In this document: piece after piece, positions 1 to 64,000 of the stretch | Numbering within the stretch: the first letter of the stretch is position 1 | How the letters are laid out: the number at the start of each line of letters is the position of its first letter | Source: Terebella lapidaria | Lineage: Eukaryota > Annelida > Polychaeta > Terebellida > Terebellidae | Direction of reading: 5' to 3' | Assembly: GCA_949152475.1 (NCBI GenBank) | Contig: OX424564.1 | Location: 7,812,001-7,876,000 of the forward strand | Length of the DNA: 64,000 nt | Notes under the pieces: generated by a model | Told to the model about the DNA's origin: nothing | The model's database searches: none | The model's input: the letters and a program-made list of their open reading frames with translations, nothing else | Position numbers and translations under genes: made by a program

Positions 1-152
1 ATAGATGTATATGCATTACGCAAGTTACCATCAACATAGTGTTCATTAATAAAATATCACACTTTTGATCACAAATGAGTATGTTAGGACACATGGGACT
101 GAGCAATGTTCCTCAGATTATCAAGATATGCACATGACGAGTTTAAAATTAA

Positions 153-256
<104 letters not shown>

Positions 257-519
257 CATGATGTAACTAAATAAAGGAACAACATGTATAGAAATATGTG
301 GGACATACATTTTGAAAATGATGTATTATGTACTTAGACAAGAGGAATTTCGTTGATATACCCTTTGGCAATATTTTACCACTGCAGATGTGTCTAGGTC
401 AAGTGACTTTTTTTTCAAAATAGTTTGAATAAAGGATATTGAGTTTTGATAATAACTGCCTAGGTGTGTAATACTGAGGGCTTATCATCACTAAGTATAT
501 TGAAACGAACATCCCATAA

Positions 520-3500
520 TCAACAGCTGAAATGCAATAGCAATTCTGCTAATATAAGCACCTTGACACAAATACTAATGTGCAAAGAGTCCGTTCCAGA
601 ATCATGCGGTATAAGTTCCACTTCGCCTGACTGGGTGCCTTCCGGCGGATGCGTGGGAACGGTCATTCTGGGTTCTGTTGGAGGACGCGTGGTCGCGGAA
701 CAGGTCACAGGGGGGCCTCTCCGAACTGCAAACAGTATGTGTTATCATTATTTCATGAACATTATAATATCCAGTGGATAACGGTGTACCAATTTCAAAT
801 ATATCTAGGATAAAACATTCCAACCGATCAAAAAACGAGTATCTCTTGAATTATCAATGTCCTGGAGTGTTAAGGAAATATTGAGGAAAAATTGTGATTT
901 ATCTCTTCTCCTTATACAAGTTATTGAATAAATAACTAAAAATCCAGAAGGGACAGAACATTGGTTAGAAAAACAACCTATTTAGATTTTCCGATAGTAC
1001 CTTCAACAACTTAGTTGTCCACATAATTTCCCTGCAGACTACATCAATGCCATCTTTTGTATGGAAATTGGTTATTATTGGTTTGACAAGCAATGACAAC
1101 ACACCTTGACATAGGTCACAGAGAGCCGGGCACTGGTCTCGCACATAAGGCTCAGTATCACAGAAGTACTTGGGCCAGCCAGGGTTCGCCCCGCAATTCT
1201 CGTGTGTGTCCTGACACGGCTCTGTTTGACAGGGTGAGACCATGATTCATCACTATTACACGGTTACGATTAATATGGACGGTGGGTAAATGCATCCATG
1301 GGTGATGAATCAGTGCATCAAATCATTCCGCTACGAACCTGCACAGTTAGGTCCGTGCCACCCGGCGGCACATGTGCACGAGCAGTTACTGCTGACAGTG
1401 GTTCCGCAGTTTTGACACCATGCCTTGCATTCTGACAGAAAGAAGATTACATGTAGGCCTAATTCTAATAACAGTCACACAGTTTGACGTCAAACTGACT
1501 ACATTACTAGTTATTCAGGACTGCTATAACTAGCTGTGACTGTTTTATTGTTGTATTAAATTTTATTCGCGGGATTATCATGAGGAAAGCTTACCACACG
1601 TTGTGCTCTGTCGAGAACACCCTCCTGTAAAGAACAACCAACACGGAACGTAATGCATCTTATCATAACGTATCCGAAATCACGCCATGATCGAACCGAC
1701 AGCGATGTTGTCTCTATTCTAAATATTCTTTCTTTACTGCACCGTATAATTAAGGATTGATTGCATGTGATCGTCATGAACCTGGCATTGACCAGCTGTC
1801 CATTCACTTATAATGTAAATATAAAGGTAACAAATTCATGAATTTACACACTTCCAATCAACGTGAAACTTTGCCTTTCTGATTGTTAGCCATCAAGGAT
1901 TACTAACCGAGACTCTGTTTCTTACTGAGCAATGTTAAATTTGTTAAATTCATCGTTTTCATATGTCATTTTCCGAACTATTTCTCAAGTCTACAAAATA
2001 CACTCACAACAGGGCGAGCGAAAGGATTATGATGTGCAGCAAATAGCTAGTGAGGCCAGTAAAACGCACAGGTGATATATGCACTCGGGTGCACCGAGGT
2101 GTTTGGGATTATGAATGTTCAGCTCATTGTATTCATCTCACAGAAAGTATAGCCCTAGATATTCTCATTATTGTGACGACAATAATGAATAAATATATGC
2201 AACAGCCAGTGCTTGTCAAGCAGAACACTCGAATCTTCGTTTTGGTGAAACGTATAATATGATTTATCTAATCACCAAATTGCACAGCTTTCGTGATATC
2301 ATTTATGAAACCATGTCTCGGTTCATCATCCATGAGTATATGTGTGTGTGCTAGCCAAGTTTTAGGTCAGGGGATTGTATTGTTTTGGTGATTTTGTTAC
2401 CTTTACTTTCACATTATAAGTCAATGGAAAAGTGCCTCAGTGCAGTCACCGGTAAGTTACGTGCAATCACACCTTAAAGTAGGGACACATATTTAGCCAG
2501 ACCACTAACACTATAATTGATCAGAGTTAGAGTTTTCTGCATGTAACTTTTTGAAAAATATAATGATCAACATCGCTGTTACAACAATAGGCAATTCACT
2601 GATATAGTGACTTTTACTTACTGTCACAAAGTCCGTTGTTGCAGTAGAAGCGCCCAGTCTTGCACTGTGTACACATTGGGCCTTTCTTGTACGGCTTCTG
2701 GCCCACATAGTTACCACTGAAAGACATACGATAATTACTCGTGAACTGGTGCAAAATAAAAGGTATCCTACTCAATTAAGAAATACAGATTATGTAAAAT
2801 TGAATTGTTTCCACACGCCAGAGACAGCAATTCAGAGTCGGGTATATATATTCTAGTTAATATGATATCTAGTGTATACATTCTAGTTATTAATCCATCG
2901 CAAGTCTGAGATACTATTTCTTGGCGTTAGCAGCATAGTAGAAGACAATTATAATAAGCAGATATCACGTTAAGACACACTCGAAAATTTGAATGGCAAC
3001 CTTATGTGTGGAGGGACAATGACAGATGAACAAATCCTACCCCGGTCCGTAGTTACAGACGAGGTAGTGAGCGTTGATTAGGTCAACCTTTGCCATGGAT
3101 GAGCAGTAGGCGTAAGCACAGCCCAATCTTCTACTGTTGGACCACACCATCTGAGAAAACAACACGATCTTTATGATTATTCATAGCCAGCAACCTGAAG
3201 GCGACCTCAATATTTATGATGGTGACGTAGCTGATGGTGCATGGTTTGTCAGAGTTATGAACAGCAAATTTCAAGGCATTCGAATCTGAGAGATTTTATT
3301 TCAATGACGAAGAAAATCCTCATTTGAGGCAGGTGTCTAAACGTTTACATACCCAAACTGACATCGATATTCCGCACACAGACATGTAGCTCTAATGTCA
3401 AAAATTCACTATATAAACCCTGCTTATAATAATTTACCTGAATTACACCGAATAGCCATGACATGAACAACATATCACCAGAAATACATAAGTTACTTAG

Positions 3501-4328
3501 ACTTATGTATGTCTGATATTTTTACCATGCCCATATAAATCCTGTTTTCTTGTCACCGTACCTGTGTGTAATGTCCACATGGATCCTGACTGCAGCCCCC
3601 TGTATTGTAATCATAGAACACGTACTCATCAAACCAGAGCTGTACTCCACGTGTGGCGTTGAAGGTGCCGTTATAGGCGTAAAGGTTCTGGCCGATGTAT
3701 TCAAAGGGCGGGTTAGCTCGCTCAGGCTGACCGTGCTCCCAGATACACAGCTTAGCCCAGTCCTCGGCCATCCTCGTCAGCTCCCCGTGTCGGGTCTAGT
3801 GGCGGGGGAAAGATATTCTCGTCATTGTGCTAAACGTGCAAAGATTCCACCCTAAAATAACTTATCGATCATGCAAGACTCCCTTTATAGGCAAGTTAAC
3901 GGAGAGGAAGATGCGTATACTATTTATACATCTACTCAAACTCAAATTTGATATCATTTGATGTAGGAAAGTTCAATTTGGTTCAAACAAATAAACAAAT
4001 TTTGATTCCGTTTATGACATATATGAGATAGCTACAATGATCTACTACTGACCATGTATTCCATGTCTGACGCGGGCTCCACCCGTCTGAGATCGTTGTG
4101 CTGGTCTATCAGGGTTTGTTCATATTCCAGGGAAAACAAACTCCTTCGGTAACGCTCGGGTGTTTCCGACAATGTCCGGTCGTCTACGGAATACGGTCCC
4201 GTCAGTTTGTTGGATTTTATTTCCACGACGTTATGCCTAGATGCGTAGACTGTCCTTGACGCACACGCCCCGAGAATAACACATATTAACATCCATTCCC
4301 GGCTTAATTTGATTGCACTAGCGGTCAT
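520..4328 (-). CDS. Secreted CAP / EGF-like / ShKT domain protein (7 exons, complete)
   Basis: Seven coding exons joined by GT-AG introns give 1131 nt, 376 residues: 4328-4053, 3795-3562, 3150-3041, 2716-2622, 1431-1339, 1221-1105, 725-520. All phases agree. Residues 1 to about 24-30 form a signal peptide (hydrophobic LICVILGACA). RYRR at 59-62 is a furin-like site, so 30-62 may be a propeptide. The CAP domain runs from about 70 to 209, with DQHNDLRR (75-82), AEDWAKLC, GQNLY, CGHYTQMVWSNSR across the exon 2/3 junction and YLVCNYGPGGN across exons 3/4. A Cys-rich hinge follows to 238. Exon 5 is an EGF-like module (CAAGWHGPNC), and exon 6 a six-cysteine ShKT module ending CPALCDLC. Exon 7 is a Pro/Thr-rich stalk with a short hydrophobic C-terminus, perhaps a GPI signal. 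The start ATG was chosen because it opens the signal peptide; an upstream in-frame ATG at 4457 is less likely. CAP proteins are extracellular, with roles from development to venom; the role here is unknown. An alternative last exon outside the window is possible. Confidence 0.9.
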
Positions 4329-4460
4329 CGTGTGTATCCATGGTAACTCCCGCGTTGTATCCATGTTTAATGTCATTTTGTGTCCCATATGTGCCATCAC
4401 ACACTGTACAATAAACGAATGGGGTGAAGGTTGTACTGACTCCGACGGAAAACACACGTC

Positions 4461-4735
4461 TGTGTGACCTCTCTGATATGTGTGAAAATGTACTCCTACT
4501 AGCTTGGCTAGTGGGATATCCCTTTAGCTCATCTGGTAGAGCGGATGGTTGATGTGTGAGAGGTCCCGGGTTCAAATCCCAGTCTGGCCGAGGCATTCCT
4601 CGCTTGGTACCAATTGGTGGCAGCGGTGGGATGCCTTGTATTCCTTCGGGATGTGGCCCTGTTATGACTGAGGATGTCCTGAGGTTGAAGTAGGATGTCT
4701 GGTTATAGCTCCGCACCTCGGGACGAGGTTTCAAA
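4461..4735 (+). mobile_element. tRNA-derived SINE, longer copy
   Basis: It contains a polymerase III promoter: an A-box-like TAGCTCATCTGG at 4525-4536 and a B box GGTTCAAATCC at 4569-4579, spaced as in a tRNA gene. A non-tRNA body follows to about 4735. The flanking bases do not pair as an acceptor stem, so it is a tRNA-derived repeat and not a working tRNA gene. It lies about 130 bp upstream of the CAP-gene start codon, so it may sit in that gene's 5' region. Confidence 0.75.
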
Positions 4736-4747
4736 ACCCCCCGGAAA

Positions 4748-4895
4748 TGTGTGACCTCTCTGATATGTGTGAAAATGTACTCCTACTAGCTTGGCTAGTG
4801 GGATATCCCTTTAGCTCATCTGGTAGAGCGGATGGTTGATGTGTGAGAGGTCCCGGGTTCAAATCCCAGTCTGGCCGAGGCATTCCTCGCTTGGT
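4748..4895 (+). repeat. SINE head, duplicated copy
   Basis: This stretch repeats 4461-4608 almost base for base at an offset of 287 bp, including both promoter boxes. The SINE body is absent after 4895. The pair reads as a partial tandem: head-body-head. Confidence 0.85.
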
Positions 4896-5985
4896 TACAT
4901 CTGTTTTTAACATGTGACAATATATCGATCACGGTGACACACACACATGGTTTCATTGTTCAATAGACAAACACCGATGGAGAATGACTCACCGGACGAA
5001 ACGCCACATAAATACACACCGTTCATTGTTGTTCTTCAAGATGGCGTCCCAGAACTAATTGATACACTGCGTATCGATCCCAAATAAGGTGTAGTTATTG
5101 ATTGTAGGCAGTTTTTCCTGCAGTGACTGTCCAATCTAAACTAAATACGATCTGCCAATTAGGCTGACATCAGGGCGCTCTGTATATATTATGACGAGAG
5201 AAGCCAGCGCTCTTCGGGACGCCGTGTGACAGCAGCATACGATATATCGATCGTTTGATGAGTTCAGCAGGTGAGAAAAAAAACCGGCTTTTGAACGATG
5301 AATTATTTCTCCAACTATTTGACCATGTCTATCAAATTTACTCTTCAAAATGTCAACAAATCGCAACGCGAGCACCCAGTAACATAATTGGTTTCCTGTT
5401 AGGAATGCTGTCGAAGCGGTGTCCTGAAAGCACACCGAATAACTTGCCATTTATATGTTTATATATATTCAATCGAGGTAGCAGTCATAATATTGTTTTT
5501 TGTTGGAGAGGGGGGGGGGGGTGGGTATATATTCGCAAGTCCTGAGTCTGGCATGTATAGAATATGTATTTCATGGAATGGGTTATAACAAAAACGGCTA
5601 TGTATGGTAGGGCCCATGTGATGCGGACATTGCCTTTGCGCGTCACCTATCACCGCATGACTTCCATAAAATAATATATGTTCATTACCCATATGATTGT
5701 ACACCGTATCTTCAATATGCATAAGCTACCCACGCGTTGTTTGGCGCTGTGCCATATACAACCACTAGATGTTGGAGACACGATGAAGGTAGACCACTTA
5801 CAGTATCCATCGTATAAAAACTCTGCACATATTGTTTATTATATTTTATGTTTCGAATTGAAATGCCTCAGTTACCTTAATACTTTCTTTGAAAACGAAA
5901 CCCGTCAAACATCATAAAACACGACAATTACCCCGTCGATTACATATCGCGCTCGCACTCGCCAGGTGCTACATGTATATAGACC
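4896..5985. other. Non-coding stretch with a poly(G) tract
   Basis: No ORF here has domain content or splice-flanked structure. A run of 12 or more G residues ends near 5521. It may hold the CAP gene's 5' UTR or promoter, but no element can be identified. Confidence 0.5.
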
Positions 5986-6610
5986 GGGCGGGGGGGGGGG
6001 GGGGGGCGGCACGAGTCAACTGGACCAGAACACCTGTCACGAACGCTGACAAAACGAGTCACGCATCTCTCTGACTCATCTCTGGGAACACTTCCCGGTG
6101 GAATTAAAATGTGTGAATGTTAAAAAAAACGTTTAAACACGAACATATTTGACGCCACCTGGAACATATTACAGAATAGACTACACTAATTATACTAATT
6201 AACTATCTATACAGATTGGGTGAATATCAACAGACGTTATTAACACACATATTTTATACGTGCGCAATGTACATGTATGCTTCCATATTTCCAACAAGCA
6301 TTCCAAAGTTTACAGAAAAGAAAGTTTACAAAAACTAATCAGCCCGAAGGCACACCTGCCATCCAATATTCCCGTTTTTCTCGTTGTAACACAGCAGTCC
6401 ATTCCACAGTTACTGGAGTTGAACGACTGTTAAATGAGCTAACACACACACATCCCTTCATTACATAATGTTACAAGGTGTGTTGTAGTTGGGTTAGTTG
6501 CAATTCCGTCGACAATGCCGATGGCCACGGGATTAATTGCATAGAGCCCGTGGTTACAACTCAACTTACAACATCGTTATTTAAACCCAGATCTTTTGCT
6601 TGAGCTCATC
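5986..6610. repeat. Dispersed duplication, copy 1 (pairs with 15.7-16.33 kb)
   Basis: It starts at a run of about 18 G. Shared landmarks with 15700-16330, in the same order and strand, include TGGACCAGAAC, GTCACGAACGCT, AATGAGCTAACACACACA and GACAATGCCGATG. The divergence looks moderate, with indels. No coding capacity is conserved between the copies. It is either a transposon family or a segmental duplicate. Confidence 0.75.
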
Positions 6611-6883
6611 CTAGAAACCTCTTTTAAAAATGTATGGGAAAACGTGCTCTACGTGCGCCTACAAATTAACATGTCCAATTATCATGATCATTATAGTGGC
6701 GCAAATCGATGTAATTGGCGCAACCACGCTTCTCTCTATAGTGAAAATAATTTATTACAGACCACCTTGTACTTGTAACAATCACAATATTGGATGGCAC
6801 CACGCTATAACTTAAGCCCATTCAAGCGAATACTTTCAAGCCAGTGAGTCCACGCACTTGTAATTGTCACGAGACTTGCAACA

Positions 6884-8046
6884 CACCCTGCCAAATGGCA
6901 TAGAGCGTTGTCCGGCCTAGTTCTTTTGTTTAGGGGTCAGGTCATGTTGTTGTCAACGCTGTGAGGCTAACTTTTTGGCAGCTGATGCCGAAACATGAGG
7001 AGTAAAATATTTTTTCTGTAAAATACTGACCATATTACCTTAGATCGGGGATTCGATGCAGTGTAAGAGATACCAATGGACAAGTATGCACTGTTCAATT
7101 ATCCATAGCAGACTAATTTATTCAGAAATAGGCCCTCGCCCACAGATGTTGTCTACAAATATGTAGTGTCCAAATATTGATCACAATGTTTTCAAAACTT
7201 ATGGCCCATGTACAACAACACTGTATGAACTGGAGGTTTCAATTACTTCGAAATTCAATTGTGAGCAATATAAAGGTCGAACGTCATCTAAATAGGGCTC
7301 TAATAATTTATTGTTGAATCGTCTGTGGCGTGTCAACGCTCTAAGGACATGGTGTACGCTCTAAAGCTACCTGGTCAAAGTTAACAGTCTGGATTTGCTT
7401 GCAGTAATGAGTAGTCTTTGGGTAGAATATCCAAAACGGGTTCATTGAAACTTCACATAAAACGCTTCCGAAAATGATTACTTGTTCATCAAAACAACCA
7501 CAGACATTCTCAATGGCTATTTATACTTCCTGGAGAAGGTCTATGTAACTTTGACCAGGCAGCGTTAGAGCGTTGACCTTGTCCTTAGAGCGTTGACACG
7601 CCACAGGCATTACAATAATAAATCATTACATCTCTATTTAGATGGCGTTGTGCTTTTATATTGCTTACAATTGAAGTTTAGAGTATTTGAAACCTCCAGT
7701 TCATACAGTGTTGCTGTAGGTGGACTGTAAGTACCGGATACATTGCGATAAATCTTTCGACACTACATATTTGTGGGCCACAACCGTGGGCGAGGGCCTA
7801 TTTCTTAACAAATCAGACTCCAATGCATAATTGGACAGCACAGGATTGTACATTAGTATCTCGCACACTGCATCGAAAACTTGTTCTAAAGTGAAATGGT
7901 CAGTATTTTACAGAAAAAAATATTTTACTCACCATGTGTCGTAATCAGTTCAGAAAAAGTTAGCCTCACAGCGTTGACAATAACATGACCTGACCCCTAA
8001 ACAAAAGAACTAGGTCGGTCAACGCTCTATGCCATTTGGCAGGGTG
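6884..8046. mobile_element. Fold-back (long inverted repeat) element, 1163 bp
   Basis: The two halves are inverted copies of each other over nearly the whole length, meeting near 7460. The ends read CACCCTGCCAAATGGCATAG on the left and its complement on the right, ending at 8046. A 4-bp target duplication, AACA, occupies 6880-6883 and 8047-8050. The motif AGAGCGTTG(AC) recurs several times in both arms, a subterminal repeat pattern typical of fold-back and hAT-like elements. There is no ORF for a transposase, so it is non-autonomous. Confidence 0.85.
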
Positions 8047-8230
8047 AACAGGAGGAGGTCAGTTTTTTTTCGGCTTTTGAAAGGGTTGCAGTTTTCGAGT
8101 CACCTCTGCATCTACCAATCACGAGCAGATGTATGCCTAATTCTCGCTTTCGTAAACCGGCCAATAGCAAGAGAAAGTGACGGAATTTAGGTTTTATCAC
8201 TATCATAGTGCATGATTCCATTGTCTCGAG

Positions 8231-8305
8231 CAGGTATCTATTTGTAATAAATACCTCCCACAGAGGTATCTATTTCCAATAAATACCTGTCCCAGGTATT
8301 GAATG
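8231..8305. repeat. Cluster of short inverted repeats
   Basis: AGGTATCTATT and AATAAATACCT alternate twice, then a third AGGTATT follows. Each pair can form a small hairpin. The function is unknown. Confidence 0.6.
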
Positions 8306-9615
8306 AAAATAAATCAATATTGGTGGACACAATAAACACACCGGAATTGTATTTTTTATTGCCAAGCATATACATGTATCAGACTTATATTACTCGATGT
8401 ACATAAACAGCTAAATCGCTTTGGTGTGTGAGTTTAATCCATGGGTCACAACAGTTGTTAATTTTTGGACATTTGGTTCATGAAATCATCCGCCTTCTGC
8501 AGAAATCCAGTGAAAACGTATATATCCACAATATCCTTGGAATTCCGGAGGTTTTGATAATCCTGCGATATTCCACATCCGCAAATGTACCGGAATCCTA
8601 GAGAAGCCTCCAGAGATCACGCATAACGTAATTTTCCTGCAAACATGAATGAAATATACAAACATGAATGTTTAACTTTTCCTCTTCAAATCTAGTTTAT
8701 AGCTATTCAGTATATGTATTATGGGAACAATTTGAACAGAATTTTCACTTATAGCCATATAAATTAAATGCACGAATAGCACACACACAAAATTTTTACT
8801 TACCAGTCGTACGTTGAAGTCATGGAAGTCATGGATCAAACTTTATAATCGCCGTAGTGATTTTACGAGGAATTCTGTAAATACATGTGTACAAATCGTT
8901 TATTATTTTCTTATAAGGATTGAAAGAACGCAGGATAAATATATTCGTTCGGGCAAAAATTATGACTCAATTCTTTGTACACGGGTACAATCCGTTAGAT
9001 AATGCGGAAGGAGAAAATGCTCGTTTTGTTTTGAATTCAAAGAAATAAGTGATATACTCACCGGTTTACAAATCTGGTATGTTGTTCATGTACTGCATCT
9101 GGTTACACCAAAATTTTGAGTCATTCCCAGGAATAAAATTATGCAACAGTATCCAACAAACAAGCGCGTCAGAACACGCGTATATCCGCACGCATCGTAT
9201 CCATGTGTTCCATTTTTCATCACGAAAAGTTGCCAAAAGTTGATGTCACGTAGCTTGCTGTTTCAAAGTGAGCGCGCCTTTTGCCGCGTTTGTTTTTATA
9301 AGGTTCCATTTGAGCAATACTCACAAACGCGTTACTAGGGGGAGAAAACAGCTCAAAGGCACAGTGCGAGTCCACCAGAAACATACTGAATTGGAACCAT
9401 GTATGCTGTAGCCATAACAACAGAATGCGGGCTAGGGTTGAATGTACAAATCTATGAGCTGAGTCATGTGGTGAAGCAGTTTCTGTAGCGAGTAATAGAA
9501 GCTTTCCTGACGGATACACTTGATTGGGCAAGGACTGTGCGTTGCATTTGCAGTTTTGTTGTTTATATAGTGAATTACGTGAAGTGTATGTGATATGTTG
9601 CTTATGAACTGAAAG
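8306..9615. other. Non-coding stretch, nothing recognised
   Basis: The open frames are short and low in complexity. The longest (9220-9705, minus) is largely a translation of poly(C)/(CA) sequence. No repeat boundaries or gene signals were seen. Confidence 0.5.
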
Positions 9616-9625
9616 AGTGTGAAGG

Positions 9626-9701
9626 GGGGGGGGGGGAGGGGGGGGGTAGTGGCTTGTGCCAGAAATGTGTGTTTGTGTGTGTGTGTGTGGGGGGGGGGGG
9701 T
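9626..9701. repeat. Poly(G) and (GT)n simple repeats
   Basis: G-runs of 7 to 10 near 9627-9646, then a (GT)n stretch and a second G10-11 run at about 9690-9700. It lies directly beside the hairpin element at 9709. Confidence 0.9.
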
Positions 9702-9708
9702 GCATGCA

Positions 9709-9822
9709 CTATGTCGGATAATGCCTACGGCTTCGTATTCCTCACGAATAGAAACCTCGGCCTTCGGCCTCGGTCTCTATTCGTGAGAAATACTCAGCCT
9801 AGGGCATTATCCTATACATAGG
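9709..9822. mobile_element. Perfect-stem hairpin element (miniature palindrome)
   Basis: GGATAATGCC at 9717-9726 pairs with GGCATTATCC at 9803-9812. Inside, TCACGAATAGA pairs with TCTATTCGTGA and GAGGCC-type bases close a tiny loop at CCTTCGG. Nearly every base over about 96 nt is paired, with a few mismatches. It is likely a small palindromic MITE. A structural RNA is possible but unsupported. Confidence 0.7.
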
Positions 9823-11112
9823 CATCACACGTCAAATTAGTGGATTGGGATAGAGAAACACATAACAATTACAATCCAAGCTGGCAAAACAGCAAAAGTC
9901 CATACAGGCTATTCAGTAATTTACCTGCTTAGGATATATTCAGACAAGAATGGTCAAATGAAACCAGCTGTAAGAAAACTAATCTGCATGATGTGTTCAA
10001 CAAATGACCGACAAGTTATGAAGACTTAATGTAAAAGACCAGTCACCAATTAGGTACCCATCCTATTTTAGCTTAGGTGCATTATCCCCTCATTGGCTAG
10101 ATAGGCACCCTAGCACCAACTCAAATATACCATAGCTCACTAATGTGTTTATACCGCATCTTAATGTAATTCTAACTGTCCTTTACCCAATAACTTCTTG
10201 AAAATTTCACCAGAACAAAAAATTGATGTTGATGGGAGAGTTTCTGTGATTACCACTTACTTCAGGTAAGTTTTTTCATGATGCATGACATGATTCAATG
10301 TGATATATATCTACAATGCCAAATGCATTTCCACATTACACTATATTGAATATTTGAGTACATCCCGGAACACAAATTTATAGATTCAGTTTTCGGCATT
10401 ATCTCGTGCTTAGGACTCAGTGTAGTATGTAATAGGCCAAGGTCACCACTGGTTGCATAAACTGGAGTTTGGGTACTCGATGAATCAAATGTGAAGGTAA
10501 ATGGTACAAGAATACGCACCTTCTAGCTACAAACTAGTAAATTTCAGGCCATTGAAGGACATCGAGGTCGAAGTAACCAATGAACTGTACCTGTATAGGG
10601 ACATTTATGAAGGCATTTCAAACACACACACACATACAAACACAAACATTCGGTTAAGGCACCAAAAGTAGATATTGATACCTACATATTAGACAAATCC
10701 AGATTCCAAGACTGAATCCGTGGACGAATTTTACAAAATCAGTGTGAGTGGTCATATCCGAGTGATACTGAATTATCAAACTCAAAGCCATGTGAACATT
10801 GTTTACCAGATCATGTCAAGAGCATAGAAACAAATCACACCCGCACCATATAGAAGGATGCACTAGTACGCGAATGCACAACTTACACATTTGTAACCCA
10901 TATTTCACAGACAGCTAGAGTATTGCTCACTCCCGACGACAGTAGAAAAACCCAGTGACATGTTTGGCATCCAATCCAATTATGTAAATGTGCTTAGGAG
11001 TACATCCAATATACATGTTGATGATTAAATTATGAACAATATCACATTTACTCTCACGAGTCATGTGTCCTGGTATAATATATACATGCACTCGGCTGGG
11101 GGGAGCTTCCTT
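9823..11112. other. Non-coding stretch; one weak coding-like ORF
   Basis: A minus-strand frame at 10519-10295 has a fairly even amino-acid composition and could be an exon, but no clear splice pair or homology supports it. An (AC)n microsatellite lies at about 10622-10634. Confidence 0.35.
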
Positions 11113-11334
11113 TTATGCCGAATGCCTAGGATGTAAAATACGGTAGTATATTTTTCTGGTATTGTATCCATTTTTCACTTTTCCACATGGACCAAAATAG
11201 AAGCCTTTGTATCTGGGAATAAAAGTATTTTCATTGAAACAAAGAACGTTGTTATTTTTGCTATCTCCGTTATACACGGTGACAAGTTGATTCAACTCTC
11301 CAGCATAGGAATTAATTTTGTTGTTGACAGCCAT
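11113..11334 (-). other. Candidate exon or ORF, unrecognised
   Basis: A 73-codon frame with three cysteines (VLCFNEN, FGPCGKV). A possible donor follows ATATACTAC near 11145. No domain is recognised, and it may be chance. Its 5' end overlaps a 52-bp tandem duplication, so the N-terminal part could be rearranged. Confidence 0.2.
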
Positions 11335-11399
11335 ATGTTACACAGAACTCTCCAGCATAGGAATTAATTTTGTTGTTGACAGCCATATGTTACACAGAA
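11294..11399. repeat. 52-bp tandem duplication (two copies)
   Basis: 11294-11345 is repeated without visible change at 11346-11397. The identity implies a recent event. Confidence 0.95.
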
Positions 11400-11485
11400 T
11401 GTGCTGGTGCCTGCCATGAAAGAAAACAACGCTAGTGCGCCCATTCCTTCAGTCAGGGAATATTGCAAAAAATCTGCAAACAAAT

Positions 11486-11556
11486 GGGGTACCTTCGCCA
11501 ATTGCAAATTCATTGAAGTCTTTCAGTAAAGACCCACGTTGCATTTAATGCCCTCT
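11486..11556. repeat. Short block conserved with 17.91-17.98 kb
   Basis: ACAAATGG(GG)TACCTTCGCCA and TTCATTGAAGTC recur in order at 17905-17985. On the minus strand both copies keep a frame ending ...GGCGAAG before a GT, so a relic exon is possible. No domain is visible. Confidence 0.5.
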
Positions 11557-12600
11557 TCTGGGAAAACCTTCCATGCATAACAATGAATATATATAATATA
11601 TATCCTATGAATATCGATTAATTTTAGTCATGCATGATTAAACTCTGAAATTTGGAATGCCTTTATATGGCAACCTGGGTCTATTTACAGGAAGGCACAA
11701 ACAATTTGTACCTTTCGATAATGTACCCCATTCCTGATCAAGATTGTTTTCTCGATTGTGTTTGTGGAGGCATCAACTGACATATATGCCAATTAATTTC
11801 AACTCCTAAAGCTTAACTATGTGATAGCTGCTCGAAGTTGGGCTACCTGGAAGCTCATCGATGAAAGATTTCAAAGTATCTTATTAAAGTGTTGAAGCTG
11901 AGGGGGGGGGGGGGGGGGGCTATGAATACATTGTAGCCATTCATTTCACTTTATACTGCTCCTTTTTCGCTTTTTTTCGTTTTTTGGCGATTCTACTGGA
12001 AGTGTTAGCGTTATCATTGATCCGTACCATAAACTTTGTGAATGATTTGAGAAAGCATGGTGGTGGCTCATGTGATACTAGAGTAACACCACATGGAGTT
12101 TTGATTTGTTTTGCTTTTCAACTTCTAAAGGTTAGTGTTCCAACATATGTGAAAACATACAGGAAAGTGTCATATCCGGGCTTAGTGTAACTCTGGAGTA
12201 AAACCCCTTTCACTCCAGTTTCAAGTTATATTCTCAAATACTAGCAAATGGGTTACATTTTAACACTTTGTGTGGATGTCCAAAGTACGTATTAGTTTAA
12301 CACAAGTGTTACAATCCATCCTTAAGTTACCACTAACGCTTATATTTGACCTCACCTAAGGTATAACTTGGAATGCGCAATGCTCAAATTCAGTTGTCAT
12401 GTGATCGAGTCATTTTATTTACTCTTCTCACAAACTACTCAGACAACATTAGTGCATCTGATTGCATCACGATATGGAACATTAGAGGGGTGAATTAATG
12501 TTTGTATTCAGCCAACTAGGAACCATCGTGGTCACAATTTCGGTATAAAATGCCTTTGTAATTGCCACACGATATAACTCTAAAGATACTTCCCGATTTA
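11557..12600. other. Non-coding stretch with an 18-base poly(G) run
   Basis: A G-run of about 18 lies at 11901-11919. The 68-codon plus-strand frame at 11984 has no recognisable features. Confidence 0.5.
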
Positions 12601-12617
12601 GTTACGTTCACCCTATA

Positions 12618-13205
12618 TTGCCGGTAAGAACGGAAGACGCAAACATGCTTATAGGCCTAATGCTCATCACAATAGCTCAAACACAAAACTACCCACTATT
12701 CTTCACCACTTATAAGGGTTCCGATAATGTACGGAAGTTCCAAGGCAGTCTTTTCGAAAGAGAGCAGTGGTGCCTTCGCTTTTGCCATGCTTTAACCGGC
12801 TGTGATAGGGTTTTAGCATCCATTGTTGAAAATTGCCATTTTACTTGACATATAGTCAACAAACAAGGAACTCGGTTACTGGGGCAGATAGTGGTATATC
12901 CCGGTATGTTTACCAGGTACTTTGCTCTCGTGGAAGGTGGCAGCTAGACCCAATAGTCTACATTCAACAGAGGGACACAGCATCATCTCCATACTTACAC
13001 AACAATATATTCATACCTTAATCCTTAGGTCCGAGAATGAATTATGTTGCAGCGTATGTCGCTGGACCTCACTGGGACAGATAGACGCTTGGGTTAAGGA
13101 TATGAGCCAAATCCTACATTAGAGCCAGCCGAGCCAGAGGAGCTGCTTCGCTTCACGAGCAGAAACTGTAATGGTGGTTGCTGCAATCACTGTCATTCCA
13201 TGCCA
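12618..13205 (+). pseudogene. Decayed transposon-associated ORF with HALTGCD motif
   Basis: The frame from 12618 reads TEDANMLIGLMLI and then FCHALTGCDRV. This matches the order DTDV(L/F)VLLV ... HALTGCDT of a large repetitive protein family seen in many invertebrate genomes, recognised here from memory of its motifs. Downstream, stop-ridden frames hold a Cys-rich tail (EELLRFTSRNCNGGCCNHC) like that family's ELLxCxCxxxC C-terminus. Multiple stops and frameshifts make it non-functional. The parent element type is uncertain. Confidence 0.4.
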
Positions 13206-13360
13206 AAATTATGAATACTTTACTTTTTACCTTTACTTTACACCACATTACTTTTATATGTTATGACAAAATGGTGACATTCATTGGAGTTCGGTTGTAT
13301 TTAGACGTCGGTCCCAACATCGGCCTGATTTGAATATTGATTTTTCTCCAACTATATTGT

Positions 13361-13727
13361 TATTTTTATTTATTTGTTTGTTTCAGACAGTGTTCTGTCC
13401 ATAGTTACAATAATAAAAACAATAAAAAGATACAAACATTCCTTAGTCCACAACATAACAAATTGTGACTGATAAAAAATATCACAGCACCTGAGTTTGG
13501 ACAGAATAATGTTGTTTGACGCACTAATTCTGGTAAAAAAGACTGTAAAAGGCTTTACGCCTAACGGCATGAAAATTACTGACGTTTGCATTCACAAACA
13601 TACCACTGGCACTACATCGGCTATCCAACTTAAACAAAATTCGAAAAGATTTGTTGTAGGCAACAACAATTGACCTATACATACCAGTATGATAATTGCT
13701 CCATAGAGAAGACATATAATAGACTAC
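13361..13727 (-). mobile_element. 5'-truncated LINE fragment (ORF2 C-terminus and 3' end)
   Basis: The minus frame from 13715 reads IVVAYNKSFRILFKLDSRCS and then ASGMFVNANVSNFHAVRRK. This is the C-terminal signature of many non-LTR retrotransposon ORF2 proteins (YNxxxRxLxxLxRxCSA...F...RRK). A second frame continues toward MDRTLSETNK after a frameshift. The 3' end is A-rich with AATAAA-like repeats (complement of 13361-13384). It is a short dead copy. Confidence 0.6.
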
Positions 13728-13739
13728 AATTAGAAATAT

Positions 13740-14510
13740 AGGCCCAATTCCCGATCGTATGGTGATCGACCGATGATCCTACGACCAAATCTCCTCATTA
13801 TCGCCCGAGGTCGAAAATTTGGGGGTCATGATTTCACGACTTTTGGGTGTTCTGAGATTCAAGACCACCAGTTTTCGTAGAGGAGATGTGCCTTGATAAC
13901 AGAAACAAAACTTTGAAATTTCACAGCTCAATATTGAACGACAAGTTCAAGATAACAGAAAAGGTCAAAATCCAAAAGTTGCAATAACTTATATTCGTAA
14001 TTAATTCTCCCTAATAATTTTGCATTTTTTATATGGTCAATTCCCCATAATTTACTATATGACCGATGGTCGTATGATCAAGAGTCCTCATTATCGCCCA
14101 AATCCGAAAATGTAAAGGTCACCAGCTAAATTCCCAAACCACTGGCGATATTCAATAAAATATTGAACATAAAGTATGCAGAATGAATCTGAGAGACCTT
14201 GCTACGTTTGTGAGTAACAACAATTCGGATCAGTCAACATCGCAACAAATCGCAAGAGAAATCTAATTTTATAGATGATTATTTTTCACGATTATTATGA
14301 TTCTTGTATTATATTTTGTTGTTGCCAATTCTCCCATCATTTGATATATGAAAAATGGTCGTACCGAACAATGCCTGGTCGGAAATGTAAAGGTAATCAG
14401 CTTTGATTCTCGTAACTCAATCTCAAGGGCTAGGGTCCGCAATCTCTGATCGTCTCGTTCTACTATTAGACTTCCTCGAGGAATCAATTGTAATTTTAAG
14501 TTTCAATGCG
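13740..14510. other. Non-coding stretch
   Basis: Two related segments (13758-13830 and 14055-14115) share (T/A)CGACC(G)ATG(G/A)TC, CCTCATTATCGCCC and CGAAAAT, so this is an old internal duplication. No genes are seen. Confidence 0.45.
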
Positions 14511-14665
14511 CCATCATTGGGCCAATATCGGTCCAATGTGTTTTATATTATTGGGCCGATGTTGACAACTGCGTGTGGGCCAACGTTGGTCCAATGTGCA
14601 CCGCGATATAGACTCGATATTTATGAACATTGGACCAAATATGACGTATATGTTGGTCCATTTTT
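14511..14665. repeat. Repeats of the TTGG(G/T)CCAATGT motif in both orientations
   Basis: Variants such as TTGGGCCAATATCGGTCCAA, GGGCCAACGTTGGTCC, ACATTGGACC and GTTGGTCC alternate within 150 bp. The array of near-palindromes could fold on itself. Confidence 0.65.
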
Positions 14666-15160
14666 GGGTCAATAAAAGCGTGATATCTGTGAAAAAAATC
14701 CTAAAATTGGAACCGTCGATACTTCAATATTGAACACATCCGAACATCATGAGATGGATGGACACAAGAATGAAGCAAAACAACTCACTACATGAACTGT
14801 GAATACATGGCGTGAGTGCACATGCACAATATAAATGAGGAAAAGTCTCTATTACACTTGTATTTGTTATTGGACCGAAGCTCTAAATATTCAATTTCTT
14901 CCGAGATCAATGTTGGAATCGGGTGAACATTAAAGATGTCCTCTTAATCAACTCCGCCATCTTGAAAGCTTACCTCTCAAGGTACATGTATGTTGCTAAG
15001 AGACAAGGATAATACTATATTGAAGCACTGGTAGACCGAGTTTGTTTTTAAGAGACTAATTGCAAGTAAACGGGGGTTGAACGATCGCCATGACAACCAA
15101 TGGTACCCACCGTCTCCGTCATGTTATGAAACGATTTTCTTCATTTCATTAGATATCTTT
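14666..15160. other. Non-coding stretch, nothing recognised
   Basis: No coding-like frame or repeat boundary was seen. Confidence 0.4.
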
Positions 15161-15169
15161 GCCACTGCA

Positions 15170-15260
15170 GGCAATGCCTCCCCATTTGCATCTTGTAAAT
15201 TGTCTGTTCAGATCATGTTCATAAAACATATTCAGATTTCAAGACATCATGTGCCATGTA
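15170..15260 (-). pseudogene. Possible decayed copy of the exon at 18.22-18.30 kb
   Basis: The minus strand keeps GAACAGA.AA.TTACAAGA and GGGAGGCA.TG, matching the exon ending at 18224, and a similar upstream CACATG(A/G)TGT(C/T)TTGAA. Indels and stops break the frame. Confidence 0.35.
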
Positions 15261-15699
15261 GATCAAAGTGTTTCACTGGGGAATATTATGTGTAATGCCA
15301 CCTACATGTACGTAAGCACCGAGTGAAATTTTTATCAAATATCGTTGATATGCGATACTATTACATATGGCGAAACTGAATGACTGCACGATACAATAAC
15401 AATTCGTTTTTGCACATCATATCAAACTACCATAAATTCAAAATAACAACTCTAAAGGGAGGGGGAGGGCATATTCCAGGGACCTTTCAATGATGCAGGG
15501 TCTCCTGTCTTTCTTGCATGTTTATCGTTTTAGTCCACTGATTAGACAATGTTTCGAATGAGGAAAAGACTCAATAAATCAATCACACCTGTGGTCAAGG
15601 CCAATAAATCTCTAGATATTTCGCTGACCTATCATGATCGCCTGTCTCATGTGCCACATGGAAAGAGAGGTAAAGGGGTGCATACAAGGCGGAACAATT

Positions 15700-16330
15700 T
15701 AAAGTCTATTGGACCAGAACTTCGTCACGAACGCTAACAACGAGAGTCACGCTTCTATGACTCATCATCTGGTACACTTCTTGGAGAATTTAGGTGCGTT
15801 GAATTCTTTTTAAACAAAACGGACTGACTTGATGCCACCTTTTAACATATTGCAACCTACAATTGCACAAATTAGTATTCCGATTTGATTGTAATTGATT
15901 TATCAGCAAAACGTATTATCACAAACTAATGATCTCCTACCTGAATATACCTAAACATGTAAACTGTATTGTTTCATCATATATTTTAGTATTTCATCAA
16001 CAACTTTATATGAACAAACAACAGTAGACACGATAACAAAATTCTTCAGTCCAAAGAATTATTTCACTGCTTCAGTTTTCGTCATCGCTTCATTATCGTG
16101 GGTTTTCTTTAAACACAATAGTCCATCCCACAATTACTGGAAATAGACGACTGGTAAATGAGCTAACACACACAACGGTCCATTCATTACGTGATGTTAA
16201 GTGTGTGTCGTATTGGTTTAGTTGCAATCTTAATTGCCGACAATGCCGATGACCATGATAATAATTACATGTAGTCCGGCGGATACAACTCGATTTACAA
16301 TCATGATCTTGAACCGGAATAAAAGAAAAC
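15700..16330. repeat. Dispersed duplication, copy 2 (pairs with 5.99-6.61 kb)
   Basis: Same-strand paralogue of 5986-6610, sharing GTCACGAACGCT, GATGCCACCT(G/T), AATGAGCTAACACACACA and CGACAATGCCGATG in order. It lacks the long poly(G) run at its left edge. Confidence 0.75.
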
Positions 16331-17085
16331 ACTCTCCCTGTGTTGTATCACAAGAAATACATAAAAGAAACTTATGTATTTTTGTTACCACAATATTCAA
16401 CTAAGTTTTTTTTACTTGTGCCTTTCCTACACTCCCTTGAAATGCAGTAAATCATGCGAGGGTTTCACACCATGCACACTTGCAAACCGGTTCACATAGT
16501 TATCACAGTTATTTGGTGTCCTGTGCAGTAAGTCAGTATACATTAATTCTTCATTTGTTTCTTTTAACGAACGATGTACAAGGCCTCGCAAACAGTGACC
16601 AATTATCAAGCCCATTTTGAATTACAGTGCATAACCGTGCCGGTCCAGGCGTACTTTACTAAAAACTCCAAATGGGATTTATATAACAAACAAGTAATAC
16701 TATTGATGGATCTTTCACGCAATCCCAGTAATATATCGCCAATGACATGTATATTGTTGTGATTTAGTATGGTTCTTTGCAGTTAGCAGTGATGCATCTC
16801 ATAACATCTGTATCTCCAAACACTTCTTTTGTGTTTTTGTCCACTCTAATCGCTCTTTCTCCAGAGACCATTTACACTTCATGTGGTCAATTTTTTATTC
16901 AAACATTTTTTTACGTGATGCTAATTACCATATCTGCCATTATACGACATGCTAAATCTTCGAAGTTTTTTGTTTCCAGAAGACCACTCCACACTTAACT
17001 CCACAATTTATAATCATTCCAGAAAACAACTGGACCGTATTTACAACAGTTGAAGCTGCAAAAAGTCTAATGCCGTACTCACTCA
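16331..17085. other. Non-coding stretch, nothing recognised
   Basis: The short frames have no domains or consistent splice context. Confidence 0.4.
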
Positions 17086-17239
17086 TCATAAGTATACATC
17101 TTTTTTCAGAAAAAAATCAATTCCATGACCTACAGAGTCTGTGTTGGTGTTCTCTCTGAGAGTGGCAGCACTCATAATCCAGCGGCATGTTTTGGAATCC
17201 AAGCAGGTAATAGCATTAAAGTTGAAATCAATTTTAAAA

Positions 17240-18296
17240 TCAGCCAAATTTAGCATTCTTGTTTGTCGCGCAAACTTGAATGTACATCTCGAGATTATAT
17301 AGGAATATATATCGGGAATATATAGGAAATATGCACAGTTCGACAACAGATACTTACAAAATTGCCGTTAATCGTGCATGAAAACAGTGGATAGAGAATG
17401 ATTGGCCTGTCTACTTTGCCGGTTGCCACAGTATCTAGGCAAATACCAATAACGTCATGAGACTGTGCGTAGAACTCGTCCGCGAGGCGGGCCGCTTTCT
17501 ATAGACAAAACAAAGCTACCAAAGAATAAATAAATTTTGTCAATTCTAAAAGTGATTATAGCTTTAACATACATTATATATAATCACAATTATTTTCACT
17601 TGAAATATACATGTGTTCGGCCGGCTACTAACCCTTGGAGTGTGTGTACTCGATTTGCATTTATGTTATGTACAATAAATATTATTTCACGCCGTTACAT
17701 AGGGACCAAAAAGAATGACATTGTATCACGTGACGGAGGGGTACGATGACGTAAATGACTCCAGGGATTAGATTCCATTGTTACAGAAATCACAACATTT
17801 GCTATGTGCGGAATACAGTTGAATATTCCGCCAAGCATAAAAATCCATTCGCTTGTTGAATGGCGAAATTTATACCGAAATAAAGAAGAAAAATGTTTTT
17901 GAACAAATGGCTACCTTCGCCAGTACAAGTTTCACTGAAGTCAGTCCGTTGAGATTTCAGTTGCATTTGAGAGCACAACCGTGGTCAACATAATATACTC
18001 ACTCTGCAATACTTATAAGGTGATATTACACGAATATGACTATGCATAAACACTTTTCTGTTCAAATTTGCTCGATTTCTTCCCTTAGGCCGCCGAAAGT
18101 TATCAGACGAATTGCATGTAAAAGGGAGGTTAAAAGACTGTCATGGCTAACGGACGTGTCCACCTCCTTTGCCATGTTACAACAATTCTTATCCATTTCT
18201 GCCGGGGCGTTATAGTTGCTTACCATTGTAGACATTGTCACTCCCACGGTCTTACAAGTTTTCTGTTCGGTCACGTGGACAGAATAAAACCCCAGT
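17240..18296 (-). CDS. Candidate 3' exons of an unrecognised protein gene (partial)
   Basis: Three minus-strand segments fit as exons: 18296-18224 (24 codons, ends ATG before GTAAGC), 17498-17358 (47 codons, after TTTTGTCTATAG, before GTAAGT) and 17287-17240 (15 codons to TGA). The last two junctions are in phase 0. The middle exon is much richer in GC and Cys than its surroundings (FYAQSHDVIGICLDT, YPLFSCTINGNF); the last reads MYIQVCATNKNAKFG. Together they give about 86 residues with four cysteines. No upstream exons or signal peptide were found, and no family is recognised. It could be the tail of a secreted protein or a relic; partial copies of its DNA lie at 15.2 and 11.5 kb. Confidence 0.4.
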
Positions 18297-18299
18297 CTT

Positions 18300-19440
18300 C
18301 AAAACACCATGTGCCAGTGTGATCAATTCTCTTCCAAATGGGAATGGTATGTTTAACGTTGTGGTCTGCAAGAGTAATATTTTATGAAACCAATCATCTC
18401 CGTCTAGTGCATGTATATTCAATCATCATTCCGGTATCTGATGACATGTATCAACTTTGCATTCATATTTGCAATTGAGAACCCTACTGAATATAGTTTC
18501 ATTCAGTTGAAGAGCAGCTCTGGGAAGAGGGATTCTTCGGGTGTCTTTCGGTGCGACCATTTCCCTTTCCTCTCTTGTACTTGGTCGTTTTGCGTGGGAA
18601 TGTATATCTAATTCATGCTTGTGTCCACTGAGTGCAATGATGAAATAAGAGTTTGATGGTTACACTTTATGACATGGACATCTTCACGCCACTACGGAGT
18701 TTCATCCGTAAACTTGTCTATATGCCATAGATGAACATTTAAATCATAACGAAACCTTTATACCAATACTCGGGACATTTCCGTGAATGTAGTCTTCTGC
18801 AGTGTCACATCACATCAGTTTTGAAAGACATCATGCAGACCCGGTGTAGATAGACATGGCGTGTAGCTTTCACAGGAATAGACACAGCTCTGTCACAGAG
18901 TGGGTGAAACCATCCTAATCCTCACACGGTTGGCATTCCATGCAAAATGGAGGAATGTGATTAAATCAAGAGGTGTTTTCTCAAGCGTTCATACTAGCGA
19001 TTTTTTGCAGCTTGCACAGTCTGAATCTCAGAGAAGAAATGTGAAAAATGTCCGAGTTGTTTGATTCTCCGTCACCACTGATACATCAGTCTTTGTGGGT
19101 TTTGAAATCATCCGCATGGGATGAGTGATTGAGTATGAGTATATATATCATATCTATATCCATGCCCGAGAGAACAGCTGACCGGGTTCCTGATACTCAA
19201 CTGATTTGGAAAATTATTTTAAGACTTTAAAAAATTTTGTTGCAGAAACTGTGCATCCATCTAATCAGAACACACTTCAACCAACACGTTTGAGTACCAT
19301 TCTCTGAAGAAACACAAATCAAAAACAAACTTTTAGAATGTGACTCCAGTTTTTGAGACCTAGCTCGCGATCAGTTATTGCTATAATAACTTTAGACCTT
19401 CAATTTAAGAACACATCTCACAACTTAACTACAACCAATT
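18300..19440. repeat. Segment paralogous to 48.0-48.6 kb, otherwise non-coding
   Basis: GTGAATGTAGTCTTC(T/C), ACATCA(T/C) and TCTGTCACA(G/C)A(G/A)TGG(G/A)TGAA with GGAATGTG(A/G)TT recur at 48390-48530 in the same order and strand. No coding frame is shared. Confidence 0.55.
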
Positions 19441-19559
19441 ACCAGATATGAATTCTTCTGTTTGCCTGAAGTTATACTCAACCATGAACGTTTTTCACAA
19501 TTGTCTCAGAACTTACGTTGGAAACAATGGCGAAAAAATATCAAGAATGTTGTGTCATT

Positions 19560-19665
19560 CAGCATACATCAATGTACACATCATACATCAATGTACACAT
19601 CATACATCACATCATACATCAATGTACACATCATACATCAATGTACACACATACACATCAATGTC
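19560..19665. repeat. Minisatellite, ACATCAATGTACACATCAT units
   Basis: Four to five imperfect tandem units of about 19-21 bp built from ACATCAATGTAC and CATCAT. Confidence 0.9.
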
Positions 19666-20106
19666 TTTCCGGAACACCTGATTTCGCCTCCTGATGGCCA
19701 TTTTGGGGGGTTCATGAGTTTCCTTGTCGTTTTTGTTTTTGTTTTCTCTCGCTTCGTGTGCCTGATGTTACTTTCTGTCCCCGGACTGTGAGATTGGATG
19801 ACGGACCCTGTTTTGTTTGCTCACTTCGTATGCCTGATATGACTTTCTGTCCACGGATTATGAGATTGGATAACGGACTCTGTTTTGCTCGCTCGGAATT
19901 TTGGGGAATTCATGGCGGGTGCCACTAGTGGGGCAGGAAATGCTCACTCTTTCCGGAACACCTGATTTCACCTCCTAATGGCCATTTTTGGGGGTTCATG
20001 AGTTTCCCTGTCATTTTTGTTTTCTCTCACTTTGTATGCCTGATATGACTTTCTGTCCCCGGACTATGAGATTGGATAACGGACCTTGTTTTGTTTGCTC
20101 GGAATA
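19664..20106. repeat. Direct repeats of about 155 bp, two full copies and one partial
   Basis: 19668-19821 and 19949-20106 share CTTTCCGGAACACCTGATTT, GGCCATTTT, TTCATGAGTTTCC, GCCTGATRTKACTTTCTGTC and GAGATTGGATRACGGACC. 19822-19905 repeats only the 3' part. It resembles a locally amplified repeat, and the long frames across it are not genes. Confidence 0.8.
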
Positions 20107-20139
20107 CTCAATACTGGGTATTGATTCCACGTCTATCAG

Positions 20140-21110
20140 CAAAATGATGCACCTGATTATACACATTCGAAATATTTGGACGTTCGTATTTCCAGAATCT
20201 CCGATTGCATTGCTACTTCCAGAATTAATATGGTAAACTTAAGAAACATAAACTTCCATCCAAGGCTTTGGTCATGCTATCACAATGTCGACGGTGAGCT
20301 GCAATGAACAGAGAAGAGCGTAGAGCTTTTGGCAAAAGATCCTGGTGCATCAATATCGTTGTTTCTGTATTCTTTCTGATTAATTCTCGTCGTGAGTCGT
20401 CACTGTTTTACGGAATTGATTGCACTTCGTTGTACGTCATAGTGACTACGGTTGCAGTTCGTTTGTCGTTCTCTGTTATGGGTTTGTCACACCCAGTATA
20501 GGCCGTGTATGTAGGCCTCCGCAGGATTAACTTTTACATTACGGTGGCCGTTTGGCGATATCTTAAAAACTGAGGTCGAGAATTGAGGACAAACGTTTAC
20601 AATATACCGAGCATTTATTAGATAAAACACATTTGTACCATACTTGTACCATATATGTACAGGTCCATGAATAATTCAAATCAATCACGAGCTTGATGTA
20701 TGTAAACAGAATGGTAAAAAACTACTGCATGACGAAGTGATATGATTATCTTCGTGTTATTGTCACACATAAATATTCCATGTTCGAACACATCACATGT
20801 GAAGGCGTGTTCAGACTATTATAATACCAGGTTTCCACTACAGTTCTATTCGACTATATCCCATTCTATGACATTGTATTGCGAACTGCGATATTGAGAG
20901 ATTGCTTCTGAGAATTCATCAGTGATGCTTGGCACGTCGTGACACAGACAATTAACACAAGAGATCGCCCAATAACCTTCAAACACAGCCTGATTGTCAG
21001 TCGTCTCTTGTGTCTACTGTGAAATCGACACCCAATTTTCTCCTTTGCCGAAAGGTTAGTAAATTGCCTGTTGGTTAATAAATGATGTCTACCTGAGCGT
21101 TTCTTGATAT
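20140..21110. repeat. Paralogous blocks R1 and R2, first copy
   Basis: Matches 35.48-36.3 kb and 56.70-57.5 kb, for example TTTCCAGAATSTSCGATTG, ATCACAATGTCG, GTTGCAGTTCGTTTG, CACACATAAATATTCCATGTT and GTGAAGGCGTGTTCAGA. Frames are not preserved between copies, so it is treated as non-coding. Confidence 0.7.
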
Positions 21111-21175
21111 CCTACGGGGTCGTCATCTGTTTGACAGAGAGTACATCTCTTCAAGTTATTCAAATGAATACTGCA

Positions 21176-21683
21176 TTTTAAAGTGGAATAATCAGTTTCT
21201 GAAATTCGTTATCAATCGATTGGCTAGCATATACTAGATGATATGACACCGTTACAAACCCCAAAATACGTCCGCATGACCCTCCAGGGGAGATTAACTG
21301 TACATACCGTAAACACGCACGATGTAAACGAATTGTTTACATCTGCGCTAACATAAACAAAGACAGGAATTTCCCTATATTGGCGTTATTTACAACTCAA
21401 AAGTATTAAACTGAATATCTGGGGTTCCATCACTATAATATACCATACATATACGAGTTTCAAATGATAGTGCTCTGTATTGTTCTATTCTATAATTTTG
21501 TTAATTTTGCATCACTGCATGGGAACCGTTCCGTGCGAAACTATTTTTAAAATCCGATCTTCAATGCCAAATTTAGATAAATTCATGTGCGCATTGAAAC
21601 TTTTACATTGTACAGCTGCTCTGAGGACAGCTACTGATCACTTTCAAACAGAAAACCAAAAACCGATTATCCCACTTCAAAAG
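21176..21683. mobile_element. MITE family copy 1 (508 bp, uninterrupted)
   Basis: The terminal inverted repeats read TTTTAAAGTGGAATAATCAG on the left and the complement of CTTTTGAAGTGGGATAATCG on the right. ACTGCA flanks both sides (21170-21175 and 21684-21689) as the target duplication. The whole element is an inverted copy of the MITE at 24537-25968, but lacks the ribozyme insertion found there. Confidence 0.75.
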
Positions 21684-21759
21684 ACTGCATAAAATTTTAC
21701 TAGTCTGTATAAAATTAGTGTACTAACAGAAAAAAATGTATTTTTGTGTTTGGATGTAT

Positions 21760-22320
21760 AACAAAAACTATATATTTTTCCTGCTTCAATTTTGCACCAA
21801 TCGTGCACAGTGGTGTTTGAGGAAATCACGTAACAATAATGGGCAAAAGAGCCATATTTTTCTCTGTTTGGAATCGATGTTCATGGGTGGTAGGAATTTC
21901 AGCAATATCATGGCATCAAGATTACCAATATATGGACGCCATATATCGAATTTGCCATTGGAATAGGATTAGCTGGGCAATAAGTCAGTTGAGATGGCAC
22001 AAACGAAACTGGATTAGGGGACAGCTGCTTTGATGTATGCAAATGTCAAGGATCAGTATATCAGATTTGCGTGTATTGTGAACGAAATATCACTGGGTCT
22101 TTTGACATTATCCGCAACGTTGTTAGCTTTCGGGGCTGTATATCGCATGTTACCCCTACGTACTCTTGATCTCTACTAAGCGAAGCCACCATGCAATAAA
22201 GATCGGCCTCAAGCAACCTTACCTCGAATGATTGATTCAAATACCAATTTCCCTTCACTGAAGACACTCAATACCAGACGGATTAATCAAGAAAAACATA
22301 GCCCATCATATGCATAAAAT
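21760..22320. repeat. Paralogous block R4, first copy
   Basis: Shares GGAATCGATGTTC, AGCAATATCAT, CGAAACTGGATTAG and ATTGTGAACGAAATATCACT with 29.79, 37.77, 52.74 and 61.37 kb. Stops fall at different places in each copy, so it is probably non-coding. Confidence 0.7.
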
Positions 22321-24536
22321 ATCTGTGTGACGTATATTTCAGTATTTATATTCAGCAAATAGTTGATAAGGGTCACTGGTGTGAGTTTAAATTTCATGAA
22401 GCGAAATGAAAATTTCCCTACTTATTAGGTAGGGAAAATTGTCTCGCATAATATAATTGGTTTGATTCCCGGCTCTGATACTGCCTTCACGTAAATCTGC
22501 AATTTTGGTCGAGTAACCATCAGGAAACATGTTTTCTGGGCACACTTTGTATCCAGAAGCGTGACAAACACACCATGGTATCACAGTCACGATGATCACA
22601 TGATGCAAATTCAGTAGTATTATTATACAATCCTAAAATTAATGTAGGTAAATGATGGAAGGAAACCACAGCTTGTCTATCAAAGTTTAATAGGTTTCAA
22701 ACTGAATTTCAAATTGAATCATTTTCGCTCGTTATTTTTGCACTAATATTGTTTATTCTTTAACAATGATTTTAACTGAAGTGATACAAACAAAATGGTT
22801 TTTTTTCAAAACGCTTCCATCTGTCGACCTGTCGCAGTATTGCCGTTTGCAACTACTGGGACCCAGTTATCATTTTTTAGATAAAATTAATACACCGAAT
22901 AAAACAAGTAACATCTAGAATGTTCAAATCCTCATGCCTGACCAACACCAGGGAAACACTTTTCAACACTGTCACACAGACTGGGTATCCAGAGACCAGA
23001 CAACCACTGTTGATTATTTTGATTTCTACTGTGAAACAGTATCAGAATTGCTCATCCTGACAGAGTGGAGAGGTCCTCTACCCGTTTGTTAGTGGTAGTT
23101 TGTGACTACCCAGAAACAAACAGCAAATAACTTGTGGATTTGTCTCTTGTAAAATTGACAAGGTGTACCATTCCCTCCGTAATTCATTCGGCACTGCAAT
23201 CAGACCACTTTGTTGTTGGAATGTTGAAGCTGGGGCATTTCAACTTGAAGATTTTGTCAGAATTGTATTTTCTTGGCATATTCAAATGTTTGCAACTGCG
23301 GCATAGTTGTGCAGGCTTCTGTACTGTAACAATCACTGTCAACTTATTGGTTAAATGCTAAAGATGCTACTATTGGTTGATCGTTCGTTAACATCAAATT
23401 AGTGATTCACATACCGTCTTAGCGTAATGTATCAAATGTTCTGGTGGGGAAAATGTTTAGCCAGATACATATTTCTGGGACCAGAAAAAAAGGAACTGAT
23501 TTTACTGTGAAACTGTAAAAAAACGAAACTGAATTTTATTGATGTAAATACGGATCATATGAGCCAAGAATCGGCTCCTTGTCCTCATACTTCAGTTATC
23601 GTCTTTTGCAATACACATTTTATGACACGCACATAGTGAAATTTGAGGTTTCGAAACCATATGCATACTGTGAACGGAAATGATGCAAATATGTAGTTTA
23701 TGTGATTAAAGACATGTACTTGTTCATCTGACACTAATATTTGACTAGTTATTGAACGAAAAAGCTTCAATTCCCTAATTTCGCTGGGAAACTACAGTCG
23801 TTTGATTCTCATTGTATTTTTATGCAATCAACCAAGTGTTTTAGCGATATTAGATATAGCAACGATTCCTTTCTTGAAGCACTGCTTGAGGCATGGATTC
23901 ATTATTGTTGTGAATAAACTGTCGAATATATCGAGACCAGCAGGAACCATGTACATATTCATGACTCATGTTGAACTAATATCTTGTGATTGCCTCTGCT
24001 TCATCAATATATTACCCGAAGACATTTTCCACTTTGATACACATGGCAGTGCCTTCCTATCATCAATAGGCAATATATCAATGAAATATAAGAAGACAGA
24101 CTTACACTGTTAAAGTATCCAGAAAAGAAAGCACCACAAAGCTCATTTGTACTGGTGATGACAATCCCTGAGAAAATCCAAGCCGGTGCAGCTTTGTTGT
24201 GCATCGGCATTTTCTAGTCAATTACGAACCATGTTCTGGCCAGCATCTCTGATCGCGTTTTCACTTGGCTTCGAAACCAGGAAGTATGACTCACAAAGAG
24301 ATTGTGGTAATTGTATGATGCAAATGCAATAATCAAATCTACATAACGTTACGAATCACAGAAATGGGGCTATACACGTTTCTGTAGTTTTTTCTCTGGG
24401 ATATTTTTTCAAAATGTAATCCAGCAGGGTGAGGTGTGTGAATTCAGAATTGATGATTCCTCTTTGGTCCCTGTTAATCGTTTTAGCCCTACTGTGCCGC
24501 ACGCATGTTGGAAGATAGAACACAATGCGTGTGTAT
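22321..24536. repeat. Non-coding duplicated DNA, includes block R3 (24.13-24.35)
   Basis: R3 here reads AAGCACCACAAAGCTC, CAGCATCTCTGAT(C/G)GC and GATGCAAATGCAATAATCAA, as at 30.94 and 53.73 kb. Segments at 22980-23110 resemble 30.76-30.86 and 53.55-53.60 kb (CCAGAAACAAACAGCA). No gene is seen. Confidence 0.6.
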
Positions 24537-24748
24537 GGTATTGAAATGGAATAATCGGTTTTTGGTTTTATGGTTGAAAGTGATCAAGAGCTATTCCCTG
24601 AGCAGCTGTAAAGTGCAAACGTTCCAATGCGCATACGAATTTATCTAAATTCGATATTGAAAATCGGATTTTAAAACTTTTGAAAAATATTTTAAATGCT
24701 ATTTCAAAAATAGTAGCCCCCCCCCCCCCCCCCCTTGTGGACACTGAA

Positions 24749-25043
24749 CATTATTCATGAGCAGTGCTGCCACTTGGAGAATGTCAGCTCATAACATGAC
24801 TTCCTGTGTTGTCATAGCAACACTTTCAATTATGACATCATAAGTGTCAATTTGAAATCACATTCTTGGGCAAACAATTCATTTTAAACAGGACACTCAG
24901 TTGTTAAACACTCCCAGTGCAGCTGATGAGTCCCCTTGAGGGACGAAACGCGTCCAGCTGTTAATGGGTGCCAGTGTCGCATTCCCGAAAAACGATGCTA
25001 TGATATTTAGGTGCAAAGTTCAGCCCCTGCCTCGTCTCGTTTC
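24749..25043 (+). repeat. Direct repeat 1 of the hammerhead element (295 bp)
   Basis: Nearly identical to 25272-25566, at an offset of 523 bp. Begins CATTATTCATGAGCAGTG and ends CCTCGTCTCGTTTC. Confidence 0.92.
24909..24976 (+). ncRNA. Type I hammerhead ribozyme, copy 1
   Basis: Core CTGATGA at 24923-24929, then stem II GTCCC / GGGAC (24930-24934 with 24940-24944, loop CTTGA), GAAA at 24945-24948, stem III as the palindrome ACGCGT (24948-24953) and a predicted cut after C24954. Stem I pairs GC.G with C.GC next to the core (one A-A mismatch), then CCCA/TGGG and CACT/AGTG across an internal loop. The two-base stem III cannot close in a monomer; hammerheads of this kind act as dimers. Confidence 0.88.
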
Positions 25044-25271
25044 GATACATTATTATTTCTGTTGGGTCTTAGCCTTGCTTTGAGGAGTTGTCATTCTGTT
25101 TGCCAAAAGCAACACTGTCACACAAGACAGGAAGCCATACTCAAATTGACTCCTACTAAATATGCGTGTCAACTAGACAAATGTGCCTTTGAACTGTTGT
25201 GGTGTTTATCAACTGTAAACCCCAAAATCTTTGAACAACAAAACTGAGAGATAACTTTTTACCAAAAAGCT

Positions 25272-25566
25272 CATTATTCATGAGCAGTGTTGCCACCTGG
25301 TGAATGCCGGCTCATAACATGACTTCCTGTGTTGCCATAGCAACACTTTCATTTATGACATCATAAATGTCAATTCGAAATCACATTCTTGGGCGAACAG
25401 TTCATTCTAAACAGGACACTCAGTTGTTAAACACTCCCAGTGCTGCTGATGAGTCCCCTTGAGGGACGAAACGCGTCCAGCTGGTAATGGGTGCCAGTGT
25501 AGCATTCCCGAAAAACGATGCTATGATATTTAGGTGCAAGGTTCAGCCCCTGCCTCGTCTCGTTTC
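25272..25566 (+). repeat. Direct repeat 2 of the hammerhead element (295 bp)
   Basis: Second copy of 24749-25043 with few substitutions. It ends 19 bp before the right target duplication. Confidence 0.92.
25432..25499 (+). ncRNA. Type I hammerhead ribozyme, copy 2
   Basis: Same fold as copy 1: CTGATGA 25446-25452, GTCCC/GGGAC, GAAA 25468-25471, ACGCGT, cut after C25477. Here stem I next to the core is a perfect GCTG/CAGC, so this copy looks the more active. The two cut sites lie exactly 523 nt apart, defining a unit-length RNA. Confidence 0.9.
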
Positions 25567-26153
25567 ATTACAAAATATAATATACTATTTTAAAAATAGT
25601 ATCGCAAGGGACAGTTTTTCATGCAGTGATGCAAAAGTAACAAAAAATGCTGAGAATATGGAGAAATACATAGCCCCGTCACTTGAAACACGTATATGAA
25701 TGGTATATTATAGTGATGGTACCACAAATATTCAGTTTGATTCTTTTGTGTTGCAAATACCGACAATATACGAAATTCATGTCTTTGTTTATGTTAGCGC
25801 AGATGTAAACAATTCAATAACATCGTGCGTTTTTACGTTGTGTTCAAACTCTACTGCAGGGTCATGCGGACGTATTTTGGGGGTTGTAATGGTACTATAT
25901 CATCTAATATATGCTAGCCAATTGACTGATAATGAATTATTATGAAACCGATTATTCCACTTTAAAAGCATCTACTCGTGGGAGGTGACGTGTGACTAAA
26001 AGAAATATGATGTATGCAGAAGGTATAGGTTTTTGGTAGGCCTTAGTATCCAAGAGCATCACCCGGACAACGCTTGGAATTTACATTTGTGGTATCTCGT
26101 CGTAATAAATGTATGCTGTAGATGATAAATAGGCAAATATTTCTTATGTATGT

Positions 26154-26606
26154 AAGGCCAAAAAAAAGTATTATGGTTCTGGTTATTGGGGTCCCCGAAA
26201 AAGTGATGCGACGACGCGATTTTTTTTTTTTTTTTTTTTTTTTTTCTGTGCTAAAATTGGCGGCCGATGACGGATCCGGTCAAATATGGCCCATTTGACC
26301 AACCAGTTTCCCCTAAAATCGGCTGTTGATAAGTGAGCCGGTTGAATTTGCCCTGTTTTGCCAATTATACACCAAGTTTTGCAATGTCAAAGACACTCGG
26401 GACCATTCTACTTGATCATTATCTCTCAAAAATCGGTATACGGGTGTCAATTTACCAAAAAAAGAAAAAAAAAGAAATTCAGCTCTCAAAAAGTGATGCG
26501 CGCGATTTTTCTTTGTTGGTTTAAAAAAAAAACGAGTGATGCGCAGGGTTAAAACTGACGCGCGCGCCTAACCAGGACCATAATAACCATACTTTTTTTG
26601 CCTAAG
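26154..26606. mobile_element. MITE with A-rich terminal inverted repeats (~450 bp)
   Basis: Left AAGGCCAAAAAAAAGTATTA and right complement CCTTAGGCAAAAAAAGTATG are inverted; both continue into ATGGT(T/C)CTGGTTA. The interior holds poly(T) and several AAAGTGATGCG(C/A) repeats. There is no ORF. Confidence 0.65.
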
Positions 26607-27545
26607 GTACGTACTTTATAAAATAAGATTTGAGTAAACTGTGAATATGATTGAGTTTCTGCTCAATTATATGCTTCGCCTACTATAATATAGTGTGATC
26701 GCGAGAGTTGGTCACCACTCTCGAACAGATGAGTCAAACTCATCAGATGAGGATACTTGTTAAGTTATTGGTTTTAATACGTCACTGGTATCTAACATGT
26801 CCTATGTGAAAGACTTGTATATAGATACAATATATAGTCTGTTCTGGGTGCCCTAGAGATCACTTTACTTTCACTTTAATTCGTCGACTATAATGAGTTA
26901 TGGGAACTAGAAATAGTAATGTCGTGCCATGAATCCGACGACTATACCTCTAAAATCCTCGATGCCTGATTTTCACATTTTCCTTTTATGGTGATCTTGA
27001 AATATTGCCTTATATTACAAATAAGAACAAAAATGATCTGCCTGATTTATATAGTAATATGTGCATGACGAAGGTTTATGCATCCTCAATGGTGTCTCTC
27101 CCCAATAATGCTCTCCTTGGTCCAATTTCCATGGCCTTGGAGAGTTTATGAATGCCAGTTCCGGGGCGGATCCAGGATTCTGAAGGAGGGCCAAGACATG
27201 AAATATCGCGAAGCGAGGGGGTGAAGACCGAGGGTATGGGTTTCATTTGGTCCATTTTCCATTCCCCCAAAGTGTTTTTGCATGACTTATTCAGGCCCAG
27301 GTGTAGAATGTTACTAAGCCATCTGAAGCAAGCCCCTGTCGGCCGTGGGCGGCCCCCAGAAGCTGGCGGTATTTGTGTGCCTAATGTAGCATTCCAGAGC
27401 TCCCCTGGCTCTGACTATCAAACATTTTTTACACCCATAAATTGAATATGGCATACAATATTACTTGGTTTTGGACCCCATTGAAGGATTATGTGCATCT
27501 GCCTATTCAATGCTCTCAATTCATTAAGAAGGTGGAGCCCAGAAA
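26607..27545. other. Non-coding stretch; possible transposon end at 27.16-27.23 kb
   Basis: GGGGCGGATCCAGGATTCT at about 27162 resembles a motif common at the ends of invertebrate DNA repeats. Its partner end was not found. Confidence 0.3.
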
Positions 27546-27549
27546 GTGC

Positions 27550-27803
27550 TCGCACTGAGAACAAGTGGGTTGGCTGTAGAGTGACACGGGGCCCCAGAAA
27601 CCAAAGCTACTTCCCGGAGTAATTTCTTGAAATCTTGACAAAAACGTCCTCCCCACTCTTTTTCTCCATTTTCCTGCATTCACTGAGAACAAGTGGGTGG
27701 GCTGTCGAGCAAATATACTGCTCGCGACCTCGGACCCCAGAATCTAAAGCTAATTCCCAATGTAATATATCTTAAGAATACTTCCTACCCCCCCCCCCCC
27801 CCC
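27550..27803. repeat. Direct repeat of about 115 bp, offset about 131 bp
   Basis: CACTGAGAACAAGTGGGT, GGCTGT(A/C)GAG, CCCCAGAA(A/T)C(C/T)AAAGCTA and CTTCCC/ATTCCC occur twice. The second copy ends in a C-run of about 17 and is paralogous to 51.46-51.55 kb. Confidence 0.75.
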
Positions 27804-28247
27804 CATTCTTTCCTTCTTTTTGTAGGGGGTGGGGGGAAGGAAACTAAACCTGCTCCTGCCATAGTTTTATTCCACAATACAAATTTACCGGCGTCACCGA
27901 CATGCCACTCATCAATGTAACCCTGCTCCAATCACCTGTTCACTGTTGTTTCCCATTACTTGCAATGCGATATAGGCCTATGTATGTCAGTCCAGCAGGT
28001 CACATCTGTGAAAGTCAGCAATAGAACTTGCCACAGATGTACATGTATTCCAACAATGTGTTTTTTGCTTCGGGGGTGACAGTGGGATTTCCATACACTG
28101 ATGTGAAGTGAAATCACAGGATGCTGTAACGTGATATCACACTCCGGTCCAATGATATGTGGCGATTTTTCTATTTTCGTTTAGTTGATCTCTATTTTCA
28201 CTGGTGGTTCATTACCATGATTACAAACTGTTATTTTGGGATATGCT

Positions 28248-28921
28248 ATGCCTTGGAATCTATTTGCATTTGTTTTAGGTAAGTCAAAAATTAATTCAAA
28301 ATAGTTGGTTGTTTACTGTTGTAGTCATGTTTTGAGCTGTATCATATATTCCCATTTGCTTACTTCAAATGGGAAAATGGTTTCCAAGGAACAATTATCG
28401 CTATTGTAATGTAAACTATTTGGTGGGTTTAGGGTTGATCCTTACCCTTGTCATGGAGTGTGCATGTCTGGAGTGCTGGCAGTGTGTAGCTGATGACTGT
28501 CACCTGGACCCCATGTACAACTACAAGGCATTCCACACCAAATGTGAAACTAAACAAAGAAACTGAAACGGGAAATGGATTGCATGGGAAAATCGGACTG
28601 CATATGATCTTCCAATCACATCACCTCGGATCATTCACCGATGTTACATTTTTATTGCATGATTTCCAGAAAATTGAGTATCGAGGACGAGATCTCTGGT
28701 CGGGTGTTGAACATGTGTCAACTATCAGGAGCTGTTCAAGTGGGAAATGTGTTCCACAAAAAGACAACTGTACTGAAAAACGACTATCGAATCCCGGTTG
28801 TATGGTGCGACATTGCTGTCAGAATAGACTCTGTAACAGAGCCGACAGCATATCTGGATTATCACATGTGACGTTCTGGATAACAAAAATGTGTATATCA
28901 TATATTTTACTTCCAAAATGA
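28248..28921 (+). pseudogene. LU (Ly6/uPAR three-finger) gene copy A, probably broken at the exon 2 donor
   Basis: Exon 1 is 28248-28278 (MPWNLFAFVL, phase 1, donor GTAAGT). Exon 2 starts at 28433 after TTTAG and completes a signal peptide and the ECWQC start of the LU domain. A deletion after about 28545 removes the end of exon 2 and its donor, so the frame stops at 28566. Exon 3 (28670-28921, after TTTCCAG) is intact, with HCCQNRLCN and a hydrophobic tail. Compared with copy C, the lost piece includes the CEPGxxCQ segment. Unless an unseen splice rescues it, the product is a truncated secreted peptide lacking the second half of the fold. Confidence 0.75.
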
Positions 28922-29019
28922 TTGCTATAATGTGTACAAATGAATGTAAATTCATGTTCCTGAAGTTGTGTATGTTGTATGCACAATTGATTACCACCCA
29001 ACTAAATATGTATTTGTTG

Positions 29020-29262
29020 ACCTAGCTTTGTTGATCTCGATATATCAACTATTAGCTTGACAAATCGACTTACGTAAGTCAATAAATCAACTTACAGAAG
29101 ATAAATCGACAGACATATCTCGATATATGTAAGTCAAAATTTATCGAGATAGTAAGTCGATTAATCGAGATAGTAAATCAATTTGTCAATAGAGCCAAGT
29201 AAGTTGCTTATTCAAGATAATAAGTCGATCATCGTGTAAATCGACGAATAAAAGTATATAAA
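29020..29262. repeat. Palindrome-rich repeat built on AAGTCGAT / ATCGAGATA motifs
   Basis: TCGATATAT, AAATCGACTTA, TAAGTCAA, ATCGAGATAGTAAGTCGATT and their complements alternate for about 240 bp. It is absent from the paralogous stretch at 52.7 kb, so it was probably inserted after the duplication. Confidence 0.6.
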
Positions 29263-29399
29263 TTGAGTTAGGTGACCATATTCCTCTACCGTACTCGAAT
29301 AGATATAATAGTAGTAATGAATCGGTATGCCTTGATACATACATTCACCTAAAAAACCGACGATGACTCATTAAAAATTATTTTCATAAGTTGTTGGGC

Positions 29400-31015
29400 A
29401 GTTGTATACTAATTCCATCAGATGTACAGTAGAAACAACTACATTAACCACACTGTCTGCCCCTGATGACGCCAGTGTGTCTTTCGATAAAGTATTTGGT
29501 TGGGCTTTGTTTCTATTGCAAAATGTTGCATTTTATACTTGTTATTGAAATCATCACAATTTGGTTGTATTGGTGGTAATAGATTGATACTTACATCACT
29601 ACCTGACTGTTATTCTACAACGATATCTACAGTGAAATCAAACCCAAATTGCTCTTACATGGAAATGTTAGTACTTGGTGTTCAATAGATAAGTTTAGAA
29701 TATGTTACGATCAATTCAAGGTGCTCAAATAAATATTTATAGCCTGTATACAATTTGCTTACTTGAAGCAAAAAATACTTCGTGTTTTACTATTCAACAA
29801 ACACATATCTATCTATCTATATATATATATTGGCTGCTTGAATCTTTGCATAAGTTCGCATGGTATCAAAAATGCCAATTCTACGGCAAATTTATGGACG
29901 CAATATATCGATTTTGCCATTGAAATATGCTTAGCTGGACCATAATTCAGTTGAGATACCGGAAACGAAACTGGATCGGGGTACAGCTGCCGTGACATAG
30001 GCAATGTTAGGCAAAAGATCAATATTTCAGCATTATGATATATTGTGAGCGATATTTCACTGGGCCACTTGGCATCATTAGCAACGTTGTTTGGTTTTTG
30101 GGGTCCTGTATTGCATGCATCAAACGCATGTCTTGATCTCGACTCATGGGCGCCATCACGCATTATGGATCGGCCTCACGCAACCTCGCCTCGAATGATT
30201 CGTTTTAGTACACATTTTCCCTCAATGGAGACATCCCTCATTTCAGACAACTTAAGAAGAATTGTGCCTCAATATATGAATACAAACACATGAATATTAC
30301 TGAAACGTGCATATTATATGGATAATATTTTGATAAAATAACCAGTTCAGTTAATATTCCACATTCCGTATCATGTGTGAGTATGAATCATCCAACGGAA
30401 CAATAACAAAATTCACTGGTGTAACTTTGAATTTCATATTTTGACACATAAATACTTTGTTTAATGGTTCTACAATGCACGAGCTGCAGATGCGTGTACT
30501 TGTTGAGTACCTAATATCATCCGTTTGACTGCCGATGCTGGTACTACATTCCCGGACATCTGCAATTCTGGCCTTTGCAATCATTGTTTAGATGTAATTT
30601 TTAGTATAGGAATTAAGAAAAATGAATATCTGGAATTTGAAAATCCTAATGTTGACCAAAACAAGGCCAAAGAATGTAACATACATCCACTTCAGGTTCG
30701 TCTGGTTATATCGTCTAACATTCATCAATAATATTTTCCTTTACAGAGAGAAAAAAGGGCTCCACGTGGGCCTCCAGACACTACCTGATTCTTAGTGGAC
30801 CGTAAGTGTCCACCCAGAAACAAGCAGCAGGCATAGAATGTCTGCTATTTGAAAAGGTTTACCATTCCCGCTGCAATTAGGCCAAGTTTCAGTTGGAATA
30901 TAGAAGCTGATAAAACATAATGTTATCCCTGTTTAAGCTATTCCCTGAATAGTCCACGCTGGCATAGCTTTGCTGTGCATCTACATTTTCTAATCAATTA
31001 CAGACCAAGTTCTGG
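29400..31015. repeat. Duplicated non-coding blocks (shared with 43.75, 52.7 and 57.0 kb)
   Basis: 29400-29630 (CACACTGTCTGCCCCTGATG) recurs at 57000-57150 and 43755-43870. R4 lies at 29790-30300. 30300-30900 is collinear with 53035-53700 (CGAGCTGCAGATGCGTGTAC). A (TATC)n/(AT)n microsatellite is at 29811-29830. Confidence 0.7.
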
Positions 31016-31091
31016 TCAGCATCTCTGATGGCATTTCTCTGCATTCGAAACCATCAGCATCTCTGATGGCATTTCTCTGCATTCGAAACCA
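31016..31091. repeat. 38-bp tandem duplication
   Basis: TCAGCATCTCTGATGGCATT...CCA occurs twice head to tail. The paralogue at 53.82 kb has one copy, so this happened after the large duplication. Confidence 0.92.
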
Positions 31092-31532
31092 GAGAGTGTG
31101 ACACACAACTGGTTGTGGTGATTACATGATGCAAATGCAATAATCAAATCTACATAACATTAAGATCCACTGAGATAAGGGTTATGCATTTTTGGGGGGT
31201 AATTTCCAGAGAATCTAGTACGGCAGAGATATCGCGCTATTTCCTGAGTGTAGATCCCTTTACTGTGGATTCGACAGGCTCTTCACTCCGGGTCGAGCCG
31301 ACATGACTTTCAAGCCACAATCCCTCTCACATTGTCTTGCTTGTCTTGTGTGTCAGACTGGAGCTTGTTGCCATTTGCTCTATAATTTCATGCTCGAATA
31401 TGCGTCAGCAAAGTGTTTCTGTTTCGTGAGCGTGGAACCCACACACACTGTTTGAAAATGAAATCACCTGGTTATGTAACAGTATTCACTGGTGAATCAC
31501 TACATGTCTTTACTCACAATTACGGGTATGCT

Positions 31533-32500
31533 ATGACTTGCATTTCGATTTTTATCACAATAGTATGTGCAGATCACATATAATTCTTCTTAGCTTGTTG
31601 TAATCATGTTTTCAGCTGTATAATATGGTACTCTATATGTGATCGAGTGTTGAATTACGCGAGCTTTCATATTGAATGTATATTTTTTTTAAATAGCTGA
31701 TCATGTATGACTTGACGTTCAAATATATATTTGCTTGGACACGTTGTGGTTAAGGCTTTTGACACCAAAATATTGAGTAAATGTTCTGTATGAAGCTAGT
31801 TTCATCTCATATCTCATTGTTTCCACCATATCGCAGTATGTTGATGCTTAAACTAGAGAATGACATACTGGCCATGGCGAACTTCAGTGGAGATCATCTT
31901 TGCCTAATTGGATGAATCATTATTGTTATTACATATTGTTCGATGGGATTAGGGTTGATTGTTACCCTTGTCGTGAAATGTACAATTCTGGAATGCTAGC
32001 AGAGTGTAGCTGATGACTGTCACCTCGGTCTCCTGTACAACTACAAGGCATTTCGCACCACCAGTGAACCAGGCCTGCTCTGCCAGGTAAGTTTTCTTGA
32101 TACATGAAACACATGAAGTTAACACATGAAGCTAGCAAAACCAATGTCTATGAATCGGAGAAATGATTGCTTGGGAAAGTCTGACAGCATATGATATTTC
32201 AATTACTTCACTTAATGTTGACTAATCTGTAATTTTTGTTGTTTTATCCCAAAAATTTGAGTATTGAAGGCGGGATCTCTGGTCGGGTGTTGAATATGTA
32301 TCAACCATCAGGAGCTGCTCAAGTGGAAAATGTGTTCCACAAAAAACTCTACTGAAAAACGACTATCGAACCCAGGCCGTATGGTGCGACATTGCTGCCA
32401 AAATAGACTTTGTACTATAGCTAGCAGCATATATGGATTATCACATGTGACGTTCTGGATTAAATGTATAAGTATGATCTTGCAGGTGTGTATGTTGTAT
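31533..32500 (+). pseudogene. LU gene copy B, pseudogene
   Basis: The exon 1 remnant starts with ATG at 31533, but its donor (ATA before GTATGT) shifts phase. Exon 2 at 31953-32086 keeps the 134-bp length and donor GTAAGT, but carries a nonsense codon, TAG at 31997-31999, where copies A and C have Trp of the CWQC motif, and a Cys-to-Ser change later. The exon 3 acceptor is lost (CCCAAAAA replaces TTCCAG) and a TGA follows within five codons. HCCQNRLC is still readable in another frame. Clearly dead. Confidence 0.9.
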
Positions 32501-34336
32501 GTTGAGCTGTTCATTGGACACAAAACGAATGTGATAACAATACTGATGTAGGTAGACCAAAGACAGGGATATTATTGGCGAGTATTGATTGGAACATGTT
32601 TGTATGTGTCTGAATTGCCAATAATATTATTCATCGAAAATTAAATATTATTATATCTCAGATACTCATATAGACTTGAAAAAGAGTTGGGTAGTATGAA
32701 CAACTTTTTAGATGTAAACAATGTGTTAATCATAAAACGAGAGCAGTTGTTGTAGTCTCTTTTCTACAAGTTCGACCACTTTAATTCGAATTCGAAAGGA
32801 TTCTCTCTGAATACCATAATGATAACAAGGTTCTTGGAATAAACTTGTATCTCCCTCAGTTCTCAAATTTTACGTCAAAAGCAGTCATGCAAACTATGTT
32901 TTCCATAAATCCATAATTATAACGTGGCTGTGGAGTGTTGAGAAATGTCCAATTATGTGGATTTTTAGTGAGATCCACAGACAGTCAACACGTGGATATA
33001 TGATATGGATAATTAACCCTACAGTTGAGTTCAGACTGATGTAATCTCATGATTCCATGCCGAATTATTTATACAAACAGTCCCACTCACACGATTGACA
33101 CAACCACTTAACTATATTTGCTTCAGTATTTTTTCAAATGTACTGGGAAACTATCACGCGTGATGGTAACAATTGGTAACGGTGATATTAACTTATGGCT
33201 TCAATCATTTCCTTCATTTAACAACTGCTGATTTCATTTCTGTGGTTTGGTGGAGAACAATCTCAATATTTAAATTGTGGAAATTGTGGGTAATCTAGCA
33301 TATAGCATATCGGGTGTTGAATATGTATCAACCATCAGGAGCTGCTCAAGTGGAAAATGTGTTCCACAAAAAACTCTACTGAAAAACGACTATCGAACCC
33401 AGGCCGTATGGTGCGACATTGCTGCCAAAATAGACTTTGTACTATAGCTAGCAGCATATATGGATTATCACATGTGACGTTCTGGATTAAATGTATAAGT
33501 ATGATCTTGCAGGTGTGTATGTTGTATGTTGAGCTGTTCATTGGACACAAAACGAATGTGATAACAATACTGATGTAGGTAGACCAAAGACAGGGATATT
33601 ATTGGCGAGTATTGATTGGAACATGTTTGTATGTGTCTGAATTGCCAATAATATTATTCATCGAAAATTAAATATTATTATATCTCAGATACTCATATAG
33701 ACTTGAAAAAGAGTTGGGTAGTATGAACAACTTTTTAGATGTAAACAATGTGTTAATCATAAAACGAGAGCAGTTGTTGTAGTCTCTTTTCTACAAGTTC
33801 GACCACTTTAATTCGAATTCGAAAGGATTCTCTCTGAATACCATAATGATAACAAGGTTCTTGGAATAAACTTGTATCTCCCTCAGTTCTCAAATTTTAC
33901 GTCAAAAGCAGTCATGCAAACTATGTTTTCCATAAATCCATAATTATAACGTGGCTGTGGAGTGTTGAGAAATGTCCAATTATGTGGATTTTTAGTGAGA
34001 TCCACAGACAGTCAACACGTGGATATATGATATGGATAATTAACCCTACAGTTGAGTTCAGACTGATGTAATCTCATGATTCCATGCCGAATTATTTATA
34101 CAAACAGTCCCACTCACACGATTGACACAACCACTTAACTATATTTGCTTCAGTATTTTTTCAAATGTACTGGGAAACTATCACGCGTGATGGTAACAAT
34201 TGGTAACGGTGATATTAACTTATGGCTTCAATCATTTCCTTCATTTAACAACTGCTGATTTCATTTCTGTGGTTTGGTGGAGAACAATCTCAATATTTAA
34301 ATTGTGGAAATTGTGGGTAATCTAGCATATCAGAAT
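32283..34336. repeat. Tandem duplication of 1027 bp, no visible divergence
   Basis: 32283-33309 and 33310-34336 read the same wherever compared, including the LU exon 3 remnant. The junction repeats TAATCTAGCATAT. The paralogue at 54.75-55.80 kb has a single copy. Very recent, or an assembly artefact. Confidence 0.92.
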
Positions 34337-37300
34337 ATGACGGAAGAGACTTGCAGAACACCGCCCACCGCCCCTCAGCAGCACTGTGTGAATTTGAAAT
34401 TCAAGCTATTAACAACAATACATATCGCCAAACATCGTATACAACACCTCAATATAGAGACACACGAGCATACGTTCGAAAAATCGAATAAGACGTGAAA
34501 TAGGTATAATGCATCCAAAATTAAGAAGTAGCTTAGATAATAAGTCAATGTTGAGTCTTGATTTCATTCGACGTGGTATTATTAAAAAATCACAGTTCAT
34601 CAATAGTCTTATTATTGATATTACATCAGCCACAGCACAGATCACTTTGTGAAAAAACTGATATGAACAATACAAAATGAGAGTTGATGTCGTGGTTGAG
34701 ACATATTTGTAAAATCACACATTGAAGTCATGGTTGATTGTAGTAAATTGTCCGGGGATAATACCAGAAGCATAGGCTCCGGAATTTTTCACATATTGCT
34801 TATAATACATAAGTAATACAATGATGATGTTACCTACATTCGAGGGAGAGTACTAGAGCTCTACTGCATAGAAATAGCGTCCACTGGACATTGACTGGTG
34901 TGATCGACTAATTTCTTCTATTTTAAGACTAGGAAACAACTTTTTATGGGAAGGGAAATCCTGTGATCAAAATTGAGTGACCCTGGAGGAGAGACTACTC
35001 TAGCTGTCACGTGTATAATAACATCCTTCCATCCATCTTCATCTGGCGAATTACATGCAATTTCTTTCTGTCAAGGTCAGCTTTCGATATATCACATCTC
35101 TGTTGACGCCCGTCATGTCTAGCTGTCTGTACCGTAATATGTTTCCAAGCCTATCAAGAATTTAGGGATAGTCTATCTAGCGATAGGTTAGATATTTAAT
35201 TATAAAAAAATAAGTATCAACAACACATGCGAAATAAGTCAGTCCATTCTGCAAACACTATATTATAGATGGGACAAATTATAATTGCATGAACATGAAT
35301 AAACATTATTTCACATAACAGCCTGCTTATACTTGTTATTAACAGACCTAACAAAATCCTTTTTCTGCGTACCATGTAGTTGTTAGTTGTTTCTTTCAAA
35401 CTCAGTATGCATTGCCCTTGTTATGATTCTTTGAACTGTGTGGACGTACAGAATAACGTGAGCAACATGATCCAACGATACTTTCAACTTGAATACACAC
35501 AATGGGAATATCTGGGCATTCGCATTTCTCTGCGATTAGACAGTGTTGATCTGGTGTTATTTCCAGAATGTGCGATTGCTTTTCATCCCAGAGAGCGATA
35601 ACAATGCATCGTTTTCGCTATTTCTAGAATTAGTATGGTAGGCTTCAGAAAAAAGAACTCCTATACTCAAGTTAGGACTATGGTCGTACTATCACAATGT
35701 CGCAGGGGATTTGCAATGAGGAGAGAAGAACTTCTGGTAAGGGACTTCTGTGTATCAGTATTGTCACAATGGTATTCTTGCCAATTCTTTGTGTGAAGTT
35801 CCCTTGTGCATCTTCACTGTTCTACTGAATTGTTTGTACATCTTTGCACATCGTTGCAGCTCATTTCCGTTGCAGTTCGTTTGTTGTTCGTTATGTGCCT
35901 AGTTATGTGCATATCAGACTTGAGCGAATAAGAGTAAATTATACAGCACGGTGGTGGTGCAATATTTTTTTTTAATTGGAGGCTAATTGGAATGAAACGA
36001 ATAAATACCGAACATTTCACAGATGAAATTCGTTGATACCAAATATGTTCCATATATATCATGCATTTGAAATATGCAGATTCATATTGAGCTGCATGTG
36101 TGTAGACAGAATGGTAAATGGTTAGTGCTAGACGATTATATGATATGATCATCGTGCTATTGTTACACACAAATATACCATATTAGAAGATATTATATGT
36201 GATGGCGTGTTTAGAGTGTCCTGAGATTTATAATACCAGGTTAACACTATGTTTGTAGTCCATTACATCTGTAACACAGTAGTGTAAACTCATGATGTTA
36301 CCAATTTGTATTGTTGAGAATTGATCAGTTTTGCCCGGCACGTCTTGACCCTAATCACGGGCAGCATAATGCAACCTAATCTCGGATGGTTAATTAAATT
36401 ACCCATTTCCTTTCACTGACGAATTTTCATACTATGTTAATGAGCTTCAATTTTGAATGCGAAGGAGCTCAATATTATGTATAAGTATGAGAGAAAATTG
36501 TCTCACCTGACGCCATGGGTTTCATAACCGACTCTAATACTGCATCATCTTGGTCAATTAGCCAAATGAGGTCATGTTTTGTGAGTCCACTTTGAATTCA
36601 GAACCACAGACAAATACACCTTGGCAAATGTATTATGATAAATGTATAATGCACATTATTGTGTATTGGTTATAATCGAATATAATCAATAACTGCTGGG
36701 GACCACAGTTTAGCACGTTTAGCATGTTTAATAGGAAAAATATTTTAAAAAAATATTGACTGGTTTCGAAGGCAGCTGCTTTAAATGATCCACATAGACC
36801 TTCAAACTCTGCCCGATTGTTAGTGGACTTGTGTGTCTACCCAGAATTAAACATCCAATTTGGTGGTTTTGTGGAAAGCTTGTGAATTGTCTGTTGTATA
36901 ATTGACAAGGTGTACAATCCACCTTTCCTGCAATTAGTCCTGCAATTAGACCACTTTGTGGTTGGAATATTCAATTGAGAAGCACCACAAAGCTCTGTTG
37001 TCCTGGTGATGCCATTCCCTGCATAATCCACGCTGGTGTAACTTTAGTGTGCATCTAACTTTTCTTGTTAATTACAAAGCGAGTTTTGGTCCGCATCTGT
37101 GATCTCGTGTTTGCTTTGAATTGGAAACCAGGAAGCAAACCACACAAATATAATGTGTTAATTACATGATGCGAATGCAATCACCAGGTTTACCTAATGC
37201 TATGATCCTAGGATTTAAACACTTGAGAAATGCATTATAGCAGGGCATAGTTTATCAATTCAACCTTTTTCGAATCAGTTTTATCGTGAGGTGATTGTCT

Positions 37301-38600
37301 TGAAAATTGAGGTCGATACATAAAAATATCCGAATGTATACTAAATATCACCTGTGATGGCATGTTTATAATGTTCGTGGAATTTATAACATCAATTCAA
37401 TACTGTAGTTCCGACCATCGGTATGTAACTATATTTTACGACTGCTGATATTGAGCATTCATCAATAATCCTCAGAATTACTGGACACATACATTTACCC
37501 AAATTAACTCAAAAACCTAACAACGTTGTCTGGTTGGCAGTCGATTCTTCTGTCTACTGTGAAGTTAACACTCAACCCGCTTATTTGAGTAACAGTTCTT
37601 AGAACGCCTGCTGGTTAATAGATGAGGTCTACCTACTGGGCTCCTGGATATCCTGATGGGTTGTCATTTGACTGGAGAAAAATAAGTACTCAATGACTAC
37701 AGGAAAAGGCTGTACGAAGTAGTATTAGGCATGATGCGACATTGTTGTGTTTGAATATAAAACAAACACGCATATATTTTGCCTGCTTGAATATTGCATG
37801 AAAGTGCATGATATTGTTTGAGATTATCATGGAACATTAATGAGCAAATGGTATTTTGCTCCGTTCGGAATCGATGTTCGATGTTGGTTAGAATCTCAGC
37901 AATATCATATCATTGTTATAACGAATTCTTCGACAAATATCTTGACACAATATATCGAACCTGCCACCAAAATAGGGTTACCTGGACAATATCTCAGTTG
38001 ACATGACAGTAACGAAACTGGATTAGAGAGCCGCTGTTGTGATATATGTAAGTAAAGGATCAATACAGCAGCGACAAGGTGTATTGTGAAAGATATTTCA
38101 CTGGGCCGTTTGACTTCACTCGTAATGTTGTTACTTTTAGAGGGCGGTGTTTTCCATGTTACCCTAATGTGGCCTTGATCTCGACTCACAGACGCCATCA
38201 CACGATAAGCATTGTCTTCATGCAACCGAGAATGTATATGCCCATTTTCCTTCACTGAAGCAGAAATAGCAGACGGATTTGAGTTACCCATAGTGGCCGC
38301 GTAATATTAATACATAAATAAGACTAGCAATCCTGAAATGTTCATATCCTAGAATATTGAAACTGTTAAAACACCACAAAGCTCAGTTTCCCCAGTGATG
38401 TCATTCCCTCAATGATCCACCCTAGTGTAGCTCTGTTGTACATCTATATTTTCTAGTCAATTGTAAACCAAGCTCTGGTTAGCATCACTGATTGCGTCTT
38501 CCTAAACCAGGGAGCGCAATACACAAATAGATTATGGTAATTGCGTGATGTAAATGCAATATGAAAATCTACATAACGTTAAGGTCCTAGGATTTGAACG
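34337..38600. repeat. Non-coding duplicated DNA: blocks R5, R1, R2, R3, R4, R3
   Basis: The blocks occur in the order R5 34.97, R1 35.48, R2 36.0, R3 36.98, R4 37.77, R3 38.37 kb. They are collinear with 55.79-62.09 kb apart from two transposons there. No ORF is preserved between the copies. Confidence 0.8.
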
Positions 38601-39940
38601 CTCGAGAAAAAAATATAATCAGGGCATAGTTTATTAATTCGATTGTTGTTCAATCTACTATATTCCATTCTTCCTTTAGGCATGTTGAAGAATACGCATT
38701 TTCGTTTGTACACTTATTAAAAGCATCTACTTTCCAAAATGAAGATGTGTGACCAAAATAATTGTGGTGTTTATAAGTTACATGTTTGAGGTACACCTCC
38801 TAATATCCTAAGAAACTGATAGACACCTCCAGAATAATTTTCGTTTGAAATAGATGGAACTCCAATTGAGTGGACTCCTGGTATTGTATATTGTGGGCAA
38901 TGTGCATTAGTGTTTGTAATACGCTCGTAAAATAGGCCTATATAAAAAGTACACTAAATCCTATATATTTTTTCGTCTTTTCGGTATCAACAATGCGTTG
39001 TATTGTATCAATGAGGAATTAGTTCATGACGGAAAATTGTCTGTTGTCTATAATAAAAGTTTGAGTGAAATTTTAACATGATGCAATATCAGTTGCTGCC
39101 TAACAACGTGCTAACTATTGTCTAGTGTGATTATGAAGAAAAAGATAAACGCAAGTTCACTACTGTTGAATAGATCTACATGGGTGACAATTGTCGAGTA
39201 AGGTAGCGATCAGGTGTTGATGCTTGTGGTTTCGATGTGTTACTGATTTCTAAAATGTGATATACTGAAGAAACATATATAGATACAGAGTCCGTTCTGA
39301 GTGCTCTAGACGCCAAAATAAAAGTCATACAGTTACTGATTTTTAGTTTCACAAACAATTATTTCAGTGACGGATTTTACCAAACTTCAGACTTTTATCA
39401 TATTTATAATAGATATTTTCAAAATATCACCTGACCGCATGGTAATGTTGACAAAGACCACCAGTGTCTACTTCGTTCAGTATAATGTGCAGTGAAAAAA
39501 GTGTATGGTTTACTACACAACCACGATTACGATAACAATACAATCCATTCAGGATCGTCCCATTTTCTTTTTCTGGCGAATTTATACTATTACCAAAATG
39601 AAGCAAAATTGATTTGTGACTTTAAACACAGAAAAACAAATATTGTAAACCCTATTTCTGTCAACGCTGTTGATGGTATAAGTCTTTTTGATATTGTATG
39701 ATTTTCTACAGAACATATACTAGTAGCATGAAATGAATCCTGGACAAAAGTTAATTACACATTATCACATGGAATGTCTTCCATCTGAAAAGGGTAAATG
39801 TGTAGCTTGCTGACCATGTTTACATTTGATAATATCAAGATTACCATTATCAGACATGTCTTATCAAATATATATGGATGTCCGATACAATAGCAACAAC
39901 ATCGCAAGCAACTGCTCCTACATCTGTTTGCTATCTCCGA
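38601..39940. other. Non-coding stretch
   Basis: 38695-38780 shares TTAAAAGCATCTACT and ATG(T/A)GTGAC(C/T)AAAA with 25962-26010. No gene-like frame was found. Confidence 0.45.
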
Positions 39941-40450
39941 TTACTTGCAATGGAATATGTCAGTCTAACATTCAGCATCTGTGAAAGCCGGCAATGCTAC
40001 TTGCCACAGATGTAGTGGCACATGTATGACTGCCCTAGTCATTGATATCTCGCTATTGCCCGAGTGGTGGTCCCTTCACTATGGATGTGAGAAGCGCTGC
40101 CCCTTCAGGCCGATGGACAATTGACTGCAGCTAACAAGGGCCACAATCGAGCCACAAGTCCCTCTCACATGGTCATGCTTGTCCTTGGTGTCAGGCCAGA
40201 ATCCGCTGCCATTTGCGCTACAGCTAGCTGCTAGAGCGTGTCTCAGCAAAGTGTTTTTGCTTCGTGGCTGACAGTGGGATCTTTATTGTCACTGATGCAA
40301 AATGAAATTACGCGGTGCTGTAAGAGGATAGCACACCCATTTCCAAAGATGATATTTCCAAGGATAATTGCTGATATTGCTAATTTCGTGTGGTTGATCT
40401 TTATTATGTTCGCTGGTGGATCTATGTGAACTGTCACCTCGGGATATGCT

Positions 40451-41440
40451 ATGATTTGGGATTTCATTACATTTGCTATGGGTATGTTTTTTTGTAGATA
40501 ATAGCCTGTGTATATCACATCTAATCCTTCGAAATTGATTGTAAGTTATTGTAATGCTGTTTTTCATTGTGTTATATGCACATGTTATCAGATGTCGAAT
40601 GGCGCTAGCTTCAGTATGAAACATACATTTTTGAAATGGCTAAATTGTCATGAACACGTCATATGTAAAGCCTTGTAAATACCAAAGTTTATGGTGTAAT
40701 GCTATTATTATTTCATATAATAATAAATTGTTTCAATGAGAGAATGACAACGTGGCCGTGGTTTACTTCAAAGGAGAAGATGATATTTAGATGAATTATT
40801 ATTGGTATTGTATATTGTTTGCTGCTTTCAGGGTTGATCCTTACCCTTGTCACGGAGATGACATGTCTGGAGTGCTGGCAGTGTGTCGCTGATGACTGTC
40901 ACCTCGACCCCATGTACAACTACAAAGCCTCCCGCGTCACCTGTGAACCAGGCATGGTCTGTCAGGTATATTTTCTGATTTGAACAAGGCAAATGTGTTT
41001 GAATCTATGAAGTGATTGTGTAGGAGAGTTCTAATTTAATTTGTAATTTCATTAAATACACGACTGTTGAACACCGACCACCTTGCATTTGTTGTGAAGT
41101 CACTTTATAAGACTGCAATGGCTGGCTGTCAATTCACTACGTTGCTGTTTTGTTATCAATGTTACTGTGAGCACACATGCATTATTTCCAGAAAGTTGAG
41201 TATCGAGGACGAGATCTCTGGTCGGGTGTTGAATATGTATCAACCATCAGGAGCTGCTCAAGTGGGAAATGTGTTCCACGAAACGACAACTGTACTGAAA
41301 AAAGACTTTCGAATCCAGGCTGTATGGTGCGACACTGTTGCCAAAATAGACTTTGTAATACAACTGGCAGCAAAGCTGCATTACCACATGTGGCGTTATG
41401 GACAACTGAATTTTGTATATTATATTCTTTACTCTCATAA
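40451..41440 (+). CDS. LU (Ly6/uPAR three-finger) domain protein, copy C, intact
   Basis: Three exons: 40451-40481 (ATG, phase 1, donor GTATGT), 40832-40965 (acceptor TTTCAG, donor GTATAT, phase 0) and 41192-41440 (acceptor TTTCCAG, TAA stop), together 137 residues. Residues 1-21 form a signal peptide split by intron 1. The LU domain starts CLECWQC (22-28) and ends HCCQNRLCN (103-111), the usual CCxxxxCN-type finish; about 13 cysteines lie between 22 and 110. The last 26 residues are weakly hydrophobic, as in a GPI signal, so a membrane-anchored or secreted product is likely. LU proteins bind receptors or other partners outside the cell; the ligand here is unknown. AATAAA lies 91 bp past the stop. 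It is the only copy of five with every element intact. Confidence 0.85.
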
Positions 41441-41530
41441 TGATTGCTATAATATGTAAAAGTGAATGTAAAGGTATTAACATTGAAGGTGTGTATTTTG
41501 TATACTTGTACGATTGCTTACCAGACACAA

Positions 41531-41536
41531 AATAAA
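41531..41536 (+). terminator. Poly(A) signal of LU copy C
   Basis: AATAAA, 91 bp after the stop codon. The corresponding bases in copy B are changed (AAACGAA). Confidence 0.6.
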
Positions 41537-41599
41537 GATTTTAACAGTACTGATGTTTTTATAATAAATAAAATATCACTACTGATAGCTTTTGTTTAA

Positions 41600-42660
41600 A
41601 ATTTTAAAATTCAATCATATGTTTGACAATAAAATGTACCCATGCTAGTAATCTAAATGACCCTTCATGTTGAAATGCGAAATTCCAACTGTTGTTTGAG
41701 CCCCTTTCCCAAAAGCACCCTTTTTGGGACATCTTTCGTAAGATCACAGTGATTGAGATGGTATCAGGAGTAGTGTGATTGACTGGCCTCTCACTGATTT
41801 TGTCACTGTGGAGTGTTGTTTTTGGTGGAAATGTTTCAAAAGGCAGTGTAAAACATCAATGTTACTTTCCGAGACAGTTTGTTAGAGATGGATCAATACA
41901 TCCGTTCTAAAAGTAAAACATATAGGTGTAAACTCACATATTTCCTAAATCACAATTTTGGCAACTGCTGATTTATTGCTGTGTTTGTTGGTGAATAATC
42001 TCGACATTGAAATTGAGGAAACTGTATGTAAATTAGGGTTGCCACATATGAAGGAAGAGTGTACAATGGTGGAGTGGAATATGAATACAAGTACTTTCCA
42101 CTAAGAGAATGTACAAAATATATTATATTGTACTCGAAGCACTATTCAGAAAAAAAAACAAGCTAAATTTTCCGCATGCATGCTACTGGCTTGGTAAACA
42201 AGTCATTTACCAACCATTATATGCCCAGCATCTTTTTTCAAACGTTATCTTCTACACATGACAGAGGGCGCTCTGGATAATTGTGTGACACAGAGTAATT
42301 CAATGATGATATTTATCGGGGAACAGTGAGAACAAGGAACTGAACAACGAACTGCCTGGGCTTTGCTGCCATTCATACATGACACACACGATAAAAGTGT
42401 CAACCAGACATTGACTGATGTCTTTTATTTTAAGTCTAGCAGACAAATCGTTATGGAAGGGAAAGAACTGTAATAAAAACTAAGTGACCCAGGTGGGAGA
42501 TGACTCAATTAAAGCTTTCACGAGTACATAGCCTGCTCCGGTCCATCTTCATCTAGCGAATTACGATGTAATTTCTTTCCCTCTCAATCTTCGATATATC
42601 ATGTTTCTGCAGAGAGCCTATCATATGTAGCTTTCCTTAAAGCAGCATGTTTCCAAGATT
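41600..42660. repeat. Duplicated 3' flank of LU copy C, with block R5
   Basis: 41935-42070 matches 34230-34350 and 55695-55810 (AACTGCTGATTT, GAACAATCTC type sequence). R5 is at 42480-42660. Confidence 0.65.
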
Positions 42661-42661
42661 A

Positions 42662-43553
42662 TTTAAAGTCTAAGTATGGTCTAAAAATGACTTAAAGTCT
42701 AAGTCATTTTTAACACACGAAAGAGGACATCGCGCTGATCATTGTGGTTTTTACGGCATGTCATTATCATAATTAGTTCCAAAGTTATGAGGATTTATAT
42801 TACATTTTAAAACCCGAAATCGATATCTAATTAAGTATTATAATGAGTATTCATGACGTCACAACGGGAACACCTGTTGATTAGCTACATGAAAGTCTTG
42901 AAATCAAATCTTTGATTAAAGATATCAGTTTAATTCAATATCTTCAATGTTCAACATGATGTATAAGCAGTATTTAGTTATCTTAATTGATTACCATGGT
43001 AACTATTCTTTTGATAAAGCCCATAGCAACCATGGTTGCTAGGGGCCTGTATGCCATTAATATTCTATTATGTGGCCCAAGCAAGTAAGAATATCAATTA
43101 TCTTCATTTATTTATCTCATACAAAGCTTTTCAAAACCAATTTTGCTTTTAGGCTGCGAGTTACGCTCTTAGTAACCATGGTTGCTAGGGGCAGTATCAA
43201 AGGAATGGTTGCTATGCTGGTGTACGACTCTACATAATCATGGTATAAATGTATATAGCTACATCTTCCAATAATATACATTTGTGATATCATGCAAATC
43301 AACGTCAGAATGACACTCTGAGTCACTAATTAAAATCAATATCCCGGTGTGACGTCATGAATACTAATTATAATAGCTAATGAGGCAAAATATCACAGTG
43401 AAAATATGGCCTAATTTGCCCACAAAAAGTTGAATAATTCGATAACTAATCAAGATAAATCAATTTTGTAAAAACCAATGTGTTTATCCCAATGTGTTCT
43501 TCAAAATAAAATATAAAATTCGAACATCTATTTTGACTTTACTTAGGCTTTAA
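42662..43553. mobile_element. Long-TIR MITE (~890 bp) inside block R5
   Basis: The ends TTTAAAGTCTAAGTATGGTC and complement TTAAAGCCTAAGTAAAGTC are inverted. A second inverted pair, GTATTCATGACGTCAC (left about 42847, right about 43353), lies 190 bp inside. The centre repeats AACCATGGTTGCTAGGGGC twice. It interrupts R5 at a point that is continuous in the copies at 35.16, 46.91 and 56.41 kb. Confidence 0.65.
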
Positions 43554-45840
43554 GAACCTAGCTGTGATTCCTGAAGTTCATTTTATGATAATAGTTAATC
43601 ATAAGAATATTATAGATATCGCCGATGCAAACAAAAGACGTCACTCAGTAGCCTTTTGGTTTGTGGTTAGGTGCTTATGTTCTTTTCATAATTATATCTA
43701 TTCCATGGAGTTTTCTTCCGAGTTGTAAATGATTTTCATCGGTCTTTGAGCAGTTGTATCCAAATTCCATCAGGCGTACAGTTTAAAACAACTATATTTC
43801 ACACATTGTTTGCCCCTCTTTGGATCAACTATTTTGCCGGGCTTTGTTTCTATTCCAATATGTTGTGTTGCGTTTAATTGCTGTACCTGGCTGGAGGTTT
43901 TTCCGTGCTCATGGAATACATGCGATGAATACTGACGAGTAATCAGGTTGAGCCATCAAAATCCACAATCCATGAACGCTTTCAGCGAAAGTTGGCTACT
44001 GAAACATAGAATGTGATACCTGTATGATGTTGCTGTTGAAAAAAACTCATACATAGTCATAGTATACCATGTAAGATATGCTGCTCGCTTGCATGTACAC
44101 GAATTTACTCAAGTGCACGAATGCATGAAACATTGATCAATAAGTGCAAACTTATGTGTAAGCTCGCTCTGCCGTAAGTAAAAACATTCAAATGGATCTT
44201 GTTTATTTATGTATGTTGAGAAAGGGTCTGTCTCTTTCAACAAATGATATATCTAACACAATTACAGGAAGTGTATTCTACTCATGGCGCTCCGTGATGT
44301 AATTTGCCGTCTGCACATATTTTCTCATTTTTCATGTCTGTTTTTTGTGTGTGGGGTCATGTTGTGAATTAAATCCTGGTCGGAACTCATTTCAGGTTCA
44401 AAAGGATTCTATATTGACCTGATGCAAACTACTCACACAAATCACTTGAGAAGGTCTGTGAAAACCTTTCACCAGACGACTCGAATGACCGTTACTCAAG
44501 TTGATTTGCTCAAATGATCTGTGCAGCTCTACTAGTATATTGTAACCGAAGGCGAGGCGCGGGTTAGTGTGGGGTGTATTAACTATGAAGTAACTCGCTG
44601 CTGAATCCAATGTGCTACAATACTTACAGTTTGTACACCGACATGTTCTTTCTCTTACACTTTTTTCAATTAATTTGCTAATCATGAACTAGTCAAGAGT
44701 AACATCGACATTTCACATGATAATCACCACAGAATCAGAACTTCTTTTGCATAATCTCTACAGGGCTGGTAAGATGTTCGTAGTATTGTGCATTTAATCA
44801 TTATCTATAATGAACGTTATTATGTGACATTTAGTATAAGTAATCCGCTCATCGCAAATCCACTCATGCATTCAGCACATTACCTTATTACTTTCCAACA
44901 GATGGACATGGAATTACTTACAGTGTCATGTTCAGGACACTATTTAGTTTCTTGTATCAATTAATCAATTGTGCCAAAGGTTCACGTATATGTACATTTA
45001 TGCAGCACACTTCTATCTTAGCTGCCGACAGAGGAACAGGACATTAACCACAGGGTCGCGTCAGGACAATAACTGGTTCATCATATCACACTGTCCACAT
45101 ATGAAAATGACACCTTGAAGAAATCTGCATCTTCCTTAGGGCAAAAATTAGTTGATGTCGCAGCGCGGCAACATAAATACATGTATGATCATTGCAAAAT
45201 GTGCCACTCTGCATCATCTTGTTAAATTCAATACCCAAACGAACTTTAAACTGTCAAGTTTTGAATGAAGGTATTTTTCAACAAAGCCAGTAATTTCAGT
45301 CCATCGCATCTGTCAGTGTTAGGTTTTAACACTGCCGTGACAGTGTAGGCCTTTGTGGTCTCACTTCACTGTCTGAACCCTTAATGGAATAATATCGACT
45401 GGAGCCAGTCTGGCTGATAAGCCATATTACTGACATTCTCTCAATAGATTTTATTTGATATTTGACAAGGATAAAACTCTAGTGAACTACTTTTATCTAC
45501 TTATCATTTCCACTCTTCTGAATTCCATTAGTAAACGCCAACAAAATGTTCGAAAAAAGCATTAAACGGAATACCCTTAATCAGACAATTTCACATGCCA
45601 AACAAGAACCCAACGAAGTTGTAAAGCAGTGGAAACAGCTGATTCGATGTTGTGTGAACCCCTGCAACTGAACATAACAAAATTGAATAAAAGTAATGAA
45701 GACATCATTTTTTGTCTGCAATACATCAGTGGGATCATCGGAAATCTGCTAATCAAATCATGGACCCTGTCCTGGACATTGTGACAAATATGTGAAAAAT
45801 ATGCTGTGTATTTCTGCATATTTCACCACATACTGACGAT
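43554..45840. other. Non-coding stretch with a duplicated block at 43.75-43.87 kb
   Basis: 43750-43870 is the third copy of the TTTGCCCC/CTGCCCC block (see 29.4 and 57.0 kb). The minus frame at 44685-44398 is unsupported. No genes are seen. Confidence 0.45.
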
Positions 45841-45844
45841 AGAC

Positions 45845-46329
45845 TTTAAAGGGCCACATTCGTGAAAATGAATAATGTCCAAAACGGCTTCCGAATATAC
45901 TAAGAAATCAATATTTACTCTTTTGACGTGACCTGGGTGGTTTGAGGATTTTCTCGCCCAACTGCTCCTTAGTAATCGATATTGGAATACATGCACGTGG
46001 CGTTGTTTACATCCTCATTGCTGATGGATGTGACCTCACAACGTGAGCCATGCACATCCTCATTGCTTATGGATGTGACGTCACAACGTGAGCCATGCCC
46101 AGATTCCACCATACGTACAATTACGTAAATTGCGGGGCAATGCAGTTTTTCTATGGTGTTGATATTCACGTTGTGACGTGATATATGCCAACATAAAATA
46201 TCGCAAGAAACAGACAAATGCCTACTTGCGATAATTTGACAATGACTTTGTCATCGCATGTCTGGCAAACGAACATTCACAGGTTTAGTGTGATGACCAA
46301 GGGGTTTTGCTAGCTTGTGGCCCTTTAAA
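45845..46329. mobile_element. MITE with TTAA-type ends (~480 bp)
   Basis: TTTAAAGGGCCACA at 45845-45858 and its complement TGTGGCCCTTTAAA at 46316-46329. TTAA at both borders suggests a piggyBac-like target duplication with AGGGCCACA tips. There is no ORF of its own. Confidence 0.7.
46009..46098. repeat. 45-bp tandem repeat inside the TTAA MITE (two copies)
   Basis: ACATCCTCATTGCT(G/T)ATGG...GTGAGCCATGC twice, each with a GTGACSTCACAACGTGA palindrome. Confidence 0.9.
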
Positions 46330-49300
46330 TTTTCAAAATAAAATTTCCTTTTGAAGGGGTTTAATTAATTTTAGGGTTATATTGCTGATATCTTGATAAT
46401 AATAGTAAAAAAAACACTAATATCTAACCTAGATGATATCTAATGTAGATATAAGAGGGATTGTTACTTCACGAGTTTGAGTTTCTGACGACTCTGGTTG
46501 GAGATATTTCCAAAACGTGAACAGCTCGAGGCAATTTTGTAACACAATAAGTAATACAAAAAATAATACAAAAATGATATTTACAACAAGGAATAGTAAA
46601 CGTTCCAGTGCTGCAAAAATTGGATGCATTCATTGTTGCCATTCATAATAGACATTGGCTGATGTAATCTACTTATGTCTTCTATTCTAGGACGGGCAAA
46701 CAACTACTCTCGAACAGGAATTACTGTATTCAAAACTATTCAACCCCAGAGCGGATGTGACTCTATTCAAGTTGTGTAACATCCTTACATCAATCTTCAT
46801 CCAGATAATTACATGCAATTCCCTTTTCTCGAGGTCAGCTTTCAATATATCGCATTACTGCTGACAGCCCGCCATGTATGAATGTCCATACCGGAGCATG
46901 TTTTCAAGTCTATTAAGAAACTAGGCGTAGTTCTAGCAGCTCATTTTATGAAACAAATTCTTTGAATATAATAACGATTTACTACTATTGTATTCAATAT
47001 ACGTTAGTTTATTTTGTTCAACGTTTAGTTCAACGTGATTTTATATTAATGAGACAAATGGTAATTGTACAACAATAAGTAAACTGGCTGTCCTCATAGT
47101 GCTTTATGTAATGGTAAAATTCAATAGTTTTCTGCTGACCAGTTCTTGTTGTTGTTGTTGTTGTTGTTTATTTTGTCCCGAGTACAATTTGCTCATGTGT
47201 TTACTCGAAAACATCACAGAACGAAGTGATTTATTGCATGCGTTACAATGCATCTTAATTCCACCATAATCTTCACAGTTGCCACGAAAATCAGAAAGAG
47301 ACACTGGTTGTAAGTCTCATGTGACGTACGGTCTGTAATTGAACATTTATTCAGATGCACATGACTTATTGTCAATGTGAGTAATCAGGCATATGATATG
47401 ATAGGGTGAGACCATATCATTGTATTATTGCTATTGTATGGAATGGTTATGCACGTTGGTTGAATTCTTGGAACGAAAAACTGCTTGCCTCTGAGTATTG
47501 GTATGACACAACTATCACAGCAGTGATTGAATGCGTGATCAAATAATACCATGAATTAAAATTTGTAATCATTAGAATTTTTCACTGAATATTTAGGCCA
47601 TTTGTAGCATATGTTGGTCCAAGTTGATGTGTTTCATGCATGCAACTTCCAATAAGGAAGACATTGACATTCACAATTTGCCACCTAATTATGTTATAAT
47701 TCTTCATTACTGCGTTACGTGTGATAAAATGAGCAAGTAAATGAAGTGGGTGGCGGTGTCGTTTCTAGCATGTAGTAGATTCTCCTGATATCAAAATTTA
47801 GGTATAAACACCTGAAGATAGAAATGGTAATGTTGTAGTAAAAAGCATTGAGTGTCATAATCACACCTGCCGATAGAGTAATTGATTTCTGGCATTGTCT
47901 GCAATAGCAATATTGTATAATAGCAACCATACTCATCTACATGTAATCACGATTACAATACAAAATGCATGGCATGCAACATTAATGTTGCATTCCTCGT
48001 TTTCAATTGATAACTATCACGGGTCCAGTTTCATTTAGTACAAGAGTCACACCTGCTTCATACATGCATTGAGTTCCACACAGACCTTCAGGAAATAAAC
48101 AATTTCAGGATCCCTTCAGTGCTATCATATCCCGTTCTCTCTTGTATCCAACCAATTACATTGGAATGAATGTCAACTTTCAACTTTTGTCCACTCAGCA
48201 AGATATTGTATCAAACCTGGAGACGTTGTATCGAAGTCAGACGAGCCCATATATGCGAGACATGGAAATGCCAGTTACTCTTCAGACAGGGCTAATCACC
48301 AATGCGAACCCATTTACTAGTATAGAGGGGCATTTATAGTAAGAAAATAACCCAATTAAAGGAACAGTAAACTATCTGTGCATTTAACGTGAATATAGTC
48401 TTCCAGAATGTCGCATCGCATCATTTGTGAAGGACATCACACACGCCTGCAGTTTGAATAGATGCAGTTCTGTCACACAATGGATGAAGTCATTTCACAC
48501 TGCTGAAAATGTAGGAATGTGGTTGACTGTTAGATATGCTTTCACAAGCGATCAACTGGCATATATGCTTGTTGGACTTTGACGGTGAAGAGTGCAAGAT
48601 AATCCGATTTGAATGTGCGTATACGGAAGTGTTAAAAGGAATATAGGAAGATATATCCCATGATTTTCTTGGCGTTATTGTCACACACATTCCTTATTGG
48701 AACATATCACATGTGATGACCAACCAGTATTCATAGTGTTCTTACCAGTTCTTCACTATGTTTATGACCATCAATATTTAACTGGATCTCGGTTTTTGAC
48801 AGTGTATTGTGTACAGTCGATCATACTAATTTACATGTATGTTGCTGAGAATTTATCTGTAATACTGGGCACGTCTTAACACAGACAATCTACACATGGA
48901 ATCCCCGATTACCTTTGAACACTGCCTGATTGCCAGTCGTCGCCTGCGTCTACCTTGTAATCAACACCCATTTGGCTCTTCTGTAGAAAGGTTGGTAGAT
49001 TGCCAGTTGATCAAAACATCAGTTCTACCTGGACATTTTTTTATATTGTAAAGGGTAATTATTCATTTGGAAATAATAAGTACGTAGAAAACATATACGT
49101 CACTTCCTCTTATTCCAATGGATAGTGTATGTTAATGCTTATATAATGTTAATAACCGGAATATTGTGTTACATATATCTTTTGTGGAAAGGGAATTACA
49201 TATTTTCATTAATATAAACTAGATCCATTGAATGGTTGCAGTTAAAGCAAGTATATGCAACAGTTCGCACTCAATGATCAATTATTCAACGTTGTTATTT

Positions 49301-51440
49301 TAGGTAAGACTCTATACCATCATACATAAAATGTAGTTAAACTGTTCAAAAGGTTTTCAGTCCTATTGAGAGATGCAACAGCAGATCCAACCAGTGCTAC
49401 TGCAATGTGTTCATTACCCGCATTACCATAAAACCCTAACTCAAATACGGGCATCTCATGACACACAATGCTACATAATTGTTCATTTCCATTCAACGTC
49501 AAGATTCAATTTAACCAGGAAGTCAGAGCAAAAGACGTTCGAAAGACCACACATAATATCGAAAATGCCGATAGTGAAATTCATAAATGACTCTGGTCCT
49601 GACTTTTCACCAGGGTTGACATCGCAGATATCAATCAATCAATCAATTAATCAAACAATTTTTCACAGTTCAGGTAACGCAATAAGCACGGCTCTACCAT
49701 TGTAGGATATCAATGATGTATGTTCAAACATGTAGAAACAGTACTTAATCTTAATCGTAAGAGCATAAGTTGTGATGATCGATTCATACACAGCATGTCA
49801 ATTGAGGTGTTTTCCAGATTTCAAAAATGTTTAGGGAAGATGCATTAACATCCAATAATGCTATGTTTACAAATGTACACACTACATGAATAATTTGATA
49901 TTTATATTTGCGCCCCTGTGTTGTTGACCACCGAAGCATATCTTGGTGTCTACTTTCTTTTGAGCCCTATTTGTTTGGGCTAGCATAATAGTGTTAATCA
50001 AATATCTAGCATTACACCATACATGTCACAACACTAATTTCAATATTCGAACTATATGCTTTGCAATGTATTTAACTTGAACTTTCTTACCATATCCTTA
50101 TGCTTCAGTAAGACCCATATGAAGGTTATTATCTAGCATTTAGATAATTCAAATAGCATGAATTTAGAATTTAAATAATATTTATTAAAAACGATAAGGA
50201 TAATTGAATGCAATATGTACACCCACAAACATGCTCACACATGAAATAGTTTGAATCAATGCAAGAATAACGAAACCATAAGAAATTGCAAGCTTTCAAC
50301 ATAATGTTATCATGGCACATGTTATGTGCGAGTTACACATGCAGACAGACACTCAGACACAGCAACAAACTCATGTGCATTTCACTCACTCCTGTTCAGA
50401 GAAATAGTAATTCTAAAATTGGAGTATAGCATCAGCACTCCAGCTATCCAGACTGTCTCATACCATTAGCAACAGTCGCCAGCTATCATCAGTCGCTACC
50501 GTCAGCCTGCCAGGAAAGTCTACGAAATATTGATAGCCAAAATATGAACTCGACTGCCTGCTTGAGATTTGTGTTATGACTGTAGGGGGATTCATGTATC
50601 AGTTCTGAACTAAGGGACAAGGACTGAGATGTCATTTCGTTTTGTGGTCAGATAACAGGAAATAAACGGAAATGCACCTACTCAGGCACTAAAGTAATGA
50701 GGAGATTTCAATAATTATGGCAGCCATAGAAGTGGCACCGTATCTGTGGCCATTGGTATCTCTAGTTGTCAGAGATGATACTAACAGCGACCTAAAATAT
50801 GTTTTTCTTCTGACAGAGTGGAGCATCGCGATATGGTTGGTTTTCAGCTTCAGAACATGCTGTGAGACGATATATTTGATCAATTTACTGAATAAACATA
50901 TTTCAACCCACTATAATCCGCCATATATGTCCAAGTTTAAAACTTCCGTGATTTGCCCCATTCAGTGGTCTGCTCAGGAAGGCTACATATTATTTATGTC
51001 GAGAAACAAAATAGCGTCTGACCGCAACGCAATTTAAACATCCTGATTCCTGATGAATTTGTACCTACTGTGAACTCGAACTCCTACACTCGTTGGAAAT
51101 GGTTAGTGAGTGTCTGCTGAGACTGAGCAAACACTGCGACTGAGCAAACACCACGCATCCATTGTCGCAATATTATTAGGCAATACATTTCATGTCGTTC
51201 GTCTGCGATTCATCGGATTGAAAGTTGGAATGTGGTCACTGTCAACTATGATGACTATCAATGTATTGCAATTACCCAGTGATGGTATGGATAAGTAATT
51301 TCAATTATACTGGCAAAGTATATTGTGGATTTTGATATCTTAACTAGAATATTCAAGTATTATTCATTGCATGTATTCCATGAGTGTGGAGAAAACTGCC
51401 AGCCAGGGCCAGTTGCGATTGAATACCAATAATTGGATCA
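46330..51440. other. Non-coding stretch with diverged duplicate blocks and microsatellites
   Basis: R5 at 46.74-46.94; a (TTG)n microsatellite at 47146-47168; 48.0-48.6 kb paralogous to 18.4-19.0 kb; 48.59-49.0 kb related to 20.7-21.08 kb (GCCAGTCGTC, TCTACCT); an (ATCA)n stretch at 49632-49656. The longest frames (50717 plus, 49373 plus) lack domains and splice context. No gene is called. Confidence 0.5.
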
Positions 51441-52092
51441 CATGGCACTGATTACACTGCTAGCGACATGGAGCCCCATAAACCCAAGCTACTTCCCTAT
51501 GTAATTTGTCTTGAAAACACTTCCTTCGCTCTTTAGTAATTTTTTTCTGCCACGGTTATATTTCACAATGCAATAAAATTTACCGTCGTCACGACATGCC
51601 ACTTATTAATGTAACCCTGCTTCAATCACCTTTTCACTGTTATTTCCCATTACTTGCAATGCGATATGTCAGTCCAGCAGGTCACATCTGTGAAAGTCAG
51701 CAATGATACTTGCCACAGATGTAGTGTCACGTGTATGATTGCCCCAAATTGTTCTTGATACCTCGCTATTGTCCGATTGTTGATCCCTGTGGTGCGGACG
51801 CGAGGAGCTCTCAACTCCAGGCCGATTAACTGCAGATAACTAGGGCCCCTGTCGAGCCAGCCCCTTTCGAATAGTCTTGTGTTTCAGGCTAGGATTTGCT
51901 GACATTTGCACCACAATTTGATGCTAGAGCATATTCCAACAAAGTGCTTTTGCTTCGGGGTGACTGTCAGTGGGATATCCATACACGGGTGTGAAGTGAA
52001 ATCACAGGATCCTGTAATGTGATATCACACTCCGGTCCAATAATAAGTGGTGATTTTTCTATTTTCGTTTAGTTCATCTCTATTTTCACTGA

Positions 52093-52689
52093 TGGATCAT
52101 TACTAACTGCTATTTTGGAATCTATTTGCATTGTCATAGGTAAGTCAAAAATTAATTTAAAATAGTTGGTTGTATACTGTTGTAGTCATGTTTTGAGCTG
52201 TGTGATATACATGTATTAATATATGGATTATGTAAGCTTCTGCTAACTTCAAGGGAGAAAAATGGTATTTCAACGAACAATTATCGTTATTGTAAACTAT
52301 TCGATGGGATTAGGATTGGTCCTGTGAACCACCTGGTCTGTCAGGTAAATGTTTTGAACATATGAAACTGTCAAATGAACTAAATCAGTGAATTTGTCTC
52401 CGGAAATAGACTGCATGGGAAAATCTGACTGCCTGTGATCTTCCAATCACATCACCTTCGATAATTCCCCAATGTCTTATCTTTATTGCATGATTTCCAG
52501 AAAATTGAGTATCGAGGACGAGTTCCTTGGTCGGGTGTTGAATATCTATCAATGATCAGGAGCTGCTCAAGTGAGACATGTGTTCCAAAAAAAGACATCT
52601 GTATAAAAAAACGACTGGAATCCCGGTTGTATGGTGTCAGAATAGACTCTGTAACAGAGCCGGCAGCAGATCCGGATTATCACATGTGA
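52093..52689 (+). pseudogene. LU gene copy D, pseudogene (paralogue of A)
   Basis: Exon 1 has lost about 17 bp including the ATG, but keeps donor GTAAGT (about 52141). Exon 2 is cut to 52314-52344 (31 of 134 bp), leaving only the CEPP.LVCQ end and donor. Exon 3 begins at 52501 with good identity, then loses a piece around the HCC motif, shifting frame and ending at 52689. Confidence 0.9.
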
Positions 52690-54302
52690 CGTTCTGGATA
52701 ACAAAAATGTACTTCCATAATGATTGCTATAATGTGTATAGCACATTATATTGTGAGCGATATTTCACTGAGCCACTTGGCATCATTAGCAACGTTGTAT
52801 GTTTTTGGGGTTGTGTACTGCATGCACCCAATGTACTCTTGATTACATTGAAAATTAATTCGATTTTTTTTCCAAACGCATGTCTTGATCTCGACTCATG
52901 CGACATCACGCCACACGGATTGGCCTCACGCAACCTCGCCTCGAATGATTCATTTTAGTACACATTTTCCCTCACTGGAGACATCCCTCATTTCAGACAA
53001 ACTAAAAAGAATTATACCTCAATATATGAATACAAAAACATGAATATTACTGAAACGTGCATATTATATGAATAATAATATGATAAAATAATCAGTTCAG
53101 TGAATATTCCACATTCCGTATCATATCTGAGTATGAAACATCCAACGGAACAATAAGCAAAAGTCACTGGTGTAACTTTGAATTTCATAATTTGACACAT
53201 AAATACTTTGTTTAATGGTTCTGCAATGAACGAGCTGCAGATGCGTGTACTTGTTGAGTACCTAATATCATCTGTTTGACTGCCGATGCTGGTACTACAT
53301 TCCTGTACATCTGCAATTCTGCTCTTTGCAATCATTGTTTAGATGTAATTTTTAGTATAGGAATTAAGAAAAATGAATATCTTGAATTTTAAAATCCTAA
53401 TGTTGACCAACACAAGGGCAAAACTTCGAAACATTGTGCCAAAGAATGTAACATCCACTGCAGGTTCGTCTGGTTATATCGTGGAACATTCATCAATAAT
53501 ATTTACCTTCACAGAGAGAAAAAAGGGCTCCACGTGGGCCTCCAGACACTACCTGATTATCAGTGGACGAAGTGTCCACCCAGAAACAAACAGCAACTTC
53601 GTGCTTTCGTTAAAAAGGCATAGAATGTCTGCTGTTTGAAAAGGATTTCCATTCCCTCTGCAATTCATTTGGCGCTGCAATTAGGCCACGTTTCAGTTGG
53701 AATATAGACGCTGATAAAACAATATGTTATCCCGGTTTAAGCTATTCCCTGAATAGTCCACGCTGGCATAGCTTTGCTGTACATCTACATTTTCTAATCA
53801 ATTACAGACCAAGTTCTGGTCAGCATCTCTGATGGCATTTCTCTGCATTCGAAACCAGAGAGTGTGACACACAACTGGTTGTGGTGATTACATGATGCAA
53901 ATGCAATAATCAAATCTACATAACATTAAGATCCACTGAGATAAGGGTTATACATTTCTTTGGGGGTAATTTCCAGAGAATCTAGTACGGCAGAGATATC
54001 GCGCTATTTCCTGAGTGTAGATCCCTTTACTGTGGATTCGACAGGCTCTTCACTCCAGGTCGAGCCGACATGACTTTCGAGCCACAATCCCTCTCACATT
54101 GTCTTGCTTGTCTTGTGTGTCAGACTGGAGCTTGTTTCCATTTGCTCTATAATTTCATGCTCGAGTGTGCGTCAGCAAAGTGTTTCTGCTTCGTGGTGAG
54201 CGTGGAATCCACACACACTGTTTGAAAATGAAATCACATGGTTATGTAACAGTATTCACTGGTGAATCACTACATGTTTTTACTCGTAATTACGGGTATG
54301 CT

Positions 54303-54725
54303 ATGACTTGGAAATTCCTTGCATTTTGACTTTTATCACAATAGTATGTTTAGATCACATATAATTATTCTTAGCTGGCTGATATATGTGATCGAGTGTT
54401 GAATTACGCGAACGTTTGTATTAAATGTATATTTTGAAAATAGTTGAGCATGTATGACTTGACTTTCAAATATATATTTGCTCGGACACGTTGTGGTTAA
54501 GGATTTTGACACCAAAGTATTGAGATATTAAATGTTCTGTATAAAGCTAGTTTTATTTCATATTACCATAAATTATGTTGCTTCCACCATGTATGTTGAT
54601 GTTTAAACTAGAGAATGACATACTTGCCATGGCTAACTTCAGTGGAGATAAATTTTGCCTAATTGGGTGAATCATTATTGTTATTACATATTGTTCGATG
54701 GCATTAGGGTTGATTCTTAAAAAGA
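54303..54725 (+). pseudogene. LU gene copy E, remnant (paralogue of B)
   Basis: Exon 1 starts ATGACTTGGAAATTCCTTGC but meets TGA after eight codons. Exon 2 keeps only its first bases (TTAGGGTTGATTCTTA, about 54706-54720) and is joined directly to 3' flank DNA, so most of exon 2 and all of exon 3 are deleted. Confidence 0.85.
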
Positions 54726-57700
54726 CAAAAGCGACGATTAAAACAATACTGAAGTAGGTAGACCGAAGACATGGATATTATTGGCGAATATTGACTGGAA
54801 TATTTCTGTATGTGTCTGAATATTATTATTTATAAAAAAACGGTTATTATATTTCGGACACTCACTGGTAGTAGTAAGAACAACTTCGATACATCATTGG
54901 TGTACCAAATGTCTATACATGTAAACAATATATTAGCGATTTAGACCATTTTCTACGAGTTCAATCTCTGTGATTCAAATTTGACAGGATTCCAAATGAA
55001 TACCACAATGAAAACAGGGTTCTCGGACTAGACTTGTATCCTCCTCGATTGTGAAATCTCACGTCAGAAGTAGTCGCGCAAATTATTCTTCTGTCAAGAA
55101 TTATAACGTAGCTGTGAAGTGTTGAGAAATGTCCATTTGTGTGGATTTTTAGTGGGATCAACAGACAGTCAATACGTGGATATATGATATGGGTAACTAA
55201 CCATACGGTTGAGTTCATACTGATGTAATCTGATGATTCCATGCAGCTATATTTATGCAAACTTTCCCACCCAGACGTTTGACACAACCACATAACTATA
55301 TGTGCTTCAAGATATTTTGACTTATGGAAAGTACTGGGACACCATCACTCGTATTGTTTTCCTTTTGGCTCACCTACTATGATATGTAAATCGCTGGATA
55401 TCAATGACTCAACGCTCTGGATAACAACGTTTCAAGCAGTTATTCGTTTTACGTGTAATGAATATGATCAATGGACTTCAAGAACGGAGATTGAGCTTCG
55501 TCATTATGCAATTATGGTCCAGTATCACCATATTTTCAAAACGAAAATGTGCAGAATGAATAAATTCAATAACATTGAATATTATAGGTCAATGAGACTA
55601 TCGCTATCGACTATGGAAACGCCTACGCTGATGAGTCACTGAATGTGGTAAATCTGAAACGGTAACAAATGGGAGTGACCTCACATGTTTTCACTCATAT
55701 TTTTCAACTGCTTTGACAACTCCTGATTTTGTTACTGGGCTTTGGTGGTGAACAATCTAAACATTCAAATTGAGGAAATTGTGGGTAATCTGATAATGAA
55801 GGAAGAGCCCTTGCACCGCACCTCCCCTTATCCTATAAAATGGAAGATCAACCTATTACCATGATTACCAGCAATACCGTTTACCAAATAACGTACAAAA
55901 TAATCCAGTAAGACGTGAAATATGTATTATGCATTCAAAATTATCAACCAGCTCAGATATTAGGTCAATATCGTTTTTATTTCATTCGACATGGTATTAT
56001 AAAAATCACAGTTCATCAATAATCTTATAGACTAAAAGAATAAATTGGGATAATTCCAAAAGCATGGGGTTTGGAATTTTTAACATAATTTTTTAGTAAT
56101 ACATTGATGATGTTTATCTACTATCAAGGAACAGTGAAATTTATAGTGCTTGGATCCATATGTAGATGTAGAAGCCAAGGGTTAGGATTAGGAAACAACT
56201 TGTCACGGAAAGGAAAATTCTGTAATCAAAATTAAGTGACGCTGGAGGAGAGACTACTCTAGCTGTCATGTGTATCAGACGTCATTCCATCCATCTTCGT
56301 CTGGCCAATTACATACAAATTTCTTTCCCTCGAGGTCACCTATGGATATATCATATCCCTGTTGAAGCCCGTTACGTAAAGCTGTCTATAGCATAATGTC
56401 CAAGCCTACCGAGAATTCAGGTGTAGTCTATCTAGGGGTAGGTCGTGGAGCCAATTCAATGTTGATATTCAATTATAAGAATACTCAATACTTCTACTGG
56501 GTATTCTTCTGCCAAAACATGATAATAATAACAGAGGTAGACCCAACAAATTTATTTCTGCGGACCATGTAGTTGTTATTTAGCTGTTTCTTTCTTGTTA
56601 AGTACACATCACTCTTGCAATGATTCTTTGAATTGTAGAATTGTAGAAATAAATTGGGAGATAGAAAACCACGCCAGCAAAATTATCAAACGATATTGTT
56701 CGCTTGAATGCAAAAAATGGAAATATCCGGGCATTTGCATTTATCGTCGCGTAGGCAGCGTTGATCTATTCCCAGAATATCCGATTGTATTTCAATATGA
56801 AACAAGAACTCCTATTCTCAAGTTAAAACTTTGGTCGTACTGTCACAATGTCGCAGGAGAGCTGCAATGAAAAGAGGACTTCTGGCAAATGACCACTGTG
56901 TATCGGTATTGTCGTGACAGTATTCTTGCTAACAGTTCGTTTGTTGTGCGTTATGTGGCTATTCGTGTGCATATACCGTACAGTAGAAACAACTTTATTT
57001 AACACACTGTCTGCCCCTGATGACGCCAGTGTGTCTTTGGATAAACTATTTGGTCGGGCTTTGTTTCTATTGCAAAATGTTGAATTATACGTTTGTTATT
57101 GGCATCATCAAAATCTGACTGTATTGGTGGTAACAGATTGATACTTACATTCACACTTGATCGATTAGGAGTAATTAATACAGCACGGTGGTGGTGCAGC
57201 AATATTCCAACATTTGACGCGAATTGAAAACAAACGAATGATTTATATACGGAACAGTTGACAGATGGAATTCGTTGAATATATGTACCAAATATGTACA
57301 TGTCTTATGAAACATTCAACACTATATTGAGCTGCGTGTATGTAGACAAAATGGTAAATGGTTAGTACTACACGAATATAATATATGATCCTCGTGATAT
57401 TGTTGAACACAAAGATTCCATGTTGGAACATATTATATGTGATGGCGTGTTCAGAGTGTCATCAGATTATATAACCAGGTTCCCACTATGTTTGTAGTCC
57501 ACTACATCTATAACAATGTAGTGTAAACTGCTATGTTACCAATTAGTATTCTTGAGAATGATCATTGATGCCCGGCGCGTCTTGACCCTAATCACACGCA
57601 GCATAATGCAACCTAACCTCAGTCGGTTAATTAAATTACCCATTTCCTTTCATTGAAGACTTTCCATAATATGTTAATGAGCTTCAAAATGAAAAGTAAA

Positions 57701-58937
57701 TGAAAAGGACCTCAATTTTCTATAAATTCTATACAAAATACATGAGGCCTAAAAAAATTAATTTTCTGTTTCTCGTCACCGACTGTGTTCAAAACAGCCT
57801 CCCAGATTTTTTATTTGCAATTCGCAAATAAAAAAATATAAAGTGTTCCCGCCCCTATTTTGAGGATAGTGAATGATCGAGACAAAGTAATACCTTGTAT
57901 GTTCCCATCCTAATGAATGATAACACCAGGACAACACTTGGAAAACATTTGCTAAAGAGCGAGTCTCAAAAACTAAAACACAGTGCTGATTCTTTGGATA
58001 TATTCTGTGGCACATTCATCAGGAATGCCCACATTCACAGAGTGAAACCCAATTAAGAGGTGATCCACATAGACCTTCAAACTCTGCTTGATTGTTAGTG
58101 GACTTGTGCGTCTACCCAGAAATAAACATCCAATTTGGTGTTTTTATGGAAAGCTTGTGAATTGTCTGTTGTATAATTGACAAGGTGTACCACTCATTCC
58201 GCAATCCATTCAGTGCTGCAATTAGACCACTTTCAGGTTGGAATATTGAATTGAGAAACACCACAAAGCTCTGTTGCCCCAGTGATGCCATTCCTTGCAT
58301 CATCCACGCTGGTGTAACTTTGGTGTGCATCTAACCTTTCTTTTTAATTCCAAAGCGAGCAAACCACACAAATAGATTGTGTTAACTATATGATGTGAAT
58401 GCAATCATCAGGTGTACATAACGCTAGGATTTAAACGCTTGAGAAATGCAATATAGCAGGGCATAGTTTATCATTTCAACCCTTTTCGAATCTGCGTTAT
58501 CGTGACGTGATTGTCTTGAAAATTGAGGTCGATACATGAAAATATACTAATGTATACCGATATATACAGAACATTTGAAATATCACTATTACTAGACGTC
58601 TACCAGGAATGTAGGCCCACATGCATTTGAAGAGTAATCATGATTTAGGTGTGTGTTGACAGAAGTGTCAAAAGGATTAGACGATATTACAGCATTTTCA
58701 CATTATTGTTAAACAAAACATTTTAAAAATATCACATGTGATAGCATGTTTATAATGTTCGTGGATTTTATAACACCAGCTCAACACCTGACCATCGGTA
58801 TTTATATTTCATGACTGCTGATGTTGAGCATTCATCAATAATCCTCGGAATGAATCGACACTCAACCCACTTATTTGAGTAACGGTTCGTAGAACGCCTG
58901 CTGGTTAATAGATGAGGTATACCTAATGGGCTCTTGA
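54726..58937. repeat. Non-coding duplicated DNA: R5, R1, R2, R3 (second copies)
   Basis: Collinear with 32.55-37.64 kb. It ends at GGTTAATAGATGAGGT(A/C)TACCTA, where the first copy continues into GGGCTCCTGGATATCC but this copy meets the transposon. Confidence 0.8.
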
Positions 58938-59273
58938 GGCCTAGTGCACCAAACCGTCGTAAAACATGCGTCGGTCGTGCGTCAGTTTGTCTTACGTCCG
59001 TCGTGGAAACGTCCGACGTGAAATCTACGACCGTCGTGTGTGTACCACAAAGTCGCACGTTTGAGGCCACCGACGGATCGGTGTCCACACCGACAACTCG
59101 GTGTATGAATTTTAGAGTAGAAGAAGGTCAAGGTTGTCTAATTTGATGACTTATATTATGAGCACGTGTCTCAAATACAAGACAAACTGAGTGAACTACT
59201 CTACTTGTACGTGTACAGGGAGATCTTTTTGGGGGAATATTATAAATTATTTGGCGTCATTCAACTTTACGCC

Positions 59274-60086
59274 ATGCCGAAGAGACAGAGCAACAAGTCC
59301 AAAGATAATGGGCCTAAGGTCAAGAAGGGTGCATTTAGTGATGCAGAACTATGTATTCTGTTGGAGAAGTTTGGGGAGAGCAAAAGTCTGCTACTGTCCA
59401 ATCTTAAATCCACGGTTCAAGCTAAAAACAAACGCGACATGTGGTCGAAAATCACGGACGCCGTGAATGACGTGGGGCATAGAAACCGAACGATCGACGA
59501 AGTCAATCATAAGTGGAAAGACTTAAAATTTTCTGGGCGCAACCCAGGGACAGGGGGCGGGAAAAACCCCAAGGAGAGTCCTCATCTGGATGTCATCGCG
59601 GATATCATCGGCGAGGATAATCCTTGTGTCACTGGGATAGCAACAAGTACGTGAACCCAGTCGCCTTTATTTCCGTCACTGTTTTGGTTGTTTTCCTTAT
59701 TATTATTAGTAATATTGATAATATTATTAGTATGTGGTGGTGCAAGTTTGGTTAGAGGTAAACCGGAAAAGAGAGAGACAAATGAGGAAACCGACATGGC
59801 CATCCAACCCGGGACCAGTGGCACGAGCAACACCGCCGATGATCACAGCAAGGTCATTGACGCTAAAGCTGTCTCTGTTTCACCAACAGAGACCCCGAAG
59901 GACCCGCTTATGTCCATGACTCGTGAAGAGCTTCACCGGGAGTTGCTTCGTGAGGAGATCTTGAAGACAAGGGCCAAGCGCGATAACCTCGAGCTGGAAA
60001 GGCAGGAATTGATGCTCGGAGTGGCGAAGCTGAAATATCAATTAGGTTTAACTAATGATCCAGCTGAAAACATTGTGATTGTATGA
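59274..60086 (+). CDS. Myb/SANT-like DNA-binding protein of the Harbinger transposon
   Basis: Two exons, 59274-59646 and 59758-60086, with donor GTACGT and acceptor GTTAGAG, give an uninterrupted 233 residues; the junction codon is Ser. The ATG begins MPKRQSNKSK, a basic start; an upstream in-frame ATG at 59166 is less likely. Residues about 19-85 form a Myb/SANT (MADF-like) helix set (FSDAELCILLEKF, MWSKITDAVN, VNHKWKDLKF). The end (about 175-225) is rich in Glu, Arg and Leu and should be a coiled coil. In this superfamily the Myb-like partner carries the transposase to the nucleus and to the element ends. The gene looks intact although the transposase is broken. Confidence 0.85.
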
Positions 60087-60275
60087 AAGGAAAACATGAT
60101 TTTCATTACGACTTATTATGATCTAAATTACATGAAATTATTTGCAATGAATGTATTTCGGATGATACGACCCCTGGCATTACCATTGTCACCGTTAGTG
60201 TCGGGTTCAACTGCTGCACTGTTGTCATCATCAGCGTCATCCACATCGTTGCTAATGGGTTCATTGAACATGATA

Positions 60276-61260
60276 CTAAGTACACGCTCTTGCCGGTGAC
60301 ATGAGGATCCCGATTTTAGTGCACTGGAAGCGTTGCTTCATCACTCCATTACACCTCTCTATGACATTGCTTGTTTGAACTTGTGCCGCATTGTAGCGTT
60401 CTTCTGCCCTCGACCTTGGTCTTGGGCATGAGGTCATCAGCCAGTGCCTCTGTGGGTAACCGCTGTCCCCGAAAACGATGTCATCACCGTTGCTCGCTTC
60501 CATCAAACGAAACAAGGCACTCTCTCTTAAAATTCATGATTCGTGTGTAGAACCAGGCCAATTGACGACACAACTCATAATCCGTAGTGTGGCGTCACAC
60601 ATCAGTTGGACGTTAATGGAATCGTACCTCTTCCTATTAACAAAATTCCCATTCGTGTTGAATAGGGGCTGGGGATGGGGGAGTGGGGGGGGGGTAGTAA
60701 TTAGTATGAATTACCAATAAATAATAGACACATAATTAATAACTGCAATCCATATATTCTTTGAAACCTAATATCTCACTTTTGATCTGGACGTGTGTGC
60801 CATCAATACAACCAATAACACTAGGGAAACCAGCAATTCCTCGGAACTGCCGTTTGGTGTCATTGGTCCGTTGACGGTTGTTGGGTAGAAACACAAACTG
60901 ATCCATTCTACGTTCCAGGGCCAAAGAAACACACTCGATGACTCTGCATGCTGTTGAAGGATGAACAAGGATTAGGTCGGCCAGGAAACTTTGGAAACAT
61001 CCAGCAGAGTATTACCTCAGTGCAATCAAATTTTGCAAGTGAGGAGATAACGCCATGTTTTTGTCAGTCTGGTGTTGCAGGTCTCCTTCAATGAGGCGCG
61101 ATATCTCCAGTATCCGGATTCGACTGAACCGGAATCGCTCGCACAACTCAACGTCATCCATATACTCTAAGGGATTCGCTCTGTCCCTGACCACACGTTC
61201 CCAACGGAATTGTCGACGGTATTGTGCATCACGATCTAACAAATGTACTATTCCAGCCAT
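60276..61260 (-). pseudogene. Harbinger DDE transposase, broken
   Basis: The N-terminus is at 61260 (MAGIVHLLDRDAQYRRQ). A nonsense TAA at 61014-61012 follows LIALR, and the same frame then continues FLADLILVHPSTACRVIECV to IGCIDGTHV (first catalytic Asp, near 60795). About 100 bp of non-coding, G/C-run sequence (60650-60760) interrupts the ORF: a possible intron or an insertion. The rest reads NRKRYDSINVQLMCDAT, then TGA in place of an expected Trp after STHES, then FGDSGYP (second Asp) and VIERCNGVMKQRF (catalytic Glu). All three catalytic residues survive, but at least two stops make it inactive. Confidence 0.88.
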
Positions 61261-61369
61261 AACGCATGTATTCAGAACGTGTACGACCCATCTACGAATG
61301 CTCTATAGGAGTCGTAGATTTAACGTCCAGTGGACGTGAGTTTTATCCGACGACGGCCTTTGTTTGAGA

Positions 61370-62096
61370 TTATCATGATATTGTTTGAGATTATCATGAA
61401 ACATTTATTAGCAAACGGTATTTTGCTCCGTTCCGAACCGATGTTCGATGTTGGTTGGAGTCTCAGCATTATCATATCATTTTTATAACGAATTCTTCGA
61501 CAAACATCTGGACACAATATATCGAATCTGCCACCAAAATAGGATTACCTGGATAATATCTCAGTTGACATGACAAAAACGAAACTGGATTAGGGAGCTG
61601 CTTTTGTGATATATGTAAGTCAAGGATCAATACAGCAGCGACAATGTGTATTGTGAAAGATATTTCACTGGACCGTTTGACATCACTCGCAATGTTGTTA
61701 GTTTTAGAGGGCGGTGTTTTGCATGTTACCCTAATGTGGCCTTGATTTCGACTCACAGACGCCATCACACGATAAGCATGGTCTTCACGCAACCGAAAAT
61801 GTATATACAGTACCCATTTTCCTTCACTGAATCATAAATAACAGACGGATGTGAATGGTTTTTCTTAATTGACGAATTAGAAAGCGATGTAGCTCAATAT
61901 ATGAGCGAAAAAACACATGATGATCACATAGATTTGGCCTCTGCAGTGGCCGTTACCCATAGTGGCCGCGTAATATTAATACATAAAAAGACGAGTAAAC
62001 CTGAAAGGTTCAAATCCTGGAATATTGAAACTGTTAAAGCACCACAAAGCTCAGTTTTCCCAGTGATGCCACCCTAGTGTAGCTCTGTTTTACATC
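61370..62096. repeat. Blocks R4 and R3 (second copies), resumed after the transposon
   Basis: Collinear with 37.81-38.44 kb. TTGTTTGAGATTATCATG is present twice at 61361-61398, a small local duplication next to the transposon's right end. Confidence 0.8.
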
Positions 62097-64000
62097 TAGA
62101 ATCAGAATCAGAATCAGAAGCGTTTATTCGAGAGATAACAGAAAACGAGAGATAACAGAAACAGAGAACAAGGTAACATCAAAATAAATGAGGAATGAAA
62201 ATATATAACTTGAGTACAAATCAAACAAAATACTGTACAAAGCGGAACAAAGCAAAGAAGGCCTAATGCAGTATGTACACTTAGGAATGGACCACTGTTT
62301 CAGTGGGTGGTCCATAACAGAAGCAAAAAGTAACAGTACAAACACTAATTAACATGAAATAAAAAGAGGGAAAGAAAAGAAGACTGTACATGTATCTATA
62401 ACTGGAGTATAAACTGAAAAGCTTACTGTATAAGAATATAAATGAAAAAGACAGAAATAGAAGAGGATTGGATAGAAATTGATGTGAAGAGAGAATATTG
62501 TAATACAGATAAGGAATAAATAAATTAGTATGTTTTTTTAAGTAGTGTTTGGTGTTGGTTGGTGAGGGGGGGAAGATGGCTGGGAGGCCGGGGGCTGTAC
62601 CAGGGATAGAGACCCAGGCATGGAGAACAAGTATTGCCATATTTAATATTCATTGATAGATTTGGTGACCAGATCAGATCTACTAATTGCATTGCTTGCA
62701 TAGAGGATTGGTGCATAACACCGAGTCCAGATAATTTGAAAGGAATTTTCTTTTTGTTGTCTTTTTTGCAACAGCAAGTGATTCATATGTTTGTGAATTT
62801 GAATTAAATTTATTCCAAATAGATGGAAATGAATACAATGGGAATTTCCTCAAATGATTGGAGTCACAGCGATCAATTGCAAATAGGGAAGACTGTCTTG
62901 TTACATAGTTTGCCTGGATATCATGATTGAGTTTAAATACACCACTAAAGGAGGAAGGCAATATATTGTGTAAATATTTGTACATAAAGACAAGTACTTC
63001 ATAATTATATTGATCTTCAAGTTTCAGTATTTTCATTTGTTTGAACAAAGGCTCTGTGTGACTATTGTATTTGGCTTTATTAATTGTTCTGATTGCTCTT
63101 TTCTGTAGGATGTAGGTTTTCTTAATTAGAGACTGACTTGCATTGCCCCATGCTAGTATTCCATATGTTAGGTGAGGGTGTATCATGGTGAAATATAGGG
63201 TTCTGAGAGACTCAGTGGGAAGTATATTTCTAACCTGCTTTATTATGTATAGTGATCTTGATATTTTCTTACTTATAAATGCTAGGTGGTGTTTCCATGT
63301 AAGATTTTCATCTATATTGACACCAAGAAATTTTATACTATGTTCATTAGATGTGTTGCTGATTTGATCGAGCACAAGCCCATTTAACTGTATTGATAGA
63401 TTACTTGTATTGCACACCTGGTTGAGGCCCCTGAATACAATATATTTGGTTTTTTTTATATTTAGTGATAACTGATTGGCACAGAACCAGGTGTACAAAT
63501 TACTGAGTTCCTCGTTCGAGTTATGATAAAGGTTTATGATGTTTGAATCGGACAGATACAGAGAAGTATCATCTGCAAATGAAAGTATGTTGGCTTCGGT
63601 GGATATAGCAATATCATTTACGTAAATCAAGTACAATAGAGGTCCCAGAATGGAACCTTGAGGGACACCATATTCAGTAGACAGAGTTTCAGATTTTGTA
63701 TTATCCATCTCAACATATTGATATCGGTCTGATAGATAGCTAGCAAGCCAGTCCCTAATTAATCCCCGCAGGCCATAATGTTGCAATTTATCAAGGAGTA
63801 TCTGTCTGTTTAGTACATCAAAAGCCTTGCTCAAGTCGCATAGTATTGCTAAAGTATATTGTTTAGGAACATTATTATTAGAGTTGGCAAAGTCATTAAG
63901 AAGGTGAATTATAGGATGGATGGTTGAGTGTTTAGTCCTAAATCCGTATTGGTGTTTATAAAATATTGAATTACTATCCAGGAAATTTAGTATTTTGTTG
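62097..64000 (-). mobile_element. Non-LTR retrotransposon (CR1/Rex/Jockey group), 3' part
   Basis: Minus-strand element running off the window end. Its 3' end is at 62097 with a short tandem tail (GATTCT repeated three times) after AATAAACGC, a usual ending for this group. The 3' UTR is 62097-62682. The insertion lies in block R3 within TACATCT, which is continuous at 38.43 kb. Confidence 0.88.
62683..64000 (-). CDS. Reverse transcriptase ORF2, C-terminal ~439 codons, open to the window edge
   Basis: The frame is open from the window end to a TGA-type stop at 62683, with no interruption. Reverse-transcriptase motifs occur in order: YGFRTKHST, LCDLSKAFD (first catalytic Asp), YGVPQGSILGP, FADDT (catalytic Asp pair) and LSLNIKKTKYIVF. 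Then comes the long C-terminal region typical of CR1/Rex/Jockey elements (HPHLTYGILAWG, LQKRAIRTI, YKYLHNILPSSF, FPSIWNKF) and a Cys-rich end NPLCKQC. The endonuclease part should lie beyond the window. This copy may be young, since its visible ORF is intact. Confidence 0.92.
   Translation of the reverse strand, partial: NKILNFLDSNSIFYKHQYGFRTKHSTIHPIIHLLNDFANSNNNVPKQYTLAILCDLSKAFDVLNRQILLDKLQHYGLRGLIRDWLASYLSDRYQYVEMDNTKSETLSTEYGVPQGSILGPLLYLIYVNDIAISTEANILSFADDTSLYLSDSNIINLYHNSNEELSNLYTWFCANQLSLNIKKTKYIVFRGLNQVCNTSNLSIQLNGLVLDQISNTSNEHSIKFLGVNIDENLTWKHHLAFISKKISRSLYIIKQVRNILPTESLRTLYFTMIHPHLTYGILAWGNASQSLIKKTYILQKRAIRTINKAKYNSHTEPLFKQMKILKLEDQYNYEVLVFMYKYLHNILPSSFSGVFKLNHDIQANYVTRQSSLFAIDRCDSNHLRKFPLYSFPSIWNKFNSNSQTYESLAVAKKTTKRKFLSNYLDSVLCTNPLCKQCN

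Follow-up and report, generated by a model that had tools for sequence, protein, structure and literature searches.

Hammerhead ribozymes are carried by several kinds of repetitive DNA. Animal retrozymes, in the sections of PMC7229834 that describe them, are non-coding elements with type I hammerheads, a GC content below 50%, and target-site duplications (TSDs) longer than 4 bp, and they occur as dimers or larger arrays. Their circular RNAs are ~170–400 nt long and their repeats 150–450 bp, with circles of 150 to >1000 nt also mentioned in that paper. According to the part of PMC4918200 that covers them, Nematostella repeats have 15-bp TSDs, published retrozyme circles are >70% paired, and plant LTR retrozymes consist of direct repeats of 300–400 bp, with a hammerhead in each, around a non-coding centre of 300–600 bp. 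Amphibian hammerheads that have a single pair in helix III, closed by a palindromic tetraloop, show poor cleavage as monomers but cleave well once dimerised (PMC7229834 and PMC6155905, in the portions on these ribozymes).

Penelope-like elements (PLEs) are arranged in tandem or partial tandem, have hammerheads in their pLTRs, and cut AT-rich DNA (PMC11167929, in the part dealing with their structure). In bdelloids, PLEs have 8–10-bp TSDs, and pairs of pLTRs are reported around captured non-coding DNA (PMC3846280, likewise in part). Lastly, hammerheads are known in newt and schistosome satellite DNA, as mentioned in the relevant portions of PMC7229834 and PMC6155905.

Here, we describe a short non-coding element with two putative hammerheads that has inserted into an older transposon and that resembles animal retrozymes. 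It lies in a 64,000-nt stretch of Terebella lapidaria DNA, which we refer to as the window. The features of the locus are as follows.

24541–25965 (about), plus strand: MITE-like host transposon, interrupted by the element (from flank matches to 21680–21176 and inverted-repeat ends)
21176–21680, minus strand: the same transposon without the element (from sequence comparison and inverted-repeat ends)
24668–24676, plus strand: ATTTTAAAA, left TSD copy in the 9-bp reading, identical to 25587–25595
24701–24715, plus strand: ATTTCAAAAATAGTA, left TSD copy in the 15-bp reading, 14/15 against 25587–25601
24716–25586 (15-bp TSD reading) or 24677–25586 (9-bp reading), plus strand: inserted element, delimited by the uninterrupted transposon copy and the TSD
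24717–24734, plus strand: poly-C tract at the left end of the element, seen in the sequence
24749–25042, plus strand: repeat copy 1, 294 bp, with 16 differences from copy 2
24923–24954, plus strand: hammerhead core 1, predicted cut after 24954, A–A mismatch in helix I (24921/24956)
24955–25477, plus strand: predicted 523-nt RNA unit between the cut sites, from the positions of the two cores; its release is a prediction
25043–25271, plus strand: single-copy middle, 229 bp, with no second copy in the window
25272–25565, plus strand: repeat copy 2, 294 bp, in direct orientation to copy 1
25446–25477, plus strand: hammerhead core 2, predicted cut after 25477, helix I (GCUG/CAGC) all paired
25587–25601, plus strand: ATTTTAAAAATAGTA, right TSD copy (its first 9 bases in the 9-bp reading), 9/9 or 14/15 match

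Set against the published descriptions, as far as these go, the element combines traits of several systems. It is like animal non-LTR retrozymes in having a type I hammerhead in each repeat, in being non-coding, in its GC content below 50%, and in its TSD of more than 4 bp, and its helix III resembles that of the amphibian retrozymes. It is unlike them in its unit of 523 nt, in its 1.56 units with a single-copy middle, and in a predicted circle that is not highly self-paired. With PLEs that have hammerhead pLTRs, it shares the partial-tandem layout, the direct repeats with hammerheads, the AT-rich target, and possibly an 8–10-bp TSD, as well as a non-coding stretch between the two repeats (compare PMC3846280); unlike PLEs, it has none of their coding sequence in view, and its helix III is four bases longer than that described for their hammerheads. 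Hammerhead direct repeats around a non-coding centre (here, 229 bp) also recall plant LTR retrozymes, from which the element differs in its hammerhead type (type I rather than type III), its TSD (9 or 15–17 bp rather than 4 bp), and its low GC content. The weak palindromic helix III, which would allow cutting as a dimer, is shared with newt and axolotl satellites (PMC7229834, PMC6155905, in the portions on these satellites), although those form arrays of ~330–350 bp, whereas this is one partial 523-bp dimer. We see an unusual build within a known kind; if functional, the element would work like a retrozyme. No paper recognisable as describing it was found in the literature, which carries little weight, since papers were not searched by sequence.

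Anatomy, insertion site, and surroundings of the element

The element is built around two direct repeats (24749–25048 and 25272–25571) of 300 nt that are 94% identical and start 523 bp apart, bearing out a first-pass annotation, made from the sequence alone, that had proposed direct repeats with this offset. Repeat, middle, and repeat together span 817 bp of the 523-bp unit; the GC content is 42% in the unit and 44% in the repeat. The poly-C tract is separated from repeat 1 by 14 bp, and repeat 2 from the right duplication by 21 bp. Runs of C or G that are 11 bases or longer are found at 5510, 5990, 9624, 9689, 11902, 24717, and 27788 (seven in 64 kb), so that with six others in the window the tract of the element may reflect the habits of this genome. 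The element was also said to lack coding capacity, and there is none to speak of: the longest listed frame that overlaps it has 78 aa from a GTG, and the longest that starts with an ATG has 70 aa and extends beyond the element. There is no further copy of the element within the 64-kb window.

In both repeats (24808–24841 and 25331–25364), the segments GTTG[C/T]CATAGCAAC and TGACATCA lie near each other. We take the former to be X-box-like and the latter to be CRE-like; in the predicted RNA, these segments form hairpins. They were rejected as evidence of a promoter, since a strict X-box is present only in copy 2 and TGACATCA also occurs elsewhere in the window. Promoters are reportedly absent from published retrozymes. 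The differences between the repeats are unevenly spread, with 12 in a 136-bp stretch and 4 in the next 158 bp, where the hammerhead lies (Fisher p 0.021); this contrast was likewise set aside, because the border had been chosen post hoc.

Judging by its ends, the host of the insertion is a MITE-like transposon, one copy of which is interrupted. To the left of the element, 24541–24676 is 84.6% identical to 21680–21545, and to the right, 25587–25967 is 83.2% identical to 21553–21176, both on the minus strand; the inverted repeats TTGAARTGGRATAATCGGTTT and AAACYGATTATTCCACTTTAA terminate both transposon copies. The left and right flanks overlap in the uninterrupted copy (21545–21553) by the 9 bases ATTTTAAAA. 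Such an overlap of flanks is the usual sign of a target-site duplication. A longer match involves ATTTCAAAAATAGTA, the 15 bases immediately left of the poly-C tract, and the right flank. None of 500 shuffled flank pairs reached 14 of 15 matching bases (8 of the 500 reached 13), and when the match is stretched by two bases it becomes 16/17.

The TSD that flanks the element is AT-rich and comprises either 9 bp (9/9) or 15–17 bp (14/15). A 9-bp duplication makes the other MITE copy a perfect empty site and leaves the 14/15 match between 24701–24715 and the right flank unaccounted for. A 15-bp duplication accounts for this match but requires that the other copy has lost 33 bp, or that they were gained relative to it, possibly between the two occurrences of ATTTTAAAA. 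The right end of the element is at 25586 in both readings (25584 with the 17-bp match), and the left end is at 24677 or 24716; the limits in the 15-bp reading are within one base of those proposed in the first pass (24717–25585). Insertion into a transposon that has an uninterrupted copy, together with the flanking TSD, indicates that the repeat pair arrived as one piece. The two MITE copies differ by ~16% and the two repeats of the element by ~6%; provided that the repeats were alike on arrival, this agrees with the element having inserted after the MITE copies diverged from each other. The interrupted transposon, its uninterrupted copy in the window, and the TSD are new relative to the first-pass annotation.

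The window as a whole has 38% GC, few long frames, and many diverged repeats; no tRNA genes were found in its 64 kb. A perfect 148-bp direct repeat (4461–4608 and 4748–4895) and a 500-bp inverted repeat with 83% identity (6884–7383 and 7546–8046) lie upstream of the element. Downstream, diverged duplicated blocks are numerous in the region 27856–62098 and keep their order and strand, e.g., 30039–31964 and 52747–54719 (84%) or 37807–38282 and 61374–61854 (91%). Within it, 32283–33310 and 33310–34338 form a direct tandem duplication of ~1029 bp with 99.8% identity, which is either very recent or an assembly artefact. Two frames, 28490–28918 and 52575–52955, have a cysteine motif in common, which to us is reminiscent of Ly6/three-finger proteins; Pfam gave nothing for either frame at E 0.01. 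A frame at 59142–59651 encodes a Myb/SANT-like DNA-binding domain (PF13873, E 9.5e-14) and is, we presume, possibly of transposon origin. On the minus strand, 62683–63834 is a 383-aa frame for a LINE-type RVT_1 reverse transcriptase; of 7991 candidates scored from the database, 7738 are relatives at E ≤0.001.

The hammerhead cores and their predicted RNA

Each repeat contains the 32-nt type I hammerhead core CTGATGAGTCCCCTTGAGGGACGAAACGCGTC, exact at 24923–24954 and at 25446–25477. As RNA, the core consists of CUGAUGA, a 5-pair stem II (GUCCC/GGGAC, with the loop CUUGA), GAA, ACGCGU, and C17. The claim of a full core in each repeat thus holds for the letters, which are complete and exact twice, and for stem II. 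It holds less well for the helices: helix III is minimal, and helix I of copy 1 (GCAG against CAGC) has one A–A mismatch that is absent from copy 2. Since helix III consists of the self-complementary ACGCGU alone, in a single hammerhead it would be at most very weak. Two further proposals of the first pass fared well. The cut sites are 523 nt apart, as given by the positions of the two exact cores, and an outer helix I is possible in both copies, with ACACU/AGUGU and CCCA/UGGG forming around an internal loop in constrained folds. The free minimum-energy folds of the two hammerhead stretches are not hammerheads (−27.3 and −25.1 kcal/mol, vs −18.1 and −19.8 kcal/mol for the constrained folds), and in copy 1 helix I is mispaired even in the constrained fold; these energies leave out the hammerhead core's own contacts.

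How often would such a motif arise by chance? With up to 3 mismatches, CTGATGAGTCCCCTTGAGGGACGAAACGCGTC is found at two places in the window and never in 100 dinucleotide-shuffled versions, a comparison that uses the found sequence itself as the query. A looser descriptor (CTGANGA, a 4-pair stem II, GAA, U16.1-H17, and at least 2 of 3 helix I pairs, scanned on both strands) matches only the two cores in the window; 6 of 200 shuffled windows contain one match, and none contains two. The two hammerheads share descent and are counted as one independent event, so about 1 window in 30 would satisfy the descriptor, taken by itself, through chance.

The covariance-model check suggested in the first pass gave a divided answer. 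No Rfam family matched at its gathering threshold in the 64 kb. In a 1.1-kb stretch at a relaxed threshold, Hammerhead_1 (RF00163) matched copy 2 with 23.3 bits (E 0.0066) and copy 1 with 21.3 bits (E 0.031), in both cases as the top scorer of 4227 Rfam families, but both scores are below the curated gathering score of 34 bits. Taken over the whole window, the E values are 0.39 and 1.8, so Rfam by itself is no proof of a hammerhead. In our opinion, the sub-gathering scores are due to a helix III with nothing beyond ACGCGU. The candidate hammerhead becomes convincing through its pairing (five pairs in stem II, four in helix I of copy 2, and an outer helix I) and through its retroelement setting.

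Folding of the 523-nt circle, by contrast with the published retrozyme circles, predicts little structure. Its stability has a z of 0.01 vs shuffles, with 28 of 60 shuffled sequences at least as stable (73 of 150 in a second set). The circle is 55% paired, and 143 of 150 shuffles are at least as paired; the minus strand of the unit has a z of −1.70 vs 60 shuffles. A strongly structured circle of the viroid type is not borne out by this comparison. Both this lack of structure beyond that of shuffles and a unit longer than the usual published ~170–400 nt count against a retrozyme.

Origin of the repeat pair

We consider it rather probable that the locus belongs with the animal non-LTR retrozymes, as a retroelement that is non-coding and non-autonomous. 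Support comes from the identity of the cores in the two repeats, the top rank of Hammerhead_1, the TSD, and the uninterrupted transposon nearby. The first-pass annotation had pointed to retrozymes and PLEs as the families with this layout; that suggestion is strengthened by the insertion, as seen from the TSD and the transposon copy without the insert. The first-pass interpretation as a whole is partly supported.

In such a retroelement, one transcript would carry both hammerheads. The two copies could pair through the self-complementary ACGCGU, forming one common helix III of 6 pairs, and cleave as a dimer, and because helix III is nothing more than this motif, cutting as a dimer is probably needed for efficiency. 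Within the dimer, GCUG, which is the 5′ strand of helix I in copy 2, would find its full complement in the 3′ strand from copy 1, whereas the other combination would keep the A–A mismatch; with this mismatch in the first hammerhead, cleavage is probably impaired at one of the two sites. Two cuts would free a 523-nt RNA, which a host RNA ligase may circularise; the RtcB ligase closes other retrozyme RNAs in vitro (PMC7229834, in its section on circularisation). A LINE or Penelope-like reverse transcriptase would then copy the RNA. If the circle were copied from 25565, 88 nt past the cut site, through one turn plus 294 nt, the resulting 817 nt would be exactly repeat-middle-repeat. Alternatively, a Penelope-like enzyme starting internally on a linear tandem transcript would yield the same product, so a single copy cannot tell circle copying from linear-tandem copying.

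The main rival to a retrozyme is a PLE derivative, in which the 294-bp repeats are pLTRs with a dimer-type hammerhead around foreign or residual non-coding DNA, the PLE enzyme acts in trans on a linear tandem RNA, reverse transcription starts internally, and no circle forms. The layout and the AT-rich target agree with what the available parts of the PLE papers describe, and the 9-bp AT-rich TSD reading fits the duplications of bdelloid PLEs. In addition, the hammerhead of PLEs overlaps the start of their ORF (PMC11167929 and PMC3846280, in the parts on ORF structure), and here, in both copies, a frame starting at the core ATG reads MSPLEGRNASS[C/W] and then reaches a stop. What speaks against a PLE is that no PLE reverse transcriptase or GIY-YIG domain was found in the 8 Pfam-scanned frames of the window, one of which is the RVT_1 frame, and none between the repeats. 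Moreover, PLE hammerheads are described in the part of PMC6155905 that covers them as having no helix III or loop contacts, whereas here there are four bases between A15.1 and U16.1. On balance, we regard a PLE derivative as possible but somewhat unlikely.

Two other origins seem far less plausible. The pair could be the remnant of a satellite-like tandem array, duplicated locally and not retrotransposed, as the hammerheads of satellite DNA and the direct order of the repeats might suggest; we give this little credence, because another transposon surrounds the pair, a TSD flanks it, and the uninterrupted transposon copy has nothing of the element. The motif could also be a chance likeness to a hammerhead within an unrelated mobile repeat, and the shuffled windows and the whole-window E values given above lean that way. 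The bare core pattern does arise by chance, as shown by its occurrence, with a free gap, in 6 viral and 74 prokaryote contigs. However, copy 2 has 5 stem II pairs and 4 helix I pairs, an outer helix I, and the repeat layout and insertion described for hammerhead-bearing retroelements. None of the 80 viral and prokaryote matches combines a stem II and a helix I of at least 4 contiguous pairs each (the nearest have 5 + 2 and 3 + 4), and we take these matches to be chance occurrences; by the same count copy 2 passes, and copy 1, with its mismatch, fails. A chance motif is accordingly highly improbable in our judgement. Viral contigs contained neither the exact core nor a 26-nt piece of the repeat, and the 871-bp element had no match among phage records; the collections searched were of viral and prokaryote DNA, where absence is uninformative on animals.

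Implications for PLEs and retrozymes

Which reverse transcriptase moves animal retrozymes is left open in the part of PMC7229834 that discusses their mobility, where PLEs are named as a strong candidate and likely helper. The locus raises an idea that we hold to be unlikely but worth stating: a pLTR-like pair of 294 bp with a dimer-type hammerhead may have been mobilised in trans together with the non-coding DNA between its members, and animal retrozymes would then be PLE derivatives reduced to their pLTRs. If this link were true, the captured middle would determine how large the RNA circle is. The nearly defined ends of the element, within a transposon that has an uninterrupted copy, indicate the limits of copying: it ended at the repeat end, 25565, which is 88 nt beyond the second cut site, and broke off at 24749, 206 nt ahead of the first. 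Compared across copies, such ends would separate rolling-circle copying from Penelope-style internal initiation.
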